Shown here piece by piece: positions 1-50,055 of a DNA stretch of 50,055 nt (within the stretch, counting starts at the first letter, position 1; each line of letters starts with the position of its first letter). The DNA comes from Acidobacteriota bacterium (GTDB taxonomy: Bacteria > Acidobacteriota > Terriglobia > Bryobacterales > Bryobacteraceae). The position numbers and the translations under genes were made by a program. The DNA is taken from positions 1 to 50,055 of the forward strand of contig JAPKZA010000464.1 of the NCBI GenBank assembly GCA_026394015.1, in the 5' to 3' direction. Below the pieces are notes generated by a model. That model was not told where the DNA came from and made no database searches. It saw nothing but the letters and a program-made list of their open reading frames with translations.

Positions 1-18
1 ATCGACGGCGACCGAGTA

Positions 19-42
19 GGCCTGTGGAAATTCCCACAGGCC
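19..42. repeat. Perfect 9-bp inverted repeat (hairpin)
   Basis: The arms GGCCTGTGG and CCACAGGCC are exact reverse complements around the 6-nt centre AAATTC. There is no T-run next to it, so an intrinsic terminator is not clear. It could be a terminator-like hairpin of a gene to the left or part of an element end. Confidence 0.55.
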
Positions 43-156
43 CGACGACGGGGGCTGTCTCAACCAAGGCACCCGACCGGGTGCATCAACGAAAGAAATC
101 TCTTGCCCAATTCGTGGGGATAAGAGTATAAATGAGCTAGTCCTGGCCCAACTCTT

Positions 157-206
157 CATTGGCCGGTTTTGAAGTGACCGCCATTGGCCGCTTTTGGGGT
201 GACCGC
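157..206. repeat. Two tandem 25-bp repeats, IS21-end-like
   Basis: Positions 157-181 and 182-206 match at 22 of 25 bases. Both start CATTGGCCG and end TGACCGC, and a partial third copy (GGCTGACCGC) follows at once. Multiple short direct repeats with a GGCC...TGACC pattern are typical of the transposase-binding ends of IS21-family elements. No transposase gene is visible, so this would be an element end or a remnant. The repeat itself is seen directly; the IS21 link is inference. Confidence 0.45.
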
Positions 207-416
207 TGAGGCTGACCGCGACTCAGAAGGCCCATGGCTTATGATCGTGGACTAACCTTTGTAACTCCTGTTGCAGTCAAGAGTCACCTTTCTTTGTTAT
301 TGCCGGCTAGCGGCAGTACACCTCGAGTTGCGGGTTTTCTTCTCTCATGGCGAGAGGGCTTGGTGCGTAGAAACCTCGGTCGGCTTGGCACAAACGGAGT
401 AATTCGCTAGTCCGAC

Positions 417-2813
417 TTAGCGGCGACAGGGTTTTCCGTCGGTGGCGATGGTCCCATTTAAGAGGCCCCCTGCCAGCCGCCGCAAGTCGTTCGGGGGGGC
501 AAACGGCGTTGCGTTGGATGTCCACTCCAGCGTATGGGCCCCTCTGGCAGCCATGATCTCCAGATTGAGCTTTTCGCCTTCGGGGGCGGTGATATTGTAG
601 CGATGAATCTCCTTACCGTCGAGAAGTAACATCATTGCGTTCGGACGCACAACACTCATTAACTGGCCCGTGAGCAGGTAGGATCCGTCGGTTGGGGCCA
701 AGAATGATATTTTCGCCTTTCCGTTCATCCAGAGGAGGTAGCCTGCCGAAGTCTTCTCTTCTGGATACCAACCGTCAGCGAAACCGTAGGTACAGGCCGC
801 GACGACAGCCGATGGGGGAGGAACCGGTGCGCTCCCTGGTGCCGGCGTGGGTGCGGGAGCGGTGCCCGAATTGAGAACAGGGGGCCGGCCTGAGAACACG
901 GAAACGTGTTCGAAGCTAACGGCCTCCGGAAGTCCTGCGCGATTTGCCGGCCAAGTTTCCGGTTTATTCCCACACCCGATGCAGATTACCGCGCAGGGCG
1001 TCCACTTCGTTGAATCTCGTTCAAAACGGACGGTTTCGGCCATCGGCTTCATGTATTTGATGAGGACGTCGGGGCGGCTTTGGCGGAGGGTGGTCATCAT
1101 CGGATAGTCATACCCATCGGCAATATTCACAAGCCCGATACGGCTACAGTTCCCTTGTAGCGCGACCTCGGCGGCCTTGCGAAACGGAAAGGTGTGGTAG
1201 CTGCGATCATTAAACGCAACGTCGTTTCGCTCCCGACCGAATATGCTATCAGCCCCGAGCAAAGGACGGGTCTCGTTGAGCAAGATGTAAGGACCGGCGT
1301 AAAGGATCCAAAAGCTGCAGGCGGCTAGGGCGACAAAGCTGGGCAGAACTTCCGCCAAAATAAGTCCAACAAAAGGTGCGGCTGCGGCAAAGTAGGCGAC
1401 ATGAAACCTCGTATGCCACGGTTGCCATTGAAGCAACCCGCAAAAGAGAGCAAAGGCGAGGGTAAGGAGGGCGGCGTAGCCTAAGCCTAGCGGGAAGCGA
1501 CGCCAGACAGAGGGCAATAGAAGGCCGAGAGGAACGACCAAGGCAAGACTAAGCAGATGAAAGGTATTCCCTGCAAATATCTCGTTTCGACGGGAGGGTG
1601 GCAGTTCGAAATTGGTGCCACACCAAGTTGTCGCGGGGTCATTGATTTTCTCACCTACCAGTTCTACCAATCCAGTCGCTTTGGCAAGAATCGCAGCGTT
1701 CCAGGCGGGGGAGGCGGTGCTCGAGTGCAGAGCAAGGCCGCGGACAGCATTTGACCAAACGACGCCGAGACCGAAGCGTTTGTTCGTCAGTTGACAAGGG
1801 CTGCCGGGCTCAATCTCAGCACGGCCCCAGAGTGTTTGGAAAACAGAATAGTTGCGAGCCAATTGTGGCGCATTCAGTGCGATTACCGCCGCAATCAGGA
1901 CCATTGCGTCACGCACGACGCTTGGCCGAGCCGCTAAGCCACTCTTGACAGCTTTGTAACCAACCCAAAGACCAGCAACCCCAAGCGCGGGCAGAAAGGG
2001 ATAGGCAGTGCCTTTTGTCAGCACGGCCAAGCCGATGGAGGCTCCCCCGAGGACCGCACCGAAAAGATCAGGCTCCCGCCTAAACCGGAGAGTGAAGTAC
2101 ACCGCCGCAAGTATCCAGCCGGTCATGACATAGTCATTTTTGGCACCGGATGCTTGTAGAATACCTTCGGGAATCGTAAGGACAAACAGAGCGGCAATTA
2201 CTTGCGCCGATACGCCCCCCCCTAACTCTTTACAAATCAGGGCGACGCAGGCGGCGCTTAAGGCCATTCCTAGCCATTGAGGCAGGTTTGAGAAAACATC
2301 GGACCCGACGAGTAGATGCCATTGGAGAATCTGGTACTCCGCGCCCGGAGCGAGTAACTGCTGGAAGGACCCTGTGGGGAAAAGCTGCACGCTGCCGTTC
2401 TGGAGCCAGAAGAAGACCTTTGGCATGTGATAGACCATGGCATCGACAGTCATCGGCGGCGCTACGACGGCAGTGATACCGACGAGGAGGAGAATCACGC
2501 CACAAACCACAATAAAGGCGCCGCCCGAAGACTCGCGCAGATCTCGAAACGGGTTATAGTCCAGCTCGGCGAGCCCTCCGGTCTTGAAAAGGATTGCAAT
2601 GGCTCCGACAAAGGCCGTCAGCCAGCACACGACCAAGGAGATGGACCCGAGGAGGCCGACGAAACTCAGTGTCTCGACAAAGAACGTGGTCAGAACTCCA
2701 GTGGCGACGGTCGCCACCGCCGCACCATGGCACCACCCGACGCCATTCCTTCGTTGTTCAAGGAGAACCACCAGCCCCCAAACAGACAGAACGAGGAGAA
2801 TGGAGAGAGCCAT
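417..2813 (-). CDS. GT39-like polytopic membrane glycosyltransferase with C-terminal beta-rich module
   Basis: A 798-residue membrane protein. Roughly the first 510 residues are a series of hydrophobic helices, and an early loop carries D-A-M-V-Y-H followed by W-L-Q-N-G-S, the acidic-loop pattern of GT-C (PMT/ArnT-like) enzymes that use polyprenyl-phosphate sugars. The last ~290 residues are soluble, with a Pro/Ala linker and a final ~125-residue module (GWYPEE...LLW). The same kind of module ends the product of the gene at 4453-5892. I chose the ATG at 2813 because AAGAGGAAA precedes it and it lies 2 nt after the stop of the upstream gene; an upstream in-frame start would overlap that gene by 52 nt. 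Last gene of its cluster. The substrate is unknown. Confidence 0.75.
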   Translation of the reverse strand: MALSILLVLSVWGLVVLLEQRRNGVGWCHGAAVATVATGVLTTFFVETLSFVGLLGSISLVVCWLTAFVGAIAILFKTGGLAELDYNPFRDLRESSGGAFIVVCGVILLLVGITAVVAPPMTVDAMVYHMPKVFFWLQNGSVQLFPTGSFQQLLAPGAEYQILQWHLLVGSDVFSNLPQWLGMALSAACVALICKELGGGVSAQVIAALFVLTIPEGILQASGAKNDYVMTGWILAAVYFTLRFRREPDLFGAVLGGASIGLAVLTKGTAYPFLPALGVAGLWVGYKAVKSGLAARPSVVRDAMVLIAAVIALNAPQLARNYSVFQTLWGRAEIEPGSPCQLTNKRFGLGVVWSNAVRGLALHSSTASPAWNAAILAKATGLVELVGEKINDPATTWCGTNFELPPSRRNEIFAGNTFHLLSLALVVPLGLLLPSVWRRFPLGLGYAALLTLAFALFCGLLQWQPWHTRFHVAYFAAAAPFVGLILAEVLPSFVALAACSFWILYAGPYILLNETRPLLGADSIFGRERNDVAFNDRSYHTFPFRKAAEVALQGNCSRIGLVNIADGYDYPMMTTLRQSRPDVLIKYMKPMAETVRFERDSTKWTPCAVICIGCGNKPETWPANRAGLPEAVSFEHVSVFSGRPPVLNSGTAPAPTPAPGSAPVPPPSAVVAACTYGFADGWYPEEKTSAGYLLWMNGKAKISFLAPTDGSYLLTGQLMSVVRPNAMMLLLDGKEIHRYNITAPEGEKLNLEIMAARGAHTLEWTSNATPFAPPNDLRRLAGGLLNGTIATDGKPCRR

Positions 2814-2815
2814 TT

Positions 2816-4237
2816 CTATTTCCTCTTCCCAACGGCGATGATTGACACAGAGGGCCAGGGGAGCCAACCGTCGACAATACGCCAGACGGGAACCAAGAGG
2901 TCAAACCAGAACAGCTGAAATCGACTAAAGGAAGTCTTCCGAAAAACTCGCCCATTGACAAACCAACCGGGCCACGTAACTCGGTTGAACTCGATTAACT
3001 TTTCCACATGGAAGCCGGCCTTCTCCATTTTTTCTCGTAGTTCGGCCTGAGAGTATCGGCGAAAGTGACCGAGGATTTTGTCGAGCGTGCCATAGTTAGA
3101 CATCCCCTGCGGAACCAGGATAATCGCAGTTCCACCAGGTACAAGCGCGGAGCAGATATTGCGCAAGGCCAAGTTATCGTCTTCGACGTGTTCGACGACG
3201 TTCAAACAAATGACGGTATCAGCAATCTGTTGAAGCGGGATAAAATCTTCGCCCTTCAGCAAATCACATTGCCGAAACTCCAGATTCTTCCGACCAGGAA
3301 AACTGGCCCGCAGGCGGGCTAAATGTTCGGCATCCAAATCGGTTGCCACATAGAGTTTTCTCTTACTCTGTAATTGACGCGTCAGATTACCAATCCCCGC
3401 TCCGATTTCCAAAACGCGACTACCCACATGCGGTCGAATGGTATCCGCCATCCAACGATTGAAACGATGCGTGGCGGACAGGGTGTCGAGGATGGCGGCC
3501 CCGCCATCCCGATAGATGTCCCTAGTAAGGCCGTAGCGAAGGATGATAAAGAAGGCTTGAACGGCATCTTTCAACCCAATCTTCTTTCCTTCTTCGTAAG
3601 TGCGTCCATGGTAGCTAATGGGCGTCTCGTAAATACGGGCGCGCCGCTGCGCCAACTTGATCGTCATCTCCGGCTCGATACCAAAACGCTTACTCCGCAG
3701 CGGGATGCTCTGCAGCAAGCTTGTACGGAAAGCCTTGTAGCAGGTCTCCATGTCGGTAAGGTTGATATTCGAGAAGATATTGCAAAGCGTCGTCAGCCAG
3801 CCATTAGCAATGGAATGCCAATAAAATAGAACACGCCGAGGGCCGGAAGCGAGAAATCGGGATCCAAAAACCGCGTCGGCCTGTTGAGCGAGCAATGGTT
3901 GCAGCAGTCGTTCATAATCGGCTGGATCATACTCCAGATCAGAGTCTTGGATAATTGAAAACTCACCGCGCGCGTTATCCAGCGCTGTACAAACCGCGGC
4001 ACCTTTACCTTGGTTGCGTTCGTGGCGGATGAGCCGGATTGCGCCGCTGGCATCAGCGGCCGCGAATTCCTCGACGATCTCGACCGAGCGGTCCGTAGAG
4101 CCGTCATCGACTACAATAATCTCGCGCGTCCAGCCCTCCGGAAGTTTCGCTTCGAGGACCCTTTGGAGACAAATCCCAACGCACTCCTCCTCGTTGTAGA
4201 GAGGCATCAGAATGGAAACAAGGTTTAGGGATAGCAT
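2816..4237 (-). CDS. Bifunctional GT2 glycosyltransferase / class I SAM methyltransferase
   Basis: A 473-residue fusion. The N-terminal half is a DPM-like GT2 domain: VSILMPLYNEEE, then VVDDGSTD for nucleotide-sugar binding and QDSDLEYDP as the metal-binding DxD region. The C-terminal half has the methyltransferase glycine loop LEIGAGIGN, an acidic residue after it (TDLDAEH), and a motif like NVVEHVEDD. Known relatives of the first domain load a sugar onto polyprenyl phosphate, the donor used by GT-C enzymes such as its neighbours. The start is the ATG at 4237, directly before the conserved GT2 N-terminus; an upstream TTG at 4303 is less likely. No transmembrane tail is obvious at the C-terminus. 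Confidence 0.85.
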   Translation of the reverse strand: MLSLNLVSILMPLYNEEECVGICLQRVLEAKLPEGWTREIIVVDDGSTDRSVEIVEEFAAADASGAIRLIRHERNQGKGAAVCTALDNARGEFSIIQDSDLEYDPADYERLLQPLLAQQADAVFGSRFLASGPRRVLFYWHSIANGWLTTLCNIFSNINLTDMETCYKAFRTSLLQSIPLRSKRFGIEPEMTIKLAQRRARIYETPISYHGRTYEEGKKIGLKDAVQAFFIILRYGLTRDIYRDGGAAILDTLSATHRFNRWMADTIRPHVGSRVLEIGAGIGNLTRQLQSKRKLYVATDLDAEHLARLRASFPGRKNLEFRQCDLLKGEDFIPLQQIADTVICLNVVEHVEDDNLALRNICSALVPGGTAIILVPQGMSNYGTLDKILGHFRRYSQAELREKMEKAGFHVEKLIEFNRVTWPGWFVNGRVFRKTSFSRFQLFWFDLLVPVWRIVDGWLPWPSVSIIAVGKRK

Positions 4238-4452
4238 TTGCAAAGTTGGGGATAAGAAGTAGAAGAAGACAGTGACAAGAATATCGCCGAGCCGACGACT
4301 CAAAGCCTAGCTGGATTTTATTCGGTCAGAGGAAAAGCCAACGACCATAATTGCACACATCGTCGGTGGCTCCAGCGAACACAGTGGAATGGCCGGATCG
4401 AAAACGTCATTCGGGAAACAGCGACAAGAGTGGGTAGCAAGAATCAATGGCC

Positions 4453-5892
4453 CTATCGAAGGGTGCAACTACCTTTGGATTGTTCGACACGCATCGTTAG
4501 GTTCGCCAGCCCGAAATTGAGGGAACGGGAATCGCCCGAGGGACGAATGCCGCCTTTATTTGCCCGAAATGTCAGAGTGCTTTCGCCGGCGGGTAACCGC
4601 AACTGGAGAGGAGCAAATGGCAGTATTGCCTCCTGGCTCGCACTGACCTCAATGGAACCCACTTTCTGCTCTTCAAACAAGACCGTAATAGTCTCCGGCC
4701 TCACCATGGATAGATATTGACCCGAGAGGACGGCAGTCGCCGCCCGTGAAGAGAAGAGACGGAGCCGGAGATCTCCGTTTGTCCATCGGAACCACCCACC
4801 CGTTTTGCCGATTTTCTCTTCATTGTAGGCACCACTCGCGAATTCCAACGCGCAACTGACTCCGCCCAGCGTCGGGCTTTGGTCTTTCGGCGAGGGCCCG
4901 AAAGAAGTCTTAAACTCGGAGAACCCGACAATCATAGGACGCGGATCGCTATTGGGGTTGGTTGGCTGATTGGCTGGGTCGAGCGCAAGAATCCGCACAA
5001 CAGTTCGACCCGCGGGAATCGGCACCCGAATTCGGCCGGGGCCGGGGGGAACCGTTAGTGCCTCTTCGAAATCGCCGCTGGTGCGGACGAGCAACCGTCG
5101 TTCCATCGGTCCGGCGAAACTGGGGCCAGGTCGGAAGTTGGCCGCGATCTCGAGTGTAGTTGGTTTTCCTGACCGCACGGTGATCGCGGCAGCCCCCCCT
5201 CCGAGCCAGAAAAAGCGGTTTTCTGATGTTCCCTCGAGCCCGTTCGGGTTTGTGACGGATTCAATCGTTGGGGGATCATTCGGATCTACCGGCGGGCCCA
5301 CCGAGGATCCACCCTTCACGCGACTCAAAGCGGAAAACTCGACAATCCTCAGGCCGCCATCAGTCTTGCCAAGCCTAGGCATTTGGCGATCGAAGTTAAA
5401 GATAATGCGTGGTGCCGGACTCACATCGGCAAGAAGCGCCGGTGGCATCGAATAAACGGGCGGCTCCTCGAGCACCCATATGCGCTGCGTTCGAGCGGCA
5501 TCCACCAAGTTTCTGACCGTCGTCGCGGTATCGACAAATGACGGCTGCACTCGGACGCCAGCTACGTCGCGCAGGCGGGGAGCCACTGCCCAGCTCCCGT
5601 GTCGTCCAAATCCGCCAACCACGAGCAGAATGGGACGTTCCGTGTTGGCGGCGGCCCGCTGTCGAACAAACTGCACTACCTCTTTCACTCCGGCACCGCT
5701 GGACCAGCCCACCAAGTACTGTCGGTAGTCGTCCTCAGAGACAGAAGCATTCAGAGGATCTCTGAGCAGGGTAATGTCGGATCCGATCCACTGGACCAAG
5801 AGCCCGCAAACGAGCAACACCAAAAGGAGAGCGAGAGCCGCCCGGGGGGCGGGCGTCGCACGGAGAGCGTTTCGCAAGCGAGAAGTTAGCAT
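4453..5892 (-). CDS. Extracytoplasmic C-terminal half of a split GT39-like protein, two beta-rich modules
   Basis: 479 residues with one hydrophobic segment near the N-terminus (about residues 18-36) and then a soluble body. The early part (YLVGWSSGAG, then EVVQFVRQRAA) reads like the soluble segment after the last helices of GT39 proteins. Two modules follow: one (FFWLGGG...IVGFSEF, DNA about 4900-5225) resembles the C-terminus of the 7011-9464 product, and the last (AYNEEK...WFRWTNG, about 4456-4865) resembles the C-terminus of the 417-2813 product. The ATG lies 1 nt after the stop of the gene encoding the membrane half. I infer that the two polypeptides make one enzyme, or that a one-base change split a single gene. 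Confidence 0.65.
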   Translation of the reverse strand: MLTSRLRNALRATPAPRAALALLLVLLVCGLLVQWIGSDITLLRDPLNASVSEDDYRQYLVGWSSGAGVKEVVQFVRQRAAANTERPILLVVGGFGRHGSWAVAPRLRDVAGVRVQPSFVDTATTVRNLVDAARTQRIWVLEEPPVYSMPPALLADVSPAPRIIFNFDRQMPRLGKTDGGLRIVEFSALSRVKGGSSVGPPVDPNDPPTIESVTNPNGLEGTSENRFFWLGGGAAAITVRSGKPTTLEIAANFRPGPSFAGPMERRLLVRTSGDFEEALTVPPGPGRIRVPIPAGRTVVRILALDPANQPTNPNSDPRPMIVGFSEFKTSFGPSPKDQSPTLGGVSCALEFASGAYNEEKIGKTGGWFRWTNGDLRLRLFSSRAATAVLSGQYLSMVRPETITVLFEEQKVGSIEVSASQEAILPFAPLQLRLPAGESTLTFRANKGGIRPSGDSRSLNFGLANLTMRVEQSKGSCTLR

Positions 5893-5893
5893 A

Positions 5894-6943
5894 CTAATCT
5901 GCCGTCTCCCGCGTAGGAAAAGGAGCTATGAGCGAGTTTATCAAGGGTGGAAGCGACAGGCCGACGAGAACCGCTGCTGGAATTGCGAAGGGCAGAAGAT
6001 AGCGGGCAAAGAAGACCGTCATGCTCGCGGTAAGGACTAAAACCGGCAACGCACAACAGGCTGCCAAGGCGACTCGGATCGGGGTGGGGTGACTCAGCGC
6101 GTAACAAAAAACAATGCCGAGCAGTACCAAAAACCAAATGGTGTTGTAGCCCGCGAGCCAACCGACAAGAGAGGCGAAATTCTCCGTAAATAGGTTAATT
6201 CGGCTTACGTGAGGCGATTGCGCTCCTACGAAAGATCCGATTGAGCCCAAAAACTTGTCTCGGTTCGGCCACAGGATCGCGAAAGGCGGTACCGCGGAAG
6301 CGATCATAACTGCCCCAACCCGCCAACTTGCAATCCATTGACTGCGCGGCAATTGAGCGAGTCCGAGTAAGATACAGCTTCCGACTAGAGCCAGCATAGG
6401 AAACTTGACCATCCCGGCGAAACCGCACAGGAGCCCCGCAGCCACCGAGATCCGCAGATCTTGACGGGCGAAGGCGTACAACGCTGCCAATAGCGCCCAA
6501 ACGTGGAAAGCGACCACTAGCGGGTCATGCAGCGCAAGGCGATCGTGAAACAAGATTAACGGCTGAAACGCCCAGATCGATGCAGCGATTAAGCCAGAAG
6601 CTCCCGCCGCGCGGGGGCGTAAAGCCGACACCCTAGCGAGTCGTTTCGTCACCAAATAGATCCCGAAGACGGTGAATACACCGATGACCCCAACCAATAA
6701 TCGGACGGCACTCAGGGGATCAGACGACGCATTGACGACGGGCCTAAAGATATACTGCCCCAACACCTTCCCGATCTGATAGAAGTCCGGAGTGATATCG
6801 TTGACAGATCTGATATGGCCACTCTCGTCGATGAATGGAGGCAGCACATCGAGATGAACACAACGAAGCAGCGCGGCGAGGATCAAAATGAAAGCTAGCG
6901 CGCATGTTTCGACTGAGGCCCAACGGCGTATAGATCCGCTCAT
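5894..6943 (-). CDS. Membrane half of a split GT39-like glycosyltransferase
   Basis: 349 residues, hydrophobic almost throughout, with about nine to ten predicted helices. The first loop holds FIDESGH (D39, E40), matching the acidic catalytic loop of GT39/PMT-like GT-C transferases. The frame ends shortly after a helix in which GT39 proteins normally continue with one more helix and a soluble tail; that continuation is encoded by the next gene, 1 nt away and in another frame. Complete relatives are about 500 residues or more, so this piece is short. It probably transfers a sugar from a lipid carrier on the outer face of the membrane. Confidence 0.7.
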   Translation of the reverse strand: MSGSIRRWASVETCALAFILILAALLRCVHLDVLPPFIDESGHIRSVNDITPDFYQIGKVLGQYIFRPVVNASSDPLSAVRLLVGVIGVFTVFGIYLVTKRLARVSALRPRAAGASGLIAASIWAFQPLILFHDRLALHDPLVVAFHVWALLAALYAFARQDLRISVAAGLLCGFAGMVKFPMLALVGSCILLGLAQLPRSQWIASWRVGAVMIASAVPPFAILWPNRDKFLGSIGSFVGAQSPHVSRINLFTENFASLVGWLAGYNTIWFLVLLGIVFCYALSHPTPIRVALAACCALPVLVLTASMTVFFARYLLPFAIPAAVLVGLSLPPLINSLIAPFPTRETAD

Positions 6944-7010
6944 AGAGATCTACCCTTTTCCTGGCCGGCGATCCGACCGTTTTCAATGTTTAGTAACTGT
7001 TCTGCGGTAG

Positions 7011-9464
7011 TCATTTTGCGGTAATCAGGATCTCGTGAAGGCCAACGATCAGATGGCGAGAGTCACCATTCGTCATCGCTCCGACGTTTGGTTGTTCTAC
7101 CGCTGAGACAACAAATGAATTCCATCCGACGTTCAAAGGAACCGGGAAGGTCAACCGGCCACTCGCGACGAAGGTCTGCGTCTGCGAGCGTTCGTCTTCT
7201 TTGCGAGTCACTGCTACCGTACGGTTGCCTTCGGATCGGCTTGGACCGGCGCTCACCTTCATCGAGATGGATACGCTGCGTCCAGATTGCGACCACACTC
7301 TGAATTGGAACCCTTCAGTTTGCCCGGATCCGAGCCAGAGGAACGCAGCTTCCTCCTTACCTAAGTTTTCAATGGGCCATGGCGAACTGAAACGACCGCC
7401 GTCCAAACCCACATTAGGCCGGAGGTTCGGATCGACCGTTGCGAGGGGTAAGGACCCCGGAACTCCGGAGACAAGCCGGGGCGGCCGACCAGTTTCTTTA
7501 GTTAAATTCGCGGCTTCGACGGTAGCAAACAGTTTCACATTTTGCCCTGCCAATTCGATCGACTTAAAAGTGGGTTGCGATTTGAGCCAAAAGAGAAAGG
7601 GTCTTAAGTCGAGCGAGGGACCCCAGCCGAAATAGCTTGCCTCCGGGTTTTCGAACAGTATGTGGGTGATTTGGTTTTCGGCTAGAAAGGTTTGGAATTG
7701 AATCGCGTTGAACGGTTGTTTCCCCCATGGGATCACCCGACGGGGAAATCCATCGCGAGGCCCAAATAGTCCATACTCCGGGGCGTGTTGGCTAGAAAAC
7801 AAGAGGACACGAGCCGATTGAGGAAGTTCCGCCATAGCTCCAGCGAACGGACCTTCGACTTGGTCGAGCGTAATGGGCTGCAGTTGCATCCGGGAGGTCG
7901 TCGCGATCATCTCCGGAAGACCGGAATATAACGATACTACGACCGCAACGGCCACAACGAGCACTCGCCCGGAAAGAGGGAAGTAAGCCGGAGAGATCGC
8001 AACGAGGCAAGCCACGCAGGGGATGAGGAAGCGATCCGGTAGACCCGAGTGCGTCATCCAGCGGACCATGATAACAACAGCCCCCATCATCGTTGCGACA
8101 CAGATGAACGCAACGTTGTATCGGGATATCCGGATGGAAGGGAAGGTTCGAACCGATTCGATCAATATGGAGGCGAAGCCTGCAAGTAAGGTCAGGAGGG
8201 CCAAAACGCCGGCGAGCGAAAAGCGGCCTGCCGTCGGACGCACGGCAACCACAAAAGCCCCGGGCCAAGCGTCCTTCTTCTCCATGGGAAGGTTCTGATC
8301 GGCGTCGACAAAGCGAAGGTAGTCGCGCCCGGTTAGTTCGAGGGTGGACCGCAAGCTAGCACTAGGAATCGAGGGAAGATCAAGAAGAAGCAAGGGCAAT
8401 CGCGCCAAGTGTGTACGAACCTGCCTGACGGACGGTTCCGAGGCGTGAAGGGCCTGCATTTCTTTCGAGCCCATTATCCCTCCCTCCCGGACCAGGTTAA
8501 AGGTGAACAAAAGGATCAGGCCACAGACTAAGCCCCCACCAATTAAGCCGCTGGCAACAGCAAGCGAATCATTCAAGGGCTCTCGGCGTCCGCGGACCAC
8601 CCACGGTGCAACGAGCAAAAAGGGAGCAAACGCCAGCGCATTGAACTTTGTAGCCACCGCTAATATAGAGAATAATCCCGCGAGAAAGAAGGCCGATCGC
8701 CGATCAGAGGCAACGTCGGACTCGATGGCCTGCAAGGTCCACCAAATCGCACCGAGCAAGTAAAGAGTAAACCAAATCTCCGGCTTGAGGCCGCCGAGAT
8801 GAGCGAAGACCAAAGGAGTGCATATATAAAGAGTGGTCAGCAAGAGAGCAAGCAGAACGGACGCCCTCGTCTTTCGCGCGACCAGGAAAACGCCGATGGC
8901 GGAAAGTGGCCCCGCCAGACCAAAAACCAAACTGCCGATTAGCTCGCTCCGCGTAAAAAGCACCGACCAAAGAAACGCCAACTCCCCTTGATAGCCGAAC
9001 ACGTTTTGCCGGTCATTATGGGTATCAAAAGGGAAAATGCTGCCGTTGCCGATCCAATAGATCACCCTCGGACCGTGATAACCCATCTCATCCCCCAAGC
9101 GGAGGGGTTGGGCGACATCCTGGATGACGCCGAGTGCGAATACAAACACGATCGCAAGCAGCAAGATTGCGGTTGGTAAGAGATTGAGCCCGATTCTCGG
9201 AATCGCTGGGGTTGCCAACGGGTATGTCGGCAGGTTCAATCTTCTTCTGATCCAGACAATAAGGGACAGCAGGACGATTTGAATCACCAACCAACCGATT
9301 GGAGTCAAAGCGTGGCTAACCGACAGCAGATTGGCGACAAATCCCCACGGTAAAACTACCGCGATTAGACCGGTCCAAAACTGCTCCGGGCCTGACCGGA
9401 ACAGTTTGGCCACCCAGTACGCCATGGTGATGGCAAGGCAGGCGGATACCAAGAAAAGAAACAT
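7011..9464 (-). CDS. GT39-like polytopic membrane glycosyltransferase, C-terminal beta module
   Basis: 817 residues: roughly 520 residues of transmembrane helices, then about 300 soluble residues. The acidic loop reads LGDEMGYHGPRV followed by YWIGNGS, closely parallel to the loop of the 417-2813 product, so the two look like distant paralogues. The C-terminal module (AFLWLGSG...LIVGLHEI, DNA about 7014-7350) resembles the first module of the 4453-5892 protein. First gene of the cluster; 67 nt separate it from the next. Expected role: glycosyl transfer from polyprenyl-phosphate sugar at the outer membrane face. The acceptor cannot be told from the sequence. Confidence 0.72.
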   Translation of the reverse strand: MFLFLVSACLAITMAYWVAKLFRSGPEQFWTGLIAVVLPWGFVANLLSVSHALTPIGWLVIQIVLLSLIVWIRRRLNLPTYPLATPAIPRIGLNLLPTAILLLAIVFVFALGVIQDVAQPLRLGDEMGYHGPRVIYWIGNGSIFPFDTHNDRQNVFGYQGELAFLWSVLFTRSELIGSLVFGLAGPLSAIGVFLVARKTRASVLLALLLTTLYICTPLVFAHLGGLKPEIWFTLYLLGAIWWTLQAIESDVASDRRSAFFLAGLFSILAVATKFNALAFAPFLLVAPWVVRGRREPLNDSLAVASGLIGGGLVCGLILLFTFNLVREGGIMGSKEMQALHASEPSVRQVRTHLARLPLLLLDLPSIPSASLRSTLELTGRDYLRFVDADQNLPMEKKDAWPGAFVVAVRPTAGRFSLAGVLALLTLLAGFASILIESVRTFPSIRISRYNVAFICVATMMGAVVIMVRWMTHSGLPDRFLIPCVACLVAISPAYFPLSGRVLVVAVAVVVSLYSGLPEMIATTSRMQLQPITLDQVEGPFAGAMAELPQSARVLLFSSQHAPEYGLFGPRDGFPRRVIPWGKQPFNAIQFQTFLAENQITHILFENPEASYFGWGPSLDLRPFLFWLKSQPTFKSIELAGQNVKLFATVEAANLTKETGRPPRLVSGVPGSLPLATVDPNLRPNVGLDGGRFSSPWPIENLGKEEAAFLWLGSGQTEGFQFRVWSQSGRSVSISMKVSAGPSRSEGNRTVAVTRKEDERSQTQTFVASGRLTFPVPLNVGWNSFVVSAVEQPNVGAMTNGDSRHLIVGLHEILITAK

Positions 9465-9586
9465 AGTTAAGATAGAAAACGGGGAATCGGGGCGACCACG
9501 GGGCCTATAATGGCAACCAAATCAATACGCCGCAAGCAAGTCACCTCTTAGTATATCCGGCCCATCGTTCCAGTATTGCCCAAGCC
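9465..9586. other. Intergenic gap between the exporter operon and the glycosyltransferase cluster
   Basis: This 122-nt stretch must hold the end of the ABC exporter transcript and the start region for the glycosyltransferase cluster. A CATTATAGG sequence on the minus strand could serve as a -10 box, but I could not place a good -35 at normal spacing, and no strong hairpin plus T-run is visible. Confidence 0.35.
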
Positions 9587-10627
9587 CTACTCCGTCCCAT
9601 AGTTAATCTCCAGCCGACGCACCGCTCGCGACGCCACGTAAAGCACCAGAGCCGTCACCCCCAGCACCCCCAAAATCGCCACCCAAGCCGACGTCGGCTC
9701 GGCCGGAGCCAACACCAACCGCAGAAGCGGCGGCACGTTCGGATCCATCGGCGGAGGAACCGGACAGATGGATTGCAAGTAGTGCAACACACTCAATTTC
9801 TGTAAAAGGTCGGGCAAAAACCCATTGATCGACTCCCATAGCAACATCACCAAAGCCGGGATGATCGGGTTCCGCAGGAGCAGCCCCGCCGCTAAAAACA
9901 CGCTTCCGTACCCCACGCACCCCAGCATCGCCGAGATCACGTACCAAGTGCCATGATAGAGCGCGTCCGTCTGCCAATAGGCCTGCAAATCCGCGTTCGT
10001 TTGATAAGCCAACAACGCCCCGAAACTCAACACCGCCCCGCCGCCAAAGATCACCGCCGACGCGATCAGCCCCGCGCAATATTTCCCCAACAACAACACC
10101 TCGCGGCGCACCGGTGCCAGAAACCAAAAGTGGAGGGACTTGTCGATCATCTCTCCGCGGAACAGATTGATGAAAATTCCTAGGCAGCCAAAGAACACGG
10201 CTAAGCGCAGATAGAAATACTGAAACATCCCGGCATAGATTTTTCGGTCTTCCTCCATCGAAGACAACTCCCGTCGCCTCGTATCCCGCAGCGCTCCGTT
10301 TTCGAACTCGAACCACACTCGCCGTGAGCCATCGAAGTACATCAGAGTCCGCCGCTTGACGTCCCTCCGCTCCCAACTTCGGTCGAGCAACGGCTGTCCA
10401 GCGGCGGCCAACACCTCCGTGTCCAGCGTCCCGACCGTCACCCGATCCAGCACCGCCGCCGACACGACCGACTTCCCGGCAAACTCGCTCCGTTGCATCT
10501 TCACGCTGATGCCGTGTCCGACGAAGATCACGGCCGGAAACAGCGCCAGCAAATACACCCAAAGCGCGCGCTTCGAGAAAAATGCCCGGCGCATCTCCAG
10601 CATCGCAATAATCCAAATTTGGTTCAC
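9587..10627 (-). CDS. ABC-2 type permease subunit
   Basis: 346 residues: an N-terminal cytoplasmic stretch (LEMRRAFFSKRALW), one helix, a soluble region of about 70-100 residues outside the membrane, then about five helices. This is the layout of ABC-2 exporters that move drugs, polymers or lipids. The start codon overlaps the stop of the upstream ATPase gene by 4 nt (ATGA), so the two are translationally coupled and form one exporter. It is the last gene of an operon that also encodes a second ATPase/permease pair and a sigma/anti-sigma pair. The cargo is unknown. Confidence 0.8.
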   Translation of the reverse strand: MNQIWIIAMLEMRRAFFSKRALWVYLLALFPAVIFVGHGISVKMQRSEFAGKSVVSAAVLDRVTVGTLDTEVLAAAGQPLLDRSWERRDVKRRTLMYFDGSRRVWFEFENGALRDTRRRELSSMEEDRKIYAGMFQYFYLRLAVFFGCLGIFINLFRGEMIDKSLHFWFLAPVRREVLLLGKYCAGLIASAVIFGGGAVLSFGALLAYQTNADLQAYWQTDALYHGTWYVISAMLGCVGYGSVFLAAGLLLRNPIIPALVMLLWESINGFLPDLLQKLSVLHYLQSICPVPPPMDPNVPPLLRLVLAPAEPTSAWVAILGVLGVTALVLYVASRAVRRLEINYGTE

Positions 10628-11556
10628 TTGCCGCCCCCAATCAAGTACTCGTACAGCGCGTCCACGTTTTCGTCCATCGGCATCACTCCGTCAATCTCCT
10701 GCCCGCTCAACGCAATGCGCTGCACCGCAGCCGCGAAGGCGTCGCGGTGCCGGGTCATGACCAATACGCCGCGGCCTTCGGGAGCGATCTTCACTTCGGT
10801 CACATCCGCCTGTTCAAACAGCATCGAGGCCACCCGCGCCGGGTTCTGACAGTGCAACAGAAACTGGCTTGGGTGCTCATGGATTTCGTCGCGAACGTTT
10901 CGGATCTCGCCTTCAGCGACGATCATCCCGTTCGCAATCAGAATCACCTGATCGGAAAACACGTCGACTTCCTGCAACACGTGGCTCGACAGAATCACGT
11001 GCCGTCCCTGCGCCGCGTAGTTGCGAAATAGCGCGATCGTTTCGGCTCGGACGAGAGGATCCAAGCCGTTCAACGGCTCGTCGAGCACCAGCACAGCCGG
11101 CTCATGGGCGATCGCCTGGGCCAAGCGAATCCGCTGCCGCATCCCCTTCGAATAGGCGGCGATCTTCCGTTCGGCGGCGTGACTCAACGAAACCGTTTCG
11201 ATCGCCACAGCCGCACGGCGCTCGGCTTCCGGTCGTGGATAGCCATAGAGCAGCAGCCCCGCGACCACGAATCCGAATCCTGTCACACCGCGCGGGGCCG
11301 CGTCGTACTGCGTCGCATAGCCCAAAACCCGCATCAGCTTTTCGGGGACAAACGGCGAAACGCCGCGCACCGTAATCGACCCGCTGCCCGGATGGACGAG
11401 GCCGCTCATCAGGTTCATCAGCGTCGTCTTGCCGGATCCGTTCGGCCCCACCAAGCTGGTAATCCCCGATGGAATACGCAGGTCGACCTTGTTGACGCCG
11501 AGCACGTCACCGTAGAATTTGGACACGTTGTGGAAGAGAATCAAGTCATCGCTCAC
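10624..11556 (-). CDS. ABC transporter ATP-binding protein (ABC-2 exporter)
   Basis: 310 residues with Walker A GPNGSGKTT near residue 38, the signature YSKGMRQR, Walker B VLVLDEP followed by LNGLDP, and an H-loop in LSSHVLQE. The signature with S-K-G-M-x-Q-R is usual in CcmA/NatA-type ATPases that pair with ABC-2 permeases. I chose the GTG at 11556: it gives a 4-nt overlap with the upstream permease stop and starts just before the conserved N-terminus. A longer in-frame reading upstream is low-complexity sequence antisense to nothing but overlapping the permease gene, and was discarded. Confidence 0.88.
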   Translation of the reverse strand: MSDDLILFHNVSKFYGDVLGVNKVDLRIPSGITSLVGPNGSGKTTLMNLMSGLVHPGSGSITVRGVSPFVPEKLMRVLGYATQYDAAPRGVTGFGFVVAGLLLYGYPRPEAERRAAVAIETVSLSHAAERKIAAYSKGMRQRIRLAQAIAHEPAVLVLDEPLNGLDPLVRAETIALFRNYAAQGRHVILSSHVLQEVDVFSDQVILIANGMIVAEGEIRNVRDEIHEHPSQFLLHCQNPARVASMLFEQADVTEVKIAPEGRGVLVMTRHRDAFAAAVQRIALSGQEIDGVMPMDENVDALYEYLIGGGK

Positions 11557-12425
11557 GACACCACCTCCACCGGCCGCAACTTCCGCAGCAGCACCGCCAG
11601 CAAGCCGCCGAGCATCAGCATCAGGACCGCAAAGCATTCCCAGGCCCCGGGTGCGTCTTCGACCGCCTCGACGCCCAAGAGCGCACACCAAACCGTATAG
11701 ATCGCGAAGCCGGGATTCAGCAATGAGCCCCACTCCACTCTGAGGATCTGGTTGATCATCTGCGCAGCCCCGGCCAGCACGAAGAAGAACGCCAGCACCA
11801 GCGCCCCCGCCACCACCCGCCACTTCACATAAGCCGAGCACGCCAGCGCCACGAGCGAGACCATCGCGATGTACAGAACGAACCCGAGGACCAACCCTTG
11901 ACCCAGCCACCAGTTCGCTTGCAGCCAAGCCGTACTCGCCAAGCTGGCCTGCATCCCGAAGACGAACAAACCCGGCACCAGGGTCACTAACGACAGAATC
12001 CCGAAGAGCACCATCATCCGCGCGCCGATATACGTCCACCGCGACATCGGCCGTGCAAAATACAGCGGCAGCGCGTTGTTCGCCAAATCCGGCGCCACCA
12101 ATCCCGGCCCCGCAATTGCGGCCAGCAGGATCGCAAACGTCGATTGCACGTTCATAAACACGGCAAAAAACTTCCCGTTGATCTCAAGCAATTTCGCCAT
12201 CGGCCCCTGCATGCCGCCCAAGTTGGGCAGCAGATCCGCGTGATTCGAGACATAGACGAACCCGGCGCAGAGCAGCGGCCAGAACAGCGAGAGCACCAAC
12301 AGCACGACCACAAAGCGTTGGCTCAAAATCTTGCCCCAGGCAAATCGGGGAATCGCCATAAATCGCGTCACCGGGCCCGTCAGAGGCCCGTCGTAACGCT
12401 CGTAGCCACGTCTAAATACGGCCAT
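11553..12425 (-). CDS. ABC-2 type permease subunit
   Basis: 290 residues with about six hydrophobic segments. An N-terminal cytoplasmic stretch (RRGYERYDGPLTG) precedes the first helix; this RGYxRYxG pattern recurs in ABC-2 permeases of acidobacteria and planctomycetes. ARPMSRWTYIGA is the coupling-type segment expected after the second or third helix. It overlaps the upstream ATPase gene by 14 nt and the downstream ATPase gene by 4 nt, so it sits between two ATPases. It most likely pairs with the upstream ATPase (12412-13380). Confidence 0.8.
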   Translation of the reverse strand: MAVFRRGYERYDGPLTGPVTRFMAIPRFAWGKILSQRFVVVLLVLSLFWPLLCAGFVYVSNHADLLPNLGGMQGPMAKLLEINGKFFAVFMNVQSTFAILLAAIAGPGLVAPDLANNALPLYFARPMSRWTYIGARMMVLFGILSLVTLVPGLFVFGMQASLASTAWLQANWWLGQGLVLGFVLYIAMVSLVALACSAYVKWRVVAGALVLAFFFVLAGAAQMINQILRVEWGSLLNPGFAIYTVWCALLGVEAVEDAPGAWECFAVLMLMLGGLLAVLLRKLRPVEVVS

Positions 12426-13380
12426 GCGCCACCTCCGCTTCCGCCTTCGGCTGCATGTGGCCGACCGCCTTCAGGAAGATCTCTTCGAGCGTGTCGCGCC
12501 GATAGGCGAGCTTCGAAATCTGCAAATTCTCCCGCGCCGTCAACCGCCACAGCGCGTTCACTTCCACTTCGATCGGCAAAACAATCCGCCACGTGCCGGC
12601 GGTTTCGGAAACTCCTTCGGCCCCGATCTCCCGCAGCGCGGCACCCAGGTTCCGATCATCACCGGTCACCTGCAACTGCACGAACCGCTTGTTCGCCTGC
12701 CGCTCGGCGGCCAGGTCGGACTGGTGCACAATCATGCCATCCTTCAAAATCACGACCTCGTCGCAGACCTCTTCGACGTCTCGCAGCAGATGCGAACACA
12801 GCAACACGTTCATCCCGTGCTGCTCTTTCATCTCTTTGATCAGCACGAGCATTCGTTGCCGCGCCGCCGGATCCAACCCATTGGTCGGCTCATCCAGAAT
12901 CACAAGTTCCGGCCCATGGATGATCGCCTGCGCCAACTTGGCCATCTGCTTCATGCCCAGCGAATAGGTCCCCACGGCCCGATACCGCGCCTCGCCCAGC
13001 CCCACGTGGAACAGCGTCTCGTGCGCTTTTTCCAGCGCTGCCGCCGCCGGCAAGCCTGATATCTCGCCCATCAGCCGCAGGAACGCCACCGCCGTCATGT
13101 CCGCGATCAACGAATCGTTCTCCGGCATGTAGCCGATCCGCGTCTTCACCTGCATCGACTGGCGATGACAATCGAGGCCCAGGATCTGCGCCGATCCGGC
13201 CGATGGCTGATGAAAGCCGAGTAGCGTTTGGATCAACGTCGACTTCCCCGCCCCGTTCGGGCCAAGCAGGCCGATCGCCTTCCCGACGCCCGATTCGCCC
13301 AAACGGCAAGAGATCCCTTTCAGGATCTCCCGTTTGCCCAGGCGGACGCGCAAATTTTCGACCGCGATTACAGGATTCAT
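12412..13380 (-). CDS. ABC transporter ATP-binding protein (ABC-2 exporter)
   Basis: 322 residues with Walker A LLGPNGAGKST (about residues 38-48), the signature YSLGMKQ, Walker B LVILDEP with TNGLDP, and an H-loop in CSHLLRDVEEV. The C-terminal ~90 residues form the extra domain common in CcmA-type exporters. The ATG overlaps the stop of the FecR/anti-sigma gene by 4 nt, so export and regulation are encoded as one translationally coupled unit. The role of the second ATPase/permease pair beside the first is unclear: they may form one heteromeric exporter or two separate ones. Confidence 0.87.
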   Translation of the reverse strand: MNPVIAVENLRVRLGKREILKGISCRLGESGVGKAIGLLGPNGAGKSTLIQTLLGFHQPSAGSAQILGLDCHRQSMQVKTRIGYMPENDSLIADMTAVAFLRLMGEISGLPAAAALEKAHETLFHVGLGEARYRAVGTYSLGMKQMAKLAQAIIHGPELVILDEPTNGLDPAARQRMLVLIKEMKEQHGMNVLLCSHLLRDVEEVCDEVVILKDGMIVHQSDLAAERQANKRFVQLQVTGDDRNLGAALREIGAEGVSETAGTWRIVLPIEVEVNALWRLTARENLQISKLAYRRDTLEEIFLKAVGHMQPKAEAEVAHGRI

Positions 13381-15692
13381 AGTTTCGTTGGGCCTTGTGT
13401 CAAGAACATGTCGAGCAGCAGACTCGATATGCGGGTACGAGAGGCCGACCGAATTCGTTCCGTTTCTCCCGTGAACGTTAGCAAAGATGGCTCCCGGTTC
13501 TCGAGTAGCTTTCGATACGAGGGGTTTTCGACGAGTCCGGCCAGATTGCCGAACGCGTCGCCCACGTTAATCCAGAGGAAGCCAGACTGATGGAGGCCGG
13601 ATGCACTGGGCTGCTGCGCCCGATACTTGGCGGAGCGCACCAGCGGGAACCCGCCCGAGCGGGTCGCCACCGCCCTCTGCACGACCGCACGATCGCCGCC
13701 TTGGACGAGGTAGCCCCGGTCGAAGGTCCAGTGGAGTTGGATCGACTGTCCAGCGATCTGGAGGGAGTACCAATCGACGCCGTTCACCTTTTCCTGTTGC
13801 ATCGTCAGCGGGGTGGCTCCCGGTCGGCGGTTATAGGTATCCACCAACCGGCGCATCGTAGCCGTGTACGTCTCGGGCCGGTACGCTTCAATGGCCAGAA
13901 TCCAGCCCGGAATCGGCAGGGTCGGGGTTTCCACCGCGAAGGTGAAGTCGGTGCCGAGCGCGGCGGCCAAGTCTGTCGAAAACTGCACCCCCGTCTCGGC
14001 CTCGGCCTTGCGTAGGCCTTCGATCCAGCTCGGGTTCCAACGGCCGATTTGCGCCGTCAGCTCGTCGAAGATTTGCCGAGGATTCCGCGTCGCCGCCGAG
14101 AAGGCGAAGACTGCGTCTGACGAGACGTATTCGGCCGAACTCGCCGCCGCTGGCGTCGCCAGCCACGACGCGATGCCCGTCCGGGGCCCGGCGAAGGCCA
14201 ACGAAATCTCGTTGTCATCCGCCCTCTGGTCAAAGAACAAATACCTCGCCTCGCCGGCCACCGCTTGCTGCGGGAAGGCCGCCAAATCCACGCCAAACAA
14301 GGAGGTGACCCCTTGCAGATAGTGCCGGGCTACTTCGGCTGCGAACGGCGTCAACGAGCCCTTGCCCAACTGGGGCAGCACCGTCGCCAGATCGGCCGGG
14401 CTATCCGAGAGCACGAGCAAGCCGCTGGCAAACGCATACGGCATTGTCTCCATCGGGTCCAGCGCGGCCTTCACCGCCTCCTGCTGCCCCGGTTTCACCT
14501 CGGCTAACACCAGCGGAATCCTGGACTTCGTCAGGACGAACACCAACTCATCACCGAGCAGCGGCGACAGCGTTCGAACTCGTTCCACCATCTGCTTCAT
14601 TTCGGTGGCCTGAGACGACTGCCACCAATCCTTCAGCACGGCGCTCTGGTTCGACCGTTGCTCAATCAGCGAAACCGCCTGCGTCAACGTGGGCCCCAGA
14701 TTCGGCAGCGCCCCGTATACGATCGGGTCCAAGGGCAACGCCGCCACAAGGCGCGCCTGCGTCCTCGCCGCCGGAGCCACCAATTTCTTCTCGATCGCCG
14801 CTAACTCCGCCAGCAGACCGTAGTACTGATCCGCGTTCGGGCTCCACGAAACAGCCTCTTTCAGACTCACCCGTTCAAGCGTCACGCTGGTTGCCGACCG
14901 CTCGCCCGGCTTCAGCAATTGATCCGCGTGGTTCGGTTGGTTCACCGCCACCGAGCCTTCCATGACGCCCACGAGCGAACCGGCCGTCCCGGTCGAAACC
15001 GTGAAGATCGTGCCGCGCACCGTTGCCACAGAATCCCGGGTGACGACCCGCAACCCGCCCCGTCGCTGCTTGGCCGCGTGGACAATGACATCTCCGCGTT
15101 CCAGGTAAATCGACTGCCCCGACCACGCCGCCTTCACCGATAGCTCCGAACTTTCGTTCACTTCCACCGTCGACCCGTCTGCCAACTTCAGCGTGGAGCG
15201 CGTCCCGCGTCCCGTCCGAATCACTTGCCCTTCGCCGAGCGCGACACCGGCCGCCAAGGCCTCCCCGCCCATGCCATACGCGGCCCCGGAGATCGCCTCG
15301 ACGGTCGCGCGCGGTCCACTCGGAGCCAGCAGCGAATCGAGGCGATCCCGCCCCGCCACCAAGGCCACCGCCGCCACGCCCGCCGCTATCGCCCACTTCG
15401 GCACGGTAAAGCGCCGCGCCGGCTTCACAGGCATCGCAATCACGTTCGCCTTTGCTGAAGACGGAGACGTCAAAACCCGCCGGCATTCCACGCAGCGGGT
15501 CAAGTGATCGTCAAGGAGAAATCGTCGCGCCTCGGTCAGGTCGGTCTTGCCGTAATCGGCCCGAAACTCCGCACAGGCGGGCGGCGTGGCCAGCTTCGCC
15601 CACACCCGGTCCTGCGCCGTTTTGAGCTCCGCCGCCGAGACGTCCTGCTGCCGAATCTCATCAAGGATCTGATCTAAATTTTGTTCGTTCAT
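13377..15692 (-). CDS. ZAS anti-sigma factor / FecR domain membrane protein with large extracytoplasmic domain
   Basis: 771 residues. The N-terminal cytoplasmic part has the zinc anti-sigma motif H-x3-C-x2-C (HLTRCVEC, about residues 64-71). One helix (WAIAAGVAAVALVAG, about 98-112) crosses the membrane. Outside follow a FecR-type domain (about 160-265; LADGSTVEV, VATVRGTIF, VMEGSV) and a ~480-residue region that resembles DUF3352-type proteins. The gene starts 17 nt after the sigma gene, whose TAG stop lies inside an AGGAGG sequence. The protein most likely holds the ECF sigma factor at the membrane and releases it on an envelope signal. The fusion of ZAS, FecR and such a long sensor is unusual. 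Confidence 0.8.
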   Translation of the reverse strand: MNEQNLDQILDEIRQQDVSAAELKTAQDRVWAKLATPPACAEFRADYGKTDLTEARRFLLDDHLTRCVECRRVLTSPSSAKANVIAMPVKPARRFTVPKWAIAAGVAAVALVAGRDRLDSLLAPSGPRATVEAISGAAYGMGGEALAAGVALGEGQVIRTGRGTRSTLKLADGSTVEVNESSELSVKAAWSGQSIYLERGDVIVHAAKQRRGGLRVVTRDSVATVRGTIFTVSTGTAGSLVGVMEGSVAVNQPNHADQLLKPGERSATSVTLERVSLKEAVSWSPNADQYYGLLAELAAIEKKLVAPAARTQARLVAALPLDPIVYGALPNLGPTLTQAVSLIEQRSNQSAVLKDWWQSSQATEMKQMVERVRTLSPLLGDELVFVLTKSRIPLVLAEVKPGQQEAVKAALDPMETMPYAFASGLLVLSDSPADLATVLPQLGKGSLTPFAAEVARHYLQGVTSLFGVDLAAFPQQAVAGEARYLFFDQRADDNEISLAFAGPRTGIASWLATPAAASSAEYVSSDAVFAFSAATRNPRQIFDELTAQIGRWNPSWIEGLRKAEAETGVQFSTDLAAALGTDFTFAVETPTLPIPGWILAIEAYRPETYTATMRRLVDTYNRRPGATPLTMQQEKVNGVDWYSLQIAGQSIQLHWTFDRGYLVQGGDRAVVQRAVATRSGGFPLVRSAKYRAQQPSASGLHQSGFLWINVGDAFGNLAGLVENPSYRKLLENREPSLLTFTGETERIRSASRTRISSLLLDMFLTQGPTKL

Positions 15693-15709
15693 GGTGTTTG
15701 ATCCCCCTC

Positions 15710-16228
15710 CTAGCGCGTAATCAACTTCAGCAAGGACTGCCGTATCCGGTGTAAGCGGCTCGCCACCGTACCCCGTTCCACGGCAAACTGGTCGGCCAAC
15801 TCGTCGTAGGAGAGGCCTTCCAGATTCCGCAACACAAACAGTTGGGCGTCTTCCGGGTCCAGCTTCCCCAACGCCCGCCGCATCTGCTCCTTCAGCAGCG
15901 CCGTGCTCGCCGGTCCGGCATGATCCGGACCTCCTTCGAGCGGCGACTCTCCCCGCGAAGTCCGTTGCCGTAAAATATCGATGCCCGCATTCGTGGCCGC
16001 ACGTCGCAGATAGCTCTCGGAAATCGTCTCCAGCACCGGCGGCGGAGTCAAATTGAGAATGCGCATGAACACGGTCTGCAGCACGTCTTCGGCGTCTGAC
16101 GCGTTGCCGGTTACCCGGAGCGCGGCCCGGTAGACCGTAGCGGATTGGCGCTGGTAAAACTCTTGAAAAGGTATCGACGGTGGCAAGGGCAGTTGCTCTG
16201 AAGGTAATGCTAGCCCGAAGGTTCCCAT
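15710..16228 (-). CDS. ECF-type RNA polymerase sigma factor
   Basis: 172 residues. Region 2 is seen as FQEFYQRQ...ALRVTGNASDAEDVLQ, and region 4 as LEGLSYDELAD followed by GTVASRLHRIR, the helix-turn-helix that reads the -35 box. I chose the ATG at 16228, since upstream in-frame sequence has no family resemblance and runs into the AsmA gene. No Shine-Dalgarno is visible at this ATG. The partner is the ZAS/FecR protein encoded directly downstream. A promoter of ECF type lies just upstream (separate entry), which suggests that the factor controls its own operon. Confidence 0.88.
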   Translation of the reverse strand: MGTFGLALPSEQLPLPPSIPFQEFYQRQSATVYRAALRVTGNASDAEDVLQTVFMRILNLTPPPVLETISESYLRRAATNAGIDILRQRTSRGESPLEGGPDHAGPASTALLKEQMRRALGKLDPEDAQLFVLRNLEGLSYDELADQFAVERGTVASRLHRIRQSLLKLITR

Positions 16229-16247
16229 ATTTGCTGACTCATTTGGG

Positions 16248-16275
16248 TATACGAGGCAGCAAACCGATTCCTTCC
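16248..16275 (-). promoter_or_regulatory. Candidate ECF-type promoter of the sigma/anti-sigma/ABC operon
   Basis: Reading the minus strand, GGAAG (16275-16271) and CGTATA (16253-16248) are separated by 17 nt. This fits the general GGAAC-N16/17-CGT pattern of ECF promoters, with a G in place of the usual C. It lies between the AsmA stop and the sigma start, about 20 nt before the ATG, so the leader would be very short. The match is by eye and could be chance. Confidence 0.4.
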
Positions 16276-16277
16276 CA

Positions 16278-18611
16278 CTATTTTTTCTTACGGAACCGAT
16301 CCAGGATGCTCCCGGCCGCCTCGCCCAAGCCGCCCATGCCCTCCACCTTGAGCCGCGCCGCCCGTTCGGCATCAGGGGCAAACCGCGGTTGGGAAAACGT
16401 GCCCGTGACGATCGCCGGGATCACCAACTCCCCACGGGGCGAAGCGAACACGGCCCCCATGATCCCACCCAACTGGCCCGAACCCGCTTTCGCGGCCGCT
16501 TCCTTTCCCAACACCGTCGTCAGCCGCAGCTTGATCACCTGATCGACGAGCCCAAACGTCCCCTCCCCGGTCAACGTCCCCGATCCGAAATCCATCGCGA
16601 GGTCCTTCGTCGTCGCCACGCCGCTTGCGAGCTGCATCGTCCCACCGAACTTCACGATGTCGGTCACGGTCTCCTTTACCTTCATCAGGCCAAGCAGCTT
16701 GCCGATCCCGACCATCTCGTTAAACATATGCACTCCGTTTAGTCGACCGTTGGCCAGCTCCAATTGCATCGTCCCGTTTAGACTCCGCGCCAACTCCTCA
16801 TTCGGCTTCGGTGCAAACTCCAGGTCCAGCTTCCCGGAGAGCGGCCCCGAGATCACCCCTTTAACCGACGAGGTTGCGGCCAGCAACTGGCTCGCCTCCA
16901 CATTCCGCATCGTCGATTGCACCTGGAACTTGCTCGGTACCGCCCGCAGATCCACCGTCACCGATCCCGCCTGCTCCCCGCCGAATACCCGCGCCGTGAA
17001 TGGCTCCATCCGCAGGACCCCGCCCGACATCGCGATGGTCGCCTTCACGTCCTCCAGCGGCACCCCGTCGAACGTCACCTTCCCCACCGTGATCGTCCCG
17101 TTCGCCGTGATCGTCGGCGGACCCGCGCTCTTCCCCGCCGGCGCCTTCCACTCCTGCCACTCGGCTACATTCAGTTGGTCGACGGCCGCGTTGAAGTTGA
17201 CGACCGGCTTCGCGAAATTCTTGACCGAGATCATCCCCTTCGCGTGCATACCCCCAAGGGCCCACTGTGCCTCCTCGAAGATCACCGACCCTTCGGCGAA
17301 CTTCACGTTGGCCTGCGCAATCTCAAGCGGCTTCGGCAGCAGCGGGGTAACGAGCGTGACGCCCCGCAACGCCCCGGACCCGCTGTAGGTCGTGTCGGTG
17401 ACGCGCATGTCGAGCGTCACCGTACCCTTACCCGTCAGCCCCTCCGGCCGCAGCCCGTAGGCGCTCGCCATCCGGAGCAACTCCTCGACGCTCGCTCCGT
17501 CCGTCTTCAACGTAGCTTCCACTTTTGGATCGTCGTCGCTGTAGCCGCGCACCGTGGCCCTCGCCAGCAGCTTCGTTCCCCCCGTTTCCAGCGTGAACGG
17601 TTCGGTCGTCAAGGTCTCCGGCGTCATCGTAATGCGCAGCGCCGATGCGCGCACCGGAGCCGCCAACTCTTTACTCGAAAACTCCGCCTGCGACGCTTCC
17701 AGCTTCCCATTCAAAAGCGGCTTGTCGATCGACCCCTTTACCGCTACGTCCGCCGTCAGGAACCCCTGCACCTTCAAATCCGCCGGCAGTTTTCCGCCAA
17801 AAATCGCCGCGATCTGCACCAAATCTCCGACCGGCGCCTGCGCCGTCTTCACCGCCAATTGCAGCGCCGTACCGGTCACCCTCCCCGTAACCGCTAACGC
17901 CATCGCCCCCAGCTTCGCGGTCAATTCCTTGACCTCCCAACTCTCGCCGTCCCGCCGTAAATCAAAAGCGAGCACCAAGGGAGATTTTGCGCCCTGACTT
18001 TGCAACGTCATCATCCCCTTGGCCGCCCCGTTTTCGTAGGTCGCCTCCACCGCCGCCTGCGCCTTCATCGAATCAAGCTGCAGTTTCGCGTCCAATTGCC
18101 GGTTGCCCCGCCACCCGGCGTCGATGTGTTCGTAAACGTCTCGGGGCGTTTTCGCCCGTAAATCGGTCACCGCCACCGAGCCATCCGCCACGGCCAGGTC
18201 CGGCACCGCGCTGTCGCCGCCCTTCGCCCCGTCGCTCGTCTCGTAGTTCCACTTCCCCGCGGCACTTTTGATCAGCTCAACTTTCGGCGCCTGCAGCTCA
18301 ACCGACTGCACCACGACCTCACCCCGCAACAGTGGCCACAGGGCAACACCGACAAACACCGCTTTCGCCGCCAGGAAGGGGAACTTCGAAGCAAAGCCGG
18401 ACGGCTGCCCCACCTCTACATCCGCAATCCGCAGCGACAACGGAATCACCTTCAACCGCATCTCTCCGAGAGCCACCGTCCGCCCCAACCGCTTCTCTAG
18501 CTGCAACTGCACCACCCCACGAAATCGATTCGCATCCACCAGGAACGGGAGTGCCGCTACGACACCGATTAAGACAACCAAGCCGACCAAAAGGCCTTTC
18601 CGGATAGACAT
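16278..18611 (-). CDS. AsmA family protein
   Basis: 777 residues with one N-terminal helix (about residues 7-24) and a long beta-rich periplasmic body. The start MSIRKGLLVG and the following RFRGVVQLQLEKRLGR with EVGQPSGF are typical of AsmA proteins. The C-terminal part (NGTMQLELANGRLNGV, LRLTTVLG) is the AsmA-C region. Family members are thought to span the periplasm and move or organise lipids between membranes, which implies a two-membrane cell. The gene lies 30 nt after the sensor kinase gene and 49 nt before the sigma factor gene, so it may be read from both the kinase transcript and as a bridge to the sigma operon. Confidence 0.83.
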   Translation of the reverse strand: MSIRKGLLVGLVVLIGVVAALPFLVDANRFRGVVQLQLEKRLGRTVALGEMRLKVIPLSLRIADVEVGQPSGFASKFPFLAAKAVFVGVALWPLLRGEVVVQSVELQAPKVELIKSAAGKWNYETSDGAKGGDSAVPDLAVADGSVAVTDLRAKTPRDVYEHIDAGWRGNRQLDAKLQLDSMKAQAAVEATYENGAAKGMMTLQSQGAKSPLVLAFDLRRDGESWEVKELTAKLGAMALAVTGRVTGTALQLAVKTAQAPVGDLVQIAAIFGGKLPADLKVQGFLTADVAVKGSIDKPLLNGKLEASQAEFSSKELAAPVRASALRITMTPETLTTEPFTLETGGTKLLARATVRGYSDDDPKVEATLKTDGASVEELLRMASAYGLRPEGLTGKGTVTLDMRVTDTTYSGSGALRGVTLVTPLLPKPLEIAQANVKFAEGSVIFEEAQWALGGMHAKGMISVKNFAKPVVNFNAAVDQLNVAEWQEWKAPAGKSAGPPTITANGTITVGKVTFDGVPLEDVKATIAMSGGVLRMEPFTARVFGGEQAGSVTVDLRAVPSKFQVQSTMRNVEASQLLAATSSVKGVISGPLSGKLDLEFAPKPNEELARSLNGTMQLELANGRLNGVHMFNEMVGIGKLLGLMKVKETVTDIVKFGGTMQLASGVATTKDLAMDFGSGTLTGEGTFGLVDQVIKLRLTTVLGKEAAAKAGSGQLGGIMGAVFASPRGELVIPAIVTGTFSQPRFAPDAERAARLKVEGMGGLGEAAGSILDRFRKKK

Positions 18612-18641
18612 GACCCTATGATACGTGGGCCGCCCGGATCG

Positions 18642-21600
18642 TTACGCCGACGCTCCCCGGGCCGTTTCGAGCAATGCCCGGCGCAACTCCGACAATTGAA
18701 TCGGTTTACTCAGGAAATCCTGCATCCCGGCGTCCATGCACGCCTGCCGATCTTCCGGAAACGCATTCGCCGTCAACGCAACCATCCGCGGACGGGAGGC
18801 CATCGGCACGGTTGCGACAATCTGCCGCGCCGCGTCCAACCCATCCATCTCCGGCATATGGAGATCCAGCAGCATCAAATCGTACGGCATTTGTCGGACA
18901 GCTTCCAGCGCCAGCAGTCCGTTCTCAACGATGACCGGTTCGTAGCCGAGGCGCCGCAGGAGTCCTTGGATCACCCGCTGGTTGACGGCATTGTCCTCGG
19001 CGACAAGGATCCGTAAAGGAGATTCGGCGCCCATCGGCGTACCTTGCGCACTCAATTTCTTTTCCGGAACGGGGACAGCTTCCAGCAGTCGACTGATCGC
19101 CGTCTGGAGTTGGGTCGGTCGCATCGGTTTGCTCAAGGTCCGCCCCTCGCCAAAGCGCAGCGCCGGCTTGATCACCAAGGCCATGGGAATCGCGGTGTTC
19201 GCGTCCGCGATGACAAAGTCCGCTTCCGCCGCGTCCCGCGTGACGATCATGCCCCATGCCGTCAGATATCCCGCCAATACCTCGTCCAAAGCAGCGGGGC
19301 CCACTTTGAGCCAGACTCGTTTCCCCACCCAGTGCGGCTTGCCGACCAACCCCACGGCCGTCTCCGGCACTCGCTTGTCCGGCAGGTCGAAGTAGAAAAG
19401 CGACCCTGTGCCCGGGTGGCTCTCCACCTGAATGTCCCCACCCATCAAGCGAGTCAATCGTTGGGAGATTGCCAAGCCCAATCCCGTCCCGCCAAACTGC
19501 CTCGTCGTCGAGGCGTCCACTTGGCTGAAGGACTGGAACAATCGATGCAAGCGGTCTTTCGGAATGCCAATACCGGTGTCGCGGACCGCGACGTGGATCA
19601 CCTTTCGCCCCGCTCGGTCGGCCGCCTCTACCCGTACCGCAACGTGCCCCACACTCGTAAACTTGACCGCGTTGCCCACCAGATTCACGAGCACCTGCCG
19701 CAGCCGCGCTGCATCTCCAACCACCATGCGCGGCGTCGCGGGATCAAACTGACACAGCAGGGCTAAATTCTTGTTCGCCGCCAGGGGACCCAAAAGTTCG
19801 AGGGATTCTTCAACACACGCCAGCAGATCGAACGGTTCCTCCGTCATCTGCAACTTACCCGATTCGATCTTAGAGAAATCGAGGATGTCGTTCAACACCG
19901 TCAACAGCGCGTCCCCGGCCGAACCAATGATCGACACATACTCATGCGCTTCCGGCGTCAATGGCATATCTCGCAGCAGGTGCGACATGCCAACGACAGC
20001 GTTCATCGGCGTTCGAATTTCATGGCTCATGTTGGCCAGAAACTCGCCCTTGGCTCGAACCGCGCTCTCGGCCGTTTCTTTCGCTTCTCGTAGCTCCGCG
20101 GTCCGCTGCGCCACTTCGCGAGCCAAATCTTCTTTCTGATGCTCAAGGTCCATTGTCCGCTGCCAATGCAGCGCCAACCCGCCAAGGAGAGTAAAGCCTA
20201 AGCAGAGGCCAACAAACCAATAGGTTTGATAGAAAAGCGGCATCACCCGGACAGGCAGCGCCATTTGGCTTTCACTCCAGACACCATCGTTGTTCGTCGC
20301 TTGCACCCGGAAGCGAAATTGCCCAGGCGGAAGATTTGTGTAGATCGCCTCTCGCCGATTCGGAGCTTCGACCCAGGTTCGGTCGAACCCTTCGAGCAGA
20401 TATCGAAATCGATTTTTCTCCGGTGCCGAATAGCTGAGCGCCGTAAACTGGACGCGCAACGATCCCGGCCCCGCCCCCAACTCAATCGGCCCAACCCCAG
20501 CGACCGCCGTATCGTCGCCCGAAATCTCCTCGATCAATACTCTCGGCGCACTTTTGTTCCGCCGAATCGCCCCAGGCGTCAAAAGCGAAACGCCCTTCAT
20601 GGTCGGAAACCACAACCGCCCGCCCCGATCCCGAAACAACGATCCGGAAATCGTCTCCCTTGACCGCAGCCCATCAGACTGAGTGAATACCTCCGTTGGA
20701 ACTTGGTCCAACCGACCTTCCGCCTGATCCCACAGATCCGCCTTTCTCACATGCAGCACGCCGCTGTAGGACTGCGTCCAAAGATCCCCATCGCCCACCA
20801 GCGCAAAACTATGCACCGTGTTGTCCGGCAGACCGGAATCCCGCGTCCAGCGATAAATTTTCCCGTCGCGCAGGCATGCCAAACCGCGCCCACTGCTCGA
20901 AACCCACAACTCTCCACCCTTATCCTGCTCGATCCAGTCGATCAGTTCGTTCTCAAAACCGGGTACCACGCTCACAACTCCCCGCTGATATCGCAGCAGC
21001 CCGTTCCCCGCCGTCGCGATCAGTAACGCACCATCCCGAAGTTCCACCATTCTCCGCACGGAAACCCCCGCCATCCCCAGCAGGTCCATCGCGACAAGCC
21101 GGTCCCCGTCCACCCGCGCCAGTCCTCCCCCTCCAAACCCAACCCAGACCACACCCGCCCGATCCTCATAGAGCGAATACACAAAATTCGCCCCGGACCC
21201 TGGAAGCGTCAGCTTTCGGAATACCCCATCCTTCCAACGCACCACTTCGGAACCCATTCCCCCAATCCAAATCGATCCGTCGCGCCCCGCCAATACCGCG
21301 TTCACCCGGTTACTCGGCAGCCCCTCCCGCTCCCCCACTCGCTGCGCCCGTCCATTCTCCAACCGCACCAACCCGTTCGACCGCGTCGACATCCAATAGA
21401 CGCCATTTCCATCCTGCGTCACCTGGGAAATAGAATCGTCCGGCAACCCCTCGGCCGCCCCGAAGTTCGTAAACTTTCCATCCGATAGCTGAAGCAACCC
21501 TCCGCCATTCGCCACCGCAACCCACAGGTTTCCTTCATGATCCGTCGACACGTCATACACTTCTGTATTCGGTAGCCCTTCCGCCACCCCCATTACGGCC

Positions 21601-22442
21601 ACCTGCCCGTCCCGATAACGAACCAACCCACCGAAGTTCACCCCAATCCACAAATTCCCATCGCCATCCTCAGCGAAAGAATGCGGGGCCGAAGTCTCAT
21701 TCACCCGCAACCACTGCCCCAGCGGCAACTTCTCCCAAACGCCGCCGCTGTACCGTGCCAGCCCGCCACCCGCCGTCCCCGCCCAAATCGCGCCCTTCTT
21801 GTCCTCATAAACCGCCGAAATCGCCTCGTTCGGCAGCCCTTCCGCCACTCCGAACGTCCGTACCTTACCGCCCACCACGTGCGCCAAGCCCTTCTTCGTC
21901 GCTACCCACAACGCGCCGTCTCGCGCCTCCAACAATTGATTGACATGCTGACTCGGCAACTGCGCCGTCCACTCGGTCCCTTCAAAACGCCCATTCCGCC
22001 ACGACACCACCCCGCTTCGGGAACCCACCCAAATCCTGTCCTTTCCCTCCGCCAACGCATTCGCCTGATTGCCCGGCAATCCATCCGTCGCCGTATACGT
22101 TTGCCATACGCCGGCCCGCAGAACAGAAACCCCGCTATCCGTCGCGGCCCACAAACTCCCATCTCGCGCCGGCAGCAACCACCGCACCGGTCGACCCGAA
22201 AATCCAGCCGTCACCCCCGGCAGGTAGTTCTTAAATCGAACCCCATCGAACCGGCTAATGCCTTCCCGCGTCCCAACCCAGATGTAGCCGTCCAGCCCCT
22301 GCCGAACCCGCAGCGTCGCACTCGAAACCAGTCCCGAGTCGATCGTCCAAGCCCGTTTCACGTACTGCGATGGCTTGAGACTCGGATCTAATCCAAGCAC
22401 CAGCCCAGCCGTCAACAGCGCAATTGAGACGAGTCGATTCAA
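18642..22442 (-). CDS. Propeller-type hybrid histidine kinase / response regulator (one-protein two-component system)
   Basis: 1266 residues. A signal-like N-terminus is followed by many Reg_prop repeats (about 45-620; G-x-W/I-W-V/I-G patterns such as YIWVGT, LWVAT, IWAGT) that form periplasmic propellers. A Y_Y_Y domain (about 660-735) and one helix (about 739-760) follow. The kinase core has H807 in SHEIRTPMN, the N-box LVGNAVKF, and the ATP loops DTGIGI and GGTGLGL. A degenerate receiver-like stretch (about 1035-1130) without a clear phospho-aspartate precedes a true receiver with D1193 in [11 protein letters not shown]. No DNA-binding domain is present. The start is a TTG at 22442. Relatives sense extracellular carbohydrates, but the ligand here is unknown. 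Confidence 0.9.
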
Positions 22443-22531
22443 TCGAGTGTAATCCCTCAGCGACCTATCGTCGGGAAATCGCTATCCCTACAGAGTCCAG
22501 CAGACTATTTCTCGTATGCGACCATAACCAA
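22443..22531. promoter_or_regulatory. Divergent intergenic region, kinase / methyltransferase
   Basis: These 89 nt must carry the start signals of two genes that face away from each other. I see short inverted matches such as CGAC-CTATC-GTCG, but no clear -35/-10 pair on either strand. Function is inferred from position alone. Confidence 0.3.
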
Positions 22532-23605
22532 ATGCCTCCCTTCCGCGACGACGTCGTCCAAAAAGCCGCCGCCTTCGCTCCTCAACTCCGTCAAGCCAAG
22601 TCCGCCGCCGCCGAAGACGCCTGGTCCTGGTATCCCTACGACTCCCTCGCCAACGTCGCTCACCTCCACCGTCTCCTCGCCGACCGCCACCCCAACATCG
22701 AAAACTTCCTCCACTCCGGCCGTCTCCTCGATATCGGTTGCGCCGACGCCGATCTCGCCCTCTTCCTCGAACGCCTCGGCGCCCAAGTCACCGCCGTCGA
22801 CCACACCTCCACCAACTTCAACGGCCTCCGCGGCGCCGCCGCCCTCCTCCGCCACTTCCGCTCCGCCATCAACCTCCACGACTGGGACCTCGACCACTCC
22901 CCGCCCCCCGCCGTCGCCGGCTCCCAGTTCGACCTCGCCCTCGTCTTGGGAATCCTCTATCATCTCCAGAACCCCCTCCTCGTCCTCAACTCCGTCGCCC
23001 GACTATCTCGTTACGCCATCGTCTCCACCCGCGTCCTCCACGGCGACCCCACCCTCGACGCCCTCCCCCTCGCCTACCTCCTCTCCGAAGACGAGCTCAA
23101 CGCGGACAACTCCAACTTCTGGCTCCCCACCGTCAAGGGGCTCACGCGGATGTTCCGCCGCGCCGGCTGGGAGTGCGGCCCCACGCTTCTCCTCTCCAGC
23201 AACGCCAAAACCAACGACCCCTGGACCACCGACACCCGCTGCTTCGCCCTCCTCCGCAGCGCCCACGCTCTCCAGAACCTCACCCTCGGCGACGGCTGGT
23301 ACGAACAGGAAAACGACTGGCGCTGGACCGCCCCCGACTTCCATTTCACTCTCCCCCCTCTCGCCCCCAACCCCTCCGAACTCGCCCTCGAAGTCTACGC
23401 CCACCCCGGCCTCTTCCCCAAAAACGAACCCGTCGCCGTCTCCATCAACAGCCATCGCCTCGTCATCGCCGCCCCCGGCCACCAAACCCTCCGCGCCCCC
23501 TCCCTCGGCGGAGACATCACCGTCCATATTGACGGCCACGTACGCACCGCCAACGGCGATCCCCGCGCCCTCGGCCTCGTCGTCAAGCGGGTCTTCCTCA
23601 GCTAA
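22532..23605 (+). CDS. Class I SAM methyltransferase with C-terminal GWYxxE module
   Basis: 357 residues. The methyltransferase core shows LLDIGCADADLALF as the SAM glycine motif, TAVDHTSTN with the acidic residue that holds the ribose, and LVLGILYHLQNP at the active-site strand, as in methyltransferases related to the tRNA/TylF-like groups. After about residue 250 a separate ~100-residue module begins with LGDGWYEQENDWRW. This resembles the G-W/Y-x-x-E...RW modules at the ends of two glycosyltransferase-cluster proteins (417-2813 and 4453-5892). I chose the ATG at 22532, next to the start of conserved sequence, though no strong ribosome site precedes it. The substrate is unknown; the tail hints at sugar-linked chemistry. 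Confidence 0.72.
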   Translation: MPPFRDDVVQKAAAFAPQLRQAKSAAAEDAWSWYPYDSLANVAHLHRLLADRHPNIENFLHSGRLLDIGCADADLALFLERLGAQVTAVDHTSTNFNGLRGAAALLRHFRSAINLHDWDLDHSPPPAVAGSQFDLALVLGILYHLQNPLLVLNSVARLSRYAIVSTRVLHGDPTLDALPLAYLLSEDELNADNSNFWLPTVKGLTRMFRRAGWECGPTLLLSSNAKTNDPWTTDTRCFALLRSAHALQNLTLGDGWYEQENDWRWTAPDFHFTLPPLAPNPSELALEVYAHPGLFPKNEPVAVSINSHRLVIAAPGHQTLRAPSLGGDITVHIDGHVRTANGDPRALGLVVKRVFLS

Positions 23606-25004
23606 CCGGCCAACAAATCAACTTGCGCTCCGTCATCTCTTCCATCGCGTACCGCGGCCCCTCCCGCCCCGTCCCGCTCTGTTTCACGCCCCCGTACGGC
23701 ATCTGGTCCGCCCGAAACTGCGGCACGTCGTTGATCAAAAATCCACCCACGTGCACCCGCCGCGCCGCTCGAAACGCCGCCGCCAAATCCCGCGTGAAAA
23801 GGCTCGCCTGCAATCCGTACACCGACGCGTTCACCCGCCCAATCGCCTCGTCCAACTCCGTATACCGGTTCACCGAAACCACCGGCCCGAACGCCTCGTC
23901 CGCAAACACCCGCGCCGTCTCCGCCACATCCCGCAGCACCGTCGGTGCCAGCGTCGCCAACCCCGTCTTCGTCACCGACCCACCCGCTTCCCCGACCCAC
24001 GCCGCCACCCGCTCCGCCTCCCCCGCGCTGATCAACGAACTCACCTCGGTCGCTTCGTCCAAAGGGTGCCCCATTTTCAACCTACTTACAGCCGCCCCCA
24101 AAGCCTCCGCAAACCGATCCGCCACGCTCGTCTCCACGAAGATCCGCTGCACCGAAATGCAAACCTGCCCCGAGTTCGCCACCGCCCCCAACGCGCACCG
24201 CCGCGCCGCGTCTTCGATGTCCGCATCCGCCGCCACCATCACCGCCGAGTTGCTCCCCAGCTCCAGCGTCGTCTTCTTTAAACCTGCCATTCCCCGCAGC
24301 TCCAACCCCACCGCCGCGCTCCCCGTAAACGTCACCATCGCCACCCACCCGTTCCGAACCAGCGCCGGGCCCACCACCGCCCCCGGGCCTGGAACGACGT
24401 TCAACGCCCCCGCCGGCAACCCCGCCGCCGCAAACAACCGCGCCAGCAGCAACGCCGTCACCGGGGTCGCCGATGCCGGCTTATGCACCACCGCATTCCC
24501 CGCCCCCAACGCCGGGCCGATCTTATGCAGCGCCAAGTTCAACGGAAAGTTGAACGGCGTAATCGCCGCGATCACCCCCACCGGTTCTCGAACCACTATC
24601 GCCATCTTCCCCGCCCCGTTCGCCGCCGCGTCCATCGGGACCTCTTCCCCTGCCAACCGGTTCGCCTCTTCGCTCGAAAACAGCAGCGTCGCGGCCCCCC
24701 GATCCACCTCCGTCCGCGCCTCCCGCAGCGGCTTCCCGCTCTCGCTCGCGATCGTCACCGCAAACTCTTCCCGCGCCGCCAACAGCCGCTCCCGCGTCCC
24801 GCGCAGGATGGCGCTCCGTTGCGCCCGCGTCATCTCCCGCATTGTGCCCGCCGCCCCGCGAGCCGCCTCCACCGCCGCCCCCACCTGCTCCAACCCCGCC
24901 TCTTCCACCCTCGCAAACTCAGCCCCGTCAAACGGCACCCTTACCGTCCTCTGGCTAACCCCCTTCCTCTCCGCCCCGCCAATCCACAACCCGTACTCGT
25001 TCAT
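23598..25004 (-). CDS. NAD(P)-dependent aldehyde dehydrogenase (lactaldehyde/phosphoglyceraldehyde-type)
   Basis: 468 residues of the ALDH fold. The NAD-binding part includes ITPFNFPLN and FTGSAAVG. The general base lies in LELGSNS (about residue 246) and the catalytic cysteine in SGQVCISVQRI (about residue 280). The N-S-G-Q-V-C-I-S-V-Q-R form is usual in the lactaldehyde and phosphonoformaldehyde dehydrogenase branch rather than in betaine-aldehyde enzymes. The ATG at 25004 overlaps the stop of the upstream membrane hydrolase gene by 4 nt. Its 3' end overlaps the convergent methyltransferase gene by 8 nt. The physiological aldehyde cannot be read from the sequence. Confidence 0.87.
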   Translation of the reverse strand: MNEYGLWIGGAERKGVSQRTVRVPFDGAEFARVEEAGLEQVGAAVEAARGAAGTMREMTRAQRSAILRGTRERLLAAREEFAVTIASESGKPLREARTEVDRGAATLLFSSEEANRLAGEEVPMDAAANGAGKMAIVVREPVGVIAAITPFNFPLNLALHKIGPALGAGNAVVHKPASATPVTALLLARLFAAAGLPAGALNVVPGPGAVVGPALVRNGWVAMVTFTGSAAVGLELRGMAGLKKTTLELGSNSAVMVAADADIEDAARRCALGAVANSGQVCISVQRIFVETSVADRFAEALGAAVSRLKMGHPLDEATEVSSLISAGEAERVAAWVGEAGGSVTKTGLATLAPTVLRDVAETARVFADEAFGPVVSVNRYTELDEAIGRVNASVYGLQASLFTRDLAAAFRAARRVHVGGFLINDVPQFRADQMPYGGVKQSGTGREGPRYAMEEMTERKLICWPVS

Positions 25005-25977
25005 CGCTTCAACATACCGTAAGCAAACTTGCTCGATACCACCTGCAAGTTTTGATCCAGCACCACCCGCACCTGAAACCGTCCCTCCTCCGGCGTCCCG
25101 AACCGAACATCGACGCCCTCCACGGCCACCCCGCCCTCCGGCGCCGTCACCGGCACCATGCGCCAAACCGGATACTGGCTGAACCGCAGAAACCCCCTCG
25201 CCTCCGGCGTCCGCTTCGCTGCGTTGATCCGCCCCGCATCGGTCGGTTTATAATAGGCCCTCCCCGCCTCCGGGTCAAACGGCAGCCCCAGCCGCACATC
25301 GTGCAGGATCCAAGCCTCCTCCGTCGAAACGTATCCCGTCCATCGAAACGGATTGAACGGCGTCGGCCACGCCGCCACTCGCAGTGGCTCCTGCCCTCCG
25401 TACCGCCGCGCCGAAAGCGTCTCCACCGCCCGCTCGTGCAGGATCCATCGCCCCCCGCTCCACGCCATCAAAAACAGCAATGCAACAATCGCCCAACCCC
25501 GCCCGTTCGATGCTTGCTTCGAGCCAATCTCGCTCCCCACCATTCGAGAAAGCCATGGCGCCGCCAACGCCACCCCCAACACCAGCAGAATCCAAACGTC
25601 CACCACCATCACCGCATCCATCCCGAACCACTCCCCCGAAAACGGCAGCAGCAGCCGAACCCCGTAGTTGTTCCACACATCCATCCCGATGTGCGCCAGC
25701 GTCCCCACCATACCCACCAACATCGCCATCATCCACGGAAACGGCTTCCCCCGCTCCAACCACCGAACGAACAACACCGGCAGCAACGTCATCAGCGGCA
25801 CCATCACCAAAGCATGCGTTAAGTGCCGATGATAGTCCAAGTAAGCGACGCTCCCCAGCAACGTCGTCACCGAATCCGCGTCCGGAAAGTTCGAGCAAAT
25901 CACGAGCAACAAAGTAGCCCGTGGACACAACTTATTTAACCCCGCCCGCGACAGCATCACCCCGGTCAGCGAGTGCG

Positions 25978-25990
<13 letters not shown>
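25001..25990 (-). CDS. Membrane-bound metal-dependent hydrolase (YbcI/DUF457-like)
   Basis: 329 residues. The start MENLTHSLTG, then SNFPDADS and YHRHLTHALV, gives the H...D...H-R-x-x-x-H pattern of the YbcI/DUF457 family of membrane metal-dependent hydrolases. A further AHIGMDVWNNYG supplies H and D. About five helices fill residues 1-180; the C-terminal ~140 residues are soluble. The biochemical reaction of this family is not settled. It starts 13 nt inside the upstream lipid-kinase gene and overlaps the downstream aldehyde dehydrogenase gene by 4 nt, so the three form one tight operon. Confidence 0.83.
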
Positions 25991-29491
<3,501 letters not shown>

Positions 29492-29509
<18 letters not shown>

Positions 29510-30187
29510 GAACCGTACCGAGATCACCGTCGAAACCTCCACCGGCTTCCCGTTCAGCATCGTGGCCTGATACTGCCACTGCCGCACCGCCTCCAGCGCC
29601 GCTCCCGTCAACAGCGGATGCCCGCTCACAGCCCGCAACTGCTGCACCGTCCCGTCAAAGCCAATCACGGCCTCTAGCCGAACCTCGCCCGAGATCCGCG
29701 CCTGCCGCGCCAACGGCGGATACGCCGGCTTCACCTGCCGTAGCAGCCGAGCCTCCTGTACGCTTCCCCCCACTGTGATCCGCTTCACCTCCTCCGGCTG
29801 CTTAGGCGGCACCACCACCACGCTGGGCGGCGGCAAACTACCTAAATCCCCCACGCCACCCACCGGGCTCACCGCCCCCACGATTCCCGGCCCCGACGTC
29901 GGCATAAACATCCCTGGCTCATCCACAATCGTCCCCACCGGACGATCCCAAGCCGTCGGCACCACATACCGCCTCACCGCCACTCGCCGTGAAGTCGTCG
30001 AAGCCGAAGCCGGCCCCGCGCTCACCTGCTCCACCGTCACCGCCTGCCGCGGCGGAGCCTTCAACGTAACCCCGATCATCGGCAACGTCATCGAGATCAC
30101 TTCCGGGTAGAACATCGGCACCACCAGCACCGCTGCCACCAAGCCGCTTTGTACCACTATTCCTGTTAATCGCCATGGTATCTGCAT
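29492..30187 (-). CDS. TonB-family energy transducer protein
   Basis: 231 residues: one N-terminal helix (about residues 9-27), a Pro/Val-rich periplasmic linker (SLPPPSVVVVPPKQPEE) and a C-terminal TonB domain (VKPAYPPLARQARISGEV, then AVRQWQYQATMLNGKPV). The YPP...G-x-V-x-L and W-x-x-x-P-x-x-x-N-G-K-P-V patterns are diagnostic. Such proteins link the proton motive force to outer-membrane receptors, which again implies a two-membrane cell. I chose the ATG at 30187 since the helix begins right after it; a longer reading would overlap the divergent enolase-superfamily gene. No exbB/exbD gene is nearby. Confidence 0.85.
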
Positions 30188-30236
30188 AACCACTCTGACC
30201 CCACGCCAGTCCGCTTTGTTCCCATACAATAGGCGC

Positions 30237-31652
30237 ATGGTTTCCACTTCCCGCCGCTCGTTCCTCGGCACCCTCATCCTCGGCGCCCCCGCCATCCACG
30301 CCCAGACGATGTCCACCGACGTCCGCATCAAAGAAGTCTCCACCTCCATGGAAGACTTCCTCTACCGCACGCCCATCAAGTTCGGCGGCACCGAAGTCGA
30401 CCGCGTCACCCTCCTCAACGTCAACGTCACCCTCGAATCCCGCGCCGGCAAAATCGCCAAAGGCTTCGGCTCCATGCCCCTCGGCAACGTCTGGAGCTTC
30501 CCTTCTAAAACCCTCCGCTACGACCAAACCCTCGCCGCCATGAAAACTCACGCCGCCAAGGTCGAAAAGATCACGGCCGCGCACTCGGAATACGGCCACC
30601 CGGTCGACCTCAACCACTCCCTCGAACCCCTCTGGCTCAAAGCCGCCGCCGAAATCGAACTCTCGCAGCCCATCCCGAAACTCTGCGCCCTCGTCACCGC
30701 CAGCCCCTTCGAAGCCGCCATCGCCGACGGCTTCGGCAAGCTCCTCAAACGCAGCACCTATGCCACCTACGGCCCCGATCTCATGCGCCACGATCTGTCG
30801 CACTATCTCGGCAAAGGCTTCGAAGGCGAGTATCTCCAGAAGTACGTCCTCACCCAGCCCAAGGCATCGATGCCCCTCTACCACCTCGTCGGTGCCGTCG
30901 ACCCCATCGTCGCCTCCGACATCAAAAAGCGCATCAACGACGGCCTCCCCGAAACCCTCACCGAGTGGATCAACCACTCCGGTCTCACCAACATCAAAAT
31001 TAAACTCAACGGCGAAGATATGGCCTGGGATACCGACCGCGTCCTCGCCGTTGACCGCACCACCACCGAAGCCCAAAACAACCGCCGCGTCACCAACTGG
31101 GTCTACTCCCTCGACTTCAACGAAAAGTGCCCCAGCGTCAAATACCTCATGGAGATGCTGGCCAAAATCAAAGAGAAGTCCCCCCGTGGCTACGCCCGGA
31201 TCCAGTACGTCGAACAGCCCACCAAACGCGACCTCAAAGCCGACCGCGCCAACGTCATGCACGAAGCCTCCAAGCTCCGCCCCGTCGTCATCGATGAGTC
31301 GCTCACCGACCTCGAATCCCTGCTTCTAGCCCGGGAGATGGGCTACACCGGCGCCGCCCTCAAAGCCTGCAAAGGACAGTCCCAGGCCCTCCTCATGGCC
31401 GCCGCCGCCCAGAAGTTCAAAATGTTCCTCTGCGTCCAGGACCTCACCTGCCCCGGCGCCTCGCTCATCCACTCCGCCGGCCTCGCCGCCCACGTCCCCG
31501 GCGTCGCCGCCATCGAAGCCAACGCCCGCCAATACGTCCCCGCCGCCAACGCCGGTTGGGACCGCAAGTTCCCCGGCATCTTCGAACCCCACAACGGCCG
31601 CGTCAACACCGGCCTCCTCAAAGGGCCCGGCCTCAGCGCCGTGCCCGCCTAG
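30237..31652 (+). CDS. Enolase-superfamily (mandelate racemase-like) enzyme with Tat-like leader
   Basis: 471 residues. STSRRSFLGTLILGAPAIHA at the N-terminus looks like a Tat signal with an A-x-A-like cleavage site. The barrel shows the expected ligand and acid/base positions: K in NIKIKLNG (about residue 252), D in LDFNEK (about 291), E in VEQP (about 325), D-E in VIDES (about 352) and K in KACKGQ (about 376). This layout suits the mandelate racemase/muconate group that abstracts a proton next to a carboxylate. The exact substrate cannot be assigned. The start is the ATG at 30237. Its TAG shares the sequence CTAG with the stop of the convergent AraC remnant. Confidence 0.82.
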   Translation: MVSTSRRSFLGTLILGAPAIHAQTMSTDVRIKEVSTSMEDFLYRTPIKFGGTEVDRVTLLNVNVTLESRAGKIAKGFGSMPLGNVWSFPSKTLRYDQTLAAMKTHAAKVEKITAAHSEYGHPVDLNHSLEPLWLKAAAEIELSQPIPKLCALVTASPFEAAIADGFGKLLKRSTYATYGPDLMRHDLSHYLGKGFEGEYLQKYVLTQPKASMPLYHLVGAVDPIVASDIKKRINDGLPETLTEWINHSGLTNIKIKLNGEDMAWDTDRVLAVDRTTTEAQNNRRVTNWVYSLDFNEKCPSVKYLMEMLAKIKEKSPRGYARIQYVEQPTKRDLKADRANVMHEASKLRPVVIDESLTDLESLLLAREMGYTGAALKACKGQSQALLMAAAAQKFKMFLCVQDLTCPGASLIHSAGLAAHVPGVAAIEANARQYVPAANAGWDRKFPGIFEPHNGRVNTGLLKGPGLSAVPA

Positions 31653-32047
31653 CGCCCTTCGCCCTCCTGCAGATACCGCGCCGGCGTCTGCCCCAACTCC
31701 CGCCGGAACATGGCGATAAACGCGCTCGCGCCGCTGTATCCCAACTCCGCCGCAATCTCGTTCACGCTCGGCTCCGCCCCCAACATCGCTAGCGCCTGCA
31801 ACACCAGTTGCCGGCTCAGCCATTGCCCCAAGCTCAGGCCCGTCTCCTCGCGGAACCGCCGCGCCAGTTCTGCCAGCGGCGGCGTCACCTCCACCCTCTC
31901 CCCTCCCGCTTTGGCAAACCGCACCGCCCGCTCGTCCATCGGCAACGGCAACGGCAGCCCAATCGTCCGCAGCGCGCTCGCCTTCCCACCCGGTATCCAA
32001 ACCGCCCGATGCGGCGGCACGATCCACGCCGCCCGCGCCGTCGTCAC
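31649..32047 (-). pseudogene. Internally deleted and 5'-truncated AraC-family regulator
   Basis: 132 residues remain. The N-terminal piece TARAAWIVPPHRAVWIPGG matches the end of the cupin part of AraC regulators, normally preceded by about 40-50 more residues. The next ~100 residues of the usual protein (rest of the sensor, first helix-turn-helix) are missing, and the sequence jumps to ELARRFREETGLSLGQW and GYSGASAFIAMFRRELG, the second helix-turn-helix and C-terminus. Intact members are about 260 residues. The frame is open from a GTG at 32047, so a small protein could still be made. It abuts a VOC gene remnant on the other strand. Confidence 0.6.
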
Positions 32048-32181
32048 CCGAATGGCGGAAATTCGAATGCACCCTCCTCATGCCCGCCGTCACCCTACCC
32101 GGCATCGGCCAACTCCTCTTCTTCGCCGACCCGGAACGCAACCAGGCCGGCGCCATGCAGTACGATCAGCGCGCCGACTAG
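32041..32181 (+). pseudogene. 3' remnant of a VOC/glyoxalase-family gene
   Basis: Reading the + strand, the last ~45 codons before the TAG at 32179-32181 give LPGIGQLLFFADPERNQ and AGAMQYD, the C-terminal signature of VOC proteins (PGVGxLxxFxDPEGNxxGxMQxD). No start or N-terminal half exists upstream; instead the frame runs back into the AraC remnant. VOC and AraC genes are often neighbours, so a deletion through both is plausible. The TAG shares CTAG with the stop of the convergent ABC ATPase gene. Confidence 0.6.
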
Positions 32182-32849
32182 GCCCCGTGCAACAACCCGT
32201 CCCGCATCTGCACCGTCCGGTCCGCGAACGCCGCCGCTTCCGGGTCGTGCGTGATCATCAGCACCGTCTGTCCAAACTTCTTGTTGAGATGCTTCAGCAA
32301 ACCCAGCACCAAGTCGGAATTCTCAGTATCCAAATTCCCCGTCGGCTCGTCCGCCAGCAGGATCGCCGGTTGATTCACAATCGCTCGCGCAATCGCAACC
32401 CGCTGCTGCTCGCCCCCCGATAACTGCCGCGGCTTTCGATCCATCTTGCCTTCAATTCCCAAAATCCGCACCACATCCAGAAACTGCTCGCTCCACGGGC
32501 CTTTTACTCCCGAAATGTCCCGCGCAATCTCCAGGTTGTCCCGCACCGTCAACGTCGGCAACAAGTTGTACTTCTGAAAAACGAACCCCACGCTCTCCCG
32601 CCGCAACCGCGTCCGCCCCGCCTCGTCCATCGCCGTCAACTCTTTCCCGTCGATCTTCACCGTCCCCGAAGTCGGCGGCGTCAGCCCGCCCAACACGTGG
32701 AACAGCGTCGACTTCCCACTCCCGGACTTCCCGATCACGGCCAAAAACTCGCCCTTCTCCACCTGCAAGTTCACGCCCGCCAAAGCATGCACGTCCACGT
32801 CGCCGCTGCGGAAAGTCTTCCGCAAATTCTGAATCTCGATAATCGCCAT
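32178..32849 (-). CDS. ABC transporter ATP-binding protein (LolD/MacB type)
   Basis: 223 residues, the usual length for this group. Walker A is GKSGSGKST (about residues 38-46), the signature is LSGGEQQRVAIARAI, and Walker B is ILLADEPTGNLD, all in the form typical of LolD/MacB/FtsE ATPases. VHALAGVNL and the early S-G-D-V-D pattern agree. I chose the ATG at 32849, which shares one base (TAATG) with the stop of the permease gene upstream. With that permease it forms a complete mechano-transmission type ABC unit that extracts or exports substrates rather than importing them. Confidence 0.92.
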   Translation of the reverse strand: MAIIEIQNLRKTFRSGDVDVHALAGVNLQVEKGEFLAVIGKSGSGKSTLFHVLGGLTPPTSGTVKIDGKELTAMDEAGRTRLRRESVGFVFQKYNLLPTLTVRDNLEIARDISGVKGPWSEQFLDVVRILGIEGKMDRKPRQLSGGEQQRVAIARAIVNQPAILLADEPTGNLDTENSDLVLGLLKHLNKKFGQTVLMITHDPEAAAFADRTVQMRDGLLHGA

Positions 32850-33943
32850 TAGTCGTAAGAGAGGGAATCCAATGCGTCTTGTTTGGCCGCTTTCAGCGCC
32901 GGGTATAACACCCCCAACACCGCGCTGCACAGCGTAATCGCCGCGGCAATCGGCCACCAGGAATACACAATCGCCTGGACGAACGAAGCCGGAATAAATG
33001 TCGCAATCAACCACCGCGTCCCGTAGCTCATCAGGATCCCGGCCATCGATCCAATTGCCGCCAGCAGCACCGTCTCCCGCAGCAGAATTCCCAGCACATA
33101 GCCCGGCCCCGCCCCCAGCGCCTTCAAAATGCCGATCTCCCGCGTCCGCTCCAGCACCGCCGTATACATGGCCAAAAACACCACCAGGAACCCGAACAGC
33201 ACCGACAGAGCCACCACAACCCCGATAAACGCCTTCAACTCCGGCAAATTGCTCACCGAAAACTGCTTGATCAACTCTTCCATCGCGTAGATCGGATACT
33301 CCGGCAATTGCTTCTTCATCCCGTCAATCACCTCCTGCGTCCGGCTCGCATCGTCCAACTTCACATAGATCATCGTGATCTTCCCGTTCGCGCTCGCCAA
33401 GTCCTGCAGCAGCGCCAACGGAATCATCACCCGCCCCAACTTCCCTGACGCAAACACCCCCGACACCCGCCAATCCCGGTTCATCGTGTGCAACGTCGAA
33501 CCTACTTTCAACTTCTTTTCCCGTGCATACAGGTCGTCGACGATCACCTCGCCCTGATCGGCAAACTTCCCGCCTTCCCGGAATTTGAACCCCCCGCCCA
33601 TCGCCGAAAACTCGTCGAAGTTAACGCCCATAATCGAGCTCACCCCGCCCGTCGAATGGATCCCCACCGGCGTCGCCATCACAACGTGCGGCTGCGACCT
33701 CACGAAGTTCAAAATGTTCTGGTTCATCGACAGTGAGCCCATGCCCACCACGGAACTCCCCGGCGCCCGCACCACCAGATCCGCCCCCACGCCACGCGCC
33801 CGCACGGCCTGGTCCTCCATCATGCCTTCGCCCAGTCCCACCAGCGTCAGCATCATCGTCACGCCCAGCCCAATAGCCAGCGCGCTCAGCAACGTCCTCA
33901 CCGGCCGATGCTTCAGGTTTTCGTAAACCAGTGTATAAACCAA
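32849..33943 (-). CDS. ABC transporter permease (MacB/FtsX type)
   Basis: 364 residues: one N-terminal helix (about 17-37), a periplasmic MacB-PCD domain (about 45-230; GVGADLVVRAPGSS, VSGVF), and three C-terminal helices with the FtsX pattern (ERTREIGILKALGA near residue 265). The N-terminal RPVRTLLSALAIGLGV is also characteristic. It pairs with the ATPase that follows and may act on lipoproteins, peptides or other envelope substrates. No periplasmic adaptor gene is present beside the pair. The stop and the next ATG overlap by one base. Confidence 0.88.
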   Translation of the reverse strand: MVYTLVYENLKHRPVRTLLSALAIGLGVTMMLTLVGLGEGMMEDQAVRARGVGADLVVRAPGSSVVGMGSLSMNQNILNFVRSQPHVVMATPVGIHSTGGVSSIMGVNFDEFSAMGGGFKFREGGKFADQGEVIVDDLYAREKKLKVGSTLHTMNRDWRVSGVFASGKLGRVMIPLALLQDLASANGKITMIYVKLDDASRTQEVIDGMKKQLPEYPIYAMEELIKQFSVSNLPELKAFIGVVVALSVLFGFLVVFLAMYTAVLERTREIGILKALGAGPGYVLGILLRETVLLAAIGSMAGILMSYGTRWLIATFIPASFVQAIVYSWWPIAAAITLCSAVLGVLYPALKAAKQDALDSLSYD

Positions 33944-33952
33944 GCCTTTATT

Positions 33953-35254
33953 CTACAGGGCCCTAGCCGCCGCGGCTAGCGTGGCATCAATGTCCGCCTC
34001 AGTATGCGCCCCCGAAATGTACCACCGCCCATCCGGCAATACCAAAACGCCCTCATTCAGCAACCCAATCGCGAAGTCGCTGTACTTCGCCTTGTCCCCC
34101 GCCATCGTCTCCCGATAGTTCCGCGGCACCGCCTCCTGAAAGGCCACCTGGAACACCGGCCCATCTCCCGTCGTCACCACGGCATGCCCCTTCGCCCGCA
34201 GCAGCGCCTCCAACCCCGCCCGCAGCCGATTCCCCAAAGCGTGGATCCGCTCATAGAACCCCGGCACCATCAACTCGTCCAGCGCCGCCCCCGCCGCCGC
34301 CAACGCCAGCGGATTCCCATTCAACGTCCCCGCGTGCACCACCTCCCCCCGGCTGATCGCGTCCATATACTCCCGTTTCCCCGCCAGCACGCTCAACGGC
34401 GTTCCCGCGCCCACCGCCTTCGCAAACGTCGCCAAATCCGGCGTCACCCCGTACCGCCCCTGCCCCCCATCCAAGGCCACCCGAAAACCTGTGATCACCT
34501 CATCGAACAGCAATAACGTACCGTACCGTGTCGTAATCTCCCGCAGGAATTCTAGAAATCCCGGCTCCGCCGGAATGCATCCCGAATTCGCGAGCAACGG
34601 TTCGCAAGCCACCATCGAAATCTCCGCCCCGTGCGTCGCAAACAACTCCTCCACCGCCGCCCGGTCGTTCCATTCCGCCACCAGCACATGGTCGTGCGGC
34701 AACTGCCCCTTGCCCACTGGCTCCGCCACCCCCACCGGATGCCCCGCGCCAAACCGATAGCTCACCAGCGCCTGATCGCCCCACCCATGATAATGGCCCT
34801 CAAACTTTAAATACTTCGGCCGCCCCGTCACCGCCCGCGCCAAACGCAAAGCGATGTTCACGACGTCCGTCCCCGCGTTCGAAAACGCCACCAAATCCGC
34901 GCACGGCACAATCGCCGTCAACTTCTCCGCCACCAAATATTCCAGCTCATGCTGCGCCCCAAACGTCAGCCCCTTCCCCGCCTGCTCCACAATCGCCGCG
35001 GTCACGCTCGCCGGCGCATGACCCAAGATCAGCGGCCCCCAAGCCAGCCCAAAATCGATGTACTCATTCCCATCGACATCCCAAATCCGGCTCCCCGCCC
35101 CTCGCTCATAGAACAACGGATACGGCCGCGCCGACCGCCGCAAACTGCTCGACACCCCGCCCGCCAGCGATCGCTGCGATCGCTCGTACCGCGCCAAAGA
35201 CCCCGCCGTCTTCGCCCGTACCGCCGCTTCATGAATTTCGGATAAGGAACGCAC
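33953..35254 (-). CDS. Class III aminotransferase (glutamate-1-semialdehyde aminomutase-like)
   Basis: 433 residues of the GSAM/class III PLP fold. Seen are NAGTDVVNIALRLAR for cofactor phosphate binding, EGHYHGWGD, LLFDEVITGFR with the aspartate facing the pyridine nitrogen, and the Schiff-base lysine in TFAKAVGAG (about residue 276). THLNGNP-like GTLNGNPLALAAA follows. It sits in a catabolic neighbourhood beside an IclR regulator and a second PLP enzyme rather than with tetrapyrrole genes, so a role in haem synthesis is less likely than an amino-acid aminotransferase or mutase role. The start is a GTG at 35254, 58 nt from the divergent IclR gene. Confidence 0.82.
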   Translation of the reverse strand: MRSLSEIHEAAVRAKTAGSLARYERSQRSLAGGVSSSLRRSARPYPLFYERGAGSRIWDVDGNEYIDFGLAWGPLILGHAPASVTAAIVEQAGKGLTFGAQHELEYLVAEKLTAIVPCADLVAFSNAGTDVVNIALRLARAVTGRPKYLKFEGHYHGWGDQALVSYRFGAGHPVGVAEPVGKGQLPHDHVLVAEWNDRAAVEELFATHGAEISMVACEPLLANSGCIPAEPGFLEFLREITTRYGTLLLFDEVITGFRVALDGGQGRYGVTPDLATFAKAVGAGTPLSVLAGKREYMDAISRGEVVHAGTLNGNPLALAAAGAALDELMVPGFYERIHALGNRLRAGLEALLRAKGHAVVTTGDGPVFQVAFQEAVPRNYRETMAGDKAKYSDFAIGLLNEGVLVLPDGRWYISGAHTEADIDATLAAAARAL

Positions 35255-35276
35255 GCTTCTCTATTGAACCTCTGCT

Positions 35277-35310
35277 TCTTCGACGAAGTATGCCATACTT
35301 CCCTTCGTCG
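35277..35310. promoter_or_regulatory. Nested palindromes between aminotransferase and IclR genes (candidate operator)
   Basis: GAAGTATG-C-CATACTTC (35285-35301) is a perfect 8-bp inverted repeat with a single central base. Outside it, CGACGAAG (35281-35288) pairs with CTTCGTCG (35303-35310). A smaller CTTCG-A-CGAAG precedes it. Palindromes of this size between an IclR gene and its divergent target are the usual place for IclR-type operators. The palindromes are seen; the binding protein is inference. Confidence 0.5.
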
Positions 35311-35312
35311 CT

Positions 35313-36086
35313 GTGAAACCCACTTCCTCCGCCACCCAGCCCCGTTACCTGGTCCCGGTCCTCCAAAGCGCCTTCCGCCTTCTCGAAGAGGTTTCGCGCG
35401 CCGGAACCCTCACCCTCGGCGAAGCCGTCGTCCGTTCCGGCATCCCCAAATCCACCGTCTTCCGCGTCTTCAGCACCCTCCAACACCTCGGCGTCCTCAT
35501 CCGTGACGAAGCCGACAAAACCTACCGCCTCGGCTACGGCGTCCCCGGCCTCCTCACCGCCGGCGAAGATCTCGAAACCCTCCGCCGTGCCGCCCTCCCC
35601 CACATGATCCGCCTCCGCGACGCCTTCGGCGAAACCGTCAACCTCGGCAAACTCCAGCACGATAAAGTCGTCTATCTCGAAGTCGTCCCCTCCGAATCCG
35701 CCCTCCGCTTCTCCGAACGCCCCGGTGCCACCGTCACCGTCCACGCCTCCGCCCTCGGCCGTGCCATCCTCGCTTTCTCTCTCCCGGCCATCGTCGACAG
35801 CCTCATCGCCGGCCGCCCCCTCGCCGCCCTCACCGAAAAAACCATCACCGACGAAACCGCCCTCCGCGCCGAACTAGCCAAGGTCAAACGCCAAGGCTAC
35901 GCCATCGAAACCGAGGAGGTCGCCCTCCAAGCCACCTGCCTCGGCGCCCCCATTCTTAACTCCCGCGGCGAAGCCATCGCCGGCCTCAGCCTCTCCGGCC
36001 CCATCCATCGATTCCTCCCGCGGAAGGACCGCAAAATCATCGCGGCCCTCCGTAAAGCCGCCGCCGAAATCAGCGGCCTCGCCTAA
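35313..36086 (+). CDS. IclR-family transcriptional regulator
   Basis: 257 residues. The N-terminal winged helix-turn-helix (about 15-75) has LTLGEAVVRSGIPKSTVFRV and a wing that ends in YRLGYG. The C-terminal effector domain (about 80-255) has VHASALGRAIL and GYAIETEEVALQATCLGAPI in the usual places, though the hallmark cysteine region reads T-C-L-G-A-P-I. Such regulators respond to small acids and repress or activate catabolic genes. The start is a GTG at 35313. It is divergent from the GSAM-like aminotransferase and convergent (4-nt overlap) with the SelA-like gene, so these are its likely targets. Confidence 0.9.
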   Translation: MKPTSSATQPRYLVPVLQSAFRLLEEVSRAGTLTLGEAVVRSGIPKSTVFRVFSTLQHLGVLIRDEADKTYRLGYGVPGLLTAGEDLETLRRAALPHMIRLRDAFGETVNLGKLQHDKVVYLEVVPSESALRFSERPGATVTVHASALGRAILAFSLPAIVDSLIAGRPLAALTEKTITDETALRAELAKVKRQGYAIETEEVALQATCLGAPILNSRGEAIAGLSLSGPIHRFLPRKDRKIIAALRKAAAEISGLA

Positions 36087-37273
36087 GCCTTCCGGACCAT
36101 AATCTCTTCAATCCGCCCCGCCACAATCTCCGCCTCGCCCGGCTGCAACATCCAACTCGCAATCTCCACCCCCTCCCCCGGCTTCGGATCATTCGGCACC
36201 AACTCAATCGACGGCGTCCCCCCGCGCAACTGCTTCATCAAATCGAGCTCTGTCATTCCCACTTTCTTTACGTCCCACTGCACCCGCAAGTGCGGCACCG
36301 AATTCGCAATCGGCGGCACAAACGGCGTCGCCTTCATGCCCGGCATCTTTGCAATCACCCGCCGCATGGTCTCCACCCGACCCTCCCATTCCTTCCAGTT
36401 CGCCTTATGGTCCTCCTTCAGAAACGATTCCAGCGCCACCATCATCCCCACCATCTCTTCCTTGTTCACCTTGCAACAACGCCCTATCGAGTCGCTATTC
36501 GGCGACGTGTTCATCCGCGCCGCCTTGATCAAATCCGCCCGCCCCGCCAAAATCCCCGCCGACTGCGGCCCCCGAATCCCCTTCCCGCCCGACGTGCAAA
36601 CCAAGTCAAAACCCAGCCGAATCGGCGTAAACAAGTTCTCCACCGGCGGAGCATCCGCCGCGGCATCGTTGAAGGTCGGTACCTTGTACTCCTTCCCGAT
36701 CGCCACAAACTCCTTCATCTTCACCGCGCCCAAATGGTCGGCCTTGTTCAAAAACAGCATCATCGCCGTCTTCGGCCCGATCGCCTTCAGCATCTCCGCC
36801 CGCGTCTCGACTTCAATCAATTTCACGCCGCAATTCCGCACCATATGGTCGTACGGAAACCGATGCGACTTCTGCACAATCACCTCGGTCTTCATCCCCG
36901 TCAAGTCCGGAATCCGCTGAATGAAATCCTGATTCGTCCCCGTCAACACCCCCGCCGTGCCCACCGTCAAAGCCGCCGCCGCCCCCGAAGGCACCATCGC
37001 CGCTTCCGCCCCCAACAGCTTTGCAATCCGCTTTCCCACCGCATCGTGCAACTCGTCCAACCGCACAAACTTCGTCGACATCGCCGCAATCGCCCGCACG
37101 CATTCCGGCCGCATCAAGCTCGCCGTCATCATCGTGTAGACCCCGGCGCCATTGATGATCGGCACTACGCCCAACTCCGCCAGATAGTCCGGCGTCGTCT
37201 CCGCGGCCGAAGCCGCTCCCGCCAGCGGCAACGCCCCGGCGGTCTGCATCAAATGACGGCGTGAGAATTTCAT
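36083..37273 (-). CDS. SelA-like / DgaE-type PLP-dependent enzyme with Tat-like leader
   Basis: 396 residues. MKFSRRHLMQTAGALPLAG with the following A-A-S-A-A-E looks like a Tat signal with a cleavage site. After it the protein matches the SelA-like class V PLP group: PIINGAGVYTMM, a cofactor region at SGAAAALTVGTAG, FNDAAADAPP, and the Schiff-base lysine in SGGKGIRGPQ (about residue 230). Relatives include D-glucosaminate-6-phosphate ammonia lyase and other small-acid lyases, and true selenocysteine synthase activity is not expected for an exported form. The substrate is unknown. It is divergent (62 nt) from the 37336 gene and may share its control. Confidence 0.8.
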   Translation of the reverse strand: MKFSRRHLMQTAGALPLAGAASAAETTPDYLAELGVVPIINGAGVYTMMTASLMRPECVRAIAAMSTKFVRLDELHDAVGKRIAKLLGAEAAMVPSGAAAALTVGTAGVLTGTNQDFIQRIPDLTGMKTEVIVQKSHRFPYDHMVRNCGVKLIEVETRAEMLKAIGPKTAMMLFLNKADHLGAVKMKEFVAIGKEYKVPTFNDAAADAPPVENLFTPIRLGFDLVCTSGGKGIRGPQSAGILAGRADLIKAARMNTSPNSDSIGRCCKVNKEEMVGMMVALESFLKEDHKANWKEWEGRVETMRRVIAKMPGMKATPFVPPIANSVPHLRVQWDVKKVGMTELDLMKQLRGGTPSIELVPNDPKPGEGVEIASWMLQPGEAEIVAGRIEEIMVRKA

Positions 37274-37287
37274 ACCAAGACTTTACT

Positions 37288-37322
37288 CGCATATGCGTTT
37301 CAATGCAAAAACAAAAATGCAT
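37288..37322. promoter_or_regulatory. Palindromes in the divergent region of SelA-like and 37336 genes
   Basis: CGCATATGCG (37288-37297) is a perfect 10-bp palindrome. ATGCA-N10-TGCAT (37303-37322) follows with the centre AAAACAAAAA, and TAATAG just after it could be a -10 box for the + strand gene. These are likely operator or promoter elements for the two genes that face away from each other. Confidence 0.4.
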
Positions 37323-37335
37323 AATAGAAAACAGC

Positions 37336-38505
37336 ATGCTTCGCCGACAGTTCCTCGCCAGCCTCGCCCCCTCCCCCCGAAAACGCATCGCCGCCATCGT
37401 CACCGAGTACCGCTGGTTCTCCCACGCCGACGTCATCTGCGGCCGCCTCCTCGGCGGTCACTCGGCCAACAACGTCTGGTCCCCGCCCCGCCTGAACCTC
37501 GTTTCGCTCTACACCGCCCAGGTCCCCGCCAACGACATGTCCCGCGACCTCGCCGCCCGCCACGGCTTCAAGATCTACCCCACCATCCGCGAAGCCCTCA
37601 CCCTCGGCACCGGCAAGCTCGCCGTCGATGGAGTCGTCTTCGTCGGTGAACACGGCAACTACCCCTTCAACGATCTCGGCCAGCACCTCTACCCCCGCTT
37701 CGAACTCTTCAACGAAATCCTCGACGTCTACGAACAATCCGCCCGCGCCGTCCCGACGTTCTTCGACAAGCACTTCTCCTACGATTGGTCCAAAGCCGAA
37801 ACCATGTTCCGCCGCGCCCGGAAGCTGAAGGTCCCCCTCCTCGCCGGGTCATCCCTCCCCGTCACCAGCCGCGCCCCCGCCCTCCAACCTAAGCTCGAAA
37901 CGCCCATCACTCACGCCGCCGCCATCGGCTACGGCCCCCTCGACGCCTACAGCTTCCATCTCCTCGAATCCATCCAATGCCTCGTCGAACGCCGTAAAGG
38001 CGGCGAAACCGGCATCGACCAAGTCCACGCCATCACGAACGAAGCCATCTGGGCCTGGCTCCCCCAGAACCCCTGGGCCCGCCCCCTCCTCGACGCCGCC
38101 TGGGCCCTCGACCCCGCCGCCAAGAAGGGGACAATCGAGCAAACCGCCAGTAAACCTGTCCTCTTCCACCTCCGCTACCGCGACGGCCTCCAAACCGTCG
38201 CCCTCATGCTCACCCCCTCCGGCAACGACCGCACCATCGCCCTCCAAACCCCCGCCGGCGTCCAGACCACCCTCTTCGGCCCGCCCTCCGTCACCCGCCC
38301 CCTGCCTCACTTCGATGGCCTCGTCCACTGCATCGAAGACTTGATCCTCACCGGCCGCGAACCCTACCCCCCTGAGCGAACGCTCCTCACCACCGGCACC
38401 CTGGCCCTAGCCTTCGAATCGATCCGAACCAAGCAACCCGTCGCCACCCCCGGCCTCGCCATAACCTATCGCGCCCCCGCAACGCCCTTTCTCCAAACCG
38501 CATGA
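37336..38505 (+). CDS. Conserved protein of unknown function, Gfo/Idh/MocA-like N-terminal pattern
   Basis: 389 residues. The start MLRRQFLASLA resembles a Tat leader, but the usual long hydrophobic core is missing and RKRIAAIVTEYRWFSHADVI follows at once. That strand-loop-helix start and later VDGVVFVGEHGNYPFN resemble the nucleotide-binding half of Gfo/Idh/MocA oxidoreductases, yet I see no clear G-x-G-x-x-G. The segment TFFDKHFSYDW and GYGPLDAYSFHLLES look conserved. I do not recognise the function. The ATG of the dipeptidase gene overlaps its stop by 4 nt, so the two products are made together and probably act in one pathway. Confidence 0.7.
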   Translation: MLRRQFLASLAPSPRKRIAAIVTEYRWFSHADVICGRLLGGHSANNVWSPPRLNLVSLYTAQVPANDMSRDLAARHGFKIYPTIREALTLGTGKLAVDGVVFVGEHGNYPFNDLGQHLYPRFELFNEILDVYEQSARAVPTFFDKHFSYDWSKAETMFRRARKLKVPLLAGSSLPVTSRAPALQPKLETPITHAAAIGYGPLDAYSFHLLESIQCLVERRKGGETGIDQVHAITNEAIWAWLPQNPWARPLLDAAWALDPAAKKGTIEQTASKPVLFHLRYRDGLQTVALMLTPSGNDRTIALQTPAGVQTTLFGPPSVTRPLPHFDGLVHCIEDLILTGREPYPPERTLLTTGTLALAFESIRTKQPVATPGLAITYRAPATPFLQTA

Positions 38506-39662
38506 ACCGCCGCAACTTCCTCACATCACTCGCCCTGACGCCTCGGCAACTCCACGAACAGATGTTCGTCTTCGATGCCCACGTCCACGTCATCACCCGT
38601 CAGCTTTATCACGGCGGCGACATCGGCCAACGCGTCCAGGACGGCCACTTCGATCTCGTCCGCGCCAAGGAAGGCGGCCTCGACGCCCTCTTCTTCACAC
38701 TCTTCATCACCGAGGATTACTACCCCGGCCACCTCGAAACCAAGCAGGCGCTGCGTCTGATCGACCTCGCCTACCGCCAGGTCGAAAAGAACTCCGCCAC
38801 CATCGGCATCGCCCGCAACGTTGCCGAAATCCAAGCTCTCCAAAAGCAGAAAAAGATCGCCGCCGTTCTCGATCTAGAAGGAGGCTTCGACATGGACGGC
38901 GACCTCGGCATCTTGCGGATGCTCCACCAACTAGGCCTTCGCTCTCTCCAACTACCCGCCCATAACTACACCAACAACTTCGCCGACTCCTGCTGCGCCA
39001 TCCCCCGCTTCAACGGCCTCACCGAACACGGCCGCGCGGTGGTGAAAGAGTGTAACCGCCTAGGCATCGTCATCAACATCGCCCACGCCTCTACGGAAAC
39101 CGCCGAACAGGCCATCGCCCTCTCCGACGCCCCCGTTGTTTCGACCCACGACGGTCTCCGCTCCCGCAACAACATCCCCCGTCTGATGACGGAAGCGACC
39201 CTCGAAAAACTCGCGAAGAAGGGTGGCCTCATCGGCTTCCACATCGGCAACGAGTTCCACAACCGGGCTATGTTCGATTACCGCACGAAGCAAGCCGGCA
39301 AGCCCTTCTGGGACCGTTCCGATGTGAAGAAGGACAAGGCCGAAATGACCCTGACCGAGATCGACAAAATCGTTGCCCCCGGCTTCCCCATGGTCGGCAT
39401 CGACGCCCCAGAGGAACTCAAGTACACGATCGACCAATGGTTTGACGTCGTCGAGCGAGCCACCCAGATCGCCGGCGAAGATCACGTCATCTTAGGCACC
39501 GACTTCGACGGAGGCCCGACCCTCCCCCGCCAAATGCGCGACTGCCGCGACTACCCGATGTTCACCGAAGCCATGCTCCGCCGCGGCTGGAAGGAACCCC
39601 GCATCCGCAAGTTCCTCGGAGGCAACCTCCTCCGAGTATTCGGCCAGATCACGGGCCGCTAG
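38502..39662 (+). CDS. M19-family membrane dipeptidase (renal dipeptidase-like)
   Basis: 386 residues of the amidohydrolase-like barrel. Metal ligands appear as H27 and H29 in FDAHVHV, the bridging E in DLEGG (about residue 127), H in NIAHAS (about 196), H in STHDG (about 217), and D in GTDFDGG (about 335). M19 enzymes cleave L-D or D-containing dipeptides and related amides. The leader MNRRNFLTSLALTPR starts like a Tat signal but is cut short before a hydrophobic core, so the protein may stay in the cytoplasm. Coupled to the unknown gene upstream by a 4-nt overlap. A decayed second copy of its 3' end lies at 40728-40940. Confidence 0.9.
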   Translation: MNRRNFLTSLALTPRQLHEQMFVFDAHVHVITRQLYHGGDIGQRVQDGHFDLVRAKEGGLDALFFTLFITEDYYPGHLETKQALRLIDLAYRQVEKNSATIGIARNVAEIQALQKQKKIAAVLDLEGGFDMDGDLGILRMLHQLGLRSLQLPAHNYTNNFADSCCAIPRFNGLTEHGRAVVKECNRLGIVINIAHASTETAEQAIALSDAPVVSTHDGLRSRNNIPRLMTEATLEKLAKKGGLIGFHIGNEFHNRAMFDYRTKQAGKPFWDRSDVKKDKAEMTLTEIDKIVAPGFPMVGIDAPEELKYTIDQWFDVVERATQIAGEDHVILGTDFDGGPTLPRQMRDCRDYPMFTEAMLRRGWKEPRIRKFLGGNLLRVFGQITGR

Positions 39663-39830
39663 TGCCACCCGGCCGTTTTCTAAACACAGCGCCGTTTTGC
39701 CGGTTCTATCGCGCTTTTTGTCGCGGCATACTCTTCAATAGTTTGGGATTTGCCGTCCGTCAATTTGACGGAGAGCCGAAGAATAGGAGTGGACTAGCAC
39801 TTCAGCTGCGAGCCTTTCTATTGGCTTCGG
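39663..39830. other. Spacer with palindrome and imperfect inverted repeat
   Basis: No gene fits here. TCCGTCAA-T-TTGACGGA (39756-39772) is a perfect 8-bp inverted repeat with a one-base centre. CCGAAGAATAG near 39777 pairs, with a 2-nt bulge, with CTATTGGCTTCGG near 39820, across the end of the FRG gene. The GCCGTTTT octamer occurs twice near 39672-39698. These may be a terminator or an insertion boundary. Confidence 0.4.
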
Positions 39831-40541
39831 TCAGTCGGTGACTACCTCTTCAAACGGCGAGGTGATCGCGTGTTGCCAGCGGATTCGGGAAGCAAGTCCG
39901 TCGACGTCAGGAAACAGGGAAGATGCGTGCACTCCGAGTCGAAATAGCTCGTAACGCAAGTGCCGCTTTCGAGAACTCGGGACTCGAAGCATCTGGATCC
40001 GCCAACTGGCAGGAAGTGATTGGTCGAGGGGAGCCTCCGGCGCTGAACATACAACGAATAGCCCTTCTTGGGCACGAATACGTGGAGTAACGATGTTCGG
40101 GTAGAATTTGACAGGTGAAGTCAAATCAAAGGGCGTCTGCATCCGTTTTGCTTCAGAGGCCTTGTTGACGGACCGGAGGGCCAAGATCGCGCCGTCAGTA
40201 TCGGTGTTCGCCTCGACCGCGAAATAGAGTGCCACCAATAGGCTGTGCGTCCAGTCGAGCAGCCGGGTCGGTAGGCCATGATGCTGCGCGAGTGAAAGCC
40301 ATTCCCACTCGTTCGCTGGTGCCGTTGCAAGAAGCCCGCGGGCCTCTCTCTGGAAAATGTCAAAGAGGCTTTGCTCATGCTTGCGCAGTGATTTTGATGT
40401 GTGCTGGCCGCGGCCTACTGAGGGGATAAGCTTGTAATCTATGTCCGAGTGCCCGCGAAAAACCCAGCGCCCTCGAGCCTCTGCGAAGTAAATCCCGTAT
40501 GCGTGATCTAGCAAGGTCTTTACCGAATCAATGTCTAGCAT
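39831..40541 (-). CDS. FRG-domain protein
   Basis: 236 residues. The FRG hallmark is seen as RWVFRGHSDIDYKLIPS (F28-R29-G30), with EWEWLSLAQHHGLPTRLLDW and LLVALYFAV next, which are the conserved core of the FRG family. The function of FRG proteins is not settled; many stand alone beside mobile or defence genes. I chose the ATG at 40541, just before the domain, though the frame stays open upstream to 40727. Its base composition lacks the C-rich + strand skew of the surroundings, and it sits between an intact and a decayed dipeptidase copy, which suggests insertion. Confidence 0.85.
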   Translation of the reverse strand: MLDIDSVKTLLDHAYGIYFAEARGRWVFRGHSDIDYKLIPSVGRGQHTSKSLRKHEQSLFDIFQREARGLLATAPANEWEWLSLAQHHGLPTRLLDWTHSLLVALYFAVEANTDTDGAILALRSVNKASEAKRMQTPFDLTSPVKFYPNIVTPRIRAQEGLFVVCSAPEAPLDQSLPASWRIQMLRVPSSRKRHLRYELFRLGVHASSLFPDVDGLASRIRWQHAITSPFEEVVTD

Positions 40542-40727
40542 TCGAAGGCAGTGTATCTTATTCTCACCGAACCTATTTGCACTTGGGTTGAGGAGCTTGC
40601 GGGCCGACTCACTCGACCTTAATCTCGGCAACCATCGAGAATACGCTGCTCTTCGATGGAACCCGGAAAGTCGCGAAGGGTTGACGACTCGCCTACCACC
40701 GATCCTCCCCCTCCGCGCCCAGGACAC

Positions 40728-40940
40728 ACGTTCGTCGCCCCGACTTCCCCGAAGAGTTGAAGTACGCGATCTACCACTGGTTCGACGGAGGCATCACCCT
40801 CCTCCGCAATTATGCGCGACTACCGCGACTACCCGATGTTCACCGATGCCATGCTCCGCCGAGGCTCGAAAGAACCCCGCATCCGAAAGTTTCTCGCCGG
40901 CAACTTCCTCCGCGTCTTCGGCCAAGTCACTGGCCGCTAG
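40728..40940 (+). pseudogene. Decayed 3' remnant of a second M19 dipeptidase gene
   Basis: The last 42 codons (40812-40940) match the last 42 residues of the dipeptidase at 38502-39662 in 36 positions and end at the same TAG. Upstream of that, EELKYAIYHWFDGG is recognisable but in another frame and with two deletions: one between the CCCC-rich repeats near 40750 and one of about 70 nt between two TT(T/C)GAC repeats. The 5' two-thirds is absent; the FRG gene lies there instead. This is a diverged paralogue rather than a fresh copy. Confidence 0.75.
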
Positions 40941-41045
40941 CCAACCCCGCCTTCGCCGTCCTCTTCTCCACACCCAAGCCCGGCATGGGTTACAGCTCCA
41001 TCGCCCAACGCATCAATGAAGTTCGGTGCGTGTAATCTAGGAAGT

Positions 41046-41050
41046 GGAGG
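41046..41050 (+). promoter_or_regulatory. Strong ribosome binding site of the DUF433 gene
   Basis: GGAGG lies 5 nt before the ATG at 41056 and decides the start in favour of that ATG over the GTG at 41044. TAATCT about 15 nt upstream may be a -10 box. Confidence 0.6.
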
Positions 41051-41055
41051 TCGTC

Positions 41056-41295
41056 ATGGCAAGCTTGGATTGGTCGCAATGCCCGGTCGTCGAAAGCGTT
41101 CCCGGCAAGATGAGCGGATCGTGGGTACTCAAAGGCACGCGCATGCCCGTCTCGGCCATTTTCGAAAATATCGAGGCGGGAGCGAGTATTGACGACATCA
41201 TGGAGTGGTTCGATGGGCTTAACCGCGAGCAGGTGAAGGCCGTGATTGCGTTCGCCGCCCGAAGCTTGGATACCCCTCCAGCATACGCCGCTTAG
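41056..41295 (+). CDS. DUF433 family protein, probable antitoxin (VapB-like)
   Basis: 79 residues that match the DUF433 pattern: P-V-V-E-S-V-P-G-K-M-S-G at the start, WVLKGTRMPVSAIFENIEAG, then DDIMEWFDGL followed by a helix ending in VKAVIAFAARSL. DUF433 proteins have a winged-helix-like fold and are usually coded directly before a DUF5615 PIN-like toxin, as here: the stop TAG is followed immediately by the ATG of the partner. It probably binds and neutralises the toxin and controls its own operon. The protein looks intact. Confidence 0.9.
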   Translation: MASLDWSQCPVVESVPGKMSGSWVLKGTRMPVSAIFENIEAGASIDDIMEWFDGLNREQVKAVIAFAARSLDTPPAYAA

Positions 41296-41622
41296 ATGCG
41301 AATTCTCCTCGATCAGGCTACGCCTGTCCCGCTTCGTCCCTATCTCAGCGGCCATGATGTCTCAACAGCGGCCTAGCAGGGGTGGGACAAGCTGCGGAAT
41401 GGCGACCTGTTGAAGGCAGCCGAAGATGCGGGATTTGAAGTGCTGGTGACAACGGACAAAAACATGCAGCACCAACAGAACCTTTCGACTCGTAGGATCG
41501 CGATTATTTTACTGGGCAAAGGGAATTGGCCGCTGATCGAACCGCACGTGCAACTGGTGATCGCTGCAGTCAACGCAGCCGAGACTGGCAGTTTTGCCGA
41601 AGTGGACATTCCGTACAGATAA
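41296..41622 (+). pseudogene. DUF5615 PIN-like toxin with in-frame amber stop
   Basis: The frame starts at the ATG directly after the DUF433 stop and gives MRILLDQATPVPLRPYL, GHDVSTAA, then TAG at 41374-41376 at codon 27. Reading through it continues as QGWDKLRNGDLLKAAEDAG, VLVTTDKNMQ and RRIAIILLGKGNW to a TAA at 41620-41622. That continuation matches the family (GW...L.NGDLL, TTD.N), so one nonsense change, not a frameshift, has split the gene. A restart at the downstream ATG of codon 56 region would lack the catalytic N-terminus. Confidence 0.85.
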
Positions 41623-41651
41623 CACTGAGGCACTCTCGTCGGTCCGGCAGG

Positions 41652-43187
41652 CTACTTGATCCCCCACATCCCCTGCCGAGCCTCCTTAAACTCATATCTA
41701 CCCGGATTCACGCTCGTCGCCCCCGGCGTATCCACCATCACAATCTCCGCCGCCACCGGCTCATACGCCGCCCTTGGCGCAATCGTTCCCTTGGCCACCA
41801 AGATCTTCTGCCGCTCCGGATAAATCCCCAACGACACAATCTGATGGATCGAATTCGGGCTCGACCGCTCGCTCGTCACCACCAAATAATTCGACAAATC
41901 CCGCGTCGAACCCTCCGCCTCAATCACCGCCGTATGCCCCATACTCCAATACTTCCCGCCCCCATGCCGTACCGCCGTCTCAATATATTTCCCCGCATGG
42001 AAGCTCCGCACCTTCCCCCTCACCCGCACCGGCGCCCCATGCGCCTTGTCGCTCTTCCCCCCCACTAACTCATCAAACGCCCCGTCCAACCCCGCCTTCT
42101 GCGCCGCCGCAAATGCCCCCGGGTCGTACATCACTACAACCCACCCCGTTGCCTTCTGCTTCACTAACTCGTCCAGCAAAAACGTCGAATCCCCCGCCGA
42201 CCCGCCCCCCACGTTGTCCCCGATATCAAACAGCGCCACCGGAAACTTCGCCGCCCCCATCGCCGCCGTCACCGCCCCCGCCGCCTGCGGCAAGGTCAGT
42301 TTCAATCGGTCCCGCTGCGCCCACATCATGTCGCTCAACCGCTTGGCCTCCCGTTCCGCCAAGTTCCGATCCCCGTCCGTCACCACAATCACGCTCGGCC
42401 CCATATGCGGCGAATCGTTGTACTGATACCCCCCCATCACGCTCGCCGCCAGAATCTTCGGATTCTCCCGCTCCATCCGAAACGTCTCCTGCGTCAGCGG
42501 CTTCATCGGGTCCCCGTACGTGTTCTGAAACACGATGTTGTAAACCATGTCCGGCTTGATAATCGTCTGCACCGGATGCACCTCGCCGCGCAGCATACGC
42601 CCCAGAATATTCGCAGCTTGCACCCCCCGGTCTTTCGTATCCAAATGCGGATTCTGCTTGTACGAAACCAGCACGTTCGTCATCTCGACAATCGCCGGCG
42701 AAGTGTTCCCATGAAAATCGTGCGTCAACACAATCGGAAACGGCTTCGGGAACTTCGCCCGCAACCGCCGGATCAACTCCTCGTCCCCCTGCGGATAATC
42801 CTCGGCATACATCGCCCCGTGCAGTGCAATCAAAATCGCGTCACACTGCCCCGCCTTCTCGAACCCCTCCACCAGTCTCTTCGCCAACTCTTCAAACGCC
42901 GACCGGCTCACCGCCCCCCGCGGCATCGCATGCGAATACACCGTCGGAATCATCGTCCATCCCTGCCGTCGCCCCTCCTCCACAAAACCTGCCACCTCCG
43001 TGCTCCCCGCTCCCCAGCGGTCCAGCGTCGGCTCCACCCATTCAAAGTCGGCCAACTCCGTCTTGGCCGGGTTGAACGAGTTCGATTCGTGCATAATCGA
43101 ACCCAAAGCTATCCGAAACGTCTTCACTTGTGCAGAAATAGAGGTGGCGGCAATCATTGTCATGGCATTCCTACGGCTAAGGCTCAT
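41652..43187 (-). CDS. M81-family metallopeptidase (MlrC/microcystinase C-like)
   Basis: 511 residues. The N-terminal domain has IALGSIMHESNSFNP, ALHGAMYAEDYPQGDEEL and the metal-binding LTHDFHGNTSP; the C-terminal MlrC domain has DIGDNVGGGSAGDSTFLL. These place it in the M81 group with MlrC, which cleaves linear peptides containing unusual residues. The leader MSLSRRNAMTMIAATSISAQ looks like a short Tat signal. I chose the ATG at 43187, where family sequence begins after the leader. It belongs to the same catabolic block as the M19 dipeptidase and the PLP enzymes. The 5' end faces the SUMF1-like gene. Confidence 0.88.
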   Translation of the reverse strand: MSLSRRNAMTMIAATSISAQVKTFRIALGSIMHESNSFNPAKTELADFEWVEPTLDRWGAGSTEVAGFVEEGRRQGWTMIPTVYSHAMPRGAVSRSAFEELAKRLVEGFEKAGQCDAILIALHGAMYAEDYPQGDEELIRRLRAKFPKPFPIVLTHDFHGNTSPAIVEMTNVLVSYKQNPHLDTKDRGVQAANILGRMLRGEVHPVQTIIKPDMVYNIVFQNTYGDPMKPLTQETFRMERENPKILAASVMGGYQYNDSPHMGPSVIVVTDGDRNLAEREAKRLSDMMWAQRDRLKLTLPQAAGAVTAAMGAAKFPVALFDIGDNVGGGSAGDSTFLLDELVKQKATGWVVVMYDPGAFAAAQKAGLDGAFDELVGGKSDKAHGAPVRVRGKVRSFHAGKYIETAVRHGGGKYWSMGHTAVIEAEGSTRDLSNYLVVTSERSSPNSIHQIVSLGIYPERQKILVAKGTIAPRAAYEPVAAEIVMVDTPGATSVNPGRYEFKEARQGMWGIK

Positions 43188-43944
43188 CGCGTCCAAAGTA
43201 TGCCACAAAAACAAACGTTTTTCTATTGAAACCTCCCGCCGCGCCTTCCTCGGCTTCCCTTTCGCCTTCCCCCTCGCCTTCGATCGCCAAGGCCGCGTCA
43301 CCCGCTCCGAATCCCGCTCCGTCGATGGCTTCGCCGAACCCCTCCCCCCCGCCCCGCCCCTCGAGATGATCCAACTCCCCGCCGGCCCCTTGCGCCTCCC
43401 CAACGGCCGCGAAACCGTCGTCTCCGCGTTCGCCCTCGGCCGGCACGAAATCACCATCGCCCAGTGGAACGCCGTCGCCAAACTCCCCAAACGCAAACGC
43501 CTCCTCCGCCCCCTGAAAACCGGCAAGGACTCCCCCTTCGGCTGGCAGCCCGAACAAGCCGCCGAAACCATCGCCTTCCACGACGCCATCGAATTCTGCG
43601 CCCGCCTCTCCAAACACTCGGGCCGCCTCTACCGCCTCCCCACTGACCACGAATGGGTCTACGCCTGCCGCGCCGGAACCCCCACCGACTTCTGGTGGGG
43701 CAACGCCTTCAACCCCGCCCTCGCCGTCGCCCCAAAAGAAAACGAAGCCCCCCACGCCCCCGCCTCCCTCGGCTTCGCCAACCCCTTCGGCCTCTTCGAC
43801 ACCGTCGGCAACGTCGACGAATGGGTCGCCGACTCCGACCCCAAACGCGCCGACTTCCATCTCTTCCGCCTCTCCGCCACCGAATCCGACTGGCTCAGCG
43901 AAAAGTTCACCCGCACCGACCTCGGCTTCCGAGTCGCGGTCTAG
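43162..43944 (+). CDS. SUMF1/FGE-sulfatase-like domain protein, likely non-catalytic
   Basis: About 260 residues from the ATG at 43162, but the true start is unsure: this reading overlaps the divergent M81 start by 26 nt, and the Tat-like SRRAFLGFPFAFPLAF lies about 29 residues in. The domain shows FALGRHEITIAQWN, YRLPTDHEWVYACRAGT and NPFGLFDTVGNVDEWVAD, which are firm SUMF1 motifs. The C-terminal part is short; the cysteine pair and RGGSW-like strand of true formylglycine-generating enzymes are missing. It is therefore more likely a binding or structural relative than an enzyme that modifies sulfatases. Confidence 0.65.
   Translation: MAFLRLRLIASKVCHKNKRFSIETSRRAFLGFPFAFPLAFDRQGRVTRSESRSVDGFAEPLPPAPPLEMIQLPAGPLRLPNGRETVVSAFALGRHEITIAQWNAVAKLPKRKRLLRPLKTGKDSPFGWQPEQAAETIAFHDAIEFCARLSKHSGRLYRLPTDHEWVYACRAGTPTDFWWGNAFNPALAVAPKENEAPHAPASLGFANPFGLFDTVGNVDEWVADSDPKRADFHLFRLSATESDWLSEKFTRTDLGFRVAV
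43197..43222. promoter_or_regulatory. Inverted repeat at the SUMF1-like / M81 divergent start
   Basis: AAAAAC-AAAC-GTTTTT (43207-43222) is a perfect 6-bp inverted repeat. Just before it AGTATGCCA (43197-43205) repeats nine bases of the operator-like palindrome at 35287-35295 by the IclR gene. The shared CAAAAACAAA also appears near 37306. These hints of common regulation are by eye only. Confidence 0.3.
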
Positions 43945-43987
43945 TCATCTGCTATCTTAGAATTTCCCCCGCCCAAAACCCTACACC

Positions 43988-46537
43988 ATGTCGTTCCAGA
44001 TCCGCCCCCACAAGGAATTCCTCGTTCAGCCGGCCCTGCCGCCCGAGTTGTACCGCCTCTCCGAACTAGCCTACAACCTCCTCTGGGTCTGGGAGCCCAA
44101 CCTAAGAGGCATGTTCCGCCGCCTCGACCCCATCGCTTGGCGCCATAGCGGCCACAACCCCGTCCTCATGCTCGGCCAAGTCCCCCAGGCCAGCCTCGCG
44201 AAGGCCGCAGCCGACACCCGCTTCCTCTCGCTCTACAAAAAGGCGTGCGAACGACTCGACGCCTACATGGACTCCTCCACCGCCGCCCAGTCCGACAAAC
44301 TCATCGCCTACTTCTCCATGGAGTACGGCCTCGCCGAATGCCTCCCCGTCTATTCCGGCGGCCTCGGCGTCCTCTCCGGCGACCATCTCAAAGCCTCCTC
44401 GGATCTTGACCTCCCCCTCGTCGGCGTCGGTCTGCTCTACCAAAAGGGCTACCTCCGCCAGTACCTCAATCAGGACGGCTGGCAGATCGAAAAGTCCGTC
44501 GAAAACGATTTCTACACCCTCCCCATCCGCCCGGTCCTCCAGCCCGACGGCTCCGAACTCATCGTCTCCGTCAACCTCCCCACCGGCGTCGCCCACATCA
44601 AAGCCTGGATCATCCAGGTCGGCCGCGTCCGCCTCTTCCTCCTCGATACCAACATCCCCCAAAACCCCAGCCCCGAACTCCGCAACATCACCGATCAGCT
44701 TTACGGCGGCGACTCCGACACCCGCATCCGCCAGGAAATCGTCCTCGGCATCGGCGGCCTCCGCGTCCTCGGCGCCCTCGGCCTCAAACCCACCGTCTTC
44801 CACATGAACGAAGGCCACTCCGCCTTCCTCGCCGTCGAACGCATCCGCCTCATCATGGCTAACGACGGCCTCAACTTCGACGAAGCCGTCGAAGCCATTC
44901 GCGCCAACAGCGTCTTCACGACCCACACCCCCGTCCCCGCCGGCATCGATCTCTTCGACCCCGGGCTCCTTCACTATTACTTTCAGGCCTACTGCGCCTC
45001 CGCCGGCTTCTCCTTCGATGCCCTCGCTGGCCTCGGCCGCCGCCATCCTAACGACGGCGGAGAACACTTTTCCATGGCCGTTCTCGCCATCAAAACAAGC
45101 TGTTGGCGCAACGGCGTCAGCGCCCTCCACGGCGAAGTCTCCCGCGAAATGTGGCAGGACCTCTGGCCCCAACTTCCCCCCCGCGAAGTCCCCATCACCT
45201 CCGTTACCAACGGCGTCCACGTCTCCACCTGGCTCAACGGCGACCTCGCCAGCGTCTACGATAACTTCCTCCAACCCGACTGGCGCGAAAACACAGAAAA
45301 CAAGTCCACCTGGGACCTCATCGACGACATCCCCGCCGAAGAGATCTGGGAAGCCCACAAGAAGCGGAAACGCCAGCTCATCACCTTCGTCCGCTCCCGC
45401 GCCACCGCCGCCGCCACCCTCCGAAAATCATCCCCCACCGACATCCGCCGCCTCTCCGACATCCTCGATCCCGACGTCTTCACTATCGGCTTCGCTCGTC
45501 GCTTCGCCACCTACAAGCGAGCGACGCTCATCTTCAAGGATCTCCCCCGCCTCAAGCGCCTCCTGACCAACAACCGCATGCCGGTCCAGATCCTCGTCTC
45601 GGGCAAGGCCCATCCGAAGGACATCCCCGGCAAAACCCTCATCCGCGAAATCGTCCAACTCTCCCGCGACCCCGAAATCTCCCGCCGCCTCGTCTTCGTC
45701 GAAGACTACTCCATGCAGGTAGCCCGCGAACTCGTCCAAGGCGTCGACCTCTGGCTCAACAACCCCCGCCGCGGCGAAGAAGCCTGCGGCACATCCGGCA
45801 TGAAAGCCGCCCTCAACGGCAACCCCAACCTCTCCGTCCTCGATGGCTGGTACGACGAAGCCTACGAAACCTCCGGCGGCTGGGCTATCGGCGACCGCGA
45901 ACCCTACTCCGAGGACCAGGACGAAATGCACACCGCCGCCGTCCTCTCCCTCCTCGAAAACGAAATCGTCCCGCTCTACTACTCCGCCCGCGCCGACGAA
46001 GTCCCCCACGAATGGGTACGTCGCATGAAACTCAGCCTCAAAAACGTCACCCCGCAATACGACGCCAAGCGCATGCTCAACGAGTATTCCAGCCTCCTCT
46101 ACAACCCCGCCCACGACCTCGCCGCCGACATCGCCGCCAAGAACTTCCAAGCCGCCAAAACCCTTGCCGTTTGGGATAAGCAGGTCCACGAAGTCTGGAA
46201 TCGCGTCCGCTTCGTCGAAGTCGACGGTGGCCCCGTGTCCACCATCCAAACCGGCAAGGCCCTGCCCTTGCGCGCCACCATCGAACTCGCCGGCCTCAAA
46301 CCCGAAGACGTTCGCGTCGAAGCCGTCGTCGGCCGCATCGATGCCGACGGCAATCTCGAAGATTCCGCCGTCATCGCCCTGCCTGTCATTGAGCAGCAAG
46401 GCACGGCCTTCTCCTTCGGGCGCGAATACTCGCCCCTCCAAACTGGGCGCCTCGGCTTCGCTTTCCGTATCAGTTCGAACCACTATCGCGACCCCCTCAC
46501 CCGGCCCACCAACGCCCTCCTGAAGTGGTCCGACTAG
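43988..46537 (+). CDS. glgP: Alpha-glucan (glycogen/maltodextrin) phosphorylase
   Basis: 849 residues, the length of the actinobacterial/acidobacterial alpha-glucan phosphorylases. An N-terminal DUF3417 region (LSELAYNLLWVWEPN) precedes the GT35 catalytic part: YFSMEYGLAECLPVYSGGLG, HMNEGHSAF, TTHTPVPAG, and GTSGMKAALNGN with the PLP-bound lysine near residue 606. A ~100-residue beta-rich tail closes the protein. It releases glucose-1-phosphate from storage or taken-up glucans. It stands alone on the + strand, 43 nt after the SUMF1-like gene, with no other glycogen genes in view. Confidence 0.93.
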   Translation: MSFQIRPHKEFLVQPALPPELYRLSELAYNLLWVWEPNLRGMFRRLDPIAWRHSGHNPVLMLGQVPQASLAKAAADTRFLSLYKKACERLDAYMDSSTAAQSDKLIAYFSMEYGLAECLPVYSGGLGVLSGDHLKASSDLDLPLVGVGLLYQKGYLRQYLNQDGWQIEKSVENDFYTLPIRPVLQPDGSELIVSVNLPTGVAHIKAWIIQVGRVRLFLLDTNIPQNPSPELRNITDQLYGGDSDTRIRQEIVLGIGGLRVLGALGLKPTVFHMNEGHSAFLAVERIRLIMANDGLNFDEAVEAIRANSVFTTHTPVPAGIDLFDPGLLHYYFQAYCASAGFSFDALAGLGRRHPNDGGEHFSMAVLAIKTSCWRNGVSALHGEVSREMWQDLWPQLPPREVPITSVTNGVHVSTWLNGDLASVYDNFLQPDWRENTENKSTWDLIDDIPAEEIWEAHKKRKRQLITFVRSRATAAATLRKSSPTDIRRLSDILDPDVFTIGFARRFATYKRATLIFKDLPRLKRLLTNNRMPVQILVSGKAHPKDIPGKTLIREIVQLSRDPEISRRLVFVEDYSMQVARELVQGVDLWLNNPRRGEEACGTSGMKAALNGNPNLSVLDGWYDEAYETSGGWAIGDREPYSEDQDEMHTAAVLSLLENEIVPLYYSARADEVPHEWVRRMKLSLKNVTPQYDAKRMLNEYSSLLYNPAHDLAADIAAKNFQAAKTLAVWDKQVHEVWNRVRFVEVDGGPVSTIQTGKALPLRATIELAGLKPEDVRVEAVVGRIDADGNLEDSAVIALPVIEQQGTAFSFGREYSPLQTGRLGFAFRISSNHYRDPLTRPTNALLKWSD

Positions 46538-46577
46538 CCGCCCCCCTGTCATTCGTGGTACATCTCTAAGCAACCAT

Positions 46578-47090
46578 ATGGACGGCGATCGGAAATACAA
46601 ACAGGCCGGTTACCAGGACTCCTCCTCGGAAAAAACCAAAGGTGGCGGCAGCAAGGCCGACCACTACATTAACGGCGAATACTACGGTTCCCGTGCGCCC
46701 CTCGACGGGCCGCACACTCCGCGCCTCGTCCGGAGTGTCACCGCCAGCCGTTGCTTCAATTGCTCCAACCCCCTCCCCGCCGGTTTCGATTTTCTCCAGC
46801 CCTGCCCCAAGTGCGCCACGCTCCTCCACTGCTGCTCCCAATGCGGCCACATGGACTCCTCCGCCCGTTTCCAATGCCTCCAAACCATCCCCGAGCGCAT
46901 CCCCTATAAAGACAAAGCGAACGAGTGCACCCTCTTCTCCCCCCGCATCACCGTCGCTCGGGACACCGCCGCCCCCGTCACCGCCCCCAACACCAAACCC
47001 TCCGCCGTCAACGCCGCTCCTAACGTAACCCGCAAGGTCCAGAACGCCCGCGACGCCTTCGACAATCTCTTCAAAAAGCCCTCCGAATAA
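46578..47090 (+). CDS. Small conserved protein with two zinc-ribbon motifs
   Basis: 170 residues. The middle carries two close cysteine clusters: RCFNCSNPLP ... CPKCATLLHCC and CSQCGHMD ... RFQC, the spacing of one or two zinc ribbons. A polar, charged N-terminus (KYKQAGYQDSSSEKTKGGG) and a Pro/Ala/Thr-rich C-terminal region flank them, with KKPSE at the end. I do not recognise the function; binding of nucleic acid or a protein partner is a guess. It lies 40 nt after the phosphorylase and 7 nt before the alcohol dehydrogenase, so it may be in one transcript with the latter. Confidence 0.65.
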   Translation: MDGDRKYKQAGYQDSSSEKTKGGGSKADHYINGEYYGSRAPLDGPHTPRLVRSVTASRCFNCSNPLPAGFDFLQPCPKCATLLHCCSQCGHMDSSARFQCLQTIPERIPYKDKANECTLFSPRITVARDTAAPVTAPNTKPSAVNAAPNVTRKVQNARDAFDNLFKKPSE

Positions 47091-47097
47091 TCCTCCC

Positions 47098-48108
47098 GTG
47101 CGCACCGCCCAACTCATCGCCCAACACCGTTTCGAACTCGTCGATGCCCCTCCCCCGCCCCCGCCCGGCCCCGGTGAAGTCCAGGTCCGTGTCCACGCCG
47201 TTGGTATCTGCGGCTCTGATCTGCATAACTTCTCCGAAGGCCACATCGGCGACACCCCCACCGTCTTCCCCATGGTCCTCGGCCACGAGCCCACCGGCAC
47301 CATCGTCGGCTCTGGCGAACGCGTCATCCTCGAACCCGCCGTCTATTGCTACCACTGCCCCATGTGCCGTTCCGGTCGCCACAACCTCTGCGACCACATC
47401 CGCTTCTACAGCGCCGGCCCCGACCCCGGCTTCTTCCGCGACGTCGTCAACCTCCCCGCCCACAACGTCCTCCCCCTCCCCGCCGGCCTCGGCTTCGCCG
47501 AAGGGACGCTCTTCGAGCCCCTCGCCATCGCCCTCCACTCCCTCCACTTCGCCCGCCCCATCCCCGGAGAAACCGCCGCCGTCTGGGGGTGCGGACCCAT
47601 CGGAGTCCTGACCATCGCCATGCTCAAGCTCCAGGGAGTCCGCCGCATCTTTGCCATCGACCCCGTGCCCCACCGCCGAGCCATGGCCGTCACATACGGG
47701 GCTACTGCCGCCTTCGCCCCCGCCGAAGCCCTAGCTGAAATCAAGGCCGCCACCGGCAGCCGAGGGGTCGACATAGCGATGGACTGCGCCACGAAGGACG
47801 GCTCTCTCGAAGCCGCCTGCTACGCCGTCGCCCGCGGCGGCCGCCTCATCGTCACCGGCATCCCCTCCGAGCCGATGCCGACCATCCACTTCCACGAACT
47901 CCGTCGCAAGGAAGTGCCCCTCATCCCCATCCGCCGCAGCAACCACGAGACCCACGTCGCGCTGGATCTCCTGCACGAGCAACCGACGCTCTTCGGTCCC
48001 TTGGTAACGCACGAAAGCCCCCTCGAATCGATCGAGGAGGCCTTCACCATGTTGGAGCATTACCGAGACAACGTCGCTAAGGTAGTGATCGATCTTACTG
48101 CTTCGTAG
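47098..48108 (+). CDS. Zinc-dependent alcohol/polyol dehydrogenase (MDR family)
   Basis: 336 residues, the usual size. The catalytic zinc site is seen in VGICGSDLHNF and VLGHEPTG; the structural zinc has four cysteines in YCYHCPMCRSGRHNLC (about residues 84-98). The NAD loop is WGCGPIGV. Sequence near the N-terminus (GICGSDLHNF) is like sorbitol/threonine dehydrogenase relatives. It most likely oxidises a sugar alcohol or a related secondary alcohol. The start is a GTG at 47098, 7 nt after the zinc-ribbon gene. Its stop overlaps the convergent exported-protein gene by 14 nt. Confidence 0.88.
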   Translation: MRTAQLIAQHRFELVDAPPPPPPGPGEVQVRVHAVGICGSDLHNFSEGHIGDTPTVFPMVLGHEPTGTIVGSGERVILEPAVYCYHCPMCRSGRHNLCDHIRFYSAGPDPGFFRDVVNLPAHNVLPLPAGLGFAEGTLFEPLAIALHSLHFARPIPGETAAVWGCGPIGVLTIAMLKLQGVRRIFAIDPVPHRRAMAVTYGATAAFAPAEALAEIKAATGSRGVDIAMDCATKDGSLEAACYAVARGGRLIVTGIPSEPMPTIHFHELRRKEVPLIPIRRSNHETHVALDLLHEQPTLFGPLVTHESPLESIEEAFTMLEHYRDNVAKVVIDLTAS

Positions 48109-48463
48109 CCGACCAGTCGATCTTTTGCATCTGCCCGCCCATATCGGTTTCGGCGGCACCCTTGATTTTGGTGCCGTCCACTTCCCCCGACATCTTGTAG
48201 GTCATGGACCCACCGTCCTGCCGATCTCGTTTGACGGTGAAGGTAACCTTCTTTCCGTCCACGGTGCCTTCTGAAATCTTCAGCGACCGTCCCCCGGGAA
48301 ACTCGACGGTTCCGGTGAACGTGGCGTCTTTCTGTTCGATCGCCATCTTGGCATCGACCGGCCCCTGCGGCCCGGCCATCTGGAACGCCCAGTTCCCATT
48401 CAGCGAGTCAGCCCCAAAGGCCGCCACCGCCATCCCAATCCCGACCAAAATTCGTAGCATCAT
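48095..48463 (-). CDS. Small exported beta-rich protein
   Basis: 122 residues. The N-terminus (MMLRILVGIGMAVAAFGA) is a short signal peptide. The rest alternates short beta strands with conserved-looking features: LNGNWAFQM, ATFTGTVEF, DGKKVTFTV, MSGEVDGTKIKG. This pattern occurs in a group of acidobacterial small secreted proteins of unknown role that may bind a hydrophobic ligand. The start is the first ATG of an ATGATG. It is only 4 nt downstream of the -1 frame stop of the DUF4276 gene, so it could be co-transcribed with it. Confidence 0.7.
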   Translation of the reverse strand: MMLRILVGIGMAVAAFGADSLNGNWAFQMAGPQGPVDAKMAIEQKDATFTGTVEFPGGRSLKISEGTVDGKKVTFTVKRDRQDGGSMTYKMSGEVDGTKIKGAAETDMGGQMQKIDWSATKQ

Positions 48464-48467
48464 AAGC

Positions 48468-49060
48468 TCACCCTGACTCTCTCAGCAGATGCAACAGCCG
48501 CCTCGCTGATGCACACTTTTTTTAACTTCCGCCGGATCCAACATTCCTAGCAGTTCAAACGACGCCGCACCCTTCTTGTATTGCTTCGACGTAGCCTTTT
48601 CCAGGACATCATCCACCGTCGCTTTAGGCACCTTCTCTAGATCGGGCCACTGTTTTAATGCGGTCTCCTTGAAAGCGCTCCCAAACTTCTTCTTCAGCCG
48701 CTGAGGATCCGCCAGGAACCACGTTTCCATGCAGACCGTCATGAGGTGTGCAGCATCGTCACGAGCGGTGTTCAGCTTCTGCCATCGATCGGCCTCTCTT
48801 TCAGCCAAGTGCGTCCAAGCGGTGTTCCCCGGCGTCGGTATATCCTCGCTATCTACGAGCAGAAGCACCACTTCAGAGCCAGCTCTTCTTCCTTCCGCCG
48901 CCAGAAAATCACGCCACGTACTGCTTCGGTCGCCTCCCCGTATGACTCGAGGTCGATTTGCAATACCGGCCTTCTTGAAAAAATCAGCCCACCCACGCCG
49001 GAACGCCTCTTGGAGCGAACTGCCCTCTCCGCCACCCTCAATGTAAATCTTGGCGCTCAC
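48468..49060 (-). CDS. DUF4276 family protein (TOPRIM-like), 0-frame ends early at a seven-A run
   Basis: The 0 frame gives 192 residues and stops at 48482. The body matches DUF4276: IYIEGGGEGSSL, ADFFKKAGI, RGGDRSSTW, VLLLVDSEDIP and LMTVCMETWFLAD, with acidic residues expected for a TOPRIM-like metal site. The last residues SVHQRGGCCIC do not fit the family. A -1 shift at the seven-A run (48517-48523 on the + strand) gives VKKKCASARRLLHLLRESG and a stop at 48468, which does fit. The ATG overlaps the stop of the ATPase gene by 4 nt, so both form an operon. Confidence 0.8.
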
Positions 49061-50055
49061 CAGCGGTTACCGCCGAGTTCACCCTTGCCCCACAGTTCTC
49101 CCAGGGAATAGCGATCAAGCCACCCCTTCATCCGTTCGCCATCCAGGCGCTCAAACCGCGACTCCCCGTCTTCTCTCTCACAGATGATAACGGCTTCAGG
49201 TTCTTCCGATAGGGCATCAATGAGTTGCCTCGAGTGCGTGGTGATAACGATTTGCATCCGCTTCGACGCCGCAAGTAAGAGCTTAGCAATCAAATGGACA
49301 AGATCCGGATGGAGTCCTAACTCCGGTTCCTCTATCGCGATAAAGGGTGGCGGCTCGGGATGCAACAGGATTGCCAACAGGCAAAGGTAACGGAGTGTGC
49401 CGTCCGAAAGTCTTGTTGCAGGAATTCTCCGTCCTCCGGACTCCTCCAGAAAGAGTTGCACCGTTCCGCCGCTGATCGGAAGGGCGATCCCCTCAACCCC
49501 TTCATAGACGTTCCTGAGTTCGTCAACGATCTCTTGACGTTTTTTGCCAGAAAAACTGGACAGCACAAGTGCGAGGTTGCCGCCGCCGTCGTCGAGATAG
49601 TCACTTGCTTCATGGGTACTCTGTTCTCTTCGAAGTGGCGAGTTCGGGCCAAATGACCAGTTTCGGTACAACCGAATTGCACTGTACGTAGTCTGAAGCC
49701 GTGTAAGTGGTGGATATCGCTCTGAATCTTTAAACTGAGACAAAACTGATGCTTCCAAACTCACTTGCTCCCGCGTGAGTTTCCGCTTTGCATGTTCGAA
49801 ATCTACGAGGACAGCCCTACCCTGCTGGAATCTGTAGTAGAAATATGGATCGTTCTTCCCTGCGTAAGCGACCTCATTCTCCACCTTCTCGTCGACTACC
49901 TCAAATCGGCCACCATGGTCCTGAATCGAGAGAATATGACGGAAATTCTGTTGCTGACCCGGGTTAGACACAATCACATCACTTTTGGCTGTGCCTTGCC
50001 CCTCGGCGCTTTTCCACATCCACTCCTGCACGCCTCCCATCTCCTTCACAGGGCG
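49057..50055 (-). CDS. AAA/OLD-like ATPase, partial (N-terminus beyond the window)
   Basis: 332 residues are visible; the frame is open to the window edge. The usual N-terminal Walker A part lies outside. What remains shows an ABC-like signature LSDGTLRYLCLLAIL, Walker B FIAIEEPELGLHP and an H-like loop ITTHSRQLID, as in RecF/OLD/AAA_21 ATPases that act with partner nucleases. The stop overlaps the start of the DUF4276 gene by 4 nt. The sequence has no C-rich skew on the + strand, unlike the region to the left. It is best read as the ATPase of a two-gene defence-type operon. Confidence 0.85.
   Translation of the reverse strand, partial: RPVKEMGGVQEWMWKSAEGQGTAKSDVIVSNPGQQQNFRHILSIQDHGGRFEVVDEKVENEVAYAGKNDPYFYYRFQQGRAVLVDFEHAKRKLTREQVSLEASVLSQFKDSERYPPLTRLQTTYSAIRLYRNWSFGPNSPLRREQSTHEASDYLDDGGGNLALVLSSFSGKKRQEIVDELRNVYEGVEGIALPISGGTVQLFLEESGGRRIPATRLSDGTLRYLCLLAILLHPEPPPFIAIEEPELGLHPDLVHLIAKLLLAASKRMQIVITTHSRQLIDALSEEPEAVIICEREDGESRFERLDGERMKGWLDRYSLGELWGKGELGGNRW

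What the first reader, a model, noticed from the sequence alone, without database searches (positions are those of the whole stretch)
48468..50055. AAA ATPase + DUF4276 operon: candidate defence system at the window edge
An OLD/RecF-like ATPase gene (Walker B and H-loop seen) overlaps by 4 nt a DUF4276 gene with TOPRIM-like acidic motifs. ATPase plus TOPRIM-like partner is the logic of known anti-phage pairs such as PARIS (AriA/AriB), but DUF4276 is a different partner family. The locus lacks the surrounding strand skew, as expected for an acquired module.
Basis: partly seen in the sequence, partly recalled or inferred. Interest (0 to 1): 0.7.

Follow-up and report, generated by a model that had tools for sequence, protein, structure and literature searches.

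The report
HEC-01-type anti-phage gene pair
At the end of this bacterial contig lies a two-gene module, an ATP-using sensor-like protein and a probable nuclease, that matches an already catalogued candidate anti-virus system and sits at a spot where related bacteria carry different genes.

Summary
On the minus strand an ABC-type ATPase gene (49057-50055, cut by the contig end) overlaps a DUF4276 gene (48482-49060) by 4 nt. The pair is not a new system: it matches both halves of HEC-01, a "Hma-embedded candidate" already in PADLOC-DB (HEC-01A 3e-126, HEC-01B 3e-54). Linkage is near-obligate: of 77 other DUF4276 genes over the Pfam cut-off in 396 genomes of the phylum, 71 have this ATPase directly upstream; five of six misses lie at contig ends, one is a fragment. 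DUF4276 is predicted (pLDDT 90) in Toprim order; its best solved match is an OLD Toprim domain, weakly (E 0.011). Acquisition is supported: in the genus the same site holds the pair, another gene, both, or two unrelated genes, and against the closest congener silent sites agree 76-80% in the two large flanking genes but 25-33% in the pair. In 9 of 13 relatives scanned in part, a neighbour matches a defence model. Most likely it is an ATPase-gated Toprim nuclease of the PARIS/OLD kind, trigger and substrate unknown. This copy's effector tail departs from its relatives, so it may be impaired.

The parts
49057..50055 (-). HEC-01A: ABC/AAA_21-type ATPase, C-terminal 332 residues; about 55 N-terminal residues with Walker A lie beyond the contig end
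   Evidence: PADLOC PDLC04177 3e-126, profile 59-393 of 393; PF13304 5.3e-25; alignment with 13 relatives
48482..49060 (-). HEC-01B: DUF4276, predicted Toprim-type nuclease, 192 aa
   Evidence: PF14103 1.3e-14; PADLOC PDLC04201 3.2e-54; AlphaFold2 pLDDT 90, strands 3-7, 37-41, 64-70 with E8 and D70/E72 at strand ends
49057..49060 (-). 4-nt stop/start overlap (GTGA) coupling the two genes
48482..48523 (-). C-terminal tail of DUF4276 that departs from the relatives after a run of seven A; another frame loosely resembles their tail
   Evidence: alignment of 14; other-frame translation
48095..48463 (-). 122-aa gene beside the pair, no Pfam match; it stands alone at this site in three congeners
43988..48108 (+). 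conserved left flank of the variable site: glycogen phosphorylase, 170-aa protein, zinc alcohol dehydrogenase
   Evidence: Pfam; some part matched in 19 of 19 genomes of the genus, own included

Best explanation
The pair is a member of the HEC-01 candidate anti-phage system, acquired by exchange at a variable chromosomal site. HEC-01A is an OLD/AriA-like ABC ATPase that would sense infection. HEC-01B (DUF4276) is a metal-dependent Toprim-type nuclease made from the coupled gene just downstream. By analogy with PARIS and OLD nucleases, the ATPase assembly would hold or position the nuclease; a phage trigger would release or activate it, nucleic acid would be cut and the infection would stop. 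Shown in silico: family membership of both genes, near-obligate pairing, Toprim-like order with conserved acids, frequent position near restriction genes, exchange at this site. Inferred: sensing, gating, nuclease activity, substrate (host tRNA or phage DNA) and protection.
For: HEC-01A/B profiles; 71 of 77 linkage and 13 + 6 of 29 loci from the ATPase side; AlphaFold2 model and Foldseek best hit 6njv, an OLD Toprim region, prob 0.96; E8 80/82, D70 80/82, E112 82/82; ATPase model resembles PtuA and OLD among others; 18 of 30 scanned neighbours in 9 of 13 relatives match PADLOC models at E <= 1e-15 against 1 of 10 control genes; silent-site contrast and GC3. AriA/AriB mechanism from passages of PMC12409363.
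Against: No experiment. Foldseek support is weak (E 0.011, TM 0.43, no hit under 0.001, AriB not in the 50 rows shown). The second acid of DxD is Y in 23 of 68 printed family rows. ATPase models resemble SMC/Rad50 heads as well as defence ATPases. Neighbours were chosen by me, 30 of about 111 ORFs; 4 of 13 relatives gave none at 1e-15. The window's own visible flank holds metabolic genes.
Confidence: 0.7

Rival explanations
1. Same module, but working like OLD/Gabija: ATPase and DUF4276 form a nuclease complex that cuts phage DNA directly, with no host-RNA target. A sub-case of the best explanation.
For: Best structural match of DUF4276 is an OLD Toprim region; the ATPase profile hits OLD best in the PDB sequences, 5.5e-10, with SMC next at 8.7e-10; OLD and GajA cut DNA (PMC10568477, first part of five).
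Against: Two separate genes, as in PARIS; the small DUF4276 has no evident extra DNA-binding domain in the model. PMC12409363 passages note that OLD was also reported to act on RNA.
Confidence: 0.35
2. A toxin-antitoxin-like module without phage specificity: DUF4276 is the toxin and the ATPase the neutraliser, kept by addiction.
For: Two overlapping genes; near-absence of DUF4276 without the ATPase; presence on plasmids.
Against: The ATPase comes first and is a large sensor-type ABC protein; neighbours are restriction and other defence genes; L129 has a stop in the ATPase while its DUF4276 frame is open (draft assembly).
Confidence: 0.12
3. The window copy is decaying and no longer works, whatever the family does. 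Compatible with the best explanation.
For: The DUF4276 tail is unlike the 13 relatives after an A7 run; a congener copy (L142) has an early stop in DUF4276 and a family copy (L129) a stop in the ATPase Walker B.
Against: The core motifs are intact; only about 11 residues at the end differ; assembly error at a homopolymer is possible; the ATPase start cannot be seen.
Confidence: 0.3
4. Housekeeping RecF/SMC-like ATPase with an accessory gene, not defence.
For: Weak SMC_N match (E 0.0016, under cut-off); resemblance to SMC/Rad50 heads.
Against: Patchy: 10 of 19 genomes of the genus at E <= 1e-20, own included, and 5 with the close subfamily; exchange at the site; HEC-01A far outscores SMC.
Confidence: 0.02

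Closest known systems
HEC-01 (PADLOC-DB 2.0; Hma-embedded candidate, Payne et al. 2024 preprint, not held)
   Same: Both genes, gene order and coupling; best profiles for both proteins are HEC-01A and HEC-01B
   Different: No difference in kind found; the window copy lacks its 5' end and has an odd effector tail
PARIS (AriA/AriB)
   Same: Separate ABC ATPase and Toprim-type partner in one operon; ATPase related to AriA (PDLC02980 1.8e-25, a general AAA_21-like model)
   Different: Partner is DUF4276; Pfam shows no DUF4435 (the AriB family, recalled) for it; trigger and tRNA cleavage untested
OLD / Gabija GajA / HEC-04
   Same: ABC ATPase joined functionally to a Toprim domain; Old PDLC02358 3.6e-10; Foldseek 6njv. 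HEC-04, a fused ABC-Toprim, is reported active against T4 and T5 (PMC12111858, passages)
   Different: There the two domains are one protein; here two genes, and no UvrD-like partner was seen
MADS MAD3 and AbiL AbiLi
   Same: Related ATPases (NF047739 6e-17; AbiLi 1.9e-13)
   Different: 61.9 bits against a MAD3 cut-off of 420; only HEC-01B models were hit by the DUF4276 protein at E <= 1

Membership tests
HEC-01 | HEC-01A-type ATPase | tested here: met
   PDLC04177 3e-126 over profile 59-393 of 393
HEC-01 | HEC-01B (DUF4276) partner | tested here: met
   PDLC04201 3.2e-54; PF14103 over its cut-off
HEC-01 | the two genes adjacent | tested here: met
   4-nt overlap; 71 of 77 elsewhere
HEC-01 | intact Walker A in this copy | not testable with these tools
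   beyond the contig end; present in 13 relatives
HEC-01 | anti-phage activity | not testable with these tools
   no statement on HEC-01 itself in the passages seen
PARIS | DUF4435-type AriB partner | tested here: not met
   partner matches DUF4276 alone in Pfam and HEC-01B alone in PADLOC
PARIS | AriA as best ATPase model | tested here: not met
   HEC-01A 3e-126 against AriA 1.8e-25
OLD / Gabija | ATPase and Toprim in one polypeptide | tested here: not met
   two ORFs
Toprim fold | acid after strand 1 and acid(s) after strand 3 of an alternating fold | tested here: met
   E8; D70 and E72; kept in 80 of 82 for E8 and D70; second acid not universal
Toprim fold | significant match to a solved Toprim structure | tested here: inconclusive
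   best hit 6njv, E 0.011, prob 0.96, TM 0.43; none by sequence
MADS (MAD3) | NF047739 over its cut-off | tested here: not met
   61.9 of 420 bits

The most novel reading that the evidence does not exclude
HEC-01 is a PARIS-like guard of restriction systems: the ATPase senses phage anti-restriction proteins and unleashes a DUF4276 Toprim ribonuclease on host tRNA; alleles are swapped at fixed chromosomal sites and often inactivated because the effector is costly.
Probability: 0.2. Interest if true: 0.55.

Novelty: new member of a known kind. Interest (0 to 1): 0.3.

Why it matters
In the phylum surveyed, a family known only as DUF4276 is almost always the second gene of an ABC-ATPase module and is predicted to have a Toprim-type core. 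That makes a concrete nuclease hypothesis testable for a catalogued but uncharacterised candidate. The site also gives a clear example of allele exchange at a chromosomal spot whose visible flank is metabolic.

Tried and rejected
Housekeeping RecF/SMC was rejected by profile scores and patchy presence, although PDB sequence and fold searches hit SMC heads about as well as OLD.

Vertical descent at the site with merely fast protein change was considered. The tree puts the window with the 90%-identical congener at 86/89 (not strong) and does not reject the three same-site copies as one clade (p-AU 0.16), so the tree alone does not show exchange. Silent sites do against L142. Against the more distant L130 the contrast is smaller: 0.57 and 0.37 in the two large flanking genes, 0.22 and 0.21 in the pair.

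The missing 5' end and the right-hand border of the site were looked for in the own genome and not found.

A profile of DUF4276 found nothing credible among PDB sequences. Phages: 5 of 50,697 records with a distant ATPase; the one opened has no DUF4276 annotated beside it. Plasmids: 238 of 72,556 records, all under 60% identity, the 15 listed at 27.8-29.9%; two opened, both with DUF4276 annotated next to the ATPase; the DUF4276 protein of L005 as query found none. Library: DUF4276 in no held paper; HEC-01 in five, of which by title one is relevant. The literature searches gave nothing useful.

Full report
What is there. The window is the whole of contig G000:C440. On the minus strand its last 1.6 kb hold two genes: an ATPase reading in from the contig end (50055-49057, 332 aa, start not seen) and a 192-aa DUF4276 protein (49060-48482). 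They overlap by 4 nt, GTGA. Pfam gives AAA_21 at 5.3e-25 for the first, matching only positions 134-304 of that profile, and DUF4276 at 1.3e-14 for the second. The fragment has Walker B and the His switch; aligned with 13 relatives it lacks about 55 residues that hold Walker A. A search of the own genome did not find the missing end.

What family. PADLOC-DB names the genes HEC-01A (3e-126) and HEC-01B (3.2e-54). For the ATPase the best non-HEC-01 model is AriA at 1.8e-25; for the DUF4276 protein only HEC-01B models were listed at E <= 1. NCBIfam has no model over its cut-off for either; MAD3 is a distant relative of the ATPase (61.9 of 420 bits). HEC stands for Hma-embedded candidate, from a 2024 preprint that is not held and that I know only through citing papers (passages: PMC12988326; PMC12111858). 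These say that several HECs, HEC-06 and HEC-04 among them, have shown antiviral activity. PMC12409356 (passage) set HEC labels aside as unverified or unpublished at the time, though some were verified later. I saw no statement on HEC-01 itself; PMC12724379 (passage) only lists a predicted occurrence. DUF4276 occurs in no paper of the held library.

Linkage. In 396 genomes of the phylum 55 have a DUF4276 match and 48 one over the cut-off. I took the 77 over-cut-off places other than the window. In 71 the ATPase lies directly upstream on the same strand (in two of them as split ORFs). Of the six misses five have under 150 bp of contig upstream and one is a 65-aa fragment. From the ATPase side 29 loci were found in one scan of GTDB genomes: the 13 close ones have an overlapping DUF4276 gene downstream, six more distant ones also have one, one is cut by its contig end, and the nine weakest have none at E 0.01.

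Fold and active site. The DUF4276 model from 14 sequences has mean pLDDT 90 and the order strand-helix-strand-helix-strand, with E8 after the first strand and D70/E72 after the third, as in Toprim domains (Toprim layout recalled). In 82 aligned members E8 and D70 are each kept in 80 and E112 in 82; 9 of the 77 fetched proteins were left out as fragments or shortened, and rows are not independent. In 23 of 68 printed rows a Y stands where E72 is. Foldseek's best of 350,542 PDB chains is the Toprim region of an OLD protein, at E 0.011, probability 0.96, TM 0.43; no hit reaches 0.001, and AriB is not in the 50 rows shown. The fold claim therefore rests on order and residues as much as on the search. 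The ATPase, modelled on relative L005 (pLDDT 79), matches retron PtuA, SMC and Rad50 heads and OLD. By sequence its profile hits OLD (5.5e-10) and SMC (8.7e-10) about equally, and AriA at 3.3e-7.

Surroundings elsewhere. I scanned 30 of about 111 neighbour ORFs in the 13 close relatives, chosen by me as large or near. 18 of the 30, in 9 of 13 loci, match PADLOC models at E <= 1e-15: type I restriction genes (L006, L007, L009, L010, L013), a type III pair with HEC-01 between its two genes (L011), GajA (L009), PtuA and a TIR protein (L013), Cas6 and a kinase (L014), TmtA (L015), a DpdF-like helicase (L005), and an RmrA-like protein with a general peptidase domain (L006). L008, L012, L016 and L017 gave none at that level. 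Of ten control genes, eight from the window and two beside the own genome's second copy, one matched. This is support, not an unbiased rate. Two plasmid pairs were opened; one lies between a helicase and methylase and an Mrr gene, the other beside a VapBC pair.

The site. The genes before the pair, glycogen phosphorylase to alcohol dehydrogenase, are matched in some part in 19 of 19 genomes of the genus, own included. I fetched the region in nine of the others; seven show both sides. Between the dehydrogenase and a ROK-family gene, three have only the 122-aa gene (L143-L145), one only a HEC-01 pair (L130), one the 122-aa gene plus a HEC-01 pair (L142, where the right border matches over 73 bp only), and two have two genes with carboxypeptidase-regulatory-like domains (L146, L147). 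The pairs of L142 and L130 are HEC-01 by profile. The window is of the L142 type as far as it can be read. Against L142 identity runs at 79-96% up to about 48500 and at 47-66% in the pair. Fourfold silent sites agree in 360 of 450 and 138 of 182 in the two large flanking genes, 50 of 78 and 30 of 57 in the two small ones, but 11 of 33 and 22 of 88 in the pair. Faster protein change over the same time would not do that, so the pair was exchanged or gained separately. Against L130 the contrast is smaller, and the protein tree alone does not decide. Third-position GC is 0.56-0.59 in the pair and 0.76-0.84 in the flanking genes.

Condition of the copies. The window's DUF4276 ends in a tail unlike the 13 relatives after an A7 run; another frame loosely resembles theirs. 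L142 has an early stop in DUF4276, and L129, from the family, a stop in the ATPase Walker B. These are draft assemblies and errors are possible. If real they suggest frequent loss, as expected of a costly effector. The own genome also has a second, different HEC-01 pair on contig C389 with both frames open.

Mechanism. Shown: pairing, family, fold order, conserved acids, exchange, neighbourhood. Inferred: ATP-dependent sensing, gating of a metal-dependent nuclease, abortive outcome. In PARIS, AriA holds AriB until a phage protein triggers it and AriB cuts tRNA (PMC12409363, passages). OLD and GajA cut DNA (PMC10568477, first part of five), and OLD-ABC/Toprim pairs are described as backup effectors near BREX (PMC12839542, passages). 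Nothing here decides between RNA and DNA.

Verdict. Observation confirmed; interpretation supported, with the correction that the system is already catalogued as HEC-01. It is a new member of a known kind.

Noticed in passing
window 39831-40727 (-): FRG-domain protein (PF08867 7e-30) that matches PADLOC's single-gene candidate PDC-S15 at 9e-70, about 8 kb from the pair.
   Followed up: partly
window 41044-41622 (+): DUF433 gene (PF04255 1.5e-16) followed by a 70-aa ORF without a Pfam match; looks like a small toxin-antitoxin-type pair (role recalled, not tested).
   Followed up: no
L118:9904-11564 (G000:C389): A second HEC-01 pair in the own genome, of another clade (PDLC04175 1e-118, PDLC04188 9e-69), genes 2 bp apart.
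   Followed up: partly
L142 about 5535-5650; L129 about 10718-10743: Interrupted HEC-01 copies: an early stop in DUF4276 of L142 and a stop inside the ATPase Walker B of L129; draft assemblies.
   Followed up: partly
L130, L142-L147, after the alcohol dehydrogenase gene: A variable site in the genus: 122-aa gene, HEC-01 pair, both, or two carboxypeptidase-regulatory-like genes before a ROK-family gene.
   Followed up: yes
L006:2804-4497: An M78-peptidase gene and a DUF4411 gene lie between the HEC-01 pair and a type I restriction gene; perhaps another embedded two-gene module.
   Followed up: no
DUF4276 family alignment: A large subgroup has D-x-Y where Toprim domains have DxD/DxE, while E112 is kept in 82 of 82; the metal site may use that residue instead.
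   Followed up: no
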